Shown here piece after piece: positions 1-64,000 of a stretch of 64,000 bases of DNA. The notes below the pieces were generated by a model. It searched no databases. It had not been told where the DNA came from and was given only the letters and a program-made list of their open reading frames with translations. This stretch comes from Sebaldella sp. S0638 (GTDB taxonomy: Bacteria; Fusobacteriota; Fusobacteriia; Fusobacteriales; Leptotrichiaceae), in the NCBI RefSeq assembly GCF_024158605.1, contig NZ_JAMZGM010000013.1, positions 1 through 64,000 of the forward strand, given 5' to 3'. Position numbers and translations under genes: made by a program. The number at the start of each line of letters is the position of its first letter. Within the stretch, counting starts at the first letter, position 1.

Positions 1-114
1 TCTTAATAGTTACAATATTTTTTAAATAAATTATTTATTATAGTCGGTTTAATTTACAGACTTTATTACACACTCTCCAACCTCTTCTGGATAATTTGAA
101 AACCATTTTATCTC

Positions 115-942
115 CTATCCTTTCATATTCCATAATTTAATAAACTCAGTCATAAATTTTTCTGCTATTTCCCGACTATTGTCAATTGTAATTGTTTCAT
201 TGTGATACTGAGCCTTATTTGTCCAGTTATATGATCCATGTATAACAGTTTTTAAATCAATAACACAAAACTTATTATGCATTAGATTTTTATATGGCCC
301 CCTTGGAGGTAGGGCGATTGTTTCAAAATGCTTCTTACACTTTTCTATTGTTTCTTTATTTATACTATCATCCATTGTAATAATCCTTATACTCAATCCT
401 TCTTTTTGTCTTTTGTATAATTCATTTAGAATCGTTTTATCAGTTATCCATGCTACACAAACCCATATTAAATACTTTGCTGCTTTTATTTGTTCTATGA
501 TTTGGGCTTGTATATCTTCAAAATGCGGGGTAACTTCCACATCATCCGGAAGATCTTCCCCAGTTATTTTATATACTCCATCAAAATCTTGAAATTTATA
601 TCCGTCATTTATAATTATTTCATTAATCTTCTCTACCGCAATATCTCTATTTAACCTTTCATCCTTAGCAAAATGTCGAGAATCAGCTATTAAATTGAAT
701 ATTATTTTTAACTTACTGCTACCGTTTAATTCTTTCAGTATCTTTTCAGTATATTGGTTTCTAGATATCCCCCCTGGTAAACCCAGTGGCAAACCATTGT
801 TTTTATCCCAATTATAAGTATCTCTTATACCCACTTGGTTAAATAGTTTTGTAATGTCAGGGCCTGACAAATAAGGAGTATAGTCGCTATCTCCTATTAC
901 ATAATCTTTCAGTATCTCTATTGATAAATTACTCAATTTCAT
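115..942 (-). CDS. PLD-family nuclease with defence-type N-terminal domain
   Basis: A 275-residue protein. The C-terminal third carries one complete phospholipase D motif: H222-x-K-x4-D229, followed by GSYNWT. One motif per chain is typical of dimeric PLD nucleases (Nuc, BfiI type) rather than two-motif lipid enzymes. There is no signal peptide, so it should act in the cytoplasm. Residues about 1-130 (SGPDITKLFNQVG, later a DGY element) resemble, from memory, the N-terminal sensor domains found in front of TIR or nuclease effectors in AbiJ-like abortive-infection proteins; this is inference. The start is supported by AAAGGTGG about 8 bases upstream. It sits in the integrated element, which suggests cargo defence. 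PLD assignment is firm; the role is a guess. Confidence 0.72.
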   Translation of the reverse strand: MKLSNLSIEILKDYVIGDSDYTPYLSGPDITKLFNQVGIRDTYNWDKNNGLPLGLPGGISRNQYTEKILKELNGSSKLKIIFNLIADSRHFAKDERLNRDIAVEKINEIIINDGYKFQDFDGVYKITGEDLPDDVEVTPHFEDIQAQIIEQIKAAKYLIWVCVAWITDKTILNELYKRQKEGLSIRIITMDDSINKETIEKCKKHFETIALPPRGPYKNLMHNKFCVIDLKTVIHGSYNWTNKAQYHNETITIDNSREIAEKFMTEFIKLWNMKG

Positions 943-1282
943 ATATAGCCACCTTTTATTTTATAAAATTTTATTCAAGATACTTCTGAGGTAAAAAAGA
1001 GTCCGAGGGTCTCGCGATCCCAAATAAGAACTAGATTTATTCTAAAAAAATTTTCATTACGTTTCGTTTAGTTAACTCCTTAAATTGCTATATCTCTTAT
1101 TAATAAAGGAATTAACAATATAAAATGAACTATGTATGCAAGTCTTATGCATTTCGTTTTAAATGTATCTCTGGAATATAAAAGGTACTTCCAGAGTATA
1201 TTATTAACGGGTCTTGCGAGTTCCAGAGAACACATATTTATTGGATTATTTTATCTTCATGTCCTGTCCAAGTATTTAAGAC
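943..1282. other. Noncoding stretch with inverted repeats
   Basis: No supported gene lies here. Two inverted repeats are visible. GTTAACTCCTT (1071-1081) faces AAGGAATTAAC (1116-1126), 10 of 11 matching. CTCTGGAA (1169-1176) faces TTCCAGAG (1189-1196), with a further TTCCAGAG copy at 1221-1228. The stretch must contain the promoter of the PLD gene, but no convincing -35/-10 pair was seen. The hairpins could be terminators, RNA structure or protein sites. Confidence 0.4.
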
Positions 1283-1594
1283 TTATAAAAACCTCACAAT
1301 AGTTCCGCATATAGTACCTATAATAAAACTACTTACTACAATTATTGGGGCAGATTTCCTATCGCTTTTTGATACAATAATAACCATGGGTAAGGCACAT
1401 ATCACATATAATAATCCACCCATTACAATTTTGGATATATTTATATTTAGATAATACAAAATTGTCGGCATTATAAAATGGAATATAAATGCTGAGGAAC
1501 AATCGAACTTGTCTAATTTTTTCTTTACCATTGGTAGTACATCAATTATTCCGAACAATATTCCTATTCCTAATAATATAACTTGAATTTTCAT
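1283..1594 (-). CDS. Small integral membrane protein, unknown
   Basis: A 103-residue, very hydrophobic protein with about four predicted membrane segments (roughly residues 4-22, 34-50, 56-76 and 81-101). Charged KKKLDKFD and SKSDRKS loops separate them. The start has a strong ribosome-binding site (AAAGGAGATC, 6 bases before ATG). No catalytic motif is visible and the family was not recognised. It lies between the PLD gene and the long noncoding structured region inside the integrated element. It may be a cargo gene; a membrane partner of the PLD protein is possible but unsupported. Confidence 0.6.
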   Translation of the reverse strand: MKIQVILLGIGILFGIIDVLPMVKKKLDKFDCSSAFIFHFIMPTILYYLNINISKIVMGGLLYVICALPMVIIVSKSDRKSAPIIVVSSFIIGTICGTIVRFL

Positions 1595-1619
1595 AGTTGA
1601 TCTCCTTTCAAAAGTTTAT

Positions 1620-2440
1620 AATATATTACCTGTGTCAAGAGTCACGACAGAGGGGCGAGGAAATTACTCAGTCCTTAATTATCATGAGGCGCACGATTCG
1701 TTCAGTCATTGCAAACACTAGTTTTGAAGTATACTGAAATTTTAGTATAGCTATTTATAAGGGGTGTATGTTTTGGACAGACCCTAAGTCAGACTTAGGG
1801 GCATCACTGACAGCTACTTAAAGCTAGAGTAACATTTTGTGACGTCAGATAAAGCCAAAACTCGCCATATCTATGTCCACTCAAATCTGAGAAGATCACT
1901 CAAATTTGGATTAACCTAAAATATTCTGAGCTGCCACTCTTTTCTGAGTCACTTTGTGCGATTCAGCGATTATATATTATAGAATTAAAAAATATATCTC
2001 CTCAAACTTTAGGTGATCTATTTCTTATTTTAGCCGGCTAAAAAATCAGCAGAATAAAACTTCTACTATAGGCCCCAAAATAGCGAAATCCCAATCATGG
2101 GTTCTGAGGATTTTGTTATTTATCAGCTCATTTTTGAGCTGATCTTAACCAATAGATTTCAAATCTGACAGCTCATTTTTGAGCAGTCCTCAGCCGGTAC
2201 ATTTGAAATGTATCGCTATTTCTTCCTGAAATGAAATTTTCTTTTCTAGTATATTGCCTGGATTTAATCTAGGCTGTTATATTTTCAATTACCTCATGCT
2301 TTACGATGCAGTACCACTGGATCAGGTTTAAACTCCAGAGCTCATATTTTCGATTTAAGGGCATTTCTGCTCGCCGAACTATTTGACGTAGAGCAATGTG
2401 TAGATTTGTTTTAAAATCAAAATTTGGAGCCCTTAAGGAT
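1620..2440. ncRNA. Large structured noncoding region, candidate ornate RNA
   Basis: About 820 bases without a credible gene are dense in strong stems. CCCTAAGTC/GACTTAGGG lies at 1782-1800. TGACGTCA lies at 1840-1847. CACTCAAAT is repeated at 1879 and 1897. A 16-base palindrome centred on TAGCCGGCTA lies at 2028-2043. A closed multibranch domain spans 2078-2221 (separate entry). GCCTGGATT-T-AATCTAGGC lies at about 2257-2275. A long-range TTAAGGGC (2355-2362) / GCCCTTAA (2429-2436) pair closes the end. Size, location in a mobile element and ornate structure recall ROOL/GOLLD-type phage-associated RNAs. That comparison is inference, the strand is undecided, and a DNA-level cis site (origin or packaging) is the main alternative. 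Confidence 0.45.
2078..2221. repeat. Nested hairpin domain with duplicated stem-loop module
   Basis: AAATAGCGA (2078-2086) pairs with TCGCTATTT (2213-2221) and encloses everything else. Inside, CTGAGGA (2104-2110) pairs with TCCTCAG (2187-2193), and CCCA/TGGG closes a small hairpin at 2090-2101. ATCAGCTCA/TGAGCTGAT (2122-2143) is a perfect 9-bp stem with a TTTT loop. Its core recurs as GCTCA/TGAGC at 2171-2184. Each copy is followed by a short palindromic hairpin: AGATTTCAAATCT (2154-2166) and TACATTTGAAATGTA (2198-2212). The loops TTCAA and TTGAA of these two are complementary, so they could kiss. Confidence 0.6.
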
Positions 2441-3043
2441 TTATTTATTATGCTTCTTCTCATAAGTTATATTTTGGACATAATTATCCCATATATTTTG
2501 TTCTCTTGGCGTCAATTTTTCAATATATTCATCTCCATAAATTCCTTGTTTTCGTTTTACTCTCTCAAGTTCTTCATCTGTATAGTCATCAGCATTTTCA
2601 TATTCATCAAAAGCATTTTCAATTTTTTCTTCAATAAGTTCTTCTATGTCATTAATTAATTCAGCAATATTTATTTTGCCTACCCTATCTTCATAAGCAA
2701 TATAATATTCATATCCATAACCGAATTCTGTCTCTTCTTCTAATATTCTATAGTCCATTAATCCTATCATTTTTTTTATAAGATCATCTATCATAGCTTG
2801 TGATTCAAAATCTCCGATTAATTTATATAAGCTAACTTCTAAAATATCGGCTATTTCATTAAGAAGAGAGTCAGAGATGGGTATTTGCCCATATTCATAC
2901 CTTTGAATTGTATAAGTAGTTTTCTCAAGCCTTTTCCCAAGGTCTTCTTGAGTTATCTTTCTTAACAATCTATATTTTTTGATATTTTTACCTATTATTT
3001 TATCCTTATCTTGTTGAGGTTCTTGTGACTTATTAGATTCCAT
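2441..3043 (-). CDS. XRE-family HTH repressor of the integrated element
   Basis: A 200-residue protein with an N-terminal helix-turn-helix of the XRE/Cro-CI type at about residues 17-75 (IGKNIKKYRLLRKITQEDLGKRL, then TYTIQRYEYGQIPISDSLLNEIADIL). An acidic C-terminal region has no recognised peptidase motif. It is divergent from a Cro-like reading frame and the primase operon, the usual lysogeny-switch arrangement. It probably binds the ACCACTT/AAGTGGT repeats in the 3044-3189 interval. The start has GGTGAG upstream. The protein lacks a LexA/CI-type Ser-Lys autocleavage module, so induction is unlikely to be by direct RecA cleavage. Confidence 0.85.
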   Translation of the reverse strand: MESNKSQEPQQDKDKIIGKNIKKYRLLRKITQEDLGKRLEKTTYTIQRYEYGQIPISDSLLNEIADILEVSLYKLIGDFESQAMIDDLIKKMIGLMDYRILEEETEFGYGYEYYIAYEDRVGKINIAELINDIEELIEEKIENAFDEYENADDYTDEELERVKRKQGIYGDEYIEKLTPREQNIWDNYVQNITYEKKHNK

Positions 3044-3107
3044 TTATCTCACCCACTAGTGTTTTTTACTATTTTATCATTTATTTTTTAAATTTCAAAA
3101 CTTTTTA

Positions 3108-3157
3108 TTGACAAAAACCACTTATGACGTTATATTTATGACAACATAAAAAGTGGT
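3108..3157 (+). promoter_or_regulatory. Element early promoter with repressor-type operator
   Basis: TTGACA (3108-3113), a 17-base spacer and TATATT (3131-3136) form a near-consensus sigma-70 promoter reading into the Cro-like gene and primase. ACCACTT (3117-3123) and its inverted copy AAGTGGT (3151-3157) flank the -10 element, a plausible operator for the divergent XRE repressor. A palindrome CACTAGTG lies at 3054-3061, next to the repressor start. Confidence 0.7.
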
Positions 3158-3189
3158 GTAAATGTTTTTAGAAAAGGAGAGTGTAAAAA

Positions 3190-3390
3190 ATTAAAATAAG
3201 AAAGTTAAAAGCATTATTACTGGAATATAATTACAAGTATTGTGAAGTGGCTAATGCTTTGAAAATATCAGAATCAAATGTAGCTGCTAAAATGAATGAC
3301 AAACGGGAATTTAAACCAAGTGAAATATCAAAGCTGAGAAAACTTTTAAAATTAACAGATCAAGAAGTCATTGAAATATTTATTGATTAG
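3190..3390 (+). CDS. Small Cro-like HTH protein, non-ATG start
   Basis: A 66-codon open frame ends at TAG 3388-3390. It reads as a helix-turn-helix peptide (YKYCEVANALKISESNVAAK, then FKPSEISKLRKLLKLTDQEV), much like phage Cro/DUF739-type regulators. No ATG, GTG or TTG lies at a sensible place near the 5' end. An in-frame TAA lies at 3184-3186, and the first sense codons after it are AAA then ATT (3190). A strong AAAGGAG at 3173-3179 sits 10 bases before the ATT, so initiation at ATT is proposed. Alternatives are ATA at 3196 or a decayed start. It directly follows the early promoter and precedes the Cse60-like gene. Confidence 0.55.
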   Translation: MKIRKLKALLLEYNYKYCEVANALKISESNVAAKMNDKREFKPSEISKLRKLLKLTDQEVIEIFID

Positions 3391-3402
3391 AAAGGAGAAA
3401 AT

Positions 3403-3606
3403 ATGCAGATAGAAACATTTAAAACTAAATGTCAAGCTGTAACGACAGGCGGTAAGGTTAGAGGAGTGTATCAAACTTTAGAAGAATTGCAGGAAGAAGT
3501 GAACGATTTTATCCGGCAAGTAAAAGTATTTGACATAAAACATACTATTGAAGCAGCCAATACTACCATTCACTACTTCACAGTAATATATGAAGAAGAG
3601 GAATAA
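3403..3606 (+). CDS. Small Cse60-like protein
   Basis: A 67-residue protein with a good ribosome-binding site (AAAGGAG, 6 bases before ATG). The pattern LEELQEEVNDFIRQ, KVFDIKHT and a closing HYFTVIYEEEE resembles the small Cse60-like family seen in Firmicutes phages and elements: a helix followed by beta strands. Function is unknown even in that family, and the match is from memory. It lies 12 bases after the Cro-like frame and 15 bases before the primase-helicase gene, so it is probably an early gene of the same operon. Confidence 0.6.
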   Translation: MQIETFKTKCQAVTTGGKVRGVYQTLEELQEEVNDFIRQVKVFDIKHTIEAANTTIHYFTVIYEEEE

Positions 3607-3621
3607 AAGGAGGGTCTTACA

Positions 3622-5556
3622 ATGAACTTTAAGGAATGTTACAAAGGCTTTCTACAGTCTAATGGTAAAGCTCCCGCAGTATCTTATAAAAGTAAAAATA
3701 CAAAGTTTTTATCCTATGAAGCTGCAAAAACTTACAATGAATTTGTTGGGATACTGGCAGATAATACCATATTGGTAGATGTGGATACTGAACTTGAGGG
3801 AGAATTATTAAAATCAATCCTGGAGGAAATGGAGATAAAATGCCCTGTATTAAGAACCACAAAAGGTTATCATTTTTTATTCAAACATAATAATATGTAT
3901 AAAAAATGTACTTCAAAAATCAAAACTCCAATAGGAATAACTATTGATGTTAAGTTCGGAGCTCACCTGGGCGTACAATGTTTAAAACTCAGCGGTGTTG
4001 AAAGAGAAATATTGAGTGATCCAAATTATGACGAAATACCGGAAATACCAAAATTCTTGTATGCACCTACTAAGAATACATTTAAGAATCTTGATGTTAT
4101 TGAAATGGGAGAGGGCGAACGGAATAATACTTTAAGTGCTCATAAATTTCATTTATATAAATTAGGCTACAACGACAATGAAATAATGGAAATATGTTGT
4201 CTTATTAATGAATATGTATTTTCTGAATCATTGGACGAGGACGAATTTCAAACTATCATGAGAGATGAAAATATACCAAAACAAATCAGATTTTTTGATG
4301 ATAATAATAAATTTCAACATCATAAATTTGCGGAACATATCCGGGATAATTTCCATGTGAAAATGATTGATGATAGGCTGCATATCTATGATAATGGATA
4401 CTACAGATACGATAATGAGAGTAAAATTATAGAGCGGTTTATGCAGGGAACAATTGCCTTTTTAAGCAGACATCAAAGGGCAGAGGCTACAGCCACACTA
4501 AAATTAATATGTGAAGAAGTACAGATTGATAAGTTTTATATTTGTTTCAATAATGGACTTTATCATGTTAAAACTCAAGAGTTTATCCCACATACACCGG
4601 ATATAATATGTACCAATAAAGTACCACATAATTTCTATCCTGAAGCGAGCAGGAATGAGATAGATAAAATAGTATCAAGTTTTGTGTGCGATGATAAAGA
4701 ATTAAAAGCTTTACTCTATGAAATAATTGGATATATATTTTACCCTGATCCCTTCCTTGATAAATGTTTTATCATAAAAGGTGATCACGATAATGGTAAA
4801 AGTAAATTTCTCTATATGATTGAATGCATGGTTGGTAGAAAAAATACCAGTTTTCTTGATTTAAAGCAGTTTAATGAGAGATTTACTCCGTCAACACTGT
4901 ATGGAAAACTAGTTAATATAGGTGATGATATATCTAACCAATTTATGGAAGAAACAGCAATTTTTAAAAAACTTGTCACTGGGGAAACTTTACTTATTGA
5001 AGAAAAAGGAAAAAATGCCGTAGAGTACACACCAAGGGTGAAACATTTTTTCGGGGCAAATGTAATTCCTAGGTTTCCGGATATGACTGGTGCAATAAAG
5101 AAAAGGGTCTTTATAATTCCCTTTAATAATGATTTTAGTCCGGGAAGCCCGAACAGAGATGAATTTATAAATGAAAAATTAGAAAAAGAAGAGAATCAAG
5201 AGGCCCTTATCCAATTGGCAATTGAAAGCTTTAATAAAGTAATGAAAAATGAGGAATTAACAATACCAGAGTGTGTAAAGGATGAGCTCAAAGTATTTGA
5301 TCATGAGAATAATCCTATATTAACATTCATAGAGGAGAAAGATGAGGAATCTCCAAATGGTGGTTGGTACTTAAGAAAAGCAACAACCGAGGTCTTTAAT
5401 TCTTATAAATGGTGGTGCATGGAAAACGGCTATAGAGCTTTTGCACAAAGTAAATTCTCAGCAGAAATGAAAAAACTAAAGCAATTGGATATTAAAAACA
5501 TCAGGGAAAGTGGGAAAGTTTCAAGGTGTTTTGTACAAGAATGCCCTATAAATTGA
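3622..5556 (+). CDS. P4/D5-type primase-helicase of the element
   Basis: A 644-residue replication protein. The N-terminal part (about 1-170) looks like an archaeo-eukaryotic primase/prim-pol domain, with VDVDTE and RTTKGYHFLFK as probable metal- and nucleotide-binding strands. The C-terminal part (about 330-620) is a D5-like superfamily 3 helicase: Walker A GDHDNGKSKF near residue 393, followed by LVNIGDDIS as Walker B-like and a FFGANVIPRF sensor. Such proteins unwind and prime at an element's own origin. AGGAGG precedes the ATG. Downstream lies an iteron-like array that may be that origin. The protein is full length with no visible disruption. Confidence 0.88.
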   Translation: MNFKECYKGFLQSNGKAPAVSYKSKNTKFLSYEAAKTYNEFVGILADNTILVDVDTELEGELLKSILEEMEIKCPVLRTTKGYHFLFKHNNMYKKCTSKIKTPIGITIDVKFGAHLGVQCLKLSGVEREILSDPNYDEIPEIPKFLYAPTKNTFKNLDVIEMGEGERNNTLSAHKFHLYKLGYNDNEIMEICCLINEYVFSESLDEDEFQTIMRDENIPKQIRFFDDNNKFQHHKFAEHIRDNFHVKMIDDRLHIYDNGYYRYDNESKIIERFMQGTIAFLSRHQRAEATATLKLICEEVQIDKFYICFNNGLYHVKTQEFIPHTPDIICTNKVPHNFYPEASRNEIDKIVSSFVCDDKELKALLYEIIGYIFYPDPFLDKCFIIKGDHDNGKSKFLYMIECMVGRKNTSFLDLKQFNERFTPSTLYGKLVNIGDDISNQFMEETAIFKKLVTGETLLIEEKGKNAVEYTPRVKHFFGANVIPRFPDMTGAIKKRVFIIPFNNDFSPGSPNRDEFINEKLEKEENQEALIQLAIESFNKVMKNEELTIPECVKDELKVFDHENNPILTFIEEKDEESPNGGWYLRKATTEVFNSYKWWCMENGYRAFAQSKFSAEMKKLKQLDIKNIRESGKVSRCFVQECPIN

Positions 5557-5560
5557 AAGT

Positions 5561-5852
5561 GTTATGCATTTCTGAACTCCCAGTTGTCTATTATTACTAG
5601 GTTTTATGCTTTTTAGTTACGCTTAGTTATGCATTGATGTAAATAAGCATAACAGCGGAATGAATGATCGCTACTGGACTAGAATATATTTTGTTACGCT
5701 GTTACTATTAAATTTATATTCTTATATATATAGACAAAGTAATAAAATTAAAAATAATATATATATTTATATATAAGGAATAAGAAAAGATGCGTAACAG
5801 TAACATAATAGATTCAACAACTGGAAAACAAAGGGTTTTGATGTGTTACGCT
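5561..5852 (+). other. Putative replication origin: GTTAYGCW iterons and AT-rich segment
   Basis: The motif GTTAYGCW occurs seven times in 292 bases. Forward copies start at 5561, 5616, 5626, 5693 and 5845; reverse copies lie at 5646-5653 and 5791-5798. Degenerate GTTACT copies abut two of them (5701 and 5799-5804). Between 5705 and 5780 lies an almost pure A/T stretch suited to unwinding. The array begins just after the primase-helicase stop codon. In P4-like and plasmid systems the primase or initiator binds iterons of this kind next to its gene; assigning origin function here is inference. Confidence 0.6.
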
Positions 5853-5908
5853 CTAAAAATGATATATGTAACATTTTGCTGAATAATGTTGAAATAAAAG
5901 TGATAATT

Positions 5909-6199
5909 ATGACGATATTAGAAGGACTGATGAAATTGTATAACATAACTAAGAAAGACTTAGCAGCACAACTGGGAGTTACTACTAGAACATTGAATAG
6001 AAGACTAAAAGATACAAGTGAATGGAAATTACGGGATATTAATAATATTGTTGATATTTTTAGTCTAGAATCGTATCAATTTAAATATATATTCAAATCA
6101 AAAGTTGCTATTAATGGGAAAGAATTAGATAAGTGGATAAAGAAAATGGAGTGTTTTATTAATAGAAACGCTACTACAAAATACTGCAATAAAATGTAG
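5909..6199 (+). CDS. Small HTH regulator of the element
   Basis: About 96 residues from the ATG at 5909. The frame stays open back to a GTG at 5843, but that would overlap the last iteron. The N-terminal half is a helix-turn-helix (LEGLMKLYNITKKDLAAQLGVTTRTLNRRLKD), closest to XRE or small phage regulators. The C-terminal half (INGKELDKWIKKMECFINR) is unassigned. No good ribosome-binding site is seen before either start, so the start is uncertain. Its position between the presumed origin and the integrase suggests control of replication or excision. Confidence 0.6.
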   Translation: MTILEGLMKLYNITKKDLAAQLGVTTRTLNRRLKDTSEWKLRDINNIVDIFSLESYQFKYIFKSKVAINGKELDKWIKKMECFINRNATTKYCNKM

Positions 6200-6349
6200 G
6201 GAAATGTTGGAAATAAAATTTTGTAATTGCTAAGAAATGCTAAGGTATAAAACATTAGTATTCTATGGTCGATGTTATAAATGCAACCTGAGAAAACCTA
6301 TATATTGAACTAGATAATACTAGACTTTTTAAATAAAAGAGGTGATAAA

Positions 6350-6502
6350 ATGAAAAGTTTCTTTGAGTCTGCAGCTGGAATCATATTATTAATCGGAGCA
6401 GGATCAGAAAATTTGCTGACTACTGCAACATTTATAATAATATTTGTATTATTTATGGCCTGTCTAAAAATAAAAAAAGAGATAGTAATCCAGCTAGATT
6501 AA
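6350..6502 (+). CDS. 50-residue membrane peptide
   Basis: A short frame opened by a strong ribosome-binding site (AGAGGTGAT, then ATG at 6350). The predicted product is a short amphipathic start, AAGIILLIGAGS, then a hydrophobic segment TATFIIIFVLFMACL and a basic tail KIKKE. It looks like a one- or two-segment membrane peptide: holin-like, toxin-like or regulatory. An inverted repeat AGAGATAG/CTATCTCT (6478-6485/6504-6511) overlaps its end. No family was recognised. Existence rests on the ribosome-binding site and composition only. Confidence 0.45.
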   Translation: MKSFFESAAGIILLIGAGSENLLTTATFIIIFVLFMACLKIKKEIVIQLD

Positions 6503-6526
6503 GCTATCTCTGCAAATCTTTTCTCG

Positions 6527-6582
6527 TTGGAGAAAAAACTATCGTGTGATATAATTATTACAACAACAGAATTATATCACAC
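6527..6582 (+). promoter_or_regulatory. Integrase promoter embedded in a 13-bp inverted repeat
   Basis: TTGGAG (6527-6532), a 17-base spacer and TATAAT (6550-6555) form a good promoter about 60 bases before the integrase ATG. The -10 element lies inside GTGTGATATAATT (6544-6556), which is repeated exactly inverted as AATTATATCACAC (6570-6582) with a 13-base gap. Such symmetry over a -10 box suggests a repressor operator, or a hairpin at the 5' end of the integrase mRNA. Confidence 0.65.
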
Positions 6583-6613
6583 TTTAAAATTTTTTTAAAG
6601 GATGTGATTTTTT

Positions 6614-7639
6614 ATGAGAAATCCTAATGGATATGGAAGTGTCCATAAACTTTCAGGAAAAAGAAGAAAACCCTATGCTGTTCAAGTTACAACAGGATGG
6701 GATGAAGAAGGTAGGCAAATAAGAAAATATTTAAGCTATCATACTTCTAAATCAGAAGCCATGAGAGCATTAGCAAAGTATAATGATAACCCATATGATC
6801 TGGATAATATTTCTGTCACATTTGCTGAAATATACAATAGATGGAGTGAACTTAAATTTAAAGAAATTGGTAGATCAGGAATTCTTGGATATCAAGCTGC
6901 TTATAAAACCTGTGAGCCTTTATACAATATAAAGTTTCAAGATATCAAAACAAGTCATCTGCAGGGAATAGTACAAAATTGTGGCAAAAAACATCAATCT
7001 TTGAAGAAGATAAAGGTACTGTTTAATCAACTTTTTGAATATGCTATGAAGCATGATATTGTTATGAAAGATTATAGTAATTTTGTTGAAATTGGTAAAA
7101 ATAAAGAAGTATCCACAAGAAAACCTTTTTCAGCAGAAGAAATCCAAATACTTTGGGAAAATTCACATTTACCCTATGTTGATACTATTCTGATTATGAT
7201 TTATTCTGGATTTAGAATAGGTGAATTGTTAGATATTAAATTAGAAAATATTGATTTGATCAACAGAACTATCACAGGTGGTTCTAAAACAGAAGCAGGT
7301 AAGAATAGACTTGTTCCTATACATGATAAAATTTTTGATTTTATTAAAAATAGAATGGAGTATAATAAAAGTGAGTATTTGATATGTAATTCAAGAAATA
7401 AAAAGATCCTATATGATCTGTATAAAACTAAATATTTTTATGGTGCTATGGAAAAACTTAGCATGTGCCACAAACCGCATGATTGTAGACATACTTTTGC
7501 GACTTTATTAAATAATGCAGAAGCAAATAGCACATCAATTAAAAACCTAATCGGGCATAGTAACTTCCTGACTACTGAAAAAATATACTCTCATAAAGAT
7601 GTGGAAGAATTGAGAAAAGCTATTAAATTAATCAAATAA
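6614..7639 (+). CDS. int: Tyrosine-recombinase integrase
   Basis: A 341-residue site-specific recombinase that would integrate and excise the element. Residues about 1-50 form an arm-type DNA-binding domain (NGYGSVHKLSGKRRKPY, VTTGWDEEG). About 60-150 is a core-binding SAM-like domain. The catalytic domain keeps all key residues: R201 (SGFRIGE), H289 and R292 (HDCRH), H315 (GHSN) and nucleophile Y325 (EKIYSHKD). It is full length and in frame. AAAGGATGTG precedes the start. Its stop lies about 100 bases from the point where the mupG-like gene breaks off, as expected for an integrase beside attR or attL. Confidence 0.93.
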   Translation: MRNPNGYGSVHKLSGKRRKPYAVQVTTGWDEEGRQIRKYLSYHTSKSEAMRALAKYNDNPYDLDNISVTFAEIYNRWSELKFKEIGRSGILGYQAAYKTCEPLYNIKFQDIKTSHLQGIVQNCGKKHQSLKKIKVLFNQLFEYAMKHDIVMKDYSNFVEIGKNKEVSTRKPFSAEEIQILWENSHLPYVDTILIMIYSGFRIGELLDIKLENIDLINRTITGGSKTEAGKNRLVPIHDKIFDFIKNRMEYNKSEYLICNSRNKKILYDLYKTKYFYGAMEKLSMCHKPHDCRHTFATLLNNAEANSTSIKNLIGHSNFLTTEKIYSHKDVEELRKAIKLIK

Positions 7640-7699
7640 ATTTGTCAGCTTGTTGTCTGCTGTTGATTAAATTCATAAGCATTTTACAAAAATTATAGT

Positions 7700-7760
7700 A
7701 AGTTAAAATACAGTAACGACAGTATTCAGTGACCTTGAGAGATCAAAAGTGTTATTTCTG
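7700..7760. other. Element right end / attachment junction in mupG
   Basis: Between the integrase stop (7639) and the last codons of recognisable MupG sequence (7748-7750) the sequence changes from element to host. The att core should lie in about 7700-7760, overlapping the NYYPRNNT-coding part. No second copy of this sequence was found in the rest of the window, so the other end lies further left, outside. The core length cannot be set without the empty site. Confidence 0.5.
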
Positions 7761-8176
7761 GGATAATAATTATGACATACTGATAGATTATTTATATTCA
7801 ATCCTGATTTTTTCAGTCTTTCCATCCATTCTTCAGAAACAGTGGAAGCATTCAGCTGAATATTATATTTATGGCTTAATTCAGCTGTCTCTTTGTCATC
7901 AAAGCCGAAATCCAGTCTCAAAGCATGTATCTTATAGTCTTCCCAACGGAATTCATCAAAAAATCCCTTTGAAATATCCACTATTACTTTCATATTACGT
8001 TTTTCTGCTTCTTTTAGTATTATTTCAAATTCATCTTTTACTCTTTTTCTATCTGTTTCAGGAATATGTACAGAAGTAAAAACATATTCTATCCCGTTTT
8101 TATACGCTCTTTCCATATACTCGATATTTTCTGCCGCAGAATAATCCAGTCCGGGAAAAATAGAAACTCCTCTCAT
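7703..8176 (-). pseudogene. mupG: MupG-like 6-phospho-MurNAc hydrolase, truncated by element insertion
   Basis: The intact family (DUF871/MupG) is about 350 residues and hydrolyses MurNAc-6-phosphate glycosides during cell-wall recycling. Here only the N-terminal TIM-barrel half remains: MRGVSIFPGLDY, VFTSVHIPE, LRLDFGFDD and the conserved CHNYYPR. Homology stops after NNT (codon at 7748-7750), and an unrelated 14-residue tail ends at 7703. The start at 8176 has an excellent GGAGGTAAG; the longer frame to 8227 lacks one. It lies 77 bases behind an RpiR regulator, presumably one operon. The break coincides with the end of the element carrying the integrase, so the missing 3' half should lie beyond the left window edge. 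Confidence 0.75.
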
Positions 8177-8253
8177 TACCTTACCTCCGATTCTAAAAAA
8201 ACATATATTTACATTATAACTAAACATTTGTTTCTAAAAAACACATATCCTCA

Positions 8254-9105
8254 CTATAATCCGGTATCTGTTTTAGATATCCGAGTTTTCCCCAAAGCCT
8301 CCAATGCCTTATCATAAATCAGGTTAAAATAAGCTGTATATAATATGTCAATGACATTCAACATTGATATTCTCGAATATATCGCCGCACTTCTGTATAA
8401 ATTCTCTTTTGCAGTTACATAAAGCGACTTATCTGCGAATTTTTCCAGTGTATTATCAGAATTTTTAGTAATTGTAACGATCTTTGCTTTATTTTCAGTG
8501 AGAATTTTTGCTATTTCCAGCATTTCAGCAGTTTCTCCCGAATAGGAAAATATAATAGCAGTATGATTTTCATTGGAATTTTTTGCCTGCACATACTGCT
8601 GGTCATAGAGCGCATATGTCGCAGTCACCTTTCCTATTCTCATAAATTTATAATTGGCATCCAGTGCCACAAAATGTGATGCTCCTGAACCGTATAAATC
8701 CAGAATCTCAGCATCATCAATCATGTTTATCACCGATTTCACCACATTTTCATCTGTTAAAATCCTGGTTTCCTTTAATGAATCTATACTCAGAGAGCTT
8801 ATTTTATCTATAATGTCACTTATAGAATCTTCTCTGTCTATTTCATTGTTTTTATTTATTTCCATGCTGTTCTTAATAAAAAAGTTTATTTCAGAAGCCA
8901 GCATTACTTTGAATTCCTGATATCCCCCTATACCTATCTTTTTACATAATCTGATTATGGTAGCGGGACTTGTATATGTCTTTTTTGCCAATTCAGTGCA
9001 TGAAAGCTTTATTACCTCGTCAGAATGCGTAATTATATACTTTGCTGCTTCTACTTCATTTGGTGTAAAATTCTTGGCCTCTCTCAACTTTATTATCAGG
9101 CTCAT
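8254..9105 (-). CDS. RpiR/MurR-family transcriptional regulator
   Basis: A 283-residue regulator: N-terminal HTH_6 domain (about 1-77, with CTELAKKTYTSPATIIRLCKKIGIGGYQEFK) and C-terminal SIS sugar-phosphate-binding domain (about 125-255, DLYGSGASHFVALD and IIFSYSGETAEMLEIAK). RpiR-family proteins sense phosphosugars. Because mupG follows directly on the same strand, the MurNAc-6-phosphate sensor MurR is the best guess, but the adjacent gene is now broken. Upstream, AAAGTTT (9180-9186) and AAACTTT (9207-9213) form a possible operator. There is no sign of damage in this gene. Confidence 0.85.
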   Translation of the reverse strand: MSLIIKLREAKNFTPNEVEAAKYIITHSDEVIKLSCTELAKKTYTSPATIIRLCKKIGIGGYQEFKVMLASEINFFIKNSMEINKNNEIDREDSISDIIDKISSLSIDSLKETRILTDENVVKSVINMIDDAEILDLYGSGASHFVALDANYKFMRIGKVTATYALYDQQYVQAKNSNENHTAIIFSYSGETAEMLEIAKILTENKAKIVTITKNSDNTLEKFADKSLYVTAKENLYRSAAIYSRISMLNVIDILYTAYFNLIYDKALEALGKTRISKTDTGL

Positions 9106-9230
9106 ATTTTTACCTCATTTCCAAATATTATAGCTTTTCATTATTTAAAATCATTATATCAGATATTTTGTAAAAAAGAAAAGTTTATCCTGCCGGAGAA
9201 TCCCGAAAACTTTACTTTTTACCATAATAT

Positions 9231-9307
9231 AAAAACTGTATCAGACTAAAATCCTATACAGCTGTCACTGCTGACAGCATGTCATGATTCATTCCAATAC
9301 AGTTTTT
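9231..9307 (-). terminator. Double-hairpin terminator
   Basis: Outer arms AAAAACTGTAT (9231-9241) and ATACAGTTTTT (9297-9307) enclose an inner perfect hairpin GCTGTCA-CTGC-TGACAGC (9260-9277). It follows the stop of the 9311-9895 gene, and the run of T lies on the correct side for minus-strand transcripts. Confidence 0.6.
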
Positions 9308-9310
9308 CTG

Positions 9311-9895
9311 CTAATTCTCTTCTCCCAGTATCTTTCTCCAGAGATCCTTTGCCCTCTCTACTTTAAACCTGTTATAAACCACATATACACTGGGGATTTC
9401 ATTATCTTCCTTTAACTCACTCCAGCTCAGGATTCTTCCGTATTCTTTATACTTTCTGTAAAGCAGATCCCTTATTTCTTCTCTTTCACGGTAAAATATT
9501 TCTTCATTATTAATAAATCCCGCTAGCTTCCGTAAATTATCTATACCGCCGAATCTTCCGGCAATTCCCGTTCCTGTCATAGGGAAGTTATTCTGTTTCA
9601 TATCAATTATCGAAGCCCCGCAGTCTTCTTTCCCTATCTTTAATGATAAAGCCCTGTACAGCTTTAACAATTCATCATTGTTGTACCTCTTTTGCCTTGG
9701 GATATACTTTTTTCTGCTCTTACATCTTACAAGCCCTAGTATTTCTCTTAATTCCGACCACTTCCAATATTTCTCTATCTCTTCCACAGAAATTACATCT
9801 TTAATTTTATCAAGATCTTTCTTAAATATTAACTCATAATTCGCTACTTTATGTTTCAGAATTTTTAATATCTCTTCTTTTCTTGATTTCGACAT
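9311..9895 (-). CDS. Protein with homing-endonuclease-associated repeats, no nuclease
   Basis: A 194-residue, basic, soluble protein. Two or three repeats of the pattern W(S/K)ELxE-x-G/IP-x-(I/V)xxRF are visible: YWKWSELREILGLVR, FPMTGTGIAGRFGGIDNLRKLAGF and LSWSELKEDNEIPSVYVVYNRFKVERAKDLW. This is the short DNA-binding repeat seen beside HNH and GIY-YIG homing endonucleases. No HNH, GIY or LAGLIDADG catalytic motif is present, so it may be a DNA-binding protein or a remnant. It has its own terminator and no clear operon partners. Repeat recognition is from memory. Confidence 0.55.
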   Translation of the reverse strand: MSKSRKEEILKILKHKVANYELIFKKDLDKIKDVISVEEIEKYWKWSELREILGLVRCKSRKKYIPRQKRYNNDELLKLYRALSLKIGKEDCGASIIDMKQNNFPMTGTGIAGRFGGIDNLRKLAGFINNEEIFYREREEIRDLLYRKYKEYGRILSWSELKEDNEIPSVYVVYNRFKVERAKDLWRKILGEEN

Positions 9896-10031
9896 ATTCC
9901 TCTCCTAATTTTGTATTTGTTTCATCAATAATTTAACATAAAATTTTGTTTTTTTCAATTTTTTTTGTTTTATATTTTCTGTGAATTTAATCAAATATCA
10001 TATTTTTCTATAAAAAATACATATTATTATA

Positions 10032-10067
10032 TAAAAAAGTGAACATAAAATAAAATGTCCACTTTTT
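10032..10067 (-). terminator. Terminator of oppA paralogue 1
   Basis: AAAAAGTG and CACTTTTT arms with near-complementary GACAT/ATGTC extensions lie 24 bases after the stop of the 10091 gene. The T-rich tail is on the minus-strand 3' side. Confidence 0.8.
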
Positions 10068-10090
10068 ATAATATATTTATCTGTATAGTT

Positions 10091-11695
10091 TTATTCTACT
10101 CTTACATAGTAAAAATCATAACCAGATGCGATTTTAGTAAAATTCATATCTTTTATTCTCTCATTTACAAGCATATTTTTTATGTTATATGTAAGCATAG
10201 CAATAGGAAGTTCTTTTCCTAATATTTTTTCTGCATCCATCATACTTTTCATTCTTACAGAATTATCTACGCTGTTTTTAGCAGTTTCCATTAATTTGTC
10301 ATATTCAGGATTCGACCAGTTTGTCTTGTTATTTCCTCCGTTTGTTACCCACATATCCATATATGTCATAGGATCAAGATAATCAGGCCCCCATTGTGAC
10401 AGATCCATATCGTAGTTACCCTGTGTTTCATTTTGTGAGAATATTTTAAATGTATTAGTTTCTATTTTTACATCAAGACCAAGTACAGTTCTCAGTTTTT
10501 CCTGAAGATACTCTGCCAGTTTCTGATTGTCAGGGGCTTCATATATCATCAAAGTAAGTGTAGGCGTTCCTGTTTCCCCTATCTCTTTCAATCCTTCCTG
10601 AAACAGCTGTTTTGCTTTTTCAGGATTATATTTTTCAAAAATATCTCCGTTTTCTTTTCTGAAATCTCCGCCGGCTGATCCTCCGTATCCTTCCGGAACA
10701 AACCCGTAAGCAGGCATAAAGCTTCCTTTTGATACGTTTTCTGTCATTTCGTTTCTGTCTATTGCCATAGAAACAGCTTCTCTTATTTTCTGGTTAGCAA
10801 GAAGCTTATTTTTAACATTGAATTTCAAAAATTTTATAGAACCTTTATTATATGAATAAAGTCTTTTATCTTCTCTATACTCTATCAGCTGTTCTCCTGA
10901 CAGCTCTGTAATATCCAGTTCCCCGTTCTTAAATGCATTTAGAGCTGCAAGAGGGTCGGAAATCATTTTTATTTCCAGTTCATCAAGATGAATATTATCT
11001 TTATTCCAGTAATTTTCATTTTTAGCAAGAAGAATACTAGTTTCAGGTGTCCATTTTTTCACTGCATAAGGCCCGTTACCCATTATCTTGTCTGCTGACA
11101 GTGAAAAATCTTTTCCTGCTTCGTTATAGAACTTTTCATTAACCGGATAGTATGTAGGAAATGAAAATAATGAAAGCAGATATGGTGTAGGCTGATTCAG
11201 CTCTATTTCCAGAGTGTTGTCATCCGGAGTCTTTATTGCCACATCTTCTTTTTTCCCTTTTCCTTCGTTATATTCTCTGGCTCCTTTTATATAATAGAGC
11301 TCATATGCATATTCTGATGCTGTCTGAGGATCAAGTGCCCTAAGCCAGCCAAATGCAAAATCTTTTGATGTTACAGGGTCTCCGTTTGCCCATTTCATAT
11401 CTTTTCTCAAATGAAATACCCATTTTAGGCCGTCTTCACTAATTTCCCAGCTTTCAGCCGCTGCAGGAACCACTTTTCCCTCTCTGTCAAGCCTTGTCAG
11501 CCCTTCATAAATAAGAGAGTCTATTGTTATTCCGGAAGCATCTGATGCCAGCTGCGGATCCAGTGATTTTGGTTCTGACTGTAGATTTACCGCAATTTTT
11601 TTCATATCACTGCTTTTTTTAGTACCGCTGTCACTTTTGCCGCATGATATTACAAAAAACAATAATGTTAACATTGTTAAAAATATTTTTTTCAT
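10091..11695 (-). CDS. Oligopeptide-binding lipoprotein (OppA family), paralogue 1
   Basis: A 534-residue substrate-binding protein of the SBP_bac_5 family that captures peptides for an ABC importer. The lipoprotein signal MKKIFLTMLTLLFFVISC ends in a lipobox with Cys18, followed by a short Ser/Gly/Lys linker. The binding-domain signatures LDPQLASDASG, WVFHLRKDMKWANGDPVT and YNPEKAKQLFQEGL are intact. It stands alone with its own terminator. Upstream, TTGCAA and TAAAAT (18-base spacing) form a moderate promoter. It is likely served by the oppBCDF genes further along or by others elsewhere; paralogues suggest different peptide preferences. Confidence 0.9.
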   Translation of the reverse strand: MKKIFLTMLTLLFFVISCGKSDSGTKKSSDMKKIAVNLQSEPKSLDPQLASDASGITIDSLIYEGLTRLDREGKVVPAAAESWEISEDGLKWVFHLRKDMKWANGDPVTSKDFAFGWLRALDPQTASEYAYELYYIKGAREYNEGKGKKEDVAIKTPDDNTLEIELNQPTPYLLSLFSFPTYYPVNEKFYNEAGKDFSLSADKIMGNGPYAVKKWTPETSILLAKNENYWNKDNIHLDELEIKMISDPLAALNAFKNGELDITELSGEQLIEYREDKRLYSYNKGSIKFLKFNVKNKLLANQKIREAVSMAIDRNEMTENVSKGSFMPAYGFVPEGYGGSAGGDFRKENGDIFEKYNPEKAKQLFQEGLKEIGETGTPTLTLMIYEAPDNQKLAEYLQEKLRTVLGLDVKIETNTFKIFSQNETQGNYDMDLSQWGPDYLDPMTYMDMWVTNGGNNKTNWSNPEYDKLMETAKNSVDNSVRMKSMMDAEKILGKELPIAMLTYNIKNMLVNERIKDMNFTKIASGYDFYYVRVE

Positions 11696-11944
11696 TCACA
11701 GCACCTTCCTCAATAATTTATTCTTTCATTATTTTATCATTCTTTCAGTTGTAATTGCAAGTATTCTCATAAAAAATACCTTAATATCCTCTGATATTTT
11801 TTTGCAAAAATTATACAATATTTTCTTACTTATATTTAAAATAGTAAATAACACAGTAAAATCAACCCATCATACAATTTTACAATAAAATCAAAACAAA
11901 CTGGTTCTCTGTACTTAGTATTGCCCGAGAAAAATCATTGTATA

Positions 11945-11985
11945 AAAAAGCAGACTATACCGCTTTTGGGAATAGTCTGCTGTTA
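11945..11985 (-). terminator. Terminator of oppA paralogue 2
   Basis: AGCAGACTAT and ATAGTCTGCT form a perfect 10-bp stem just after the stop at 11992, with a T-run on the minus-strand 3' side. Confidence 0.85.
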
Positions 11986-11991
11986 TTTTAA

Positions 11992-13584
11992 TTATTCTAC
12001 ATAAGCATCATATAAATAATATTCTGCCCCGATTCCTTTGAAATATACATTTTTTATTTTGGGATTCAGTAGAATTACCCTTGTAGAGTAAAGCAGAGCT
12101 CCCACAGGCATATCATCGCCCAATATTTTCTCTGCATCTCTCATTGCCTGCATTCTTACTTTATTATCTCCGCTGTTATTTGCTGTTTTTATAAGTTCGT
12201 CATACTTTGGATTCGAGTATGAAGAGTGGTTATTTCCGCCGTTTGTAATAAATAAATCCATATATGTCATAGGATCTGCATAATCAGAACCCCATCCCGA
12301 TAATACTATCTCAAAATCTTTCTGCTGAAGTCTAGCCATTCTCTCCTTAAAAGGAATCGGCTCTATTTTTATATTTGCTCCCAGATTAGTTCTCAGTTTT
12401 TCCTGTACATATTCCGCTATCTTCTTATTATTTCCCGCTTCATTTATAATAAGCGACAGTTCGGGAAGCTCACTTATCCCTAGTTCTGCCAGTCCTTCCT
12501 GATAAAGTCTTTTTGCTTCTTCGGGATTATATCTGGGATAAGCATCTCCGTTTTCCTCTCTGAAAGTTTTAATTTCTCCGGGAAATCCTGTAGGAACCAT
12601 GCCGTAAGCACCTTCTCCCGTACCTTTTACTATGGTATTTGCCATTTCTTCCTTATCAATTGCAAGAGTCAATGCCTGTCTGATCTTCTTATTCGCAAGA
12701 TATTTATTCTCCATATTATATTCCAGATACCATACTGAATTATTTCTGAATACATTTACCCTCGGGTCTTTTTCATATCTCTGATACTGCTCTGCTGTGA
12801 GCCTTATAAGATCTACCTCTCCATTGTTAAAAGCATTCAGCTCTGCTGTGGAATCTGCCACCAGAACCATTTCTACTTCATCTATTTTTATATGATCTTT
12901 ATTCCAGTAATTTTCATTTTTTACTAAAACAAAGTTAGAATCATGTTTCCAGCTTTTTATCTTATACGGCCCGCTATATTCCATTGCATCAGCTTCCAAT
13001 GCATAATCTTTTCCTTTTTCATTAAAAAATTTCTCATTTATTGGTGTATATGTGGCAGATGCTGTCAGTGAAGCGAAGTATGCTGTCGGCTTTTCCAATT
13101 TTACTTCCAGTGTTTGGCTGTCTATTACATTTATTCCTACATCTTCTTTCTTTCCTTTACCTTCATTGTACGCCTGTCCACCTTTTACAGGATAAAGCAT
13201 ATATGCATATTCCGAAGCCGTTTCAGGATTCAGCACTCTTAGCCATGCAAATTTAAAATCATCCGCAGTAACAGGCTCTCCGTCAGACCATTTCAGATTT
13301 TCTCTCAAATGAAAAGTCCATGTCAGCCCGTCTTCACTAACATCCCATTCTTTAGCCATTCCCGGTTCAGGAGTCCCGTCTTTTCCCTGTCTTGTCAGCC
13401 CTTCACTTACCAGTGAATTAACGGCTATTCCCGTCTGGTCTGTTAAAAGTCCCGGATCTATTGATTTTGGTTCAGCTGTTTCATTTACTATAATTTTGGT
13501 GTTTCCAGAAGATTCCCCTTCTTTTCCTGAGCCTCCGCAGGAAATAAGAATTAACATTATAAATAATAAAAGTAGTTTTTTCAT
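11992..13584 (-). CDS. Oligopeptide-binding lipoprotein (OppA family), paralogue 2
   Basis: About 530 residues from the ATG at 13584, chosen because AAAGGAGAAAC lies just before it; the frame is open to 13602. The signal MKKLLLLFIMLILISC places the lipidated cysteine at residue 16. SBP_bac_5 hallmarks SIDPGLLTDQTG, WTFHLRENLKWSDGEPVT, YNPEEAKRLYQEGL and GGNNHSSYSNPKYDEL are present. It is clearly a paralogue of the four other OppA-like genes in the window. It is monocistronic, with a strong terminator. The ligand is unknown; peptides are expected from the family. Confidence 0.9.
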   Translation of the reverse strand: MKKLLLLFIMLILISCGGSGKEGESSGNTKIIVNETAEPKSIDPGLLTDQTGIAVNSLVSEGLTRQGKDGTPEPGMAKEWDVSEDGLTWTFHLRENLKWSDGEPVTADDFKFAWLRVLNPETASEYAYMLYPVKGGQAYNEGKGKKEDVGINVIDSQTLEVKLEKPTAYFASLTASATYTPINEKFFNEKGKDYALEADAMEYSGPYKIKSWKHDSNFVLVKNENYWNKDHIKIDEVEMVLVADSTAELNAFNNGEVDLIRLTAEQYQRYEKDPRVNVFRNNSVWYLEYNMENKYLANKKIRQALTLAIDKEEMANTIVKGTGEGAYGMVPTGFPGEIKTFREENGDAYPRYNPEEAKRLYQEGLAELGISELPELSLIINEAGNNKKIAEYVQEKLRTNLGANIKIEPIPFKERMARLQQKDFEIVLSGWGSDYADPMTYMDLFITNGGNNHSSYSNPKYDELIKTANNSGDNKVRMQAMRDAEKILGDDMPVGALLYSTRVILLNPKIKNVYFKGIGAEYYLYDAYVE

Positions 13585-13964
13585 TGTTTCTCCTTTCAAC
13601 AATCATTTTTATATTTTATATTTTACTAAATTTCTTTGATTTTTACCATTCTTTTCTTTTCAATTCAACTAAGTGTCAATTAGTTTTTTAAACCATTAAT
13701 TAATAATAATTTATTTCGTAAATCTTGACTTTTTCTATTCTTAGATGTATAATTATTACATGTTTATTAATATTTCTGTACTTCTCTAATATCTTAGTGA
13801 AAAATAAAACTTTCATATGTCTTATTTTTTTTTAATAAAAATTATAGATAAGATATCCGACATTTCCTATTTATTTATTCTTTAAATATCCAAATAGTCA
13901 TTTGTTGTAATATCTATTTATAGTATAGAGAATGCAGCTATCTTTAAATAAAAGGAGATCATTT
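13585..13964. other. Divergent intergenic region
   Basis: An AT-rich interval of 380 bases with no gene. It holds the promoter of the subtilisin autotransporter (separate entry) and must also hold that of OppA paralogue 2, for which TTGACA on the minus strand is visible without a good -10. The transcribed leader of the autotransporter would be about 205 bases, with no obvious riboswitch-like fold. Confidence 0.5.
13725..13753 (+). promoter_or_regulatory. Promoter of subtilisin autotransporter
   Basis: TTGACT (13725-13730), a 17-base spacer and TATAAT (13748-13753) form a near-consensus promoter. It lies about 210 bases before the ATG at 13965, implying an unusually long 5' leader unless a second promoter closer to the gene is used. 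Confidence 0.6.
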
Positions 13965-16748
13965 ATGAAAAAAAAATTTTTATTGGTTGCCGTGCTTCTC
14001 ATAGCTCTCACAGCATGCGGAAGTTCCGGCGGCGGTGGAGGAGGCGGTGGAAACGGGACTCCGGCGACTCCGATTCCAACATCACCTGATACTTCTACAC
14101 CTAACGTTACTGTTCCTGATGCACCCTATGTTCCATTTAACAAAACTGATCCGCATAAAGCAAGCTCAGCAAAAAGCAGCGGCATTACAGGTACAGGAGT
14201 GACTATTGGTATTATTGATACCGGTTTTGAAACTGCAAATGCAGAATTCAAAGATAGTCTGGGGAATCCGCGTATCAGCACAGATCCGGCATTTACAGGC
14301 AATACTAATATACACGGAAGTCTGGTAGCTGAGGTCGCAGGCGGTAAGACAATCGGTATGGCACCTAATGTGACTATAAAAGCTATTTCTGCCGGTGCGA
14401 CATGTACTGACGGCGGTGATACCTGCGTTGATACTAATCTTTCCATGTATCAGTCATTATATAATGATGGTGTGAGAATATTTAACCAGTCTTTCGGAGC
14501 CGATAAAGCCACAGGTGCTGCTAAAAAATCAGAATTTCCGCTTACTGATCCGGTTATCGACTTTTTCTATAAAAGAGCTACTACAGATTCATTGTTTGTA
14601 TGGGCTACTGGAAATGGAAGCTCTTTACAGCCCGGAGCTGAAGCAGGACTTCCTTTCTTATATCCGGCTTTGGAAAAGGGATGGATCGCTGTTACCGCTG
14701 TTGATTCTCAGACCGGTTTAATAGCTGATTATGCTAATCAATGCGGACTTGCTCAAAACTGGTGTATAGCAGCAGTAGGTGACTATAGCTTTTATGCAAA
14801 GAATGTAAACGGCAAGGGTACTTCATTTGCTACCCCGGCAGTTACAGGCGCAGCTGCTCTTGTACAGCAGAAATATCCGTGGATGAACGGAGACCTTCTG
14901 AGACAGACACTTTTATCCACAGCAACTGATATGGGGAAACTTGGAGTAGACAGTACCTATGGATGGGGACTTCTAAATGTGGAAAAAGCTGTAAAAGGCC
15001 CTGCTCTTTTTGATAAGAAACTGGCATTGGGAAATTATGTTAATATCAGCTTTGACACTGTTACTTCTTATTTTCAAAATGATATAAGCGGAGATGCGGG
15101 TGTAATAAAAAGCGGTACTGGAAAGCTTGTTCTTTCAGGAAATAATACTTATACAGGGGATAACATCGTCAACGGCGGTACTCTTACTGTTAACGGTAAA
15201 GTAATATCACAGGTTCAGATTCAGTCCAACGGTACCTTCTCTAGTAACGGCGGATATGTGGACAATAATGTTATAAATAACGGCGGTACTTTTGTAAATG
15301 AATCAAACGGTACAATAATCGCAGGAAATTACACTGCTTCATCAGATTCTATAACTGAAAGCACTGCTGATTCTACAATTAACGTAAAAGGAAAGGCTGT
15401 ACTTTCAGGTTCTGTCCTAAAAGTAGCCGCTCCTAAAGATGAGAATGACAGACCTGTTTATATAAGTTCTACGAACAGTATACAGGGAAACATACTTGTT
15501 GCTGATCAGGGAATCGAGAGCAGTTTTGGTTCTGTGGAAACTCCGGTACTTCTGAGTACAGAGCTTAAATACAGCGAAAATAATGTAGGATTGGAAATGA
15601 CAAGAAAAGATGTTTCGGTTTATTCAGCGGAAGCTTATAATTCTGATGCTACAAGGGACAACACAGCTTCAAATCTGGAACAGGTATTTAAAATCCTTGA
15701 TAACGGTACAGGAAATGAAGCATTCAGAACACAGGCCGCATACTTACAGCAGACTGCTTCTTCAAAAGTGCTGGCTGCATCTCTTGACAGTTTATCAGGA
15801 CAGATTTATGCTTCGGCACAGGCACTTACATTCCAACAATCTCAGACAATAAACAAAGACCTGTCAAACAGGCTTACATGGCTTGGAAGTATGACAAACC
15901 CTGCTGACAGCACAGGTATATGGTTTAACGGAATTGGTTCAGTAGGAAGACTTTATCAGTCCGGATATGCAGAGGCAGATACTTACCTTTACGGCGGACA
16001 AATCGGGGTGGACAAAGCTTTTAACAGTAAGTTTATTCTTGGTGCATCACTTTCATTCTCTGACTCCAAAGCTGATTTTGACAGATATGCCGGAGAATCA
16101 AAGAGCCAGAATCTGGGATTATCATTATACGGAAGATACGGACTGGAAAACGATACATTCTATGTGCTGGGACGTATAGGAGGAGCTTATGTTTCAAGTG
16201 ATGTAGAAAGAGATGTAATAGTAGGTTCATATAAAGATAATCTTTCTGTTAATCATGATGATTATGTACTTTCAGGTTACGGGGAAGTAGGATACAAACT
16301 CAAAACTTCTTCTGCTGTGAGTATCACTCCTTATGCCGGTCTTTTATTCGACAGTGTAAACAGAGGAAGTTTTTCTGAGGATAACAGTCTTTTTGGACTA
16401 AAAGCTGACAGTAAAACTTATTCACAGACTTCCGGACTTTTAGGATTACGTGCTGAAGGTTCTTTCAACTGGGCAGCAGGTAAATCTACAGTTCTTGGTT
16501 ACTTCTCATGGCAGACTGCATTTAATGATGAAGACCTGAGCTACGATGCTTCTTACATCGGGCTTCCTAATGAGAAATTCAAGATAAAAGGTATCGGTCT
16601 TGCAGATAACACTGCATGGACAGGTGTGGGGATACTTACTGAAGTGACTCCTGTCTGGTCATGGTACGCGAACTATGATATGCAGATAGAAAGATCAAAG
16701 GTAATGAATAATGTATTCTCAGTAGGTGCAAGAATTAACCTAAATTAG
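13965..16748 (+). CDS. Surface lipoprotein subtilisin autotransporter (SphB1-like)
   Basis: About 927 residues from the ATG at 13965, which has AAAAGGAGATC upstream; the longer frame from 13932 lacks this. A lipoprotein signal (lipobox LTAC, Cys18) and a poly-Gly linker lead to an S8 serine protease with an intact triad: D85 (GIIDTGFE), H117 (IHGSLVAE) and S287 (GTSFATP). A PATR-type element (GTGKLVLSGNNTYTGDN, NGGTLTVNG) and an autotransporter beta-barrel (about 640-927, ending in VGARINLN) follow. Family knowledge: SphB1-like enzymes are anchored at the cell surface and cleave other surface proteins. Candidate substrates here include the other autotransporters and the CdiA-like protein; this is inference. 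Confidence 0.9.
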   Translation: MKKKFLLVAVLLIALTACGSSGGGGGGGGNGTPATPIPTSPDTSTPNVTVPDAPYVPFNKTDPHKASSAKSSGITGTGVTIGIIDTGFETANAEFKDSLGNPRISTDPAFTGNTNIHGSLVAEVAGGKTIGMAPNVTIKAISAGATCTDGGDTCVDTNLSMYQSLYNDGVRIFNQSFGADKATGAAKKSEFPLTDPVIDFFYKRATTDSLFVWATGNGSSLQPGAEAGLPFLYPALEKGWIAVTAVDSQTGLIADYANQCGLAQNWCIAAVGDYSFYAKNVNGKGTSFATPAVTGAAALVQQKYPWMNGDLLRQTLLSTATDMGKLGVDSTYGWGLLNVEKAVKGPALFDKKLALGNYVNISFDTVTSYFQNDISGDAGVIKSGTGKLVLSGNNTYTGDNIVNGGTLTVNGKVISQVQIQSNGTFSSNGGYVDNNVINNGGTFVNESNGTIIAGNYTASSDSITESTADSTINVKGKAVLSGSVLKVAAPKDENDRPVYISSTNSIQGNILVADQGIESSFGSVETPVLLSTELKYSENNVGLEMTRKDVSVYSAEAYNSDATRDNTASNLEQVFKILDNGTGNEAFRTQAAYLQQTASSKVLAASLDSLSGQIYASAQALTFQQSQTINKDLSNRLTWLGSMTNPADSTGIWFNGIGSVGRLYQSGYAEADTYLYGGQIGVDKAFNSKFILGASLSFSDSKADFDRYAGESKSQNLGLSLYGRYGLENDTFYVLGRIGGAYVSSDVERDVIVGSYKDNLSVNHDDYVLSGYGEVGYKLKTSSAVSITPYAGLLFDSVNRGSFSEDNSLFGLKADSKTYSQTSGLLGLRAEGSFNWAAGKSTVLGYFSWQTAFNDEDLSYDASYIGLPNEKFKIKGIGLADNTAWTGVGILTEVTPVWSWYANYDMQIERSKVMNNVFSVGARINLN

Positions 16749-16754
16749 GCTTAA

Positions 16755-16816
16755 TAAAAAATGAGCTTTTTGAAGTGACAATCTGACTTTTCAGATCACT
16801 TCAAAGGCTCATTTTT
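16755..16816. terminator. Bidirectional terminator between converging autotransporters
   Basis: AAAAATGAGC, TTTGAAGTGA and ATCTGA pair with TCAGAT, TCACTTCAAA and GCTCATTTTT, a long stem with small bulges between two convergent genes. T-runs are present on both ends. Confidence 0.85.
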
Positions 16817-16861
16817 ATATTGGCTCTATATTCTTAAGAAAGTGTGTAATATCTCAATATT

Positions 16862-19342
16862 TTAAAAGAAAAATTTAAATCCTAAATTTACAAACTGCTC
16901 ATTTTCATCATCTAAAACTCCTGCATTATATCCTCCGAATACAGAAAAATTATTAATACTATATTCCAAGTCTATTCCCAGATTCAAATCATTTCTTCCC
17001 GCTTCCCTGCTCCATATCTCCATTGTATCTGCGAGTGATACCAGACTGATGTTTTTATTTTTGTAAGGATCAGCCATTTCATAATAATAATTTATTTTGG
17101 GTACCACTTTGAAACGGGAAACACCATTATCAAATAAATTTATATCAGCTTTTATTCCTGCTCCTGCTTTAGCAGAAAAAGCATCTTCCGAATCTACTTT
17201 TACATCTGCTATAGCTCCTGTTTCAGTATACTCTTCTTGGGAAATATAAGACAATATAAGGTTCAGAGATGGTTTTAATGTAATATTCCGTGTAATTTCC
17301 TTGCTGTATTCCAGTCCTGTAGTTCCGTTCAACGACCATGTGTCGTATTCTCCGTTTACTTCATTATACGAATTGTCATATGTTATTTTTCTTTTGGTAT
17401 CATTACTCCCGTAATTATACCCTAACTTTGTTGTCAGCTTAAAATTATCCATAAATTTATTTTCCATTACACCTGTGATGGAAAAAGTATCTGTATCCTG
17501 ACTTGAATCTGCATTATCTTTATAATCAATATCGGAATTCAAATATGAAATAAATCCTCCGAGTGAAACTGAATTATTCACAGGTGTCATTATTCCCACT
17601 GTTACGCCATATGAATTACTATCAAAGCCGCTGCTGTTATCAAGATTTTTTTGATCTGAAAAACTTCCCATTGTCTCAAAATAATATTCAGTACCTGCAT
17701 TGCTGATATCTCTTCTTGATAATATAGAATCAATACTGTTATTTAATATTTTATTTTGATGAAACTGATTATAAAGTGAATTACTTATTATTGTTCTTCC
17801 TGTTATTTCTTCATCTGCCAGACTAAATGTTTTCATACTGCTTATACTCTTAATAGAATTATATAATTCTTTACTTACATTGTCATTTTCAGAACCTGCA
17901 TAATTTTTTTCAAGAATATTTCCCAGCTCACTTTCAAATAAAGTATCGAATTTTTTTCTTTCAAGCGAAACTGAGTATGTCCCGTCAGCTGCCTGTGTAG
18001 TTTTTGCAGTAAATAAAGGTGAATATGACTTTATTTCTCCTGTCCCGGTAAGGTTCTTTACATTCAAATCCTCATAATTATATGTATCTGAAGATGAATC
18101 CATTGCCTTACTTGCGTTTAGATATATATCCTTTTGCAGATCCAGTGTTTCTGCTTCTATACTTCCTGTACCGCTGTCCAGTATCACCTGTGCGGATGTA
18201 CTTACTGACAATGTACCTGATGCTGAAATTACCCCAGCATTTATCAGCTGTGATGTGGAATCCAGCTTATATGCTGCTCCGCCTGCATTGATATTACTGT
18301 TTGGAAAAGTATAATTTGTACTGCTCTGTGTTATTGCGGCATTACCATCCAATATTACCTTAGAATTCTGCGCTATTTTTATTGTGCTGTAATTTACTGC
18401 TTCTATTCCTACTCCCGAAGTACCGTTTATTTTTATAGTCCCGTTATTTGTGAATGTACTTCTGTCTCCTACATACACTCCTGTAAGATTATTTCCCGTT
18501 AATTCAATCGTTCCGTTATTAACTCCTGTAGAATTCCTAGTTATATACATTCCGTATGTCCCGCTGTTATTTATAGTTCCGCTATTCACAATACTGGCAT
18601 TATTATGGGCAGCCATACCTTTATTCCCGATATTGCTGATAATTCCTGCATTTACAGCTTTTGCCCCATTTACGGAATATATTCCGAAATCTCCGGCATT
18701 CATTATCTTTCCAGTACTGTTATTCGTCGCTGTTGTTCCATTTTCCGAAACAAGAATACCATATGCCCCATTATTCTGTATTTTCCCTTCATTTACAACT
18801 TTTGACCTGTCCTCTGCGAATACACCGTAACTTCCGGCATTGCTGATTTCTCCATAGTTATACAAAGATGTATCGTCATCAAGATAAACACCATAATTCC
18901 CGTTATTTTTGATGATATTGCTATTTATCATTGTTCCGCCGTCTTCCAGTGAAACACCGTATGAATTTCCCTGAATAATGCCGGTATTGGTAAAATATGC
19001 CCTGTCATCCACCTCTACGACAAAAGTGTCGTTATCAAGGCTTAATCTTGTATAGTTTGACTCTAATACCTTATCGTTAAAGACCTTTGTATTATTATCC
19101 TCCATCTTCAAAGCCGGTTTATTCGCAGCCACAGTATTATTTCCCACTGAGTACTCCAAAACTTCATTTCTGTTTTTATAAATAATGTTATTATCTATCT
19201 TTATTGCAGATACATTTCCTCCGCCCGGTGATGTGGAAGGTGAATTGGAAGAACCTCCGCCGCCTCCCCCGCCGCTGCTGGAACAATTTATAAGATTTAA
19301 CAATAAAGACAAAAGTACAGCTTTTTTTATATTTTTTCTCAT
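16862..19342 (-). CDS. Lipoprotein autotransporter with beta-helix passenger
   Basis: An 826-residue type V secretion protein. The signal ends in the lipobox LINC (Cys20), followed by SSS and a long Gly/Ser linker. The passenger (about 50-480) is a beta-helix of short repeats of the kind NxGTINNSGxYGxY. The C-terminal barrel (about 540-826) ends in FVNLGFKFFF, a terminal Phe as usual for BAM recognition. AGGAGGTTGCT precedes the ATG. No enzymatic motif was seen, so an adhesin or surface-layer role is likely. A lipidated N-terminus is unusual for a beta-helix autotransporter and is shared with the convergent subtilisin gene. Confidence 0.85.
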   Translation of the reverse strand: MRKNIKKAVLLSLLLNLINCSSSGGGGGGGSSNSPSTSPGGGNVSAIKIDNNIIYKNRNEVLEYSVGNNTVAANKPALKMEDNNTKVFNDKVLESNYTRLSLDNDTFVVEVDDRAYFTNTGIIQGNSYGVSLEDGGTMINSNIIKNNGNYGVYLDDDTSLYNYGEISNAGSYGVFAEDRSKVVNEGKIQNNGAYGILVSENGTTATNNSTGKIMNAGDFGIYSVNGAKAVNAGIISNIGNKGMAAHNNASIVNSGTINNSGTYGMYITRNSTGVNNGTIELTGNNLTGVYVGDRSTFTNNGTIKINGTSGVGIEAVNYSTIKIAQNSKVILDGNAAITQSSTNYTFPNSNINAGGAAYKLDSTSQLINAGVISASGTLSVSTSAQVILDSGTGSIEAETLDLQKDIYLNASKAMDSSSDTYNYEDLNVKNLTGTGEIKSYSPLFTAKTTQAADGTYSVSLERKKFDTLFESELGNILEKNYAGSENDNVSKELYNSIKSISSMKTFSLADEEITGRTIISNSLYNQFHQNKILNNSIDSILSRRDISNAGTEYYFETMGSFSDQKNLDNSSGFDSNSYGVTVGIMTPVNNSVSLGGFISYLNSDIDYKDNADSSQDTDTFSITGVMENKFMDNFKLTTKLGYNYGSNDTKRKITYDNSYNEVNGEYDTWSLNGTTGLEYSKEITRNITLKPSLNLILSYISQEEYTETGAIADVKVDSEDAFSAKAGAGIKADINLFDNGVSRFKVVPKINYYYEMADPYKNKNISLVSLADTMEIWSREAGRNDLNLGIDLEYSINNFSVFGGYNAGVLDDENEQFVNLGFKFFF

Positions 19343-19365
19343 AGCAACCTCCTAAAAACTTTATA

Positions 19366-19394
19366 TTTATACTATAAGATATTCATATATCCAA
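19366..19394 (-). promoter_or_regulatory. Promoter of lipoprotein autotransporter
   Basis: On the minus strand, TTGGAT (19389-19394), a 17-base spacer and TATAAA (19366-19371) lie about 25 bases before the ATG at 19342. Spacing and match are good. Confidence 0.6.
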
Positions 19395-19588
19395 TATGTG
19401 TCTTTTATGTTTCTTTTCTATATCTAAAAATCTTACTTATCTGTAGACCATGTTCCACATACATAAAAATCATTTTTATTTTTTACATTTTTGTGCATAA
19501 AAAGAGAGGACATATAATTTTTATAATGTTACACTTATATCAGATGCATGCAAAAAAGATATATCTTATTTATTTTCAGGAGGTTTTT

Positions 19589-20452
19589 ATGGAGTGGCTG
19601 AAACGGCTGAACAAAGCTATTGACTATATTGAAGAAAATCTGTGCAGTACTGTCAGCATTGATGAAGCAGCAAGGATTGCCTGCTGTTCCGCATATCATT
19701 TCCAAAGAATGTTTTCGTATATTTCAGAGGTTCCCCTTGCAGAATATATACGCAGAAGACGTATGACTGCTGCTGCATTTGAGATACAAAGCAGCAATAC
19801 AAAAATAATAGATGTCGCCCTGAAATACGGGTATGAATCTCCTACATCATTTAACAGGGCTTTTCAGAGTATACACGGAATCTCACCTGTAAATGCCCGG
19901 CTAAACGGAACTATGCTGAAAGCTTACCCGAGAATAAGTCTCTCTGTCACTATAAAAGGAAACTCTGTTATAAATTACAGAATTGAAAAAAAAGAAGCAT
20001 TCAGGATTATAGGAGTAAGAAAAAATTTGAAAACAGATATTGAAACCAATTTCAAAAATGTTCCTTCATTTTGGGCAGATACTAAAAAATCTGAAATTTT
20101 TCCTGAATTATGTGGATTAATAACTTCTGATTTTCCAAAAATTCTGGGTGTAAGTGTTTATGAAAATAATGAAAACTTTTATTACTATATTGCCGTAAAA
20201 AGTGATAAAACACTGAAAAATACTTTTGAATATATAGTACCAGCTGCTACATGGGTTATCTTCGAATGTACAGGTGCCGCTCCGGAAAGCATACAAAATC
20301 TCTACAGGCAATTTTACACTGAATGGCTCCCCACATCAGGTTATGAATATGGAAATACTCCTGAAATAGAAACATATACAGACGGGAACGTGAATTCCCC
20401 TGATTATAAATCGGAACTTTGGTTCCCTGTAAAAAAATCTGAATTTGTCTGA
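19589..20452 (+). CDS. AraC-family regulator with GyrI-like sensor domain
   Basis: About 287 residues from the ATG at 19589, which follows AGGAGG; the frame is open to 19493 without a site. Two AraC helix-turn-helix motifs occupy about residues 7-108 (IDEAARIACCSAYHFQRMF and IIDVALKYGYESPTSFNRAF). The C-terminal half (about 125-287) is a GyrI-like effector-binding domain, as in Rob and multidrug-sensing regulators. It opens an operon with a free-standing GyrI-like protein and an ABC exporter, so it probably senses an amphipathic compound and activates efflux. It is full length with no damage. Confidence 0.88.
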   Translation: MEWLKRLNKAIDYIEENLCSTVSIDEAARIACCSAYHFQRMFSYISEVPLAEYIRRRRMTAAAFEIQSSNTKIIDVALKYGYESPTSFNRAFQSIHGISPVNARLNGTMLKAYPRISLSVTIKGNSVINYRIEKKEAFRIIGVRKNLKTDIETNFKNVPSFWADTKKSEIFPELCGLITSDFPKILGVSVYENNENFYYYIAVKSDKTLKNTFEYIVPAATWVIFECTGAAPESIQNLYRQFYTEWLPTSGYEYGNTPEIETYTDGNVNSPDYKSELWFPVKKSEFV

Positions 20453-20465
20453 AAGGTGGTTTTTT

Positions 20466-20927
20466 ATGAACTATGAAATAAAAATCAAAGGTATCGAACC
20501 TGTACTTGCAGCAACACTTCGTTTTAGCGGAAGATCCGAGGATGCAGGAAAATACTTTCCTGATATCTACAAAGCATTAAAAGGGCAAAGCAGCGGTTCC
20601 CCGTTCTTTTGTTACTATAATAAAGAATTTAGTGAAACAGCCGATATTGAGTTATGTGTACCGGTTTCTGAAAAAAAGGAACTAAGGGGGATAATAATCA
20701 AGGAGCTGCCGCGGATAAAAGCCGTATGCACAGTTCATACAGGAAGTTACGAAACTATCAAAAATGCATATCAGGCTCTTACAAAATACATATCTGAAAA
20801 AAATCTTGAAACGGACATTCCTGCGCGTGAAGTCTATATCAAAGGGCCGGGTATGTTTTTCAAGGGAAATCCTGACAAATATATTACTGAAATTATAATT
20901 CCCCTTAAAAATCCACATTTTGACTGA
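20466..20927 (+). CDS. Stand-alone GyrI-like small-molecule-binding protein
   Basis: About 153 residues. The ATG at 20466 is chosen because GAAAGGTGG lies 6 bases before it; the frame is open to 20445 and would overlap the AraC stop. The whole protein is one GyrI-like fold (YEIKIKGIEPVLAATLRFSG, and later AVCTVHTGSYETIKNAYQAL). Family members bind hydrophobic drugs or act as gyrase inhibitors/hydrolases. It sits 13 bases after the AraC gene and before an ABC exporter, which suggests compound capture or sensing in the same response. Confidence 0.8.
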   Translation: MNYEIKIKGIEPVLAATLRFSGRSEDAGKYFPDIYKALKGQSSGSPFFCYYNKEFSETADIELCVPVSEKKELRGIIIKELPRIKAVCTVHTGSYETIKNAYQALTKYISEKNLETDIPAREVYIKGPGMFFKGNPDKYITEIIIPLKNPHFD

Positions 20928-20973
20928 TTTATTTTTAAAAATTACAAATACGTGCTGAAAAGGAGTTTTCAAA

Positions 20974-21921
20974 ATGGAAGCAATTAAAATAGAAAATCTG
21001 ACTAAAATTTATAAAACCGGAAATAAAGTTCTGGATAACCTGAATCTTACTGTGGAATCAGGAAACACTTTTTCTCTTTTAGGGGTGAACGGAGCCGGAA
21101 AATCTACCCTTATTAATATTCTTACTACATTTATTAATTCCACTTCAGGAAAGGCCTGTATTTTCGGAAAAGATATTACAAAAGAAAAGAAATTCGTAAG
21201 AAGAAATATTTCATGTGTAGCACAGCAAATCTCCATAGATGAACATCTTTCCCTTTATGAAAACATGCTTTTTCAAAGCAGACTTTATAAAATAGATTCA
21301 CTTACTGCGAAAAAAAGGATACATCATCTTATTGAAGCTTTTGGCTTACAGGAATATGAGAAGTACAAAATTTCAGCTTATTCAGGCGGTATAAAACGCC
21401 GGCTGGATATAGCAATGAGTATGATTTCTTCCCCGAAAATACTTTTTCTTGATGAGCCCACAGTTGGTATGGATGTGGAATCACGCAGAACTATGTGGAA
21501 ACTTATTAATAATATAAAGCAGAATTTTAAAACTACAATTTTTTTAACTACTCATTATCTTGAAGAAGCAGATATACTAAGTGACAAAATATGTATAATC
21601 AAAAATGGAAGTGCTTTGGTGCAGGATACCCCTGAAAATCTCAGATATTATACTGATAAAAATATAATAAAAATAAGTCTGAAAACTCCCGGAGAAATGT
21701 ATATTATTGAAGAAAAATTGATAAATGCAGATTTTATCTATAATATGCGCAGGGAAAATAATTCTCTTATACTTGACACCCAGAATAACGAGCAGAATTT
21801 TTATACAATTAACAGACTTTTGATGGAAAATAATATAAATTACAATGGTATAGAAGTGTCAAAACCAAGCCTTGAGGATGTATTTATCTCATTTATAAAT
21901 GATAGAGAAAGGGGGATTTAA
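20974..21921 (+). CDS. ABC exporter ATP-binding protein (DrrA/CcmA type)
   Basis: A 315-residue nucleotide-binding subunit. It has Walker A GVNGAGKST (about residue 37), signature SAYSGGIKRRLD (LSGGQ variant), Walker B ILFLDEPT, and H-loop TTHYLEEAD. The C-terminal approximately 80 residues are the extension seen in DrrA-like drug and polyketide exporters. AAAAGGAG precedes the ATG. The permease gene starts 1 base after its stop. With the AraC and GyrI genes upstream, export of a toxic small molecule is the likely role; the substrate is unknown. Confidence 0.9.
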   Translation: MEAIKIENLTKIYKTGNKVLDNLNLTVESGNTFSLLGVNGAGKSTLINILTTFINSTSGKACIFGKDITKEKKFVRRNISCVAQQISIDEHLSLYENMLFQSRLYKIDSLTAKKRIHHLIEAFGLQEYEKYKISAYSGGIKRRLDIAMSMISSPKILFLDEPTVGMDVESRRTMWKLINNIKQNFKTTIFLTTHYLEEADILSDKICIIKNGSALVQDTPENLRYYTDKNIIKISLKTPGEMYIIEEKLINADFIYNMRRENNSLILDTQNNEQNFYTINRLLMENNINYNGIEVSKPSLEDVFISFINDRERGI

Positions 21922-21922
21922 T

Positions 21923-22657
21923 ATGGAAATTACAAATATTTTCTGGCGTAATATCAAATGGAGGCTCCAAAATCCTCTTACTATTATTATGACACTGCTT
22001 CAGCCGCTTATCTGGCTTCTGCTGTACAGTACAGTTTTTGCCGCCGATCTGCCGGGTATTCCTGCGGGCGGCTATACTGCCTTTATACTTCCCGGCATCC
22101 TTGTTCTTGTTATTTTCGCTAGTTCAGGAAGCAGCGGTGTTATTAATTATATAATGAAAACTAAGGGAAGTTTTTACCGTATCCAAATTTCACCTGTTAG
22201 AAGAAGTTCTATTATATTCGGGCATATTTTTGATTCTGCTGTGTTATCATATCTGGAAATAGCTGTATTATTTATTATTTCATTTTTTTTATCATCGGGA
22301 TTATCTTTGAATATATATGATTTTCTCCCTTTGGTTATTTTATTTTTTCTGGTAATCTTTTTTGTATCATCTTTTTCATATACATTAAGTCTTATATTAC
22401 CTGATGAAAATATCTTTTTTGTAATAATAAACACATTTGTTCTTCCGATATTTTTTGTCAGCACTGCACTGATACCTTATGAGAGTATATCACAAAATTA
22501 TAAAACAGTGGTTTTGGCTAATCCTTTTACACATGTGATTAACAGCATACGTAATATCATTCTGGAGAATTCCATAAATTGGGCAATGTTTTTTCAGGCG
22601 GCGGCAATCATGGCTGTATTATGTGTAGTTAGTTTTTTCTTATCGGTTTATATTTGA
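21923..22657 (+). CDS. ABC-2 type permease
   Basis: About 244 residues from the ATG at 21923 (GAAAGGGGGA upstream; the frame is open to 21899 but would overlap the ATPase gene). Six membrane segments are visible, with the ABC-2 signature region YTAFILPGILVLVIFASS and a conserved ANPFTHVINSIRNI near the end. It pairs with the preceding ATPase to form a full exporter, presumably two copies of each. It is the last gene of the AraC-GyrI-ABC operon; a terminator follows at 22698. Confidence 0.88.
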   Translation: MEITNIFWRNIKWRLQNPLTIIMTLLQPLIWLLLYSTVFAADLPGIPAGGYTAFILPGILVLVIFASSGSSGVINYIMKTKGSFYRIQISPVRRSSIIFGHIFDSAVLSYLEIAVLFIISFFLSSGLSLNIYDFLPLVILFFLVIFFVSSFSYTLSLILPDENIFFVIINTFVLPIFFVSTALIPYESISQNYKTVVLANPFTHVINSIRNIILENSINWAMFFQAAAIMAVLCVVSFFLSVYI

Positions 22658-22697
22658 ATAAGAGTAGTAATAATATTTGATTTTTTATTAATTTAGT

Positions 22698-22745
22698 AAA
22701 AAACTGTCTGAATGTTGAAGTAATCTTCAAAACCAGGCAGTTTTC
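22698..22745. terminator. Bidirectional terminator
   Basis: AAAAACTGTCTG and CAGGCAGTTTT arms lie between the converging permease and OppA-like genes, with T-runs on both strands. Confidence 0.75.
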
Positions 22746-22749
22746 TTAT

Positions 22750-24309
22750 TTATTTTACATAAGCATCATTTAGATAATATATAGAACCAAGCGACTTAAA
22801 TTTCATATTTTTAAGTCTTGGATTGATCAAAACTATTTTTCGTCTGTAGTAAAGCATTCCTATAGGCATATCATCTCCTAGAAGCTTTTCTGCTTCTATC
22901 ATTGCCTGCATTCTTACTTTTTGACAAGGGCTTGTCTGTGCTATTTGTATTAATTCATCATACTTAGGATTAGAATATGATGTATGATTATTCCCACCAT
23001 TTGTTATCCATAAATCCATATAACTTAGCGCATCATTGTAATCTCCGATCCATCCTGCGAGGACTATATCAAAATCCTTTCCTAACATTTTCACCAGTCT
23101 TTCTTCAAATGGTAAAGGTTCTATTGTTAAGTCATAACCAAGTTCCTTTTTTATTTTTTTCTGAACATATTCAGATATTTTTTTGTTATTCCCTTGATCA
23201 TTAAATATCAGAGTTACTTTCGGTGCTTTTTCCAGTCCAAGTTCTTTCATTCCCTCTTTAAATAATTCTCTGGCTTTTTTAGAGTTATAACGAGGATATG
23301 TTTCTCCAGCCTCTTCTCTAAAAGTTTTATTCTCACCCATTATAGTATCCGGAACGAATCCATAAGCCGGCTTCCCCATTGCCTGCAAAATATTTCCTAA
23401 TTCTTCTTTATCCACTACCATTGTCAAAGCCTGCCTGATCTTCTTATTAGATAAGAATACATTATTAAGATTATATTCTAAATACCATGTCGAACCATCA
23501 TCATATGTAGTTAATCTTTTATCTTCTCTAAATTTTGAATACTGCTCAACAGTTAATATAGTAAAATCAATTTCGTTATTTTCAAAAGCACGCAATGAAT
23601 CTGATGCATTTTCAATTAACTTTGCTCTTATTATTTCATTTTTTATTTTATTCTTATTCCAATAATTTTCATTTTTCTCAAGAACTAATTCATCATGATG
23701 AATCCAGCTTAGCAGTTTGTATGAACCATTTGCCATTATCTTCCCTGCATCTTTTGCATATCCATTTTTATTACTCTTATAATATTTCTCATTTAACGGA
23801 ATGTATACTGGAAAAGTCAATAATGAATCCAAATACTTTGTAGGTGTATCAAGTGTTATTTCCAATGTTTTATCATCAATTACTCTTATCCCTATCTCTT
23901 CAATACTACCCGCGCCTCCGTTATATTCATATGCCCCTTTTATTAGAAATAATAAATAACTGTATTCTGCTGCATTTTCACTCTCAAGTGCTCTTATCCA
24001 AGCAAACTTAAAATCATTTGCTGTTACATAATCTCCATTTTCCCATTTAGCATCTCTTAAATGAAAAGTCCATACAAGTCCATCTTCGCTTATTTCCCAT
24101 TTTTCAGCAATTCCCGGAACTGGTTTCCCTTTCTCGTCCTGTCTGATCAATCCTTCCATTATTAATGCATTTATATCAAGATCTATACCTAATTGTGGGT
24201 CTAAATTTGATTCATAAGGTTCATATTCAAAATTAACTACAATCTCATCTTTCGCCCCAAAAACTAACATACCCATAATAAAAAACAACACCATCAAAAC
24301 TCTCTTCAT
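22750..24309 (-). CDS. OppA-family binding protein without lipobox, paralogue 3
   Basis: About 519 residues from the ATG at 24309 (GGAAGGGGTAAGT upstream; longer frame to 24330). It has the SBP_bac_5 fold, with strong similarity along its length to the neighbour at 24463 (shared QAMGKPAYG, KLTLIFNDQGNNKK-like and EAEKLLGDDMPIGMLYYR runs), so a local duplication. The signal MKRVLMVLFFIMGMLVFGA has no cysteine, unlike the other four copies. It is therefore probably cleaved by signal peptidase I and free in the periplasm. Asn/Lys-rich substitutions relative to its neighbour suggest relaxed or divergent selection. Confidence 0.87.
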   Translation of the reverse strand: MKRVLMVLFFIMGMLVFGAKDEIVVNFEYEPYESNLDPQLGIDLDINALIMEGLIRQDEKGKPVPGIAEKWEISEDGLVWTFHLRDAKWENGDYVTANDFKFAWIRALESENAAEYSYLLFLIKGAYEYNGGAGSIEEIGIRVIDDKTLEITLDTPTKYLDSLLTFPVYIPLNEKYYKSNKNGYAKDAGKIMANGSYKLLSWIHHDELVLEKNENYWNKNKIKNEIIRAKLIENASDSLRAFENNEIDFTILTVEQYSKFREDKRLTTYDDGSTWYLEYNLNNVFLSNKKIRQALTMVVDKEELGNILQAMGKPAYGFVPDTIMGENKTFREEAGETYPRYNSKKARELFKEGMKELGLEKAPKVTLIFNDQGNNKKISEYVQKKIKKELGYDLTIEPLPFEERLVKMLGKDFDIVLAGWIGDYNDALSYMDLWITNGGNNHTSYSNPKYDELIQIAQTSPCQKVRMQAMIEAEKLLGDDMPIGMLYYRRKIVLINPRLKNMKFKSLGSIYYLNDAYVK

Positions 24310-24414
24310 ACTTACCCCTTCCATCATCAATTTATTAACATTATACTAAACCATCCAATATTTTTCCAATATTATTTACTTATTATACAATTCAAAAAAC
24401 TACACTAAAACAAA

Positions 24415-24450
24415 AAACTGCCCTAATCAAAATCAGGGCAGTTACTATTT
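24415..24450 (-). terminator. Terminator of the opp operon
   Basis: AACTGCCCT and AGGGCAGTT form a perfect 9-bp stem after the stop at 24463, with a T-run on the minus-strand 3' side. Confidence 0.85.
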
Positions 24451-24462
24451 TTATACTGTTAT

Positions 24463-26061
24463 TTATTCTACATAAGCATCTGTTAAATAATATTCTGATC
24501 CAACTGGCTTAAATTTCATATTTTTAAGTCTTGGATTTACTAAAGCCATTCTTTGTCTGTAATACAGCATTCCTATAGGCATATCATCTCCAAGAAGCTT
24601 TTCTGCCTCTATCATTGCCTGTATTCTTGCTTTTTGATCAGGGCTTGTCTGTGCTATTTTTATTAATTCGTCATATTTAGAATTAGAGTATGATGTATGG
24701 TTATTTCCTCCGCCAGTTACCCATAAATCCATATAACTTAATGCATCGTTGTAATCTCCGCTCCATCCTGCAAGAACTACTTCAAAAGTTTTTTGAGTCA
24801 TTCTTTCCAGTCTTTCTTTGAATGGTAAAGATTCTACTGCCAAGTCATATCCAAGTTCTTTTCTTATTTTTTCCTGAACATACTCAGCTATTTTTTTGTT
24901 ATTTCCCTGGTCATTAAATATCAGAGTTAGTTTTGGTGCTTTTTCCAGCCCAAGTTCTTTCAGGCCTTCTGCGAACAGTTTTTTAGCTTCTTCAGGATTA
25001 TAGTGTGGGAATGTATCTCCTGCTTCATCTCTGAAAGATTTGTCTGTTCCCTGTACGAATCCCGGAACATATCCGTAAGCCGGTTTACCCATTGCCTGTA
25101 AAATTGCCCCAAGCTCCTCTTTATCTATAGCCATTGTTAATGCTTGTCTTATTTTCTTGTTAGCAAGAAAATCATTTTTAAGGTTATATTCTAAATACCA
25201 TACAGATCCGTCATCATAAGGAACTAATCTCTTATCTTCTTTGAATTCAGGATATTGCTCCACTGTAATCAAAGTAAGATCAAGTTCGTCATTTTTGAAT
25301 GCTGATAAAGCTGCTGAAGCATCACCTATTAGTTTTGCTCTTACATTATCAATCTTAGTTTCTGCATTATTCCAGTAGTTTTCATTTCTAGTAAGTTCAA
25401 AGCTTTCGTTATGTGTCCATTTTACAAGTTTGTAAGGACCGTTTGCCAATATCTTTCCTGCATCAAGAGCATACTGGTCTCCCTGCTCGTTGTAATATTT
25501 TTCATTTAAAGGTGTGAATGTCTGGTAGCTTATTAAAGCTGCGAAATAAGCTGTAGGATTCTTAAGTGTTACTTCCAGTGTCTTATCATCTACTACTTTT
25601 ATTCCTACCTCTTCAGCACTTCCTTTACCTAAGTTAAACTCTTCTGCTCCCTTTATAGGATACAGCATATAAGCATACTCAGCAGCATTTTTACTGTCAA
25701 GTGCTCTTATCCATGCGAATTTAAAATCATTTGCCGTTACAGGCTCTCCATTTTCCCATTTAGCATCTCTCAAATGAAAAGTCCATACAAGTCCGTCTTC
25801 GCTTATATCCCATTTTTCAGCAATTCCCGGAACCGGAGCTCCAGTTTCATCCTGTCTTGTAAGTCCTTCGACAATTAAAGCATTAATTTTAGTAGCTGTT
25901 GTATCTGTAGTCAGCTGTGGATCAATTGTTTTCGGCTCCTGCTCAAAGTTCAAAGTTACTGTTCCTCCGGAACCTTCACTTTTACCGGCTTCTCCGCCTT
26001 TATTTCCACCACAAGATAATACCAGAACAAATAATGTCAGTATTAAAAATAGTTTTTTCAT
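24463..26061 (-). CDS. oppA: Oligopeptide-binding lipoprotein (OppA family), paralogue 4, last gene of opp operon
   Basis: A 532-residue lipoprotein: signal MKKLFLILTLFVLVLSC with Cys17, then a Gly/Glu/Ser linker. Full SBP_bac_5 domain (TIDPQLTTDTTATK, WTFHLRDAKWENGEPVT, GGGNNHTSYSNSKYDEL). It follows the other operon oppA by 30 bases, with AGGAGG before the ATG, so both binding proteins are co-expressed with one OppBCDF channel. The downstream neighbour at 22750 is its closest relative. Two binding proteins per transporter would widen the range of peptides imported. Confidence 0.9.
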   Translation of the reverse strand: MKKLFLILTLFVLVLSCGGNKGGEAGKSEGSGGTVTLNFEQEPKTIDPQLTTDTTATKINALIVEGLTRQDETGAPVPGIAEKWDISEDGLVWTFHLRDAKWENGEPVTANDFKFAWIRALDSKNAAEYAYMLYPIKGAEEFNLGKGSAEEVGIKVVDDKTLEVTLKNPTAYFAALISYQTFTPLNEKYYNEQGDQYALDAGKILANGPYKLVKWTHNESFELTRNENYWNNAETKIDNVRAKLIGDASAALSAFKNDELDLTLITVEQYPEFKEDKRLVPYDDGSVWYLEYNLKNDFLANKKIRQALTMAIDKEELGAILQAMGKPAYGYVPGFVQGTDKSFRDEAGDTFPHYNPEEAKKLFAEGLKELGLEKAPKLTLIFNDQGNNKKIAEYVQEKIRKELGYDLAVESLPFKERLERMTQKTFEVVLAGWSGDYNDALSYMDLWVTGGGNNHTSYSNSKYDELIKIAQTSPDQKARIQAMIEAEKLLGDDMPIGMLYYRQRMALVNPRLKNMKFKPVGSEYYLTDAYVE

Positions 26062-26091
26062 TTTTCCTCCTAAAATACTTAAGAATATTTA

Positions 26092-27699
26092 TTAATCTAT
26101 TGTAGCGTCTATAAGATCTATCGGTGCACCTACAGATCTGAAATGAACATTTTTAACCTTTGAATTTACCAGTATATTAACTGTCTGGTAATAAAGCCCT
26201 GAATAAGCAAATGAATCAGTAACTATTTTTTCAGCCTTTTCCATAGCTTCAGTTCTTTCATCATGATTATTACTTTTTCTTCCAATTGACAGAAGATTAT
26301 CATATTCTGGATTTACATATCTTGGTATATTCATTTCTGTATTTGAGAAGAATAATTCCAAATAAGTCATAGCATCTGCAAAATCAGGTCCCCATGAGTA
26401 TCTTACGATATCATAGTCTCCAGATCTTGATCTTGCTATTCTGTCTTTTTTAGTAGTCTGGTCAACAGAAACATCAAGTCCTAATTTTTCTCTCCATTGT
26501 GCCTGATAGAATTCTGCTTCTTTTTTAGCTGTTCCCTGTTCATCTACAAGAAGTGACAGTTTTACGTCAGCAGGAGTTTTTCCTAATTCCTGAAGTCCTT
26601 CTTCAAAAAGTTTCTTTACGTCTAAATCTTTATATTGGTCGTATAAGTCACCGTTTTCTTTTCTAAAGTCGTCTTTTATTCCCGGCATTCCAGATGCTAC
26701 TATTCCGCTTCCTTTTTCAGAACCGTTTGCAAGCACTTCGTTTACCAGTTTATCTCTGTCTATTGCCAATGATAAAGCCTGTCTTACTTTTTGATTTTTT
26801 AGTATTTCGTTTTTCAGGTTAAATGAAAAATAGTAAACTCTTCCGTCTGAATAACTTACTAATTCAGGTTTCCCTTTATAAGCTTTCAGTTTTTCAGGAG
26901 ATATTTTTGTGATACTAAGCTCTCCGTTTTCGTAAGAATTCGCAGCTGAGTCTAAATCTGCAGTTATTATTGCTACTAATTTTTCAATTTTGAATTTGTC
27001 CTTAGTCCAGTAATTAGGGTTTCTCTCCAAAACTACTTTACTTCCGTGGCTCCATTCTGTCATTACATATGGTCCCGAATAAACAGATTTCTTAGGGTCA
27101 AGTGCATATTGATCACCGAACTCTGCAAGAGCTTTTTCATTAATAGGATAAAATATCGGCATTACAAGAAGTTTCCCGAAATAAGCCGTAGGATCCTGTA
27201 ATTCAAATTCAAGTGTGTACTCATCAATAACTTTTACACCAACCTGTTCAAAGTCAGTTATTTTCTTTTCACTGTAATCCTGCGCATTTTTTATATAATA
27301 TGTCAAATATGCATATTCAGACGCCAGATTAGGATCAAGTCCTCTTTTTACTCCGTTATAATAGTCCTTCGCTGTAACAGGATCTCCGTTTGACCATTTC
27401 ATGTCTTTTCTAATGTGAAAAGTCCACTTAAGCCCGTCTTCGCTTATTTCCCATTTTTCAGCACCTGCAGGAACTATTTCACTCTTTTCATTTAATCTTA
27501 CAAGGCTTTCGTATAAAAACTGTGCAACATTCAGTCCTGCCTCATCTGTAAGCAGCTGTGGATCAAGAGATGTAGGTTCCACCTCTATATTGAAGCTGAC
27601 AGTACCTTTATCTCCGGCATTCCCAGACTTGCTTCCTCCACAAGAGACCAGCAATACTGTAACAACTAAACTTAAAATTACTAACAAAAGTTTCCTCAT
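26092..27699 (-). CDS. oppA: Oligopeptide-binding lipoprotein (OppA family), paralogue 5, in opp operon
   Basis: About 535 residues from the ATG at 27699 (AGGAGG upstream; an in-frame TTG at 27705 is too close to it). The signal MRKLLLVILSLVVTVLLVSC ends at Cys20. SBP_bac_5 motifs SLDPQLLTDEAG, WTFHIRKDMKWSNGDPVT and ADAMTYLELFFSNTEMN are visible. It differs more from the other four than they do from each other; for example, it lacks the GGNNH loop. It follows oppF by about 24 bases, so it is the cognate binding protein of the OppBCDF importer. Confidence 0.9.
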   Translation of the reverse strand: MRKLLLVILSLVVTVLLVSCGGSKSGNAGDKGTVSFNIEVEPTSLDPQLLTDEAGLNVAQFLYESLVRLNEKSEIVPAGAEKWEISEDGLKWTFHIRKDMKWSNGDPVTAKDYYNGVKRGLDPNLASEYAYLTYYIKNAQDYSEKKITDFEQVGVKVIDEYTLEFELQDPTAYFGKLLVMPIFYPINEKALAEFGDQYALDPKKSVYSGPYVMTEWSHGSKVVLERNPNYWTKDKFKIEKLVAIITADLDSAANSYENGELSITKISPEKLKAYKGKPELVSYSDGRVYYFSFNLKNEILKNQKVRQALSLAIDRDKLVNEVLANGSEKGSGIVASGMPGIKDDFRKENGDLYDQYKDLDVKKLFEEGLQELGKTPADVKLSLLVDEQGTAKKEAEFYQAQWREKLGLDVSVDQTTKKDRIARSRSGDYDIVRYSWGPDFADAMTYLELFFSNTEMNIPRYVNPEYDNLLSIGRKSNNHDERTEAMEKAEKIVTDSFAYSGLYYQTVNILVNSKVKNVHFRSVGAPIDLIDATID

Positions 27700-27723
27700 T
27701 CGCAAATTCCTCCTATAATTTTT

Positions 27724-28656
27724 TTATATTAAATTATGATTTTTCAAAAACTCTGTTTCTACAAAATGATTGGGTTTGTACTCAGTTAATTCCGGTATTT
27801 TAGGAACTTCATGTATTTCCGAAGCATTCCCCACAGGACTTCTAAGGTAAGATTCTTCTATACCTTCCCCGATCTTATCTCTGGTATTCAGCGGATCTGC
27901 TATAGGTACTGCCGATATCAGCGATTTTGTATATGTATGAACCGGATTATCATACACTGCTTCCGGTGTTCCCAGTTCTACTATCTTTCCTCTGTACATT
28001 ACGGCTACTCTGTCTGAAATATACTTAACCATTGATAAATCATGGGCTATAAATAACAATGTCAAACCTTTCTGCTGCTGCAAGTCTTTCAGCAGATTCA
28101 CCACCTGTGCCTGAATCGATACATCAAGTGCAGATATAGGCTCATCGCAGACTATCATCTCAGGGTCTACTGCAAGAGCTCTTGCTATCCCTATTCTCTG
28201 TCTCTGTCCTCCTGAAAACTCATGAGGAAATCTGTTAGCATGTTCCTTATTAAGCCCCACTGTTTCAAGAAGATCATATATCTTGGCTGTTCTTTCCTCT
28301 TTTGTGGCACAAAGCTTATGTATATCCAGTCCTTCTGCTATTATATCCCCGATTGTCATTCTCGGATTCAGCGAAGCCTGAGGATCCTGAAATATCATCT
28401 GTACCTTTTTAGAAAAGTCCTTAATAGTATACTCCTCTATAAGTTTTCCTTTGTACTTTACTTCACCTGCTGTTTTATTATAAAGTCTTGATACTGTACG
28501 TCCCATTGTTGTTTTTCCGCTTCCTGATTCACCTACGAGACTTAAGACTTCTCCTTTATATATATCAATACTTATATTATCTACTGCTTTTAGCACTTTT
28601 TTACTTTTCATGGCAAAATATTTTTTCAGATTGCTTATCTCCATTATCTTTTCCAT
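27724..28656 (-). CDS. oppF: Oligopeptide ABC importer ATPase OppF
   Basis: About 310 residues. The ATG at 28656 overlaps the oppD stop (TAATG), and GGGGAGGA lies upstream; the frame is open to 28740 inside oppD. It has Walker A GESGSGKTT, Q-loop, signature FSGGQRQRIGIARALAV, Walker B MIVCDEPISALD, and the C-terminal oligopeptide/dipeptide extension with PVHTYTKSLISAVPIADP. It energises peptide uptake together with OppD. Translational coupling to oppD is evident from the overlap. Confidence 0.93.
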   Translation of the reverse strand: MEKIMEISNLKKYFAMKSKKVLKAVDNISIDIYKGEVLSLVGESGSGKTTMGRTVSRLYNKTAGEVKYKGKLIEEYTIKDFSKKVQMIFQDPQASLNPRMTIGDIIAEGLDIHKLCATKEERTAKIYDLLETVGLNKEHANRFPHEFSGGQRQRIGIARALAVDPEMIVCDEPISALDVSIQAQVVNLLKDLQQQKGLTLLFIAHDLSMVKYISDRVAVMYRGKIVELGTPEAVYDNPVHTYTKSLISAVPIADPLNTRDKIGEGIEESYLRSPVGNASEIHEVPKIPELTEYKPNHFVETEFLKNHNLI

Positions 28657-29696
28657 TATAAGTCCTCCCCGTTTATCTTGTCTTTTCTCTTTAATTTGAA
28701 AGGAGGATCTATTTTTGGTGCTCCTTCTACATAAAGCCATGATTTCACAAAGTGATTATTCCCAAGATCTACCAAAGGCGGTTCTTCTTCATAATCTATT
28801 ACCATTGCATAATCAGACCTTGCTGCAAAAGGGTCTCCTTTCGGAGGATTTAACAAGTCCGGCGGAGTTCCCGGTATTGCTTTTAGTCTTTCATGACTGT
28901 CCATATCAAGTCTTGGCAGTGATTCCAAAAGACCCCATGTATAAGGATGCTTAGGATCATAGAAAAGATCCACTACATTTGCTTCTTCGAGCTTTTCCCC
29001 CGCATACATAACTATAACTCTGTCTGCTGTTTCCGCTACGACTCCCAAGTCATGCGTAATCAAAATTACTCCTATATTCATTTCTTTTTTCAGCTGGTTA
29101 ATAAGTTCCAGTATCTGAGCCTGTATTGTAACATCAAGTGCTGTAGTAGGCTCATCACAGATCAGCAGATCAGGTTCTGCTGCCAGTGCGATTGCTATAA
29201 CCACACGTTGTCTCATTCCTCCTGAAAACTCGTGAGGATACTGCTTAAATCTGTCTTTCGGCTTTGGAATTCCTACTTTATCAAGCATTTCAATTGCCAG
29301 TTTTTTTGCTTCTGCATTTGAGACTTTTTTATGTAATTTTATTACTTCCATTATTTGTTTTCCGATTTTTATTGTAGGATTTAATGAAGTCATAGGATCC
29401 TGAAATATCATTCCTATTTTTCCGCCTCTAAGCTGTCTCATTGTTTTATTGGAAGCCTTTACCAGGTCTATTCCTTCAAACAATATTTCCCCGCTCTTGA
29501 TTCTTCCCGGAGGCATAGGTATTAATTTCATTATAGTCTGTACAGTAACAGACTTCCCTGATCCAGATTCACCAACTATCGCCAGTGTTTCCCCTCTTTT
29601 CACTTCAAAGCTTAAATCCCTTATTGCTTTTACCTCTCCAGCATAAGTATCAAATGAAACATGTAAATTTTTTACTTCAAGTATTTTCTCGTTCAT
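28656..29696 (-). CDS. oppD: Oligopeptide ABC importer ATPase OppD
   Basis: A 346-residue ATPase. Walker A GESGSGKSV (about residue 41), signature FSGGMRQRVVIAIALA, Walker B LLICDEPTTALD and switch histidine ITHDLGVVAE are all present. The C-terminal Opp/Dpp extension (HPYTWGLLESLPRLD, then GTPPDLLNPPKGDPFA) completes the family pattern. It also carries a FAARSDYA segment where a cluster-type cysteine motif occurs in some homologues; here the cysteines are absent. It lies 11 bases after oppC and overlaps oppF by one base. Confidence 0.93.
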   Translation of the reverse strand: MNEKILEVKNLHVSFDTYAGEVKAIRDLSFEVKRGETLAIVGESGSGKSVTVQTIMKLIPMPPGRIKSGEILFEGIDLVKASNKTMRQLRGGKIGMIFQDPMTSLNPTIKIGKQIMEVIKLHKKVSNAEAKKLAIEMLDKVGIPKPKDRFKQYPHEFSGGMRQRVVIAIALAAEPDLLICDEPTTALDVTIQAQILELINQLKKEMNIGVILITHDLGVVAETADRVIVMYAGEKLEEANVVDLFYDPKHPYTWGLLESLPRLDMDSHERLKAIPGTPPDLLNPPKGDPFAARSDYAMVIDYEEEPPLVDLGNNHFVKSWLYVEGAPKIDPPFKLKRKDKINGEDL

Positions 29697-29707
29697 AATC
29701 TCCCCGC

Positions 29708-30637
29708 CTAACTATTTCTCAGTTTTGGATTTAGTGCATCATTAAGCGCATCTCCAACTATATTGAATGAAAGTGTTATTAATGATATTACTGTTGCCGG
29801 GATAAAAAACAGATACGGATAAGAATCTGCATAGCTGAATCCCTCTTTTACCAGGTTCCCCAGAGAAGCCTGCGGAATCGGCACACCAAGACCTATAAAG
29901 CTTAGAAAAGCTTCTGTAAATATTATCTGCGGTATATCTGTAGTAAGTGACACTATTATAACCCCTAAGGCATTAGGTATCAAATGTTTTTTTATGATCC
30001 ACCAGAAATTAGCTCCCAATGACTGAGAAGCCATTACGTATTCGCTTTGTTTCAGCTTTAATACTTCCCCTCTTACCAGCAGGGCATAATTCAGCCATCT
30101 CGTAAGAGACATCGCTATTATGATCGTCCATAGACTGTTACCCATTACCACCATTAATAAGATAATGTATATCAATGAAGGAATTGCCATAACTATTTCT
30201 ATTATTCTTGTCATGATAAAATCTACTTTTCCCCCGAAATATGCAGATATTGATCCGTAGATAGTTCCAAAAACGATACAAATCGATACCACAATTAAAG
30301 ATAACATCAACGATACTCTGATTCCCTGTGATATTCTTGTCAGCTGATCACGGCCGAAGTTATCTGTTCCCAGATAAAATCTGTCTTTTATTCCCTGACC
30401 CGGTGTAAGAAAACTCTTGTCCAGATGCTGTTCCATATATTTATATCCGCTGATATGAGTTCCCACAATTGCCACTATCATAAAAAATATTATTAAAAAC
30501 AGAAAAAACATTGCTATTTTATTTTGTTTAAATCTCCTCCAGGCATCCTGCCAGAAAGTAAGACTTGGTTTATAAATCTTTTCACTTTCCTTCGTATCTC
30601 TCCCTACGATTTTAAACTTATCCTGTAAATATTCCAT
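29708..30637 (-). CDS. oppC: Oligopeptide ABC importer permease OppC
   Basis: About 309 residues. The ATG at 30637 overlaps the oppB stop codon (TGATG), so translation is coupled. It has an N-terminal cytoplasmic stretch with SLTFWQDAWRRFKQNK, then six membrane segments and the BPD_transp_1 EAA loop (VMASQSLGANFWWIIKKHLIPNA, shown here in part). DNFGRDQLTRI is the typical OppC periplasmic motif. It forms the channel with OppB. Confidence 0.93.
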   Translation of the reverse strand: MEYLQDKFKIVGRDTKESEKIYKPSLTFWQDAWRRFKQNKIAMFFLFLIIFFMIVAIVGTHISGYKYMEQHLDKSFLTPGQGIKDRFYLGTDNFGRDQLTRISQGIRVSLMLSLIVVSICIVFGTIYGSISAYFGGKVDFIMTRIIEIVMAIPSLIYIILLMVVMGNSLWTIIIAMSLTRWLNYALLVRGEVLKLKQSEYVMASQSLGANFWWIIKKHLIPNALGVIIVSLTTDIPQIIFTEAFLSFIGLGVPIPQASLGNLVKEGFSYADSYPYLFFIPATVISLITLSFNIVGDALNDALNPKLRNS

Positions 30638-31614
30638 CAATCATTCGTTCCTTTCCCTAACTTTATTCTAGGATCAATTAAAACATATAGTAAATCTACT
30701 ACGATTATCATAAAGATTAGAAAAGCGGCATAGAATACAGTGATCCCCAATACCATTGTATAATCTCTCTGATATATACTGTCTATATAGTATTTCCCAA
30801 GTCCGGGAATAGAAAACATGTTTTCGATTACAAATGATCCTGTAAGTATCGCGGCTATTGTCGGGCCCATTATAGTTACTACCGGCAGAATAGCATTTCT
30901 GAATGCATGCTTAAAGATAAGACTCTTTGATGACACTCCCTTTGCTATGGCAAGTTTTATATAATCCTGTCCCATTACTTCTATCATTTTATTTCTCATT
31001 AATCTCGCTATTACTGCTACTGTATATAATCCAAGTGCAATTACCGGAAGTATTCTGTATTCAGGGCCGTCCCAACCGGCCATCTTTATCTTCATAAGAG
31101 GCAGATGCCACTTATCTATCCAGACCTGATTATATACTCCTATAAAAAATCTCTGCAAAAGTCCCGCAAGGACGAAACTCGGTACTGATATTCCTATAAC
31201 AGCGATTATCATGACTCCGCTGTCAGAGGCCTTTCCTCTTTTTAGCGCTGCTATTATCCCTATAGGTATTCCCACTATAAGAGAGAATAATATCGCTCTT
31301 GCTCCAAGATCTGCCGATACCGGGAAGCTTTCCGCTATAACTGTGTTTACTTTTCTTCCTCTATTTTTCATAGACTCCCCCAGATTACCCTTGGCTATGT
31401 CTTTCAAATAGTAAAAGTACTGCACATGAAGCGGTTTATCTAAGTGATATTGTTTCATCATATTTGCTTTTATGTGAGGCGGTATTGCCTTTTCACTTTC
31501 AAAAGGGTCTCCCGGCAACATATGCAACAGAAAGAAAGTTATTGTTATAACAAGCCATAATGTTATGACCCCGCTGCACATTCTTGTTATTAAAAAACGA
31601 AGTAAATTTTTCAT
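30637..31614 (-). CDS. oppB: Oligopeptide ABC importer permease OppB
   Basis: About 325 residues from the ATG at 31614, which follows AAAGGAGTTAGT; the frame is open to 31650 without a site. First gene of the operon oppB-C-D-F-A-A. Six membrane segments are visible, with the OppB N-terminal motif LPGDPFESEKAIPP and the EAA loop (QDYIKLAIAKGVSSKSLIFK in part) for contact with the ATPases. A good promoter lies at 31669-31697. Together these genes import peptides, probably a main nitrogen and carbon source for this anaerobe. Confidence 0.93.
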   Translation of the reverse strand: MKNLLRFLITRMCSGVITLWLVITITFFLLHMLPGDPFESEKAIPPHIKANMMKQYHLDKPLHVQYFYYLKDIAKGNLGESMKNRGRKVNTVIAESFPVSADLGARAILFSLIVGIPIGIIAALKRGKASDSGVMIIAVIGISVPSFVLAGLLQRFFIGVYNQVWIDKWHLPLMKIKMAGWDGPEYRILPVIALGLYTVAVIARLMRNKMIEVMGQDYIKLAIAKGVSSKSLIFKHAFRNAILPVVTIMGPTIAAILTGSFVIENMFSIPGLGKYYIDSIYQRDYTMVLGITVFYAAFLIFMIIVVDLLYVLIDPRIKLGKGTND

Positions 31615-31668
31615 TACTAACTCCTTTTTCGAAATATTTATTTTAATCATTTTTTGGCATGATACTAT

Positions 31669-31697
31669 ATTATATTACAAATCCAATGGTTATTCAA
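31669..31697 (-). promoter_or_regulatory. Promoter of the opp operon
   Basis: On the minus strand, TTGAAT (31692-31697), a 17-base spacer and TATAAT (31669-31674) lie about 55 bases before the oppB ATG. Confidence 0.75.
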
Positions 31698-31797
31698 GTA
31701 TTTTAAAAACAACATAACCTATATATTATATATATAATTAAAATTAAGCATTTATAAATAACAGCATTTTCTATTATATAGTATTTCTTTAAAACAA

Positions 31798-31825
31798 AAA
31801 AAAGAGATAATATCTCTTTTTATTT
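31798..31825 (-). terminator. Terminator of the tRNA cluster
   Basis: AAAGAGATA/TATCTCTTT (31801-31819) form a perfect 9-bp stem with T-runs, about 25 bases after the tRNA-Leu 3' end on the minus strand. Confidence 0.75.
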
Positions 31826-31849
31826 ATCTAAAGTATTTTAATTTTTTAA

Positions 31850-31933
31850 TGGTGCGAGAGGTGGGACTCGAACCCACACACCAAAGGCGCTAGATCCTAA
31901 GTCTAGTGCGTCTACCAATTTCACCACTCTCGC
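31850..31933 (-). tRNA. tRNA-Leu(UAG)
   Basis: Acceptor arms GCGAGAG/CTCTCGC, anticodon stem CTAGA/TCTAG with loop CTTAGGA (anticodon TAG), a class II variable arm and TTCGAGTCC T-loop. The CCA end is encoded. Last gene of the five-tRNA cluster. Confidence 0.97.
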
Positions 31934-31941
31934 ATAAAAGA

Positions 31942-32017
31942 TGGTGAGCCATACTGGAATCGAACCAGTGACACCATGATTAAAAGTCATGTGCTCTACC
32001 GACTGAGCTAATGGCTC
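31942..32017 (-). tRNA. tRNA-Lys(UUU)
   Basis: Acceptor arms GAGCCAT/ATGGCTC, D-loop with AGTCGGTA, anticodon loop CTTTTAA (anticodon TTT), T-loop TTCGATTC, encoded CCA. Confidence 0.97.
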
Positions 32018-32044
32018 ATATTCTATTGTCATAAATAAGATACA

Positions 32045-32121
32045 TGGGGTGACCGACGGGGCTCGAACCCGCGACAACCAGTACCACAAACTGGCGCTCT
32101 ACCAACTGAACTACGGTCACC
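32045..32121 (-). tRNA. tRNA-His(GUG)
   Basis: Acceptor arms GTGACCG/CGGTCAC with the extra G(-1) paired to C73, as required by histidyl-tRNA synthetase. Anticodon loop TTGTGGT (anticodon GTG), encoded CCA. Confidence 0.97.
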
Positions 32122-32131
32122 ATAATATTAA

Positions 32132-32207
32132 TGGAGCGGGAGACGAGGGTCGAACTCGCGACATTCAGCTTGGAAGGCTGACGCTCTACCAACTGAGCTA
32201 CTCCCGC
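32132..32207 (-). tRNA. tRNA-Gly(UCC)
   Basis: Acceptor arms GCGGGAG/CTCCCGC, anticodon stem CAGC/GCTG with loop CTTCCAA (anticodon TCC), T-loop TTCGACCC, encoded CCA. Confidence 0.97.
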
Positions 32208-32213
32208 ATATAA

Positions 32214-32290
32214 TGGTCGGTGCAGCAGGATTTGAACCTGCGGCCCCCTGCTCCCAAGGCAGGTACGCTACCGGGCTGCGCCATGCACCG
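32214..32290 (-). tRNA. tRNA-Pro(UGG)
   Basis: Acceptor arms CGGTGCA/TGCACCG, anticodon stem CCTGC/GCAGG with loop CTTGGGA (anticodon TGG), T-loop TTCAAATC, encoded CCA. First gene of the cluster. Confidence 0.97.
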
Positions 32291-32310
32291 TTTTTTACTT
32301 GACAAAAACT

Positions 32311-32339
32311 ATACTATCATTTTTTCATTTTTTTGTCAA
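32311..32339 (-). promoter_or_regulatory. Promoter of the tRNA cluster
   Basis: On the minus strand, consensus TTGACA (32334-32339), a 17-base spacer and TAGTAT (32311-32316) lie about 20 bases before tRNA-Pro. The -35 is part of an inverted repeat TTGACAAAAA (32299-32308) / TTTTTGTCAA (32330-32339). Confidence 0.75.
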
Positions 32340-32524
32340 CACTTTTATTGATTAAAATGCAAAAAAATATAAAATAATTCTTCCCGAACTGCACCTCAAA
32401 TCCACAAACATATCTAAAACAAAGGATTTGGACTAATTCATCCAATTCCTCTTTTTTTTATTTTTTTCATTAGAAATTTCTTATTCCGAATACTATTTTC
32501 AGGTAAAACAGATTTTTTTTATTT

Positions 32525-35500
32525 TTAGAATGCTGCTTTCAAATTTATTCCTATTCTATAATTTTCATTGCTGCCTGACCCTGCTTCATATGCACCTGTA
32601 AGGAACACGCCGAATCTCCCGCCGGCCTCTGCTCCCACAGTGATTTTCGATTTTAAAATCCCTTTTTCCTTATCGGGTTTCACGAGATTATGATAATCAT
32701 CTTCAATAACTGTAAGTCTTGCTTTTTCTTCAGTATTCAGATCAGCAAGTTCATATTCATATGCTACATCCAGCATACCTTTTAGTTTCCATCCATTTTT
32801 CCATGGTTTTGTTTCACTTTTCAGTTCTATTCCTATTCCGGGTTTTACACTCCACGCATTATTTCCTTCTATTTGCAGTCTTTCTATACCTGTCTCTTCA
32901 AATGTAGGTCTCGTTACATACATTACTCTGAAACCGGCATAAGGCATTACCGCACTGTTTACTTTATAGCCGGCTCTGTTTACACTGCTGAAGCTATATG
33001 ACTGATAGTCTCCGTTCATTTCCGACTTTCTGTCTTCCCAGCTTATATTCCTTTTTACATTATGAAAACTTATTCTTCCTGTGAGATCATTTTCAAAAGT
33101 CCATTTTGAGATATCATATCTGCTGTGTACTCCTGCCTGTAATGTATCACTATCTTCCGAACTTCCGTTGGAATCATCATAATCAGTGTCTGTATGAAGA
33201 TATCCTGCTGAATACCCCACAGTATTATAATATGTTCTTTCCACTTCTCTCAGTATAATTCCCCCGAAGACAGTGCTGTCATATCCTGTTACCCCTTCCT
33301 GTCTCTCTGTATTTTTGCTTTTTCCTGTTATCACATTTACTTTTATATTTTCCTTTGTATTATTTTCAGAATTTTGAAGCAGTTCCAGCGAATCCTGAAA
33401 TACATCAGCTGTATTCTGCTCTCTTTTATTCATATTTGCATATATGCTTCCTGATAAATCTTCCATGATTTTTATAAAATCATTTTCGCTTTTTATAACA
33501 TCAAGACTGTCAAAAATCTTAAGTGCATCTCCTGTGGAAAATTCATACTTTTTATCCAGATTCTCTCCCAACGAAGCATACCATCTATTTGAAGTAAACT
33601 GTGTATAAGCGATTTTTTCCATCCATATATCAAGATTTCCCGAATCATTAATCACCGGAGTTGCTTTCCACGTGAGTGATTCACTCGCTATAGGCACTAT
33701 TCCGTAATTAGGTCCTCCGTTTTTTGTAGACGGATTAAATACATCTTTCAGCTTATACACCAGTGCATTTGTTCCTACAGCAAAATCCGGCGTTATCAGT
33801 ACAGGATTATCTTCATCCCCGTCAAAATAAGGTGCATTAAACTTCACTGAATCTGCCACAAATTTTGCTCCGTTGTCTTCAGGCAATACTGCTGCTCTTA
33901 TTGTTTCGGGATTTATTCTTATTTTTATCTTCATTCCCTCATTTAAGAAGTTTTCATTTACATTTATTACGCCTGAGTTCACAATGCTTGGAACTGCCAG
34001 AGGCGTATCATTTGCTTTTGAAATTTTATTCTTTTCATCTTCTCCTAGACCTGTATTATTTACATTTATTATTCCATTATTCTCAAAAACGGAATTTCCG
34101 TAATAAAGTCCGCCTATTCCACTTTTCCCGTTCAAATTTATAACACCGTTATTTACTGCTGTAGATGCTGTACTTACTGTCATTGCTACAGAGTTGTCAC
34201 CGTTTATATTAATAACACCGTCATTTATTACTACAGCATTAACATTCGCATACATTCCAACTGCATTATTTCCGTTCATTGTGATTATACCGCTGTTTGA
34301 TACTACGCTGCTTTCAGCGAATATTCCTATAGCTCCGTTTCCGGCAGATGTTATATTTCCGGTATTTTTGGCCGGAATAGTTCCTTTGTATTTTTTCACA
34401 TATATTCCTACTCCGTTTTCTCCGGTTTCTATATTTCCGGTATTTAGAAAATGAGTATTATTTTCACTGTACACTCCTATACTGTATCTGCTGTTATTAT
34501 AGTCTGTCTGCCCGTCTTTCTGATATACCAGAACAGAATTTCCTGTTTTTATATCCCCGTTATTTTCTATACTTCCTCCGTTATTGTATATCCCCACATT
34601 GGATGTTCCAGCAACACCTGTAATATCTGCATTATTTATCAGTTTTCCGCCGTTCACCATATAAAATGCCGTATTATCCTGTCCGCTTATCAATATGTCC
34701 GCTCCGGCATTATTTATCACTTCTGCGGCTCCGTCTGAATACACAAATACATTTCTGCTGCTCAAAGATATGCTGCTTGAGTTATCCAGTTTTGACCCGG
34801 ATTCCAGAACATACCCGAAACTGTCTGTCCCTATATTCAAAGTTCCGTTGGCAATAATTGCCGTATTATTTTTCCCATATATTCCTATTGCGTTATTTCC
34901 TGTATTTACACTGGAAAGTCCGTTCAACACCACACTTTCATTATCTGCATATATTCCGATTCCTTTATTTCCCGTGGAAACAGTCCCATCCTGAACAAGA
35001 TTTCCGTTAAATGCGTATATTCCCGCTGAACCGTCATATACACTCACACTTCCCGAATTTGTAACAATACCGTCTGCATAAATTCCAATTCCTGGCTTTA
35101 CTGCATTGCTGATGTTTATAAGAGATATTATATTGTCATTTCGTGTATTCACACTGGAAACACTGTACATCCCCACATTTCCGTCTCCTGTCAGCACTAT
35201 CTGCCCTGTTGCCGAATTAAGTGCGCTAACAATATTCCGAGAGTATATTCCTGTCTGTCCGCTGCCATTTCCCATTATCAATTTGTCATTCTCTGCTGAA
35301 TTGCTGTCTATGGTATAAATACCTGTAGAGTTATCCTTTATATATATTTCTCCGGAATTCAGAATACTGCCTGCCGACTCTCCGTATATTGCCGCAGAAC
35401 CCGTTCCTACACTTATTACTCCATACTGGCTGTTAAATACTCTTGCTCCGTCTTCTGCATAGATTCCTGCCGAATTATTTCCTTCAAAATTTATTCTTCC

Positions 35501-38500
35501 TAAATTCAAAGCATCATAAGGGGATGAAGTATAAACCCCGTCCATATAAAGACCAATTATATTATCATATTGAGAATTCAGATGCCCGTACGGTCCAAGT
35601 GTTACCGAAGAAGCTGTTCCATACACAAACACACCGCCTTCTCCAAGATTCGCCGTACCTTCGTATACATAAGACATATCTCTTATTACTCCTAGCAGAT
35701 ATGTGGAACCCGGAGCTGCATTCACAGTGAAATCCTGATTAAATGAACCTGTAAAATCTCCGGCAAAATAATAAAGTATATTGTCTGTTCCATTTACATT
35801 TATCGTATTAAGCCCGCCGACTGCATTGAATGATGTATTCCCCTGCAAATAAAACCCGAGTGCATTATTCCCTGAAAGATTCATTGTAAAACCGCTGAGA
35901 TTTATAACAGAATCACGCCCGTATATTCCTATCCCTTTATTTCCTATTTCTATTATACCGCTTCCGTTCAATGTGCTCTTTATGAGAAATACACCTACTG
36001 AATTTTCCGAATCTTTTAATAATATTTTTGAACTGCCGGTTAAATTAACTCTGGCATCTGATGACGATACTCTTTCATTTATAGAGTATATCCCGTAAAC
36101 ATTTTTTTTATCATTCATACTCTGTATTGTTCCGTTATTATGTATTTCTATTTTTTCATCTCCGTAAACAGCCGACACTCCTGTAAAATTATTTGAACCG
36201 TATATTCCTGCCGAGTCTGCCCCGCCGATATTAATAATCCCGTTATTAAAAACTGCTGTTCCGTTTAGCGAGACCAAAGCTTTGGAACTATTACCAAGTA
36301 TACTGATTTCACCGCCCGCATTGTTATTTATCACTCCGAAATCAGTAAGAATTCCTATTGAGCTATTTCCTGAAAGTTCTATAGTTCCGTTATTATCAAT
36401 TATTACTTCATTTCTTCCTGAGCTTCCGTCATAATTTTCCTGCATAATAAAAATCTGCCCGTCTTCACTTCCTGTTATATTAATTCCCGGATCTATTTCA
36501 ATAGCTGATGATGAATATATACTCTTCAGATAAGTATCATCAGGATTATCCAGATTAACATTTTTATCTATTATCAGCCCTATTTTGTTAAAGCCGTAAT
36601 TATAATAGTCTGAACCATTTACTTTCAATGCACTCCCTATATTTGACAAATCAATATCCAAACTGCTCAAATACTGTGAAGCCCCTGTTGTTTCATCAAG
36701 AAATATAAGCACTGACCCTTTTTCCATATTCAAATTTAATGTTCCGGTACCTGATACTGTATTTCTCAAAAAATCTTCCACATCTGTGCCGGCATTTTTA
36801 TCATAATAAAAGGCAAACCCGCTTTCTTTTATATTTGCCGTTGACACGCCGTCAGTATTTAATACTGATGAATATGTTCCTGAAGAATCCTTGTTATATA
36901 ACATAAAACTGTCATTATATACATTAATTGTAAAACCGTTTTTCAGATTTGCCACAGTTCCGTTATTCAAATATAATGATACTCCTTCATCAAGTGTATT
37001 TATAACCCCTGCATTCAGATTTATAACAGAATTATCTGTCCCGAATATTGCCATATTGTTACCTGTATTTTCAATAACTCCGCCGTTCATATTAATCGTG
37101 GAATTATCAGCTATTATTCCTGCCGAGTCGTAATTATCCACATAAATATTCCCTTTATTCTCACCTGTTCCATTATATGCTAAAATCCCTGAGGAATCCT
37201 GTGATTCTACTCTTATTACCCCGTTTTCAAGATTTATTGCATTCCCTCCGTTTACAAATATCCCTATATTTTCATTTCCGCCATAAAGCAGCTGTATTAA
37301 TCCGCTGTTTTTAGGAGTGGTTGTCTGGTCTGTTCCTGCCATCCCTATGGAATTCACTGCTCCTGCAAGGAGTTTTATTGTTCCGGCATTCTCCACACCG
37401 CTGTAATCAACACGTATTCCTATTCCGTCTAAAGAATTCAGATTTATCGTCCCGTTATTATAATAGTTTGTCTCTTCTCCATGGAAAATATTAGAATTAT
37501 CATATGATCCGTCTGTATATATACCCACGGAATTTTCATTATTTATATTTATTATTCCTGCTGTCTCATTTAATACTGCATCATTTAATATTTTTACGTT
37601 ATAAACGCTGTCAGTATCTTTCAGTACCAAACCTACACCATTTTTACCGTTTATATCAATAGTTCCTCCTTGTACAAGAAGATTCTCATACATTACATCA
37701 GAAGCAATATTTGTAGGTCTGTCAGGACAGCCGTTATATCTGTTACATTTTCCCCTGAGATCTTTTCCTCCTATAAATATACCATAGCTGTTATCTCCGT
37801 TTATTTCTATCAGACCAGTATTTTTTATCCCTATATCCAGATCAGTTCCTGTAGCATTGGGAGTTCTTACAGAATTTATTCCTATGCTGCCGTTGCCGTT
37901 CATTCTGATCGTTCCTCTGTTCTCAGCTATTATCGGTCCTTTTTCAAATCCCAGTGTTTCGCCCTGAAAGTCTATCCCTATTACATTACTCACTCCTGCA
38001 CCTGATTCAATAAGTCCCTTATTTATATATATTACATCATTTCTTATATTTGAATAGCCGCGTTCCAGCTCCACACCTATAGTTGTATTGGCATTTACAT
38101 ATAAATTTCCTGTTGTTGTAACAAATAAAGCTTCATCAGGATCTCCGGCTGCTGAAACAGTTCCTGTTGCTTCTGAATTTCCTCTGTGAGATTCTATTGT
38201 TATAATTCTTCCTTTAGTTCTCTGACTCTCCAAGTCACTGCTTATTACATATGTGACACTGCCTGTTCCTGTGAGAGGATCAGCATAATTCGTTCCTTCT
38301 ACTCCTATTATCTGTATAAGTCCGTTATACGAACTTCCGTTTGCCAGTAATGTACTCGCAGGATTTTGTGTATTGGTATTCATATTTGAATTATTCGCAG
38401 CAGAAGTATAGCCGTTTGGATTAGTATCTACATTTACAGTTATCGGATCTATAGTACCGAACGTTACCGGATATTGTATATTAGGTATTTCCACATCAAA

Positions 38501-38941
38501 ATTGGGTATATCTACAGCTCTTACTGTAAGCAGCTCAAGAGATCCGATTTCTATAGATTCGGGATCTGTAAAATTATAATTATAGCTATTTGGAATAATT
38601 GCCTGAATTTCAGGTTTTATCTCTTTCATCGGGATAAGCATACCAAAATTAACCGGTACGGGTACTACCGGAATTTCATGAAATTCTCTGCCTGAAGACT
38701 TACCTCCTTTTGCATCATAATAAAGACCCGAAAAAAACACCTGCCACTCCAGATATTCCGGCTTTACTATAAAATCTCCCTGTTTATATAAATCTTCCAA
38801 TTCTCCCTGTCTTTTTTTTAATAGCTGTTCTACTAATTTATATTTATTCTCATAATTTTTTTTATTTATATTGAGTATACTCTGACTATATGTAAAATGA
38901 AGAAAAACAATATATAATATGATACCTGCATATTTTCTCAT
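32525..38941 (-). CDS. Giant beta-helix autotransporter adhesin
   Basis: About 2138 residues from the ATG at 38941 (AAGGAGAGAG upstream; frame open to 38959). A Sec signal (MRKYAGIILYIVFLHFTYSQS) is followed by a short heptad-like helix (LVEQLLKKRQGELEDLYKQG) typical of the N-terminal domain of fusobacterial autotransporters. About 1600 residues of beta-helix repeats come next, rich in GxGIYADNxxxVNNGTINxxG-type units of 20-25 residues. A C-terminal barrel (about 1860-2138) ends in RIGINLKAAF. No protease or toxin motif was seen. It is probably a surface adhesin. It is intact and single-gene, with its own promoter. Confidence 0.9.
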   Translation of the reverse strand: MRKYAGIILYIVFLHFTYSQSILNINKKNYENKYKLVEQLLKKRQGELEDLYKQGDFIVKPEYLEWQVFFSGLYYDAKGGKSSGREFHEIPVVPVPVNFGMLIPMKEIKPEIQAIIPNSYNYNFTDPESIEIGSLELLTVRAVDIPNFDVEIPNIQYPVTFGTIDPITVNVDTNPNGYTSAANNSNMNTNTQNPASTLLANGSSYNGLIQIIGVEGTNYADPLTGTGSVTYVISSDLESQRTKGRIITIESHRGNSEATGTVSAAGDPDEALFVTTTGNLYVNANTTIGVELERGYSNIRNDVIYINKGLIESGAGVSNVIGIDFQGETLGFEKGPIIAENRGTIRMNGNGSIGINSVRTPNATGTDLDIGIKNTGLIEINGDNSYGIFIGGKDLRGKCNRYNGCPDRPTNIASDVMYENLLVQGGTIDINGKNGVGLVLKDTDSVYNVKILNDAVLNETAGIININNENSVGIYTDGSYDNSNIFHGEETNYYNNGTINLNSLDGIGIRVDYSGVENAGTIKLLAGAVNSIGMAGTDQTTTPKNSGLIQLLYGGNENIGIFVNGGNAINLENGVIRVESQDSSGILAYNGTGENKGNIYVDNYDSAGIIADNSTINMNGGVIENTGNNMAIFGTDNSVINLNAGVINTLDEGVSLYLNNGTVANLKNGFTINVYNDSFMLYNKDSSGTYSSVLNTDGVSTANIKESGFAFYYDKNAGTDVEDFLRNTVSGTGTLNLNMEKGSVLIFLDETTGASQYLSSLDIDLSNIGSALKVNGSDYYNYGFNKIGLIIDKNVNLDNPDDTYLKSIYSSSAIEIDPGINITGSEDGQIFIMQENYDGSSGRNEVIIDNNGTIELSGNSSIGILTDFGVINNNAGGEISILGNSSKALVSLNGTAVFNNGIINIGGADSAGIYGSNNFTGVSAVYGDEKIEIHNNGTIQSMNDKKNVYGIYSINERVSSSDARVNLTGSSKILLKDSENSVGVFLIKSTLNGSGIIEIGNKGIGIYGRDSVINLSGFTMNLSGNNALGFYLQGNTSFNAVGGLNTINVNGTDNILYYFAGDFTGSFNQDFTVNAAPGSTYLLGVIRDMSYVYEGTANLGEGGVFVYGTASSVTLGPYGHLNSQYDNIIGLYMDGVYTSSPYDALNLGRINFEGNNSAGIYAEDGARVFNSQYGVISVGTGSAAIYGESAGSILNSGEIYIKDNSTGIYTIDSNSAENDKLIMGNGSGQTGIYSRNIVSALNSATGQIVLTGDGNVGMYSVSSVNTRNDNIISLINISNAVKPGIGIYADGIVTNSGSVSVYDGSAGIYAFNGNLVQDGTVSTGNKGIGIYADNESVVLNGLSSVNTGNNAIGIYGKNNTAIIANGTLNIGTDSFGYVLESGSKLDNSSSISLSSRNVFVYSDGAAEVINNAGADILISGQDNTAFYMVNGGKLINNADITGVAGTSNVGIYNNGGSIENNGDIKTGNSVLVYQKDGQTDYNNSRYSIGVYSENNTHFLNTGNIETGENGVGIYVKKYKGTIPAKNTGNITSAGNGAIGIFAESSVVSNSGIITMNGNNAVGMYANVNAVVINDGVININGDNSVAMTVSTASTAVNNGVINLNGKSGIGGLYYGNSVFENNGIINVNNTGLGEDEKNKISKANDTPLAVPSIVNSGVINVNENFLNEGMKIKIRINPETIRAAVLPEDNGAKFVADSVKFNAPYFDGDEDNPVLITPDFAVGTNALVYKLKDVFNPSTKNGGPNYGIVPIASESLTWKATPVINDSGNLDIWMEKIAYTQFTSNRWYASLGENLDKKYEFSTGDALKIFDSLDVIKSENDFIKIMEDLSGSIYANMNKREQNTADVFQDSLELLQNSENNTKENIKVNVITGKSKNTERQEGVTGYDSTVFGGIILREVERTYYNTVGYSAGYLHTDTDYDDSNGSSEDSDTLQAGVHSRYDISKWTFENDLTGRISFHNVKRNISWEDRKSEMNGDYQSYSFSSVNRAGYKVNSAVMPYAGFRVMYVTRPTFEETGIERLQIEGNNAWSVKPGIGIELKSETKPWKNGWKLKGMLDVAYEYELADLNTEEKARLTVIEDDYHNLVKPDKEKGILKSKITVGAEAGGRFGVFLTGAYEAGSGSNENYRIGINLKAAF

Positions 38942-39018
38942 AATCTCTCTCCTTGACATAAAATTTGTTTATACAAATTTTTAATCTAAAAAGAATACTG
39001 ATGTTGCTTGTATAACCA

Positions 39019-39047
39019 ATAGTATCATATTGATAATCATATTTCAA
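39019..39047 (-). promoter_or_regulatory. Promoter of giant autotransporter
   Basis: On the minus strand, TTGAAA (39042-39047), a 17-base spacer and TACTAT (39019-39024) lie about 78 bases before the ATG at 38941. Confidence 0.55.
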
Positions 39048-39064
39048 TTTTTATTTTAAAATAA

Positions 39065-39102
39065 AAAACACAGCTAAATATTTGAAATAAGCTGTGTTTT
39101 CA
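39065..39102 (-). terminator. Terminator after the HsdR-N-like gene
   Basis: AAACACAGCT and AGCTGTGTTT arms (10 bp) with a T-run on the minus-strand 3' side. Confidence 0.8.
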
Positions 39103-39183
39103 TCTTTATTATTTTCTGCTGATATCAGACATTTACAATAAGAAAAAAATTACTGTAAATACTTTATTTAGAGCAGATTTTGG

Positions 39184-40257
39184 CTAATTCTCTATAAATT
39201 TTCCTACTACTTTTATAAATTTATCTTCCAGATTATATAACTCCTGCAATGATTCTATCTTTATTTTCTCTTCAATCATTTTTCCATTTTTTTGTTCAAA
39301 TGTTGGCATAACAACTACAATATCATTTTCATTAAAAATAATTCTGCAGATCCATTTTCTGGTATTATTCTGATATAAAATTCCAAAATAACTCTTTGTA
39401 TCCTTATATGTTATATTTTCTATATCCGTCATCTTACCAAGTATTGATTTCACTATATAAAATGCTTCTTTTTCATCCTCAGTTGTTACAATTTCTGAAT
39501 CAGGCAATTCATTAATTTCTTCTGTCTGTCTCGCTTCCTGTTCTCTATTTTGTTCTAATGCATTCTCTAGTTTCTTTCTGATGTTTTCATTAATAAAAAC
39601 TTTAAAAGACATAGATACAATTTCTCTAAATTCTTCAAGTCTGTTTTGTGTAATTTTTCTATCATATACTTCTTTCATTAATAACTTGACAAAGTCGTCC
39701 TCTGGTGTCTCCAACTGTTTAAATAAATATCTTTTTATCCCGTTTGAATATTTCAAAATTTCAGCACTTGATAAAATTATATTTATATCAAAATTCTTTT
39801 TATGGAATTTTTTCAGTTCCAAAATCTGGCTTTCAGATATTTCAAAAAGATTTATTTCCAAAAAAGGCTTTGAATCCATTCTATTTGTTTCTTCCAGATC
39901 AGTAAAAAATTTATAAATAATACCGTTTGTCAGAATTCCTATTTTTGAATTAGTTACATTAAAATATCTGGTCAATTGTATATCATGATTTATAAGATTA
40001 TCGCACATAGGTTTAGTTTCTATTAATAATTCAATCTGATTTTCCAGCGAAATTGCATAATCTACTTTCTCTCCTTTTTTCTCACCAATATCTGAAATAT
40101 ATTCCGGAATTACTTCCAATGGATTGTAAACATCATATCCTAAAGTTTTAATAAATGGAATTATAAGTGCCATTTTAGTTTGTTCTTCGTTAAATTTCAT
40201 TTCTTTGAATTTTTCCATATTTTTAATATGTTCACTCAAGTTTTCTTTAAAATCCAT
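39184..40257 (-). CDS. Orphan protein with type I restriction HsdR N-terminal nuclease-like domain
   Basis: A 357-residue protein. Residues about 1-160 match the HSDR_N fold: EEQTKMALIIPFIKTLGYDVYNPLEVIPEY, then VDYAI and LLIETKP, the D...ExK core of the PD-(D/E)xK superfamily. The helicase motor and the other Hsd subunits are absent here. The rest is a Glu/Gln-rich coiled stretch (about 215-260) and a short alpha/beta C-terminal region with KWICRIIFNENDIVVVMP. Such stand-alone proteins are common in bacterial genomes and may act in defence or DNA repair. The family is clear; the role is unknown. Own terminator, no operon. Confidence 0.75.
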   Translation of the reverse strand: MDFKENLSEHIKNMEKFKEMKFNEEQTKMALIIPFIKTLGYDVYNPLEVIPEYISDIGEKKGEKVDYAISLENQIELLIETKPMCDNLINHDIQLTRYFNVTNSKIGILTNGIIYKFFTDLEETNRMDSKPFLEINLFEISESQILELKKFHKKNFDINIILSSAEILKYSNGIKRYLFKQLETPEDDFVKLLMKEVYDRKITQNRLEEFREIVSMSFKVFINENIRKKLENALEQNREQEARQTEEINELPDSEIVTTEDEKEAFYIVKSILGKMTDIENITYKDTKSYFGILYQNNTRKWICRIIFNENDIVVVMPTFEQKNGKMIEEKIKIESLQELYNLEDKFIKVVGKFIEN

Positions 40258-40513
40258 ACTACCTCCTAAAATTTTTACCCATCTTTCATCATTAAATTAA
40301 TAAATTTATGTTCATTCAATTAATTATATCATTTTTAAGTATTTTTTTGTATAAAAATGTATGTTTTATTATGATTTTAACAAAGATTTTTTTATAAAAT
40401 TTACTTAATATTCACAATTTTCTTTGAAATTTTACATTAATAGTTTTTCTTTCATATAATATGTTATAATCAATTATAAAATTATGAAATCATCACCAAA
40501 AACAGGAGAAAAT

Positions 40514-41122
40514 ATGGCATTTAGTAAAAAAGGAAAAAGAAAAATCATTTATAACGAAGAAGTCTTTTACTGGTATGTAAAAAGAGACGAGGATTATTTC
40601 ACGGACTATCTGAATATAATCAAAGAAGATAGTTCCCTTGTTATTTATTACCGTGTAAACCAGATCAGCGACGAATTCATACATCCTAAGATTTTTGTCC
40701 AAAAAAGCAGCAGACTAAAAACCGGACTTTACTGTTTTTTCCCTCCTCTTCCAGACGAAGTCATAACACCGAAAATCATCAGCAGAATTCTGGAATGGCA
40801 CGAACAAAGCAGTACTTCTATTACGCCTGTTGAATACCAGCCGCACGACTTTTTACTAACAGACATTGATTATAAAACAGGAAAAATCACCTATATTTCC
40901 GATGACTTTAAGTACCCTGTCGAAGATATGCTCCAAGTGAACTATCCCGGCGGTTACACACTGGATTTAGGATGGTATGGTTCTTCAAACGGCTATGTAC
41001 TTTATATTATTAAAGACGAAGACTGGGATACTCCGGTAAAAAGAATCCAGACAAGCCGCTGGCATTTAAAAGAAATTCTTAAAAATGCAGTAGATTTTAT
41101 TATATCTCTTTCTGAGATTTAA
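40514..41122 (+). CDS. Conserved hypothetical soluble protein
   Basis: About 202 residues from the ATG at 40514, which has AGGAG 7 bases before it; the frame is open to 40484. It is aromatic- and Tyr-rich, of mixed alpha/beta composition (VFYWYVKRDEDYF, GLYCFFPPLPDEVITPKII, GGYTLDLGWYGSSNGYVLYI), with no signal peptide or membrane segment. No family was recognised with confidence; the pattern recalls small immunity or SMI1-like cytosolic proteins, but this is weak. It is convergent with the dga operon across a shared terminator. Confidence 0.65.
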   Translation: MAFSKKGKRKIIYNEEVFYWYVKRDEDYFTDYLNIIKEDSSLVIYYRVNQISDEFIHPKIFVQKSSRLKTGLYCFFPPLPDEVITPKIISRILEWHEQSSTSITPVEYQPHDFLLTDIDYKTGKITYISDDFKYPVEDMLQVNYPGGYTLDLGWYGSSNGYVLYIIKDEDWDTPVKRIQTSRWHLKEILKNAVDFIISLSEI

Positions 41123-41151
41123 TTCCTGTATAAATAAAATTTTCTGCAAAC

Positions 41152-41175
41152 AAAAAAGGGCCGAAGCCCTTTTTC
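41152..41175. terminator. Bidirectional terminator of the dga operon
   Basis: AAAAAAGGGC-CGAA-GCCCTTTTT is a compact hairpin with T-runs on both strands between converging genes. Confidence 0.85.
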
Positions 41176-42006
41176 TTATAACAGTCCCAAAACCGAACAA
41201 ACAATACTGAATACTATTATAGCTATCATTATTATATTGTATCTTGGCCCTTTTTTCTTTAAGAACCAGTAAATTCCAAACACTGCTGCGAGTTCAAGCA
41301 ATCCCGGCGCTATTGAATTAAGTATTTCCTGTATCATTATCGGCTGTGAGTTTGCTATTGCTATTTTAAAAGGAGTTTCTATCTTTATATAACTTGCAGA
41401 AAGTGATCCCATCATGAAAAGTCCCAGCACACTTGCGCCGTCTATAAGATCTTTTACCTTTCCGTCCTGTAATAACTGTAAAATAGAGTTTTTCCCTATT
41501 ACATAACCTTTTATACACAGATAGTAACCTATAAGTATTGTTACTCCCGTATAAAGAATTATCGGCATAATGGCACCAAGTGCATTACCATTTATTGCAA
41601 AAGGAAGAAATAAAGCTATTATTATCGGCATAATTGCTGCCCATATTATTGAATCCCCGATTCCTGCTATAGGACCCATTAATCCTGTTTTTATCCCTGT
41701 TATTGCTGTGTCAGAACTTCCCTGTTCATTATTGGCTTTTTGTTCTTCCATGGCAATTGTAATACCGGTTACTATGCTTCCTGCTATTCCTTCTGTATTA
41801 TAGAAGTTCAAATGTCTTTTCAAGGCTTCTGATAATTCTGCCTTATCTTTATACAGTTTTTTCAGTACAGGTGTCATTGAAGCACAGAATATCAAGCTTT
41901 GCAATCTTTCATAAGAGTTCGATACCTCTGCTCCGAGATACCATATCCACCATGATTTTTTTATATCCTTTTTATCTATTTTGATTTCATAGTTTTTTTC
42001 TTCCAT
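41176..42006 (-). CDS. dgaD: PTS mannose-family IID component (D-glucosaminate type)
   Basis: A 276-residue IID subunit of a mannose/fructose/sorbose-family phosphotransferase permease. The N-terminal cytoplasmic part (KSWWIWYLGAEVSNSYERLQ, FCASMTPVLKKLY) and the GLMGPIAGIGDSIIWAAIMPI signature are diagnostic. With IIC it forms the membrane channel. It is the last gene of the dgaE-F-IIA-B-C-D series, with a 2-base gap to IIC, and ends at a strong terminator. Substrate assignment to D-glucosaminate comes only from the operon partners. Confidence 0.88.
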   Translation of the reverse strand: MEEKNYEIKIDKKDIKKSWWIWYLGAEVSNSYERLQSLIFCASMTPVLKKLYKDKAELSEALKRHLNFYNTEGIAGSIVTGITIAMEEQKANNEQGSSDTAITGIKTGLMGPIAGIGDSIIWAAIMPIIIALFLPFAINGNALGAIMPIILYTGVTILIGYYLCIKGYVIGKNSILQLLQDGKVKDLIDGASVLGLFMMGSLSASYIKIETPFKIAIANSQPIMIQEILNSIAPGLLELAAVFGIYWFLKKKGPRYNIIMIAIIVFSIVCSVLGLL

Positions 42007-42008
42007 TT

Positions 42009-42764
42009 TTATCCCTCCTGTCCTTTTCTCTGAGCATTAAGATATGTAAATAACAATGCGAAACATGCTCCGAATATGGCTGCTGCCATTACGTCTATAT
42101 TCAGATATTTTACACCGAAATATCCAAGTATGAAAAACGGTATAAGATGTTTCTTACCTATTACCATTATTGTTATCGCAAATCCAAGAGCAGGAAGTAT
42201 TCCACCTACTATTTCAAATGAGTGAAGCAGCCACTGCGGCATTATGCTTAAGAATTTTTGAACTACAGATTCTCCGAAATAAGTCGCTACGAAAACCAAT
42301 GGAAATCTTAATAAAAATCCCATTAATGCAGGGTATAAAAATGCACATCTCATTATTCCCTTTGTATTCGCATCTTCTGCGTATTTATCAGCCATATGAA
42401 CCCAGAACGAATTTGTTGTTCTTCTTATCTGATCCAAAAAGATTCCAAGTACCCCAAACGGTACTGCCAATGCTACTGCAAGTTTAGGATCCATTCCTGT
42501 CTGAAGTGCTATAGGTATTGCCACACATGATGCAAGTGCCGGATCTGAAGGCACATTTCCTCCCGGAGTAGATGTTACCCCAAGATAAACAAGCTGTACT
42601 GCTGCCCCTATCATCATTCCCTTAGATACATCACCATAAAGTAATCCTACTGCAAGACCCACACTCACGGGCTGAAACAGAATAGACGAAAAAGTATATC
42701 CGAGTCTTAATCTTGTAAACCAGTAAATCAACCCCATACAAATCGCAATTACTAAATTATTCAT
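42009..42764 (-). CDS. dgaC: PTS mannose-family IIC component (D-glucosaminate type)
   Basis: A 251-residue, highly hydrophobic subunit with the IIC signatures GLLYGDVSKGMMIGAAVQLVY and STPGGNVPSDPALASCVAIP. It imports the sugar acid while it is phosphorylated by IIB. The gene begins 18 bases after IIB and is followed after 2 bases by IID. It is complete, with eight or so membrane segments. Confidence 0.9.
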   Translation of the reverse strand: MNNLVIAICMGLIYWFTRLRLGYTFSSILFQPVSVGLAVGLLYGDVSKGMMIGAAVQLVYLGVTSTPGGNVPSDPALASCVAIPIALQTGMDPKLAVALAVPFGVLGIFLDQIRRTTNSFWVHMADKYAEDANTKGIMRCAFLYPALMGFLLRFPLVFVATYFGESVVQKFLSIMPQWLLHSFEIVGGILPALGFAITIMVIGKKHLIPFFILGYFGVKYLNIDVMAAAIFGACFALLFTYLNAQRKGQEG

Positions 42765-42782
42765 TTTCCTTCACCAACCTAA

Positions 42783-43268
42783 TCAATATTTTTTTAGAAT
42801 TTCTTCAAATTTTTGCGGCTTATCTTCCGGAATAGTCTGGAATATAATATCCACACCTTTTCCGGCAAGTTCTTTTAGTATCTCCACGTCTTTGTCGTCA
42901 AGAGTAATATTTTGAAATACTACTTTTCTGCTTGGCCCTCCTCCGAGACCGCCTACCTGTAATTTTCCTAATTCAAGTCCTGCATCCAGTGTCTGCTTTA
43001 GCACTGCCAGACTTGGGAAAAGAAGAAGCACTTTCCCTGTTCCAAACTGATCCTCCTTCCAAAGTTTCCCTGTTTCTTCACTTCCGTATACATCTACTTT
43101 TACACTTGGCGGTGCTGCCATTAAATAGATGTTTTTCATAAATTCGTCATTTACCAGTTCGTCGCTTACTACTATTATTCTGTTTGCTCCTGATTGTCCT
43201 ACCCACTTCGTAACCACTTGTCCGTGTATAAGTCTGCTGTCTATTCTTGTTAAAACTAATTCTGCCAT
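42783..43268 (-). CDS. dgaB: PTS mannose-family IIB component
   Basis: A 161-residue cytoplasmic phosphocarrier. The phosphorylation site is His15 in RIDSRLIHGQVVTKW, the hallmark of mannose-family IIB. GGLGGGPSRKVVFQNI near residue 108 is also conserved. It receives phosphate from IIA and passes it to the incoming substrate at IICD. It lies 18 bases after IIA. Confidence 0.92.
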   Translation of the reverse strand: MAELVLTRIDSRLIHGQVVTKWVGQSGANRIIVVSDELVNDEFMKNIYLMAAPPSVKVDVYGSEETGKLWKEDQFGTGKVLLLFPSLAVLKQTLDAGLELGKLQVGGLGGGPSRKVVFQNITLDDKDVEILKELAGKGVDIIFQTIPEDKPQKFEEILKKY

Positions 43269-43286
43269 TATCTTTCCTCCCTGATA

Positions 43287-43697
43287 TTATTTTGTCATTT
43301 TTCTTAATTCTTTTAGTATATTTTTACAGCTGTCTTTTCCCTCTTCCACTATGTTATCAAGTACCTCGTCCTTATCAATGGAATCTATATTTAAAAGAGC
43401 CTCAAATAAAAGCGGGGCATTTAATCCCGAAATTATATTTATATTGTAGCTCAGACTCAGCTTTGCCGCCACATTTGTAGTAGTACCCCCGAATATATCA
43501 GTAATAATCAAAGACCCGTCTTTTAGTTCAGAAACTTTCTTTTCCACTTTTTCATAAAATTCTTCAAAAGTATCTGCCGGATTCAATGCTACATGTGATA
43601 CACGGTCTACATTCCCTACGATCATTTTACCTGCTTCAATGATATATTTTCCCCAGTCACCATGTGTCAGCAGTAAAATTCCCAATTCTTTTTCCAT
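43287..43697 (-). CDS. dgaA: PTS mannose-family IIA component
   Basis: A 136-residue protein with the EIIA-Man fold. The phosphoaccepting histidine is His12 in LLLTHGDWGKYIIEAGKMI. DIFGGTTTNVAAKLS matches the family motif around the subunit interface. It takes phosphate from HPr, which is charged by the PtsI encoded at 53830-55536. It has a separate gene here, not fused to IIB. Confidence 0.92.
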   Translation of the reverse strand: MEKELGILLLTHGDWGKYIIEAGKMIVGNVDRVSHVALNPADTFEEFYEKVEKKVSELKDGSLIITDIFGGTTTNVAAKLSLSYNINIISGLNAPLLFEALLNIDSIDKDEVLDNIVEEGKDSCKNILKELRKMTK

Positions 43698-43768
43698 TTC
43701 TCCTCCTTACATTTTTTCTCTATTTATGATTATTTTTATGTAACAAAATTTTTATCACTGTTTTGACT

Positions 43769-44521
43769 TTATTTTACGAGTTTTTTTGTGATCTCATAAA
43801 GTCTCTTTACGTCCTCTGCTCTTGTAAGCCCTGTTTCCTTATTTATTATTGATCCGTATATATGAGGCATTATTCTTGGTATTTTGCTTTCCACACATAC
43901 TTTCAGGATTTCCTCAAAGTTTTCAAGGTCTATTCCTCCTGTCGGCTCTATTAGTTCCAGACCGCCTCTTTCACTTGCCTTTACTACTTCTTTCAGTTCC
44001 TCTATTGATTTCAGTCCTCCCATTGGGAAAAACTTTACTGAATGTGCTTTCATATCTTTCAACATTGCCACTGCTGTATCTACATCCACTATTGCCGGTT
44101 TTTCTTTTTCGCTGAGCTCTCCTGTGTTTATCTTTACTTTCCCCGGCTCTCCGGTAGGACTCATTAACACGTTTATATACGTTCTGCCATACCCTTTTGC
44201 CTTCAAAGCTCCCGCTGCATATCCTGCCCCTGTAAATACCTGATTTACATGTCCCGGATCTGTCTCACACGATATTAATGCCGCTTTTTGAAACTGGCTC
44301 GGATCTCCCGCTCCAAGTCCTACAGATACTACTCCCAGTTCTTTCAGATATTCTTTTACCTCTGCCACTCCGTCTTCTATTTTGTCATAATTCTTTGATA
44401 AAAGGCCTACTACTACATGACCTTCCGCTGCTTCATATATTTCTTTTGCATTTGCCAGATCTTTTGCGAGTACGTTTAATGCCACTCTCCCTTTATAAAA
44501 CTTTATTTTAGTATCAAGCAT
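43769..44521 (-). CDS. dgaF: 2-dehydro-3-deoxy-6-phosphogluconate aldolase, DgaF type
   Basis: A 250-residue KDGP-aldolase-family protein. Conserved runs include GLGAGDPSQFQKAAL, ETDPGHVNQVFTGAGYA, LMSPTGEPGKVKINTG and HSVKFFPMGGLKS, where the lysine is the probable Schiff-base residue. It should split KDPG into pyruvate and glyceraldehyde-3-phosphate. It follows dgaE by about 150 bases and precedes the PTS genes. In Salmonella, DgaF has exactly this role in D-glucosaminate use (established); the assignment here rests on family and synteny. Confidence 0.87.
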   Translation of the reverse strand: MLDTKIKFYKGRVALNVLAKDLANAKEIYEAAEGHVVVGLLSKNYDKIEDGVAEVKEYLKELGVVSVGLGAGDPSQFQKAALISCETDPGHVNQVFTGAGYAAGALKAKGYGRTYINVLMSPTGEPGKVKINTGELSEKEKPAIVDVDTAVAMLKDMKAHSVKFFPMGGLKSIEELKEVVKASERGGLELIEPTGGIDLENFEEILKVCVESKIPRIMPHIYGSIINKETGLTRAEDVKRLYEITKKLVK

Positions 44522-44669
44522 TTCTCTTCCTCCTGTTTATTTACCCAGTATCTTTTAGGATACAGATATTTTAGATTGCTATTTTTATAATAATTTTTTA
44601 TTCTTTTCCAGGTATAGTACCTTATCTTATTCATATTTTGGTAGTTGAATATATAATAAAGTAAAAATT

Positions 44670-45767
44670 CTAACCCAGTATTTCCTCTATTCTCTTAAAT
44701 ATATTGCCTATTTCCTTTTCATCCACTGATCTCATATCAAAGTGTATTTTTCCCTGATTCTTATAATAATTTCTTGTATATATCGCAGGATTTCCGCTTT
44801 CCAGTTCATTGATCAGCTCTTCTGCATTTAGTTTTGTCTCTTTCAGCTTCATCTCTGTTCTGTATATCTCTCTTCCTGCTTCATCTTTTACCACCGATAT
44901 TTCTGTCCCCTTTATTCCTTTCAGTTCCTCCGCCAGAAGCTCTGCCTTTTTCTTATTTTCCTGTTCTATTTTAGCTTCATCCTTTTGACTGTACTGTTCA
45001 AGCGCACTGAGGAGACTCATGATTACCCCTTTGTCCACTTTCATTGCTCTTCCTATTCCTTTATACTGAAGCTTACAATTCTTAATCAGTTCCTTCTTCC
45101 CTGTTATAAACCCTGAAGCCGGTCCTTCTATTGCCTTGGAACCACTGTATATAACCATATCAGTTCCCATTGCCACATATTTTTCCAGATCTTCCTCTGC
45201 TGCTGCGTCCACTACCACCGGCAGATTATATTTCTTTCCTATCTCTATTGTTTTTTCCAGACTAAGCATACCTTTCTGTACACTATGATGCGATTTTACA
45301 TAAAATATTCCCACTGTATTCTCATTTATATTTCCTGTTATATTTTCTTCGCTTGTAAGGTTCGACTGTCCCACTTCCACCAGCTTACCGCCTCCAAGCT
45401 CTATCATTGTCTTTATAGGTGCACCGTAGTTTACCACATGACCTTTTTGTATAATTATCTCTCTTTTATCAGTATTTAGTATATGAAGGTTTTCTGCCAT
45501 TGTCTGACTGTCTTTTGTAATAAGAGAAGCAGTAGCTATTGCTATTCCCGCAGAAGCAGAAGATGTAACGCAGCTTGCCTCAGCCTTTGTATAAGTGGAA
45601 ACTATTTCTCCCGCCTTATTCATAAGGTCTTCCATTACTACGAAATTCTGGCTTCCTTCTTTGAATCCTTCTGTACTCTTATCTGATAATACAGACACTC
45701 CTAATATTGTCATTCTTCCGCTTGCATTTATTACTTTCTGCAAACCTATTTTTTCATATATATTCAC
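44670..45767 (-). CDS. dgaE: D-glucosaminate-6-phosphate ammonia-lyase (PLP, SelA-like)
   Basis: A 365-residue PLP enzyme of the SelA/DgaE type: EKIGLQKVINASGRMTILG start, AEASCVTSSASAGIAIATAS phosphate-binding run, VVVDAAAEEDLE and YSGSKAIEGPASG with the PLP lysine near residue 213. It removes ammonia from D-glucosaminate-6-phosphate to give 2-keto-3-deoxy-6-phosphogluconate, the substrate of the next gene product. It is first in the operon, with a promoter and operator-like repeat upstream. In the Salmonella operon a sigma-54 activator is present; none is seen here. Confidence 0.87.
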   Translation of the reverse strand: MNIYEKIGLQKVINASGRMTILGVSVLSDKSTEGFKEGSQNFVVMEDLMNKAGEIVSTYTKAEASCVTSSASAGIAIATASLITKDSQTMAENLHILNTDKREIIIQKGHVVNYGAPIKTMIELGGGKLVEVGQSNLTSEENITGNINENTVGIFYVKSHHSVQKGMLSLEKTIEIGKKYNLPVVVDAAAEEDLEKYVAMGTDMVIYSGSKAIEGPASGFITGKKELIKNCKLQYKGIGRAMKVDKGVIMSLLSALEQYSQKDEAKIEQENKKKAELLAEELKGIKGTEISVVKDEAGREIYRTEMKLKETKLNAEELINELESGNPAIYTRNYYKNQGKIHFDMRSVDEKEIGNIFKRIEEILG

Positions 45768-45812
45768 TTTTTCACCTCCAATAATTTTTCATCAATTTTT
45801 TCTTTCACTACT

Positions 45813-45854
45813 AACATACCATATTATCTACGAAAGTCAAATTTTTCATTTTCG
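45813..45854 (-). promoter_or_regulatory. dga operon promoter with operator-like repeat
   Basis: On the minus strand, TTGACT (45835-45840), a 16-base spacer and TATGTT (45813-45818) precede dgaE. Overlapping the -35, CGAAAGTCAAA (45831-45841) faces TTTCATTTTCG (45844-45854), 9 of 11 positions symmetric. This suggests a repressor site. No regulator gene lies next to it except the Rep_3-like gene. Confidence 0.5.
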
Positions 45855-45927
45855 TCGTCGGACATTGAAATATTCTTTGACTTTTTTTTATAATTGTGCT
45901 AGATATATAAATATAACATGATAGTAT

Positions 45928-45956
45928 AACGATAATTTTGTAAAATAATTATCGTT
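45928..45956. promoter_or_regulatory. Perfect 10-bp inverted repeat before the Rep_3 gene
   Basis: AACGATAATT (45928-45937) and AATTATCGTT (45947-45956) with a 9-base gap lie 48 bases before the rep start. Rep_3 initiators often repress their own gene by binding such dyads, so this is a likely autorepression or binding site. Confidence 0.55.
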
Positions 45957-46003
45957 GGTCATTGATTAAAAAATTGACTTTTTCTATGGAACGGAGAAAA
46001 AAA

Positions 46004-47251
46004 ATGGAAAAAAATATGAAAAAAAATGAGTTTTTCTTTCAAGAACATGATATTTTTATAGATTTTCAAAAAAAACTTAATAAAAAAGACAAGATTTTTT
46101 TGGAATTTCTGATAAAAAAAATTACTTCTGATAATGATCCAAAAATAGTTCTGGGACAAAAAGTTCTTCTGAATCTTTTGAATCTCGCCAATAAGCATGA
46201 GCTTGACGATTTCCTGAATAAATTCTTTGAAAAAAGAGTAAATTATCAGTGTAATAAATTAAATATTCCAGATATTGAAGGAATTATAAATCCGCTTTCT
46301 TCATATAAATTTTCAGAAAATAATTATGCTTTTTCAATATCTTCGGATTTTTTTAATATCTTCCAAAAAAACAAAAAAGATTTCAGGGCATATAATTTTG
46401 ATATTCTTCTGCAGTTTAGCAACCCTATTACAAAGAAACTCTTTTTATTCCTGACTAATAATACCGGAATAAACGACTTTCTTGAAGTATCCCTTGATAC
46501 TCTGAAAAATTATCTGGACTTAAACAATACTTCATACTCCAGATTCTACGATTTTGAAAAGAATATACTGACTGTGTGTATAAACGAAATAGAAAAATAC
46601 ACAACACTAAAAATACAATATAGAAAAATAAAGCTTCACAATACTTCCAGCAGTAAAATAATAGGTCTGAAATTTTATCTTGCCGATGAAAATAAAAATG
46701 CACTTGAGAAAAATACTGATACACTTATGGAAGGAATCAAACCTCTTATTAAGAATAACAGTAAAATACGTAATTTTATTACTCTTTCCCTTGCTAACAG
46801 GGGGTATAACTATATGAAAAAGAATATTGACTATGCAAAGCTTCATTATAAAGGAAACTTTGAAATTTTTCTTATTGAAGCAGTAAAATATGATTATTTT
46901 GAAAACAGATTCTCAAAAATGATTATTCCTTTTAAAGAGAAATATAAACTGCTTTTCTCCCTGAAAAAGAGTTTCCATTCCCTTCCGGAATTATATGAAA
47001 ATCTTTTTGAGATAATCAGCGGGACTAATCTGTTCCACCTCACACAAATGGCGCCTATATTCAGGGAAGCATATGATCTTATGGAATCAGGATATATAAA
47101 TCAAAAAGAGCAACCAAAGATTGCCCCCTTTTATAAAGAACTGCTCAATTTAAAGTCATTTAATGAATTTAAATATGAAGATGAAAAATTTATAATATTT
47201 ATAGAGTATAATAAAAACTATGATAGTTTTATTTACATTTTTGAAAAATAA
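46004..47251 (+). CDS. Rep_3-family replication initiator, chromosomally placed
   Basis: About 415 residues from the ATG at 46004 (CGGAG 7 bases upstream; frame open to 45962). The central part matches the winged-helix Rep_3/RepB plasmid initiators: NPITKKLFLFLT, EVSLDTLKNYLDLNNTSYSR, DFEKNILTVCINEIEKYTTLK and SKIIGLKFYL. The rest, including a long basic C-terminal half, is unassigned. Genuine plasmid genes (partition, mobilisation) are absent, and flanking genes are ordinary metabolism. It is therefore a domesticated or relic plasmid initiator. The coding frame is intact. A terminator follows at 47250. Confidence 0.72.
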   Translation: MEKNMKKNEFFFQEHDIFIDFQKKLNKKDKIFLEFLIKKITSDNDPKIVLGQKVLLNLLNLANKHELDDFLNKFFEKRVNYQCNKLNIPDIEGIINPLSSYKFSENNYAFSISSDFFNIFQKNKKDFRAYNFDILLQFSNPITKKLFLFLTNNTGINDFLEVSLDTLKNYLDLNNTSYSRFYDFEKNILTVCINEIEKYTTLKIQYRKIKLHNTSSSKIIGLKFYLADENKNALEKNTDTLMEGIKPLIKNNSKIRNFITLSLANRGYNYMKKNIDYAKLHYKGNFEIFLIEAVKYDYFENRFSKMIIPFKEKYKLLFSLKKSFHSLPELYENLFEIISGTNLFHLTQMAPIFREAYDLMESGYINQKEQPKIAPFYKELLNLKSFNEFKYEDEKFIIFIEYNKNYDSFIYIFEK

Positions 47252-47272
47252 GCGGGATTAATTCCCGTTTTT
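47248..47272 (+). terminator. Terminator of the rep gene
   Basis: CGGGA-TTAAT-TCCCG followed by seven T, directly at the stop codon, in the gap before the convergent DUF1634 gene. Confidence 0.8.
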
Positions 47273-47647
47273 TTATCCTGCCTTTCCCATCAAAAGGCTC
47301 AGCATCAGTATCACAAATACAAGAAGTGTTATCTTTACATACAGATAATCTTTTTCCACAAAAAATATTACTATTGATATTCCCACACGGAAAATCGGAG
47401 TAGCTATAAGTATAAGCAGCCCTGTCATAATAACTCCATATGGTTTCAGAGCAATAAATCCTTTTATGATCGCAAGAAAATCTGCCGGGTATGTTTCCCC
47501 GGGATATCCGCTGTTTCCTGTGGCGAAGTACATTATAAGCCCGGCAAATGTAATGATACCGCTTATCAGCACCCCTATTCTGAGAGCTTTGCTTATGGCA
47601 AGTTCCACTTCGTGAAGCTCTTTTTCGTCTTCTCTCATTTTACCCAC
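47273..47647 (-). CDS. DUF1634 membrane protein, TauE partner
   Basis: A 124-residue membrane protein with three segments (LRIGVLISGIITFAGLIMYF, GVIMTGLLILIATPIFRVGI and a C-terminal hydrophobic stretch). The IATPIFRVGIS motif is the DUF1634 signature. These proteins are found almost always next to TauE/SafE permeases, as here, where the gene overlaps the upstream permease by 8 bases. A helper or subunit role is likely. Confidence 0.82.
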   Translation of the reverse strand: MGKMREDEKELHEVELAISKALRIGVLISGIITFAGLIMYFATGNSGYPGETYPADFLAIIKGFIALKPYGVIMTGLLILIATPIFRVGISIVIFFVEKDYLYVKITLLVFVILMLSLLMGKAG

Positions 47648-48473
47648 CTATTCCTCTCATAAGCATCTGTATTGCTACATAAAGTAAGACCGGTATAAAG
47701 ATCATTCTTATTGTTTTACTTTTTAGATACTGCATAATTTTTGCACCTAATGTGGCACCTACCAGTACACCTAATGCAACAGGCCCTGCTATATCAGGTC
47801 TTATATCGCCCCGCACCAGATACACACCGGCACTTGCTGCAGCAGTAACACCAATCATAAAATTACTTGTACTGCTGGAAACTTTCATGGGCAGTTTCAT
47901 AAATACATCCATTGCCATAACTTTAAACGAGCCGCTTCCTATACCAAGAAGTCCTGACATTATACCTGCCACATACATTACGCCGAAACCGCTTTTTACT
48001 CCGCTGACATTATATTTCACGTCCTGCTTCAAAGCTTTGTCGTAATATTCTCCGTGAAGATTCAGCTTATCCGCCAGAGGATCCTGAATTACGTTCTGCG
48101 GAAGCTCAGCACCTGATTTTTTTATCATCATAAATGTGGAATAAAACATCAGAATACTGAATATTATAAACAGATATTTCGGGTTTAGAAAACCTCCTAT
48201 AAAGGCTCCTGTTATAGCGCCTACAGTGGTGGCAATTTCAAGAAACATTCCTATTCTTATATTCGTTACCTTATCTTTTATATAAGCCACTGCTGCTCCG
48301 CTCGAAGTTGCTATGACTGCTATTATACTGGCTCCTATTGCATATTTTATATCTACCTGAAACATAAGTGTCAGCGCAGGAATTATAATTATTCCCCCGC
48401 CCAGACCAAGTATGGAACCCAGTACTCCTGCTGCGATGGATACTAAAAATATTTGCAGACTGTATATTTCCAA
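47640..48473 (-). CDS. TauE/SafE-family anion exporter
   Basis: A 277-residue permease of about eight segments in two repeated halves, each with the Gly-rich signature (GVLGSILGLGGGIIIIPAL and AGIMSGLLGIGSGSFKVMA). The family exports sulfite, sulfoacetate or related anions. The central insert of about 35 residues (DPLADKLNLHGEYYDKAL) is common in the DUF1634-linked branch. It is the first gene of a two-gene operon with DUF1634. The substrate cannot be told from sequence. Confidence 0.87.
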   Translation of the reverse strand: MEIYSLQIFLVSIAAGVLGSILGLGGGIIIIPALTLMFQVDIKYAIGASIIAVIATSSGAAVAYIKDKVTNIRIGMFLEIATTVGAITGAFIGGFLNPKYLFIIFSILMFYSTFMMIKKSGAELPQNVIQDPLADKLNLHGEYYDKALKQDVKYNVSGVKSGFGVMYVAGIMSGLLGIGSGSFKVMAMDVFMKLPMKVSSSTSNFMIGVTAAASAGVYLVRGDIRPDIAGPVALGVLVGATLGAKIMQYLKSKTIRMIFIPVLLYVAIQMLMRGIGG

Positions 48474-48611
48474 TATTCTCCTCTCCTTCTATTTTCCCAT
48501 AACTCTCTATAATAAAAGTATAACATAATTACCACAAAACTACATAGCAGATTTTATTTTTTTAAACTGTCACTGAAATATCAGGTATTTTAAAATAATT
48601 TTTTTTGCTTA

Positions 48612-48638
48612 TTGACTTTGAAAAAAATATGGTATACT
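48612..48638 (+). promoter_or_regulatory. Promoter of the chitobiose-type PTS operon
   Basis: TTGACT (48612-48617), a short 15-base spacer and TATACT (48633-48638) preceded by TGG, an extended -10. It is immediately followed by the palindromic operator at 48645. Confidence 0.6.
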
Positions 48639-48644
48639 TACATT

Positions 48645-48662
48645 AACTGGTATATACCAGTT
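48645..48662. promoter_or_regulatory. DasR/NagR-like operator (dre site)
   Basis: AACTGGTATATACCAGTT is a perfect 18-base palindrome just after the -10 element. It closely resembles the ACTGGT(C/A)TAGACCA(G/C)T-type sites bound by GntR/HutC regulators DasR, NagR and YvoA. The GntR-UTRA gene at 52158 is the obvious candidate repressor. Confidence 0.75.
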
Positions 48663-48730
48663 AGGTTTGTACAATAAGTAGCTACGATTTTAAACCTTTA
48701 CCTTATTATATTTTATTATGGAGGAAAAAA

Positions 48731-49993
48731 ATGATCAAATTTATTGAAAACAAACTTGTTCCAATTCTGATCAAAATTGGTGAAAACAAAATTCTTGTTG
48801 CAGTGAGAAATGGAATCACACTCACTCTGCCGTTTACCATTTCGGGAAGCGTCTTTCTTATTCTGGCAAACCTTCCTATACCGGGATGGTCTGATTTTTT
48901 AGGACCTTTTGCTGACAAACTCAGCGCTCCTGTCGCGGTTACATTTGGTGCTATTGGTATAATATCAGCTATAGGAATAAGCTATAATCTGGCTAAACAG
49001 TATAAGCTTGATGCCATTACATGTACCGCTATTACTATGGTGGTCTTTCTTTTGGCACAGTTGAATCAGGAATATACCCTGAATGTAGATAATCTGGGAG
49101 CTGCCGGTCTGTTTTCGGCTATCATATTATCTATAATTACTGTACATATAATAAAGTTCTTTATATCAAGAAATATTGTAATCAAGCTGCCTGACGGTGT
49201 GCCTCCGGCAGTTTCGCGGTCATTTGCCAGTCTGGTTCCTGCTGCGGTTACTATTACTCTTATATGGTTTATCAGAATTATTTTGAATTTTGATATAAAT
49301 TCATTCTTTACATGGCTGTTAAGCCCTCTTGTAGTAGGATTAGGAACACTGCCCGGAATGCTTATACTTATATTTCTTATTTCTGTACTATGGTGCTGTG
49401 GTATTCACGGGGATAATGTCCTTTCCGGTATTACAAGCCCCATATTTCTGAAATATATCGCAGAGAATACACAGGCATATCTGGCTCACCAGCCTATTCC
49501 GCACATAACTGCCGATGGATTTTATATAGTTTTTATGTGTCTGGGAGGGACAGGGGCCACACTCGGACTTGTTATTTCCATGCTTCGTTCCAAAAGCAAA
49601 CTTTATAAATCCGTGGGTGAACTATCACTGCCGTCTGCCATTTTCTGTATAAATGAACCGGTTATATTCGGATTCCCTGTAGTGTTTAACCCGATTATGA
49701 TGATACCGTTTACTATTACGCCTATGATTTTGTGTACTCTTACATATGGTCTGATGTACTTTAATATAATAGGTCGTCCTGTATTACAGATACCATGGAC
49801 AATGCCCCCTATATTTGCCGCATACTTTGTAACAGGTGGAAATATACCGGCAGTTATATGGTCTGTATGTACTATTGTTATTTCCGTTGTTGTTTTCCTG
49901 CCTTTTTTCAAAATGGCAGAGAAAAAACAGCTTGAAAAAGAAGCAGCGGAAAGTGAAGAAAGTTTAGAACCTGTTTTAAACAGTGAAATATAA
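48731..49993 (+). CDS. PTS lactose/cellobiose/chitobiose-family IIC component
   Basis: A 420-residue membrane permease. The N-terminal IENKLVPILIKIGENKILVAVRNGI and the GCGIHGDN-like LWCCGIHGDNVLSGI and INEPVIFGFPVVFNPIMMIPF motifs are typical of CelB/ChbC-type IIC. No IIA or IIB gene adjoins, so those subunits must come from elsewhere. GGAGG precedes the ATG. It is first in an operon with GH4 and NagB, which suggests beta-linked amino-sugar disaccharides such as chitobiose. Confidence 0.9.
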   Translation: MIKFIENKLVPILIKIGENKILVAVRNGITLTLPFTISGSVFLILANLPIPGWSDFLGPFADKLSAPVAVTFGAIGIISAIGISYNLAKQYKLDAITCTAITMVVFLLAQLNQEYTLNVDNLGAAGLFSAIILSIITVHIIKFFISRNIVIKLPDGVPPAVSRSFASLVPAAVTITLIWFIRIILNFDINSFFTWLLSPLVVGLGTLPGMLILIFLISVLWCCGIHGDNVLSGITSPIFLKYIAENTQAYLAHQPIPHITADGFYIVFMCLGGTGATLGLVISMLRSKSKLYKSVGELSLPSAIFCINEPVIFGFPVVFNPIMMIPFTITPMILCTLTYGLMYFNIIGRPVLQIPWTMPPIFAAYFVTGGNIPAVIWSVCTIVISVVVFLPFFKMAEKKQLEKEAAESEESLEPVLNSEI

Positions 49994-50014
49994 TACTTTA
50001 TGAGGTGATAAAAA

Positions 50015-51325
50015 ATGAAAGGATTAAAAATTGCAACTATCGGCGGTGGTTCCAGCTATACTCCGGAATTAATAGACGGATTCATAAAAAGATACGACGA
50101 ACTGCCGGTTACAGATTACTATTTGGTTGATATTGAAGAGGGAAAAGAAAAACTGGAAATTGTTGGTGAACTTGCCAGAAGAATGGTAGAAAAAGCCGGT
50201 GTCCCTATCAATATTCACCTTACCCTTGACAGGGAAGAAGCACTGAAAGGTGCCGACTTTGTAACAACTCAGTTAAGAGTAGGATTTTTAGACGCAAGAA
50301 TCAATGATGAAAAAATTCCGCTGAAATATGGTGTCCTAGGTCAGGAAACAACAGGGCCCGGCGGGTTTATGAAAGCCCAGAGAACTATTCCTGTTCTTTT
50401 GGATATATGCAAAGATATGAAAAGGCTCTGTCCTGATGCATGGCTTATTAACTTTACCAATCCCGCTGGTATAGTAACAGAAGCAATAAAGAAATACAGT
50501 GATATAAAAACAATAGGTATATGCAGCGGGGCAAACAGCATGCTTATGGATATTGCAAAGGCATATAATGTAGAAAAAGATGATATTTATACAAGAATCA
50601 TAGGATTAAATCATTTGATTTTTGCAGATAAAATATTTTTAAAAGGTGAAGATATAACTGATGATTTTATCAAAAAATTATCTGTGGGAAAAGCTGACAA
50701 CAGCCTGAAAAATATTCCTGATATTGGTTTTTCAGCTAAATTCACTGAAGCTCTGCATATGTATCCTATTTCATATCTGAAATATTTCTTCCTGAACAGA
50801 GAAATGGTGGAAATCGCACTGAAAGATGAAGCTGAAAAAGGCACAAGAGGGGAACAGACAAAAGAAATCGAACATAATTTATTTGAACTTTATAAAGATA
50901 AAAATCTTGTTACTAAACCTAAAGAACTGGAAAAACGAGGCGGAGCATACTATTCAGATACAGCATGTTCTATAATAAGCTCTATTTATAACAACAGAAA
51001 AGAAATACATGTGGTAAATACACTTAATAACGGTACTACATCTGATCTTCCCGATAATGTGGTAATCGAAACAAATGCAATGATTGACAAAGACGGTGCA
51101 CACCCTATTACTTACGGAAAACTTCCTGTAAAAATAAGAGGACTTATCCAGAGTGTAAAGGCATATGAGGAACTTACAGTGGAAGCTGCCGTAACAGGGG
51201 ATTATGAGACTGCACTTCTTGCCCTTAGCATTAATCCGCTTGTACCATCGGCAAATATCGCAGAAAAGATATTGGATGAACTGCTTGAAGTTAATAAAAA
51301 ATATCTGCCGCAATACTTTAAATAA
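50015..51325 (+). CDS. GH4 6-phospho-beta-glycosidase (LicH/ChbF-like)
   Basis: A 436-residue family-4 glycosidase. It uses NAD+ (GGGSSYTPELI at 10-20) and a divalent metal held by Cys170 (GICSGANS) and His200 (GLNHL). FTNPAGIVTEA and LGQETTGPGGF are further family signatures. It hydrolyses the 6-phospho-disaccharide delivered by the PTS. With NagB next, 6-phospho-chitobiose or a similar glucosamine-containing sugar is favoured over cellobiose; this is inference. It lies 21 bases after the IIC gene with a good GAGGTGAT site. Confidence 0.9.
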   Translation: MKGLKIATIGGGSSYTPELIDGFIKRYDELPVTDYYLVDIEEGKEKLEIVGELARRMVEKAGVPINIHLTLDREEALKGADFVTTQLRVGFLDARINDEKIPLKYGVLGQETTGPGGFMKAQRTIPVLLDICKDMKRLCPDAWLINFTNPAGIVTEAIKKYSDIKTIGICSGANSMLMDIAKAYNVEKDDIYTRIIGLNHLIFADKIFLKGEDITDDFIKKLSVGKADNSLKNIPDIGFSAKFTEALHMYPISYLKYFFLNREMVEIALKDEAEKGTRGEQTKEIEHNLFELYKDKNLVTKPKELEKRGGAYYSDTACSIISSIYNNRKEIHVVNTLNNGTTSDLPDNVVIETNAMIDKDGAHPITYGKLPVKIRGLIQSVKAYEELTVEAAVTGDYETALLALSINPLVPSANIAEKILDELLEVNKKYLPQYFK

Positions 51326-51347
51326 ATTATAAATAAAGGAGATAAAT

Positions 51348-52070
51348 ATGGAACTTATAACAAAAAAAAATTATGACGAATTATCTAAAGCAGTGGGAGA
51401 CTTTGTAATTGATTATGTAAGCAAAAAGTCTGACAGTCTGCTTTGTTTCGCCGGCGGCGACACACCTCTGGGTCTTTTGAAATATCTTGTAGAAGCTGTA
51501 AATAAAAATAAGGTTGACCTTAGTAAATGTAAATTTGTCGGTCTTGATGAATGGGTAGGACTTGGAAGAGATGTAAAAGGAAGCTGTCAGGAAACACTTT
51601 ATAATAATTTTTATGATCTTATTCCTGTTCCCAAGGAGCAGGTGTGTTTCTTTGACGGACTTGCCCAAGATCTTAATGCAGAGTGCAAAAGAGTGGATAA
51701 ATTTATATCTGATAACGGAAATCTTGATCTTATAGTTCTCGGCATTGGTATGAACGGACATATAGGCTTTAACGAACCTAATGTTCCTGTGGATACTTAC
51801 TGCCATATTGTAGACCTTGATCCTATTACTAAAAAAGTCTCTGTAAAATATTTTGATACTGCACTTGATGTGAAACAGGGATTATCACTGGGAATGAAGA
51901 CAATACTTGAATCTGATACTATTATTTTAATGGCAGATGCTGAGAGAAAAGCTGATATTGTTTATAAAACAGTTCACTCAGAAAAAAATCCGGAGATTCC
52001 TTCTACTATGGTAAAAGATGCTCCGAAAGTTTATTTCTATATTGATGAAGCTGCCGGAAAATTATTATAG
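51348..52070 (+). CDS. nagB: Glucosamine-6-phosphate deaminase
   Basis: A 240-residue NagB. It converts glucosamine-6-phosphate to fructose-6-phosphate and ammonia. Visible signatures: substrate loop FAGGDTPLGLLKYL, GLDEWVGLGRD, and the catalytic region LGIGMNGHIGFNEP with the Asp/His/Glu set. No long C-terminal allosteric extension, so the short Gram-positive type. AAAGGAG before the ATG. Last gene of the operon; a strong terminator follows. No NagA deacetylase is present here. Confidence 0.93.
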   Translation: MELITKKNYDELSKAVGDFVIDYVSKKSDSLLCFAGGDTPLGLLKYLVEAVNKNKVDLSKCKFVGLDEWVGLGRDVKGSCQETLYNNFYDLIPVPKEQVCFFDGLAQDLNAECKRVDKFISDNGNLDLIVLGIGMNGHIGFNEPNVPVDTYCHIVDLDPITKKVSVKYFDTALDVKQGLSLGMKTILESDTIILMADAERKADIVYKTVHSEKNPEIPSTMVKDAPKVYFYIDEAAGKLL

Positions 52071-52125
52071 CTTTCTCAAACACACACATGTATATAATTA
52101 GTTAGTTAACCCTTTCTCAATTATA

Positions 52126-52156
52126 AAAAGGCACCGAATTTTCTTACGGTGCCTTT
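52126..52156. terminator. Bidirectional terminator
   Basis: AAAGGCACCG and CGGTGCCTTT, a perfect 10-bp stem between converging nagB and gntR genes. Confidence 0.9.
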
Positions 52157-52157
52157 C

Positions 52158-52892
52158 TTATTTCTCTATTTTAAGATTTTTTACTCTGAAAATATCTCCT
52201 CTGTTATAGCTGTACGAATAGTTAAACACTGTTTTATCTTCAAGCCTTGTGACCTCAGTCATTTTCAGCATTGGATGCCCGGCTTTTATCTTAAGAAATT
52301 TTGCCAGCTCATCTGTAAACAGCGATGCTTCTATTATAGTATCAGAGTCTTTTATTTTTTTCCCTGTAGTTTTTTCAATATATTCATAAAGAGACCCTTT
52401 TATTAAGACTTCTTTTGGAATTTCGTTTATGACACTAAGGGGTATATTGGTATCTTCCACAGTAACAGGTACATCGTCTATAAGTCTTACCCTTCTTATA
52501 TAATATACTTCCTCTCCTGTTTCTATTTCAAGAAGCTTTGCCAGTTCTTTTCCCGCTTTTATTATTTCAAAATCTATAAGTCCGCTGCTGATCTTCACTT
52601 TATTTTTAAACTCTCTTGAAAATCCGAGAACACTGTCACTTTTTTCATTATTAAAAATATATATGTTCCCCTCGGTATTTTTCAGTACAAACATACCCTT
52701 GCCGTGGACTCTTTCTATAAAGCCTTCCTGCTCAAGGTTATTCATTGCTTTTTGTACTGTAACCCGTGTAACATTATAAAGAGAAGCCAGTTCTCTTTCA
52801 GAGGGGATTTTTTCCCCGACTTCATATTTTTTATTTAATATATCATTTTTTATCTCTACTTTTATTTCCAGATATTTGTGTTTTTTTTCCAT
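52158..52892 (-). CDS. GntR/HutC-family regulator (NagR/DasR-like)
   Basis: A 244-residue repressor: N-terminal winged helix (about 5-72, EKIPSERELASLYNVTRVTVQKAMNNL, in part) and C-terminal UTRA ligand domain (about 90-240, IETGEEVYYIRRVRLIDDVPVTVEDTNIPL). The family senses phosphorylated amino sugars such as GlcN6P or GlcNAc6P. It is convergent with the IIC-GH4-nagB operon, whose promoter holds a dre-type palindrome, so it is very likely that operon's repressor. The site before its own ATG is weak. Confidence 0.87.
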   Translation of the reverse strand: MEKKHKYLEIKVEIKNDILNKKYEVGEKIPSERELASLYNVTRVTVQKAMNNLEQEGFIERVHGKGMFVLKNTEGNIYIFNNEKSDSVLGFSREFKNKVKISSGLIDFEIIKAGKELAKLLEIETGEEVYYIRRVRLIDDVPVTVEDTNIPLSVINEIPKEVLIKGSLYEYIEKTTGKKIKDSDTIIEASLFTDELAKFLKIKAGHPMLKMTEVTRLEDKTVFNYSYSYNRGDIFRVKNLKIEK

Positions 52893-53101
52893 AAATTATC
52901 CATTCTGTTTTTTATTTTCAAAAGATAGTTTTATATTACCAAATCTGTTTTGTCTATACTTCTAAAGATGCCCCGTCAGATAGAAAACTATTATTAATAT
53001 TCTTTTCTATTTACTAATAATTATACTATATAACACATGATTTTTGAAGATTAATTTACCGGAAAAACAGGCAGATATACCTGATTGCCGCCTGTCATTT
53101 T

Positions 53102-53653
53102 CTATTTATATACTATCTGCTCTGCTATTCTGTCTGCTTCATCTTTTCCCTTCAGCATTTCTATCAGTCTTAAGGAAAAATCTACTGCTGTCCCTGCTCC
53201 TCTTGAAGTAGTTATATTCCCGTCTGTCACTACATTTTCTTTCAGTAAAACAGCTTCGTTTTTTTCAAGATCAGATTCCACAGCCGGAAAAGAAACTGCT
53301 TTTTTACCTTTAAGTATGCCTAAACGAGCTAAAACACCCGGAGCAGCACAGATAGCCGCTATATATTTTTTATTATTTTTACTGAAATCCAGTAATTTTT
53401 CCAATAAAAAATCCGACTTCTCATAATTCCCTGTTCCGGGTCCTCCCGGCAATAAGAGCATATCATAATCCTCAAAATTAATATCTTTCATATTTTTATC
53501 AGTTTCTATTATTACATTATGGCTGCTTTTTACATTTTTCTCATTAAATACAGAAATAGTATCTATCTCTATTCCCGCACGTCTCAAAAGATCTACCGGT
53601 GTCAATGCTTCTATCTGTTCAAATCCCTCTACTATAAATTCAGCAACTTTCAT
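53102..53653 (-). CDS. DJ-1/PfpI-family protein (DJ-1/YajL type)
   Basis: About 183 residues from the ATG at 53653 (GAGGTG upstream; a GTG at 53662 is less likely). DJ-1 signatures are intact: VEGFEQIEALTPVDLLRRAG, LLLPGGPGTGN and the nucleophile elbow AAICAAPGVLARLGIL with the reactive Cys near residue 105. Family members are glyoxalase/deglycase-like or redox-stress proteins. Stand-alone gene; role beyond stress protection unknown. Confidence 0.88.
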   Translation of the reverse strand: MKVAEFIVEGFEQIEALTPVDLLRRAGIEIDTISVFNEKNVKSSHNVIIETDKNMKDINFEDYDMLLLPGGPGTGNYEKSDFLLEKLLDFSKNNKKYIAAICAAPGVLARLGILKGKKAVSFPAVESDLEKNEAVLLKENVVTDGNITTSRGAGTAVDFSLRLIEMLKGKDEADRIAEQIVYK

Positions 53654-53788
53654 AATTTTCACCTCATATTTTTATTTCATAAATAGTTTTTTTCTAAGAA
53701 TTCCCTGTTTTAAATATATCACTAAAATGGCAAAATAACAACAAACGAATTTTTATCCTTGTATAAAATTCCATAATCTGACTGTAAC

Positions 53789-53817
53789 GAAAAAACTGCC
53801 TAAATATAGACAGTTTT
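53789..53817 (-). terminator. Terminator of the fprA-ptsI operon
   Basis: AAAACTG/CAGTTTT arms with a short AT loop and T-run on the minus-strand 3' side, 13 bases after the ptsI stop. Confidence 0.75.
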
Positions 53818-53829
53818 CCCTTTATATAA

Positions 53830-55536
53830 TTATCTTAAATTTTCCAAAACTTCTTCCGGTGTATTCAGTGCTAAGATTTCATCTCTGTATTTTTGTGCTT
53901 TTTCATAGTTGCTGTTTCTGATTTTCTTCTTAACCTGAAGTACTGATGATGCGCTCATGCTGAATGCATCCAGTCCCATTCCAAGTAATACTTCTGTAGC
54001 TCTTCTATCTCCTGCGAATTCTCCGCACATACTAACAGATATATTTCTGTCATGCCCTGCATCTATTACTTTCTGTATTGCTTCTAATACAGCAGGGTTA
54101 AATGAATCATATAATGATGCTACCAGTTCGTTTCCTCTGTCTACTGCAAGGAAATACTGTGTTAAGTCATTTGTTCCTATTGAGAAGAAGTCTACTTCTT
54201 TTGCGAATTTATACGAGATAATAGCTACAGATGGAGTTTCCACCATGATTCCTACTTTTATATCTTTATCATATTTTTTACCTATTTCATCAAGTTCTTT
54301 CTTACATTCATCAAGTATTTCATTGGCTTTTCTTACTTCATTTATTGAAGTTACCATTGGATACATGATTTTTACCTGTCCGTAAGCACTTGCTCTTAAT
54401 ATTGCTCTTAACTGAGTTTTGAATATATCCTGTTTTACAAGAGAGATTCTTATTGCTCTCCATCCAAGGAACGGATTTAATTCTTTAGGAAGATCCATAT
54501 AAGGAAGTTCTTTGTCCCCTCCTATATCCATTGTTCTTATAGTAACCGGTTTCCCCTGAAGCTTTTCGGCAACTACTCTGTATGCCTTATACTGCTCGTC
54601 TTCTGTAGGAAGGTGATCTGAATTCATAAATAAGAATTCTGTTCTGTATAGTCCTACCCCTGTTGCTCCTGCTTCAAGAACAGCATCTATATCTTCCGGG
54701 CTTCCTATATTTCCCCATAATTCTACTTTATGTCCGTCTTCAGTTACAGCTTCTTCGTGGATTAATTTTTTCAGTTCTTCTCTTTCTTTCAGGTAAGCTT
54801 CTCTTTTTTCTGTATAGTCTTTTAAAACACTTGCATCAGGTTCTATGATAATTTCTCCCAATTCACCGTTCATTACTATTGGAGCTCCGTCAGCTATTTC
54901 TTTTAATGCATCTTTTACTCCTACTACTGCCGGAAGTTCCAAAGATCTTGCCATAATAGCAGAATGCGATGTCTTTCCTCCTATTTCAGTAATAAATCCA
55001 ACTGCATTTTTAAGATCAAGCTGCGCTGTGTCAGATGGTGTAAGATCATAAGCTATAACTACTGTTTCAGGATCAAGGTTACTCAGATCCTTCATTCTTA
55101 TACCAAGTATATTTTTAAGCCATCTTTTTCCGACGTCTTTCAAGTCAGCTTCTCTTTCTCTTAAGTAAGGATCATCAAGCTGTGAAATCATTTCACAGTA
55201 CTCATTAACACCTTCATCAAGAGCTCTGGCTGCAGCCATTTTTTCAGCTTTTATTTTATCTCTGACTTCGTCCATCAGATCATCATCTTCAAGAAGCATT
55301 ATATGCCCGTCAAAAATAGCAGCTTTGTCTTCACCCATTTTTTCTTTAACTTTGTCTCTAATAGAAATCAACTGTAATTTAGATTTTTTCTGTGCATCTA
55401 ACAATTTTTCAATTTCTGTTCCTACCTGTACTTCTGATATTTTTTCCTGAGGTATGTTCATTTCTTCTTCGATGAATAACATAGCCTTCCCAATAGAAAT
55501 CCCTTCTGAAGCTCCAATTCCTTTAAATTCTTTCAT
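53830..55536 (-). CDS. ptsI: Phosphoenolpyruvate-protein phosphotransferase, enzyme I
   Basis: A 568-residue general PTS enzyme. It autophosphorylates from PEP and charges HPr. The N-domain begins KGIGASEGISIGKA. The phosphohistidine lies in GGKTSHSAIMARS (about residue 190). The PEP-binding C-domain has IRTMDIGGDKELPY, MVETPSV, SIGTNDLTQYFLAVDRGNE and the catalytic Cys in SMCGEFAGD. It lies 23 bases after an FprA-type flavoprotein gene, not next to ptsH as in most genomes. It supports the PTS systems of this window. Confidence 0.95.
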   Translation of the reverse strand: MKEFKGIGASEGISIGKAMLFIEEEMNIPQEKISEVQVGTEIEKLLDAQKKSKLQLISIRDKVKEKMGEDKAAIFDGHIMLLEDDDLMDEVRDKIKAEKMAAARALDEGVNEYCEMISQLDDPYLREREADLKDVGKRWLKNILGIRMKDLSNLDPETVVIAYDLTPSDTAQLDLKNAVGFITEIGGKTSHSAIMARSLELPAVVGVKDALKEIADGAPIVMNGELGEIIIEPDASVLKDYTEKREAYLKEREELKKLIHEEAVTEDGHKVELWGNIGSPEDIDAVLEAGATGVGLYRTEFLFMNSDHLPTEDEQYKAYRVVAEKLQGKPVTIRTMDIGGDKELPYMDLPKELNPFLGWRAIRISLVKQDIFKTQLRAILRASAYGQVKIMYPMVTSINEVRKANEILDECKKELDEIGKKYDKDIKVGIMVETPSVAIISYKFAKEVDFFSIGTNDLTQYFLAVDRGNELVASLYDSFNPAVLEAIQKVIDAGHDRNISVSMCGEFAGDRRATEVLLGMGLDAFSMSASSVLQVKKKIRNSNYEKAQKYRDEILALNTPEEVLENLR

Positions 55537-55559
55537 ACTTCTCTCCTTTGATAAAAATT

Positions 55560-56768
55560 TTAATTATTTAATGAATTATAAATTGCATCCACGAATTTGG
55601 TTAATTTTTCTTCATCCTGTTCTTTCATTGATGAATTTACCTCCAAAGGATCCCCTATTATTTCTGTATCTTTCATTTTTGATACATGTTCGGTAATTAC
55701 CTTTATTGCACTTGAAGCCCATGTATAATTTCCTATTATACCAACCTTTCTTTTCTGCATATTCAAAGCTGTTAATTCGTGCAGTAAAGCGTCCATTACA
55801 TGATACAGCCCGCCGTTATAAGATGGTGATGCCACTACCATGTGGCTGTACTTCCATACTTCTGCAATTATATATGAAGGATGTGTTTTTGAAACATCAA
55901 AAACTCTCATATCTTCCACACCTTTTTCAGCAAGTCTGTTTGCTACTGCGTTAACTACATTTTCTGTATTTCCGTACATTGATGCATAAAACAGTACTAC
56001 TCCTTTTTTCTCAGGAGTGTAAGAACTCCACTTATCATACTTATCAAGAAAGTATTCAAGATTTGTTCTCCATGATGGTCCGTGAAGCGGACATATCATT
56101 TTTATCTCATTTTTTGTGAGCTTTTTTAAGGCATTTTGTACCTGCATTCCGTATTTCCCTACTATATTAGCATAATATCTTCTTGCCTCTGACAGATAGT
56201 ACCCTTCAAAGTCTGTCTGATCGCTGAACAGATTTCCGTTTATTGCCCCGAATGTACCGAAAGCATCTGCGGAAAACAATATTTTCTGACTGGATTCATA
56301 TGTTGCCATTACTTCGGGCCAATGCACCATCGGCATCATGTAAAAGTTCAGTGTATGTTCTCCAAGGGAAAGACTTTCTCCCTCTGCTACTTTATGATAA
56401 TTTTCAGGCTTTCTTGTATCATAAAACTGTTCAAAAAACTGAAAAGTTTTTGCATTTCCTACTATTTTCATATCAGGATAAATTCTTAACAAGTCTTCTA
56501 TATTTCCACAATGATCAGGTTCCATGTGGTTTATTACCAAATAATCAAGATTCCTTCCATTTAGAACATATCTGATATTATCTATAAACTGGTCTCTTAT
56601 AGCTGAATCAACAGTGTCGATCAAAGCTGTCTTTTCATCAAGAATCAGATATGAATTGTATGATACCCCTTTTGGTACTGGGAACATGTTTTCAAAACGT
56701 TCTAGTCTTCTGTCATTACCTCCGACCCAGTAAATTTTTTCACTAACTTTTTGTACACAGTGTATCAT
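55560..56768 (-). CDS. FprA-family flavodiiron protein
   Basis: A 402-residue A-type flavoprotein. The N-terminal metallo-beta-lactamase-like domain has the diiron ligands in HMEPDHCGN (H-x-E-x-D), H149-region MVHWPE, and D near SADAFGT. The C-terminal flavodoxin domain (about 255-400) binds FMN (FYASMYGNTENVV, then SPSYNGGLYHVMD). It reduces O2 to water or NO to N2O and protects anaerobes against them. GGAGGAG precedes the ATG. It is co-transcribed with ptsI, an unusual pairing. Confidence 0.93.
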   Translation of the reverse strand: MIHCVQKVSEKIYWVGGNDRRLERFENMFPVPKGVSYNSYLILDEKTALIDTVDSAIRDQFIDNIRYVLNGRNLDYLVINHMEPDHCGNIEDLLRIYPDMKIVGNAKTFQFFEQFYDTRKPENYHKVAEGESLSLGEHTLNFYMMPMVHWPEVMATYESSQKILFSADAFGTFGAINGNLFSDQTDFEGYYLSEARRYYANIVGKYGMQVQNALKKLTKNEIKMICPLHGPSWRTNLEYFLDKYDKWSSYTPEKKGVVLFYASMYGNTENVVNAVANRLAEKGVEDMRVFDVSKTHPSYIIAEVWKYSHMVVASPSYNGGLYHVMDALLHELTALNMQKRKVGIIGNYTWASSAIKVITEHVSKMKDTEIIGDPLEVNSSMKEQDEEKLTKFVDAIYNSLNN

Positions 56769-56869
56769 TTTTGTTCTCCTCCTTAAAATTATAGCGCATT
56801 ATTTGAAGATTTAATCACAAGATTTCCATAATACTATTAAGGCTGTAAAGTGTAAATATAGAGAAAGCG

Positions 56870-57550
56870 CTAGTTCCAATGTAACTTCTTATCCTGATCT
56901 CTTAATAATTTTACAATTTCACCTTTTCCAAATTTTGTTGCCATATCTATAGGCGTCTCATCTTTGAAATTTGGAACCCTTGGATCAGCTCCGTATTCAA
57001 TCAATAATTTTACTATCTGGATATTACCTTTCAAAACTGCATCGTCAAGAGGCGTCCAGCCGTCATTATCACTCTGGTAGTTCACAATATTTTTATTATG
57101 ATCCAGCAATATTTTCACTGCTTCTGCATTTCCGTAGTAACATGCTGTATGTAATGCCAGTCTGCCAAAAACAGGATGCTTTTCATAGACACTGGCTCCT
57201 CTTTTCAGAAGCTCCGCAAGCATTTCATTATTTCCAGACTCTATAGCAACTATAATAGGTGTATACCCCAGTTTATTACGTGAATTAACTGTAAGCTGTG
57301 TCCTGAACTGTCTTGGTGCTATTTCAGGTCCGTAAGTTCCTTCTTTTACAGTCTGTTGTCTTGCCTGCCGGTTTTTCTCCATATCTAAAATATTTATAAC
57401 TAATAAATTATTTTTTTTGCGGATGGTGTCCAAAAAAAAATTAACTGCATTTTCTTCGTATTTACTGTCATCCATCTGCTTTAACATATCTATTTCATTT
57501 GAAAATATTACAACATTAAATAACAATATCCATATCAAGATTTTTTTCAT
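56870..57550 (-). CDS. Secreted ankyrin-repeat protein
   Basis: A 226-residue protein with a short Sec signal (MKKILIWILLFNVVIFS), then about four ankyrin repeats (GYTPIIVAIESGNNEMLAELLKRGA, LALHTACYYGNAEAVKILLDH, GWTPLDDAVLKGNIQIVKLLIEYGA and ETPIDMATKFGKGEIVKLL, each about 33 residues). No lipobox, so probably periplasmic or secreted. Ankyrin proteins mediate protein binding. A moderate GGAGTG site lies before the ATG. No operon partners. Confidence 0.82.
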   Translation of the reverse strand: MKKILIWILLFNVVIFSNEIDMLKQMDDSKYEENAVNFFLDTIRKKNNLLVINILDMEKNRQARQQTVKEGTYGPEIAPRQFRTQLTVNSRNKLGYTPIIVAIESGNNEMLAELLKRGASVYEKHPVFGRLALHTACYYGNAEAVKILLDHNKNIVNYQSDNDGWTPLDDAVLKGNIQIVKLLIEYGADPRVPNFKDETPIDMATKFGKGEIVKLLRDQDKKLHWN

Positions 57551-57984
57551 TAAAACACACTCCAGACTATGCTTCCTAAATTATATCATCAATTGTTTAT
57601 ATTTTCAAACATAATATCTACTATCAAAGGAAATAAATCTTTAACGCTATTTTTGTATACCACATGTATATCTTATAAATTGTGTGATATAATTCCATGT
57701 TTTCACAATAAAAAAGTCAAGAGTTCTTCAAAATCTCCTGACTTTTTTCCTTTGCTCTGAACCCAATTACCAACCACCCTCCGAGGTCAATCTGAGCCAA
57801 TAGAGTGTTTTAAATAAAAAAGACTACCTGTTACTTGTCTCTGAAATTTGAAGTGCTTAAAATGGAGCTGAGAAAAAAGGAAAGGATAACATCAAAATGA
57901 CATTATCCTTACCTATCTTCAGTTGCTTCACATAATTAATCATTAATGGGTGTTTTTCCGAAAATGAGGACGAGACCCTAAAAA
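57551..57984. other. Noncoding region between CDI locus and ankyrin gene
   Basis: No supported gene. It has the terminator at 57711-57750, an inverted repeat AAGGATAA (57882-57889) / TTATCCTT (57903-57910), and short open codons on the minus strand ending at about 57728 that read IDLGGWLVIGF and a KSQEIL tail. The last may be the decayed end of an old immunity or toxin gene, but there is no start or upstream frame. Confidence 0.4.
57711..57750. terminator. Terminator after CDI immunity region
   Basis: AAAAAGTCA-GAG and CTC-TGACTTTTTT arms form a strong stem with T-runs on both strands. Confidence 0.75.
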
Positions 57985-58521
57985 CTAACTATATGTATCA
58001 AACTCCTGACAAACTTGAATATCATATTTATCTATCAACTTTGAAGGTGCGGGAACTACCTTCTCTCTTAATTCTATTTCTTTCAAATTAATATCCAGTA
58101 CTTCACCTCCTAAATCCGATATATAATATATTCTTTCTTTTTTTAGATCTGTATAGACTCTATAATAATAAGATTCTATTGGTCCTTCTATATTAGACTT
58201 AAATATAAGTATTTCAGTCAAAACCTCATATAATTCTATTATTAACCTATCCGTATCATTATCAATTCTCAATATCTCCATTTTTAGCAAATTATTAAAA
58301 TCATACCATCTTTTTTTGAAATTGTACTCTTCAATATCGAGATCTTGAAATTTCAATAAATACTTAATGTAATTGGTTCTTATCTTATTATCTTTATAAT
58401 TTTCTAACTTCTTCCCCCAATTTAAAATTATTTTTGCCAAACTCAATGGGTCTATATTTTCCCCACTTATTTCTATATCTTTTTTCAATATTTGCCATTC
58501 TCTTTTTAGCAATATGTCCAT
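57985..58521 (-). CDS. Putative CDI immunity protein
   Basis: A 178-residue, soluble, acidic/helical protein with no recognised family. Its ATG (58519-58521) follows the stop codon of the giant CdiA-like gene without any gap, and the GGGAGGAAAG site lies within the end of that gene. This tight toxin-gene-end/small-gene layout is the usual cdiA-cdiI arrangement. It should bind and neutralise the C-terminal toxin domain of its neighbour in the cytoplasm. Function is inferred from position only. Confidence 0.65.
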   Translation of the reverse strand: MDILLKREWQILKKDIEISGENIDPLSLAKIILNWGKKLENYKDNKIRTNYIKYLLKFQDLDIEEYNFKKRWYDFNNLLKMEILRIDNDTDRLIIELYEVLTEILIFKSNIEGPIESYYYRVYTDLKKERIYYISDLGGEVLDINLKEIELREKVVPAPSKLIDKYDIQVCQEFDTYS

Positions 58522-61500
58522 TTACTTTCCTCCCACTGGAAAAGTCGTTATCAAATTCCCTTTCATATCTGTTAATAATTTTATCCATGTTGTATCCCCT
58601 CCACCTTGTTTTAATGAAGCTTTACCAACTACTTGTCCAGTATCTACAATACGCTCATACATTCCGGGTTGAACTTCTCTAATTGGTGAATCTACTACTA
58701 TTTTACTTTGCAAAATTGATTTTATTTCCTCTTCACTTTTCGTAAATACTGATCTATTATTTGCAAGGGACTCATCAAAATGCCTTTTTACAACATGTTT
58801 CCATCCTGCATCTGATGGATCACCATTCTTTTTTAATGGCGTGTACGCTGTGAAATCATTTGCAATATTTACTCTACTTGTATTAGGTTCTATCATTCTT
58901 CCAGTTACAGGATCTTTTACTAAAGGAACCTTAGTTGTTGAATCTTTCACAGAAGCAGCCTCATTTTTAATAGATGTATCATTAATTATACTTTCAGTTT
59001 TTGATGAATTACTTATTTTTCCAATCCAAAGCTCTGTTGCTATTTTCCCCATACCATCTATCGCAATTCCTATTTTTTCTGCTCCTACTTCTGCTGACAT
59101 TTTTTCATTTGATACTGTTAATGTCATTCCATCATATCCCGTTGCTGATTTTGATAGATAATTTCCTGTTATATTTTTTCCACCCAATGAACCTCTTTGT
59201 TTGATTCCTTCTTCTATCTCCTTTTGTCCATCATAATATTGTTTTAACTGACTATCTATTTCCTTTTTTTCTTCACTAGTTTTAGCATTTCTTTTAGCTT
59301 CTTCTAAACTATTTATATTATCTGATAGCCATTGTAATACTGCCCGTTCCTCTTTATTTCCTGTACTTTGATATTCCAGCAATGACTCAAATACTAGTTT
59401 ATTTCCATCCTTATCAATCATTTCTATTCTTATATTATCTTGCACTCCATTATACAAGGCATTTTCTCTAAATTCTTTTAATGCTTTTTCTTTTTTTTCT
59501 TCTTCTGTTGAAATATTTTTGCTATTTTCAATAACGAAATCTGAAAATCCAGATTTTTCATCTGATTTTCCATTCTTTGTTTCACTTACATCATCAACTA
59601 TTTTCTTAATTCCCTTATCTACTTTGATTGCTTTTTGTGTTATATCTTTTTGACATTTTTTATCATTTCCACACTTATCTAACTTAGGAATAAAAATTTT
59701 ATTTGTCGTTCCACCACACATTTCATCCCCAGAACCTTGTCCACACTTTGTTGCAAAATCTAAATCTTCATCAGATATTAGAGCATATTTACCATTCCCT
59801 GAATCCAATACACTGCTTCCACTCAAAATATCATTATAAAAACTATTTCCACTTCCATCTAAGGCTTTTCTCCCTATTGATGTAAAATCTTCCTCAAGCT
59901 TATTATTCTTTCCTGCCTGCTGCTCTGTTTTATTGTAAACATATGGATTACTTGGATTGTAATGACTTAATTCTGCTCCTAATGCATTATAGACCTGCTC
60001 CATATCTGATACATCTACATTTTTTACATTAATGAAAATATTTATTACTCCTGTTTCTTTTGCATCCTTTCTTTCATAAGCTGCCATTTCTCCATTTTTA
60101 TCTTCATCTGTAAAACTCACTATTATTTTTATATCTTCATCTATTCCATATGTATTTCTTAATACATTTGCCATATCATTGGCTAGTTTCTCCGAATTAC
60201 CTGCTTTCTTATCATCCGGCAGATTTTTGAGGTTTTCATATCCCTTATGCATTTCCTGATACTTTATAAGATTAGCATCTGTATTTCTCAGTGTTCCTAC
60301 TAAATTATCAAGAAAATTACTTCCTTCATTTTCTGTTGTTACCTGTATCGCCCTTATTATATCTCCCGGAAGCTGTGCCAGTCCGTTTAAATCTTTAATA
60401 ACCTGATTTCTTGTCGTTTCATTTATCAAATCTGTATGTAACGTAGTATCTATCTGTTCTACTACCTTGTCTTTTGTTACTACCTGTGCCTTATTTATAT
60501 CTGTGTTTATTCCCAGTTCATCAAGATTCAGTTTTTTTCCTGCTTCTGTTACTTCTGTATTCACAAATGTCGAATTAGTATTCTGTTCTTTATCATGACT
60601 TCCATACTGAATAGATGTTTGCGGTGCTACTGTCTTTTTATCATTTAAACTTATTCCGCTTAAACCTATACCGTAATTCTCCCCTTCATTATAATCTTTT
60701 AAATTCTCTATTACAACTTTTTTTGCTTCTATTCCGAGTTTTTCATTCTCATTCAGACTTCCTATTACTGATCCTATATTTGTTAATGTTTCTCCTATTT
60801 TTATACTTCCGCCATTCTCTGCAAGTATACTTGTCTGATTTCCTGTCCACTTACTATCCTGATGATTTTCTCCATAACTTCCGCCTATTGACGGTCTTGC
60901 AGTATCTGTCTGAAAATTTGTTCCTTCAAGTTTTCCAGATACATTTATTCCGGCACTATAATTCTTTCCATCTGACTTATACTCATCCTGTAATGAAATT
61001 ACGTTTAAATTTTTCCCTATATCAAAATTGATCTTATCCGCTGTTACGTTAACCCCTGCAAATGTTGCATCATCCTTTGTTGTAAGCTGGAAAGTTCCTC
61101 CTACTCCTATATATGTATTATCATAATACTTGGAGTCTGTATTTGATTTTCCTCCTGCTATATTAAGTCCGCCTATTGCATGGCTGTTTACTATATCATA
61201 ACCTATACTGCCGCCTACTGAACTTGATTTCGTATTATTGCTGTAAGTATTTTCCCCGGCTCTTGCTTCAAAGTTTTTAGCATCTACTATCAGGTTTTCA
61301 CCTACATTTATCTTTTGGTTTACAAGCAATACATTTCCTTCAGATTCTATCAAAAAATTCTTCCCGACATTTATTACCCCAGCTACTGAAGTCGTACCAT
61401 TTGTATTTGATTCATAACTGCTCTGGCTAAAATTCAGTGATACTGATGCACTTACCAGTCCTTTGGCTGCATCTCGAAGATTACTTCCTGATAATCCTCC

Positions 61501-64000
61501 AGATTCTATAAGATTTTTTGTTGCTGAATATCCTATTCCTTCATACCAGTTTCTCAGATTACTGTTTAATCCACCTATATCTCTTAAATCCTGTATTCCG
61601 TTTCCTATTGTATTTATGCTCTGTGATGTATTTCCAAATCCATAATCTTTTACGTTTCCTGCTACATCACTCACTGTACTTGCCAATTGAGCCGGCGTAA
61701 ATCCTACATTTAAACTTACTCCCATTGTTGTTGTCTTCTGCTTTACCTTTTCTTCATAAACTTCCTTAGCATCCAGAAGCTCTACTCCGTTTACTCCTCT
61801 TATTATAAGATTTTCTCCTACATTTGCCTGCATTGCTTCTGTTCTTACTTTATTTCCTGCTTCTAATACTGTATTTCCTTCTGAAATCAGTGTAGACACT
61901 GCAACTGTTGTGCTTTTACTATTTATTTCAAGACTACTCTTGCTGTAACTTACTCCTGCAGTGGCTCCACCTCCTCCACTTGAAAAGTTTGTACTAAATC
62001 CACTTTTCTTCTCTTTTAGGGAATATTCATTATTCATGTCATCTGTTGATATATTTACATCATTTCCGGCTGTTATTACAATATTTCCACCTGTATTTTC
62101 TATTCCCTCTTTTACTGCTATTACATTTGAAGCTCTTACATTTACATCATTCCCGGCATCTAAGATTACATTATTTCCCATCAAAGTACTTGCTGCCGCA
62201 CCTTCCTTATAATCCTTTTCCAGTTTGCTGTAACTTGAAAATGTTCCTTTCTTTTCCTGTTTTTCTTCATGATACGTTGTATTCTTATCATTCACTATAT
62301 TTATATCTTTTTCTGCCGATATTTGTACAGTACCGTCTGATAATACACTACTTCCCTTTATATTTACATCATTTCCGGCATTCATTATTACATTATCTAG
62401 TCCTGTTACTTCTGATCCTAATTTCTGATTTACTTCTGTATATTGATATCCGTTTTTAATGCCTTCTCTTTCTGATTCCTTTAGATTTATTATATTTATT
62501 GAAATATCTTTTTCCGCTTCAATATATACCGTTCCTTCTGACTGTGTTACCGCTCCCCTTGATACATAATTTTCCCCGCTTATTACTGTTGCATTTCCTG
62601 AACTTATTAATCCTACATTCTGAATATTATCTGCTGTATAAGTTCTGTCTTCTCCTCTTAATCTATCATTTACCACTGTTTCTACACCTGTTGTTATATT
62701 ACTTATTGTTCCTCCGGCTGTCAGTACAAGATTTTCCTTCGCTGAAATTACTGCTCCTATATTCAGTATATCATTTTTGGCATCTATCTGGATATTTGTT
62801 CCTGTTATCTCTGCTGTTAATGCTCCTACACTCTTATTTATCAGATTATCTGTATTCACATATACTGTTTTTCCTTCAAGTCTTCCCTGATTTACCAAAG
62901 TACTGCTGTTTATTGCAAGTGTCTCCTGTGCTGATATTGTTGTCGTCGGACTCTTTATATTCTCAAGAGTCGCCTGACTTAAGTATAATTGTGGTACCAG
63001 AACTTTCTGTCCGTTTACCTCTTGTTCCACATACCAGATTATATCACTCTTCAGTGCTACTATCTGTTCTTTTGTCAATGACACTCCTATTGTAAGCTGT
63101 AAATCTCCGCTTGTTGCTACTGCATTATCAAGAAGCTCCTTCATTAGCTCTGTATCTGCTTTTCCATTTATGAATCTTGTTCCCAGTGTTTCCAAAAGAA
63201 GACTATTCATATATTTTGTCTCATAATATGCATCTCCGAGTCTTCTTGCTTTATTCCAGTCACTGCTCTCATCATATCCTATTTTACTTAAGAAATAATC
63301 ACTTCCAAAGAATCTTGACAAATCAATATATTGTGATCTTGTTTCAAGCATATATTTTGACGCAGGATCGCTGTTTTGTGTAAAAAGCTTACTTATACTC
63401 TGATTAAATACCTGATTATTAAAAGGTATTATACCTGTGTTTATAATATCTATCACTGCTGTTCTGTCTACATGTACTGTTACAGGGTCATAATAAAGGT
63501 CTACATCCACATCTCTTGATGTTATTGTACTTGGGTCTACCACTGCTCCTGACTGAATAACATATCCGTTACTTATTACCGGACTTCCCTGTATTACTAC
63601 ATTATTTCCTTCTATTACTGACACGCTGTCTGCTATATTCAGATCTCTTCCTGTTGTCTTTAAGCTTCTCCATACTCCTATTGCTGCTCCGCTTCTTGTA
63701 TCTCCATTCCCTGCTGTCCAGCTTAATGTCCATGTCTTTACCTGTTCGTCTCCGTCATACACCTTTATTGCTGAGGCTGTTGTTTCATTTTTTATTGTCT
63801 GAACTTTATCCGTTACTAAAAGCGTTCCTCCTGCACTTATTTTTGAGTTTACATTTTCAAGTTCTATAATATCAAGTGTAAGGTTTCCTCCTGATAATAT
63901 TCTTGCTCCTGTTGTTACAAGCTGACTTGTATCTATATATCCTGTCAATACCTGTGTCTTATAGTCCTTTGTCGGATCTAACTGGCTGCTTGTTAGATTA
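58522..64000 (-). CDS. CdiA/FHA-family contact-dependent toxin protein, 5' end outside the window
   Basis: The frame is open to the window edge; about 1825 residues are visible. Repeats with AGNDVNIKGSSVLSDGTV and AEKDI(S/N)I are FHA/hemagglutinin stalk repeats, with GGxxYS-type segments further on. The region from about residue 1250 (counted from 63948) is a pre-toxin part with KCGNDKKCQKDI. The final approximately 120 residues (DAGWKHVVKRHFDES, YERIVDTGQVVG, TTWIKLLTDMKGNLITTFPVGGK) look like a small RNase-like (BECR-type) toxin, with H/R/T polar residues; the name is inference. It would be exported by a TpsB/CdiB partner, not seen here. Confidence 0.85.
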   Translation of the reverse strand, partial: NLTSSQLDPTKDYKTQVLTGYIDTSQLVTTGARILSGGNLTLDIIELENVNSKISAGGTLLVTDKVQTIKNETTASAIKVYDGDEQVKTWTLSWTAGNGDTRSGAAIGVWRSLKTTGRDLNIADSVSVIEGNNVVIQGSPVISNGYVIQSGAVVDPSTITSRDVDVDLYYDPVTVHVDRTAVIDIINTGIIPFNNQVFNQSISKLFTQNSDPASKYMLETRSQYIDLSRFFGSDYFLSKIGYDESSDWNKARRLGDAYYETKYMNSLLLETLGTRFINGKADTELMKELLDNAVATSGDLQLTIGVSLTKEQIVALKSDIIWYVEQEVNGQKVLVPQLYLSQATLENIKSPTTTISAQETLAINSSTLVNQGRLEGKTVYVNTDNLINKSVGALTAEITGTNIQIDAKNDILNIGAVISAKENLVLTAGGTISNITTGVETVVNDRLRGEDRTYTADNIQNVGLISSGNATVISGENYVSRGAVTQSEGTVYIEAEKDISINIINLKESEREGIKNGYQYTEVNQKLGSEVTGLDNVIMNAGNDVNIKGSSVLSDGTVQISAEKDINIVNDKNTTYHEEKQEKKGTFSSYSKLEKDYKEGAAASTLMGNNVILDAGNDVNVRASNVIAVKEGIENTGGNIVITAGNDVNISTDDMNNEYSLKEKKSGFSTNFSSGGGGATAGVSYSKSSLEINSKSTTVAVSTLISEGNTVLEAGNKVRTEAMQANVGENLIIRGVNGVELLDAKEVYEEKVKQKTTTMGVSLNVGFTPAQLASTVSDVAGNVKDYGFGNTSQSINTIGNGIQDLRDIGGLNSNLRNWYEGIGYSATKNLIESGGLSGSNLRDAAKGLVSASVSLNFSQSSYESNTNGTTSVAGVINVGKNFLIESEGNVLLVNQKINVGENLIVDAKNFEARAGENTYSNNTKSSSVGGSIGYDIVNSHAIGGLNIAGGKSNTDSKYYDNTYIGVGGTFQLTTKDDATFAGVNVTADKINFDIGKNLNVISLQDEYKSDGKNYSAGINVSGKLEGTNFQTDTARPSIGGSYGENHQDSKWTGNQTSILAENGGSIKIGETLTNIGSVIGSLNENEKLGIEAKKVVIENLKDYNEGENYGIGLSGISLNDKKTVAPQTSIQYGSHDKEQNTNSTFVNTEVTEAGKKLNLDELGINTDINKAQVVTKDKVVEQIDTTLHTDLINETTRNQVIKDLNGLAQLPGDIIRAIQVTTENEGSNFLDNLVGTLRNTDANLIKYQEMHKGYENLKNLPDDKKAGNSEKLANDMANVLRNTYGIDEDIKIIVSFTDEDKNGEMAAYERKDAKETGVINIFINVKNVDVSDMEQVYNALGAELSHYNPSNPYVYNKTEQQAGKNNKLEEDFTSIGRKALDGSGNSFYNDILSGSSVLDSGNGKYALISDEDLDFATKCGQGSGDEMCGGTTNKIFIPKLDKCGNDKKCQKDITQKAIKVDKGIKKIVDDVSETKNGKSDEKSGFSDFVIENSKNISTEEEKKEKALKEFRENALYNGVQDNIRIEMIDKDGNKLVFESLLEYQSTGNKEERAVLQWLSDNINSLEEAKRNAKTSEEKKEIDSQLKQYYDGQKEIEEGIKQRGSLGGKNITGNYLSKSATGYDGMTLTVSNEKMSAEVGAEKIGIAIDGMGKIATELWIGKISNSSKTESIINDTSIKNEAASVKDSTTKVPLVKDPVTGRMIEPNTSRVNIANDFTAYTPLKKNGDPSDAGWKHVVKRHFDESLANNRSVFTKSEEEIKSILQSKIVVDSPIREVQPGMYERIVDTGQVVGKASLKQGGGDTTWIKLLTDMKGNLITTFPVGGK

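Follow-up and report, generated by a model that had tools for sequence, protein, structure and literature searches.

Through its antirepressor a phage can induce other phages and bring lysogeny to an end. In phages P1 and P7 the c4 RNA, described as a small antisense RNA whose complementary parts are probably in loops, controls the antirepressor mRNA and thereby sets heteroimmunity, whilst the sar RNA of P22 is described as an antisense RNA that pairs with the ant mRNA (PMC12197685). Single antisense RNAs against antirepressors are therefore already known. Phage-related DNA also carries large noncoding structured stretches of another kind, the ROOL and GOLLD RNAs.

The window analysed here is a stretch of 64,000 nucleotides from Sebaldella sp. 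S0638 (contig NZ_JAMZGM010000013.1, positions 1 to 64,000), in which positions 1620-2440 are made up of many short hairpins; several of these match a palindromic site that varies between phage antirepressor genes. The c4 RNA exerts its effect near the ribosome site of a single mRNA, whereas units of this array match a site inside the coding sequence of several genes; unlike c4, such arrays are carried by satellite-like elements and a plasmid, and no Rfam family reached its gathering score in 1400-2700. The sar RNA is a single 68/69-nt RNA for one gene, whereas the array combines hairpins that match two antirepressor families, Rha and Bro-N. The array resembles CRISPR in being a compact set of short segments that match phage sequence, but it has hairpins in place of spacers and no regular identical repeats, and no cas match was found among the ten window proteins scanned. 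Like the ROOL and GOLLD RNAs it is a large, noncoding and structured stretch in phage-related DNA, but it differs from them in having no match to their sequence-structure models and no covariation that could be seen. Among the matches listed in searches of the open-access literature (titles and abstract openings of papers other than preprints), there was neither an allele-specific palindrome in Rha or Bro-N coding sequence nor an array of such palindromes, and for the array as a library of gene-internal palindromes we found no known equivalent.

The left 7.6 kb of the window is a small mobile element with an integrase, a primase, an HTH pair, a 103-aa protein and a PLD-like protein (Table 1), which by its gene content appears to be satellite-like. 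The contig begins inside the element, the left end of which falls outside the contig. In the 97 further genomes of the class that were searched, no relative of the 103-aa protein was detected, and a search of viral contigs with this protein and the primase gave no result. Beside the integrase, 7703-8227 matches only positions 2-152 of the 237 in MupG_N, as if this gene had been entered by the element. The stretch before the integrase, 6451-6613, is strongly structured (folding z -5.6 on both strands for 6451-6600) and contains a long inverted repeat, GTGTGATATAATTA...GAATTATATCACAC, with similar repeats before the integrases of three Sebaldella prophage-like loci (L092, L093 and L097); it is possibly a promoter or operator of the integrase. 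Elsewhere, five tRNA genes, for Leu, Lys, His, Gly and Pro, are clustered on the minus strand at 31850-32290, and five tRNAs were all that Rfam detected in the whole window at the gathering threshold.

Table 1. Genes of the element and units of the array, with coordinates in the window; fractions are identical positions over aligned positions, and sense and antisense are relative to the antirepressor gene.
Feature	Coordinates	Strand	Remarks
PLD-like protein	115..942	-	56% relative in L055 (G081), weaker relative in G096
103-aa protein, hydrophobic by eye	1283..1594	-	flanks the array
Gene-free hairpin array	1620..2440	- (sense of neighbouring repressor gene)	folding, hairpin counts, ORF listing
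Hairpin common to pSTERM02 array	1629..1653	-	22/27 over 1629-1655; no antirepressor match for the window copy
Unit GACTGAACGAATCGTGCGCC	1688..1708	-	20/21 to Bro-N site of G002 (L096/L242), antisense
Unit, not among the 16 hairpins of the simple rule	1759..1779	-	20/21 to Bro-N site of IMG/VR locus L414, antisense
Unit CTAAGTC-GACTTAGGG	1781..1798	-	Bro-N gene sites, 17/18 (L427) and 16/17 (L239), sense
Hairpin	1996..2017	-	inside 24/27 match to hairpin upstream of C80 integrase (L093); no antirepressor match
Unit	2077..2113	-	31/37 (35/43 over 2077-2119) to C80 Rha gene (L093/L216), antisense
Second GCTCAAAAATGAGC hairpin	2122..2143	-	weak matches only (score 11) at Rha site; reversed control 12
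Unit with GCTCAAAAATGAGC	2167..2190	-	21/24 to Rha gene site in L225, antisense
Unit, hairpin 2195-2215	2194..2212	-	19/19 to Rha gene site of G003 (L219), sense
cI-like HTH repressor gene	2441..3043	-	directly upstream of array
Small HTH frame, DUF739, divergent from repressor	3193..3390	+	no listed ATG/GTG/TTG ORF
D5-type primase/helicase	3622..5556	+	element gene
Tyrosine integrase	6614..7639	+	element gene

The preliminary description of this DNA had presented 1620-2440 as a gene-free, heavily structured region and had proposed it as a candidate large ornate RNA in a mobile element. Its structural observations are borne out: between the ORFs of the 103-aa protein and the repressor there are just short frames, the 16-base palindrome lies exactly at 2028-2043, and both the stem CCCTAAGTC/GACTTAGGG (1782-1800) and the long-range pair of TTAAGGGC (2355-2362) with GCCCTTAA (2429-2436) are found where they had been placed. 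The G+C content is 0.363, compared with 0.292 in 1-1619 and 0.295 in 2441-7639. Predicted RNA folding is stronger than that of shuffled sequences, about equally on both strands, with z scores of -7.2 (minus) and -5.5 (plus) from 20 shuffles each, and -4.2 and -4.6 from 40 shuffles, none of which reached the real value. One simple rule finds 16 hairpins in the array and a stricter rule 11, and within 1000-3100 no direct repeat is longer than a single pair of 41 nt with 78% identity. The noncoding, structured and mobile character of the candidate stands, and five related elements likewise have a stretch without genes in the corresponding position, but neither membership of ROOL or GOLLD nor a single covarying fold does. 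The comparison with Rfam that had been suggested, taken up to E 10 over 1400-2700, returned ten matches, all below gathering score and none to ROOL, GOLLD, C4 or another large RNA, so that assignment to any Rfam family was dropped for the window; Rfam also gave nothing relevant on L006, L009, L010, L012, L052 and L055. The suggested search for covariation, covering the initial 330-390 nt of four related stretches that are close relatives and do not include the window, found none among 83 predicted pairs, and on this basis a single conserved fold was dropped. A decayed gene was likewise dropped since the ten frames tested, of 32 stop-to-stop frames in the stretch, gave no convincing family (best E 0.07 in Pfam and 0.24 in PHROGs).

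The site that the array matches was defined in the antirepressor genes themselves. Rha (PF09669) and Bro-N (PF02498) genes were taken from 98 genomes of the class, using 30 loci each of those found; these 60 genes, one of which was skipped, yielded 50 nonredundant domains, L228-L231 being below the Pfam cut-off. A further 160 loci from IMG/VR (80 Rha of 150 relatives and 80 Bro-N of 374) gave 32 and 59 nonredundant domains respectively, and 80 ORFs drawn at random from the other ORFs of the class loci served as controls. Many of the genes have a near-perfect palindrome, different from one allele to another, around codons 32-62 of the excerpts analysed; examples are AACGCA-TTTT-TGCGTT, GGGTATATCCAATTTTGGATATACCC, GACGCCCTAAAACAGGGCGTC and a perfect palindrome of 37 nt in L231, one of the genes below the Pfam cut-off. 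When compared with synonymous-codon shuffles, 13 of the 50 class domains have a significant palindrome at p≤0.01 and 18 at p≤0.05, all 18 being centred at amino acids 32-62, as against one and two of the 80 control ORFs. The corresponding IMG/VR counts at p≤0.01 are 7/32 for Rha and 10/59 for Bro-N, and 24 of the 25 domains with p≤0.05 are centred at codons 40-49. A palindrome score of at least 18 is reached at the site in 80/139 domains and 3' of it in 3/139 (in a separate count, 2 of the 88 longest). Twelve genes of named phages included three with p≤0.05 (from Staphylococcus phage PH15, Lactococcus phage BK5-T and Ruminococcus phage NatCom_28274), five with a non-significant best palindrome at amino acids 28-43 and four, including those of three actinophages, with the best palindrome elsewhere. 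Hence no significant palindrome was found in 32/50 class domains, 66/91 IMG/VR domains and 9/12 genes of named phages.

Two further properties of the site bear on what it might do. The odd pairs of its palindromes show no excess of G-U on the coding strand (28 GT, 45 AC), hence a hairpin in the mRNA is not specially favoured, and the case for an RNA on the coding strand by way of such an excess was dropped. Nor does a gene's own palindrome recur nearby: within about 1.5 kb, the mean best match was 8.5 in the gene's own locus and 8.8 in other loci (n=106), and 14 of the 106 own loci, one of them strongly (L212), exceeded all four comparison loci. A model in which the site is a cis-operator was dropped because of this result. 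In L212 a second palindrome at about 1039-1071, around 550 nt upstream of the neighbouring Rha gene, resembles the site of that gene; it might represent either a regulatory hairpin cognate to that site or a second antirepressor gene.

Against 139 nonredundant antirepressor domains, all seven matches of the window array with a score of at least 14 fall at the site, four of them with a score of at least 18. Sixty random 849-nt segments of the window gave 107 matches between them, with a best score of 17; 39 of these were at the site, which makes up 38% of the library and would be expected to receive that share, and no segment had five site matches. Four of the array's matches are thus stronger than the best of all 60 controls. 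With a library of 155 domains, 8/8 matches of the array were at the site, compared with two matches in total for the reversed array and 21 matches, six at the site and the best scoring 15, for five other control segments. Two of these eight represent one unit matching two genes, and the match of 1822-1838 to L236, which lies off the palindrome of that gene, is probably due to chance. Complementarity to antirepressor genes, the property by which c4 and sar act, is accordingly present between the window array and this library. Three antirepressor genes were found in the genome of Sebaldella sp. S0638, of which only the C80 Rha gene was matched at a score of at least 14. At a low threshold (score of at least 11) the window hairpins gave 35 matches and their reversed versions 31, with best scores of 19 and 13 respectively. 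Among named phages the window array had four matching records up to E 10, none an antirepressor, and at E 0.1 the window stretch had no result in phages or plasmids; a search of genome contigs with one Rha protein was similarly without result. Early DNA matches to L006, L009 and L012 were dropped, as these were, by eye, ordinary coding region. In a scan of IMG/VR for a 17-mer, five of nine contigs carried it antisense in Bro-N genes and four elsewhere; this was not counted as proof, because about that number of matches was estimated to arise by chance and the pattern selects on codons.

Six units are convincing as counterparts of the site, three to Rha genes (2194-2212, 2167-2190 and 2077-2113) and three to Bro-N genes (1781-1798, 1759-1779 and 1688-1708), whilst 11 of the 16 window hairpins have no convincing antirepressor counterpart. 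The longest match, 2077-2119 against the Rha gene of C80, a further contig of this genome, extends over 43 nt at 81% identity, with the stem altered on both arms. L117 and L123 also have unit 1688-1708 in their gene-free stretches. Its motif (20 positions, up to two mismatches) occurs at five places in the 98 genomes, namely the window, the L117 and L123 stretches, the pSTERM02 stretch described below and, antisense, the Bro-N gene of G002; the backwards pattern occurs at none. Copies in the array are both sense and antisense relative to the antirepressor genes, and a consistent antisense orientation was not found, although this mixture is less telling because the units are near-palindromes.

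Relatives of the element were identified through its repressor, primase and integrase among the 98 genomes of the class, that of the window included. Five loci (L052, L117, L122, L123 and L126), belonging to a genus (g3) that we take to be probably Leptotrichia, have, immediately after a cI-like HTH gene and on the same strand, a stretch of 1.2-2.0 kb in which there is no 80-aa ORF, an arrangement matched by that of the window, where the array is directly 3' of the cI-like gene on the minus strand. Among these five stretches, BLAST pieces of at least 195 nt have 66-86% identity, whereas alignments of the window stretch to them extend over just 42-47 nt, hence the place is common but the sequence mostly is not. 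The primase, integrase and PLD-like protein also have relatives in L055, which belongs to a different family and whose gene-free stretch lies 2.6 kb from its HTH gene. A sister array lies at about 4320-4770 on pSTERM02 (NC_013519.1) of Sebaldella termitidis ATCC 33386; G003, another genome of this genus, has a 13,648-base contig that matches the plasmid without a difference across the 1,901 bases searched. Neither the pSTERM02 array nor that of L055 adjoins a repressor gene.

The pSTERM02 array contains exact 26-nt copies of a Rha site (L219) and a Bro-N site (L239) from the chromosome of the same strain, as well as a 30/32 match to the Bro-N site of G002, and 12 of its 14 matches to the 155 domains are at the site, compared with one match for the reversed sequence. 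In a blind BLAST search of 50,697 phage records (E≤1), all six records matched by this stretch, from four phages, were matched in annotated antirepressor genes, the best being 37/40 in Lactobacillus phage T25 (E 2e-6). The L055 stretch matched 37 phage records, the best 20 of which comprise 14 annotated as antirepressor, three as hypothetical protein and three only as numbered ORFs; its best match is 45/53 (E 1e-6). A further count, from which rows of the array-containing L217 and those with one shared terminator were left out, gave 54 matches inside antirepressor frames and 113 outside, against 27 and 106 for the reversed sequence. Results for the five related stretches were more varied. In its first 400 nt the L123 stretch had 3/3 matches to the 155 domains at the site and none when reversed, whilst the part beyond had 12 matches, five of them at the site, against seven reversed, which is little above the control. 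L052 had six matches, four at the site, with two reversed; against 20 further genes, L122 and L126 had six and five matches, which did not improve on the six and four obtained when reversed. There was no antirepressor in the best 20 of 44 named phage records matched by the L123 stretch, which matched two plasmid records without result. In the L123 stretch a hairpin followed by a T run, terminator-like by eye, lies at about 280-325, some 300 nt after the repressor gene, and could end a short 3' RNA. When L122 (8797-8821) is compared with L117 and L123, one hairpin unit is seen to have been replaced, and the repeated 31-nt units are absent from L126, as if units had been exchanged singly between related stretches. 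One or two array-like hairpins (ACATTTCAAATGT, CTCCTAAAATTTGAGGAG) also occur shortly before the integrase in L092, L093 and L097; the L093 leader had two matches to the 155-domain library, one at the site, and one when reversed.

We propose, with a probability of roughly 0.5, that the array encodes a trans-acting RNA that silences antirepressor mRNAs, as a many-target counterpart of c4 in P1 and sar in P22. The position of the array after the repressor gene suggests expression in lysogeny, and the matches to antirepressor genes suggest that the antirepressor is the target; an RNA made of hairpins and acting in trans seems most likely since c4 and sar are described as silencing antirepressors by pairing (PMC12197685). 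The array would be transcribed in lysogeny, perhaps in the direction of the repressor gene as a 3' extension of its mRNA, and its hairpins would base-pair with their counterparts in antirepressor mRNAs and so keep those mRNAs from being used. Phages, whether resident or incoming, would then be unable to inactivate repressors, and the element may in consequence carry many-target immunity against its rivals. Near-palindromic sites could be paired through their arms with copies of either orientation, hence the mixed orientation of the copies fits an RNA. A bolder version, possible but doubtful, is that the array is a CRISPR-like library of hairpins, free of Cas proteins and drawn from antirepressor genes, in which each RNA silences one allele, and that phages respond by diversifying the palindrome at this one spot of the Rha and Bro-N genes, so that the spot becomes a tag of their immunity group.

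Strand-symmetric palindromes also make roles at the level of DNA possible. They might be sites for a dimeric phage protein, such as the repressor, the antirepressor or another, with the array then acting as DNA decoys or sensors for several phages; the presence of both orientations in the arrays and the lack of a G-U excess are in keeping with this, and the symmetry is fitted equally well by such sites and by RNA. Repressors usually have several operators, however, and the failure of the gene's own palindrome to recur within about 1.5 kb above the level of other loci does not fit; perfect palindromes of up to 37 nt, as in L231, are moreover longer than the usual operator, and we regard DNA sites as unlikely. 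Alternatively, the array could hold silent donor segments from which recombination copies units into antirepressor genes, diversifying their variable site. The allele specificity of the site and the exact 26-nt copies common to pSTERM02 and two chromosomal genes of the same strain would be expected if so, but the units extend little past the palindrome, which is short for the usual recombination, no antirepressor family was matched among the ten window proteins scanned, and nothing links the tyrosine recombinases near the arrays to such copying, making this explanation improbable.

An ornate RNA of the ROOL or GOLLD type, with one global fold and only incidental sharing of hairpins with antirepressor genes, would account for the size, the setting and the folding energy of the array, yet we consider it very improbable given the Rfam and covariation results, the latter for the part tested, and the concentration of matches at one gene site far above the controls. 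Some plus-strand segments (near 1688-1737 and 2077-2119) are readable as antirepressor codons, as they would be in a graveyard of decayed antirepressor genes. That the array is such a graveyard is nonetheless scarcely credible, as the matches are of 17-43 nt, on both strands, to several alleles of two families and nearly always around the palindrome, the frames tested have no family match better than that noted above, and no intact gene homologous to the whole stretch was found.

If the array does act as a trans-acting RNA, it would be a many-target relative of c4, and would represent sequence-specific immunity that operates without Cas proteins and is carried by satellite-like elements and a plasmid. 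It would also explain why an allele-specific palindrome is found in the same coding part of two antirepressor families.
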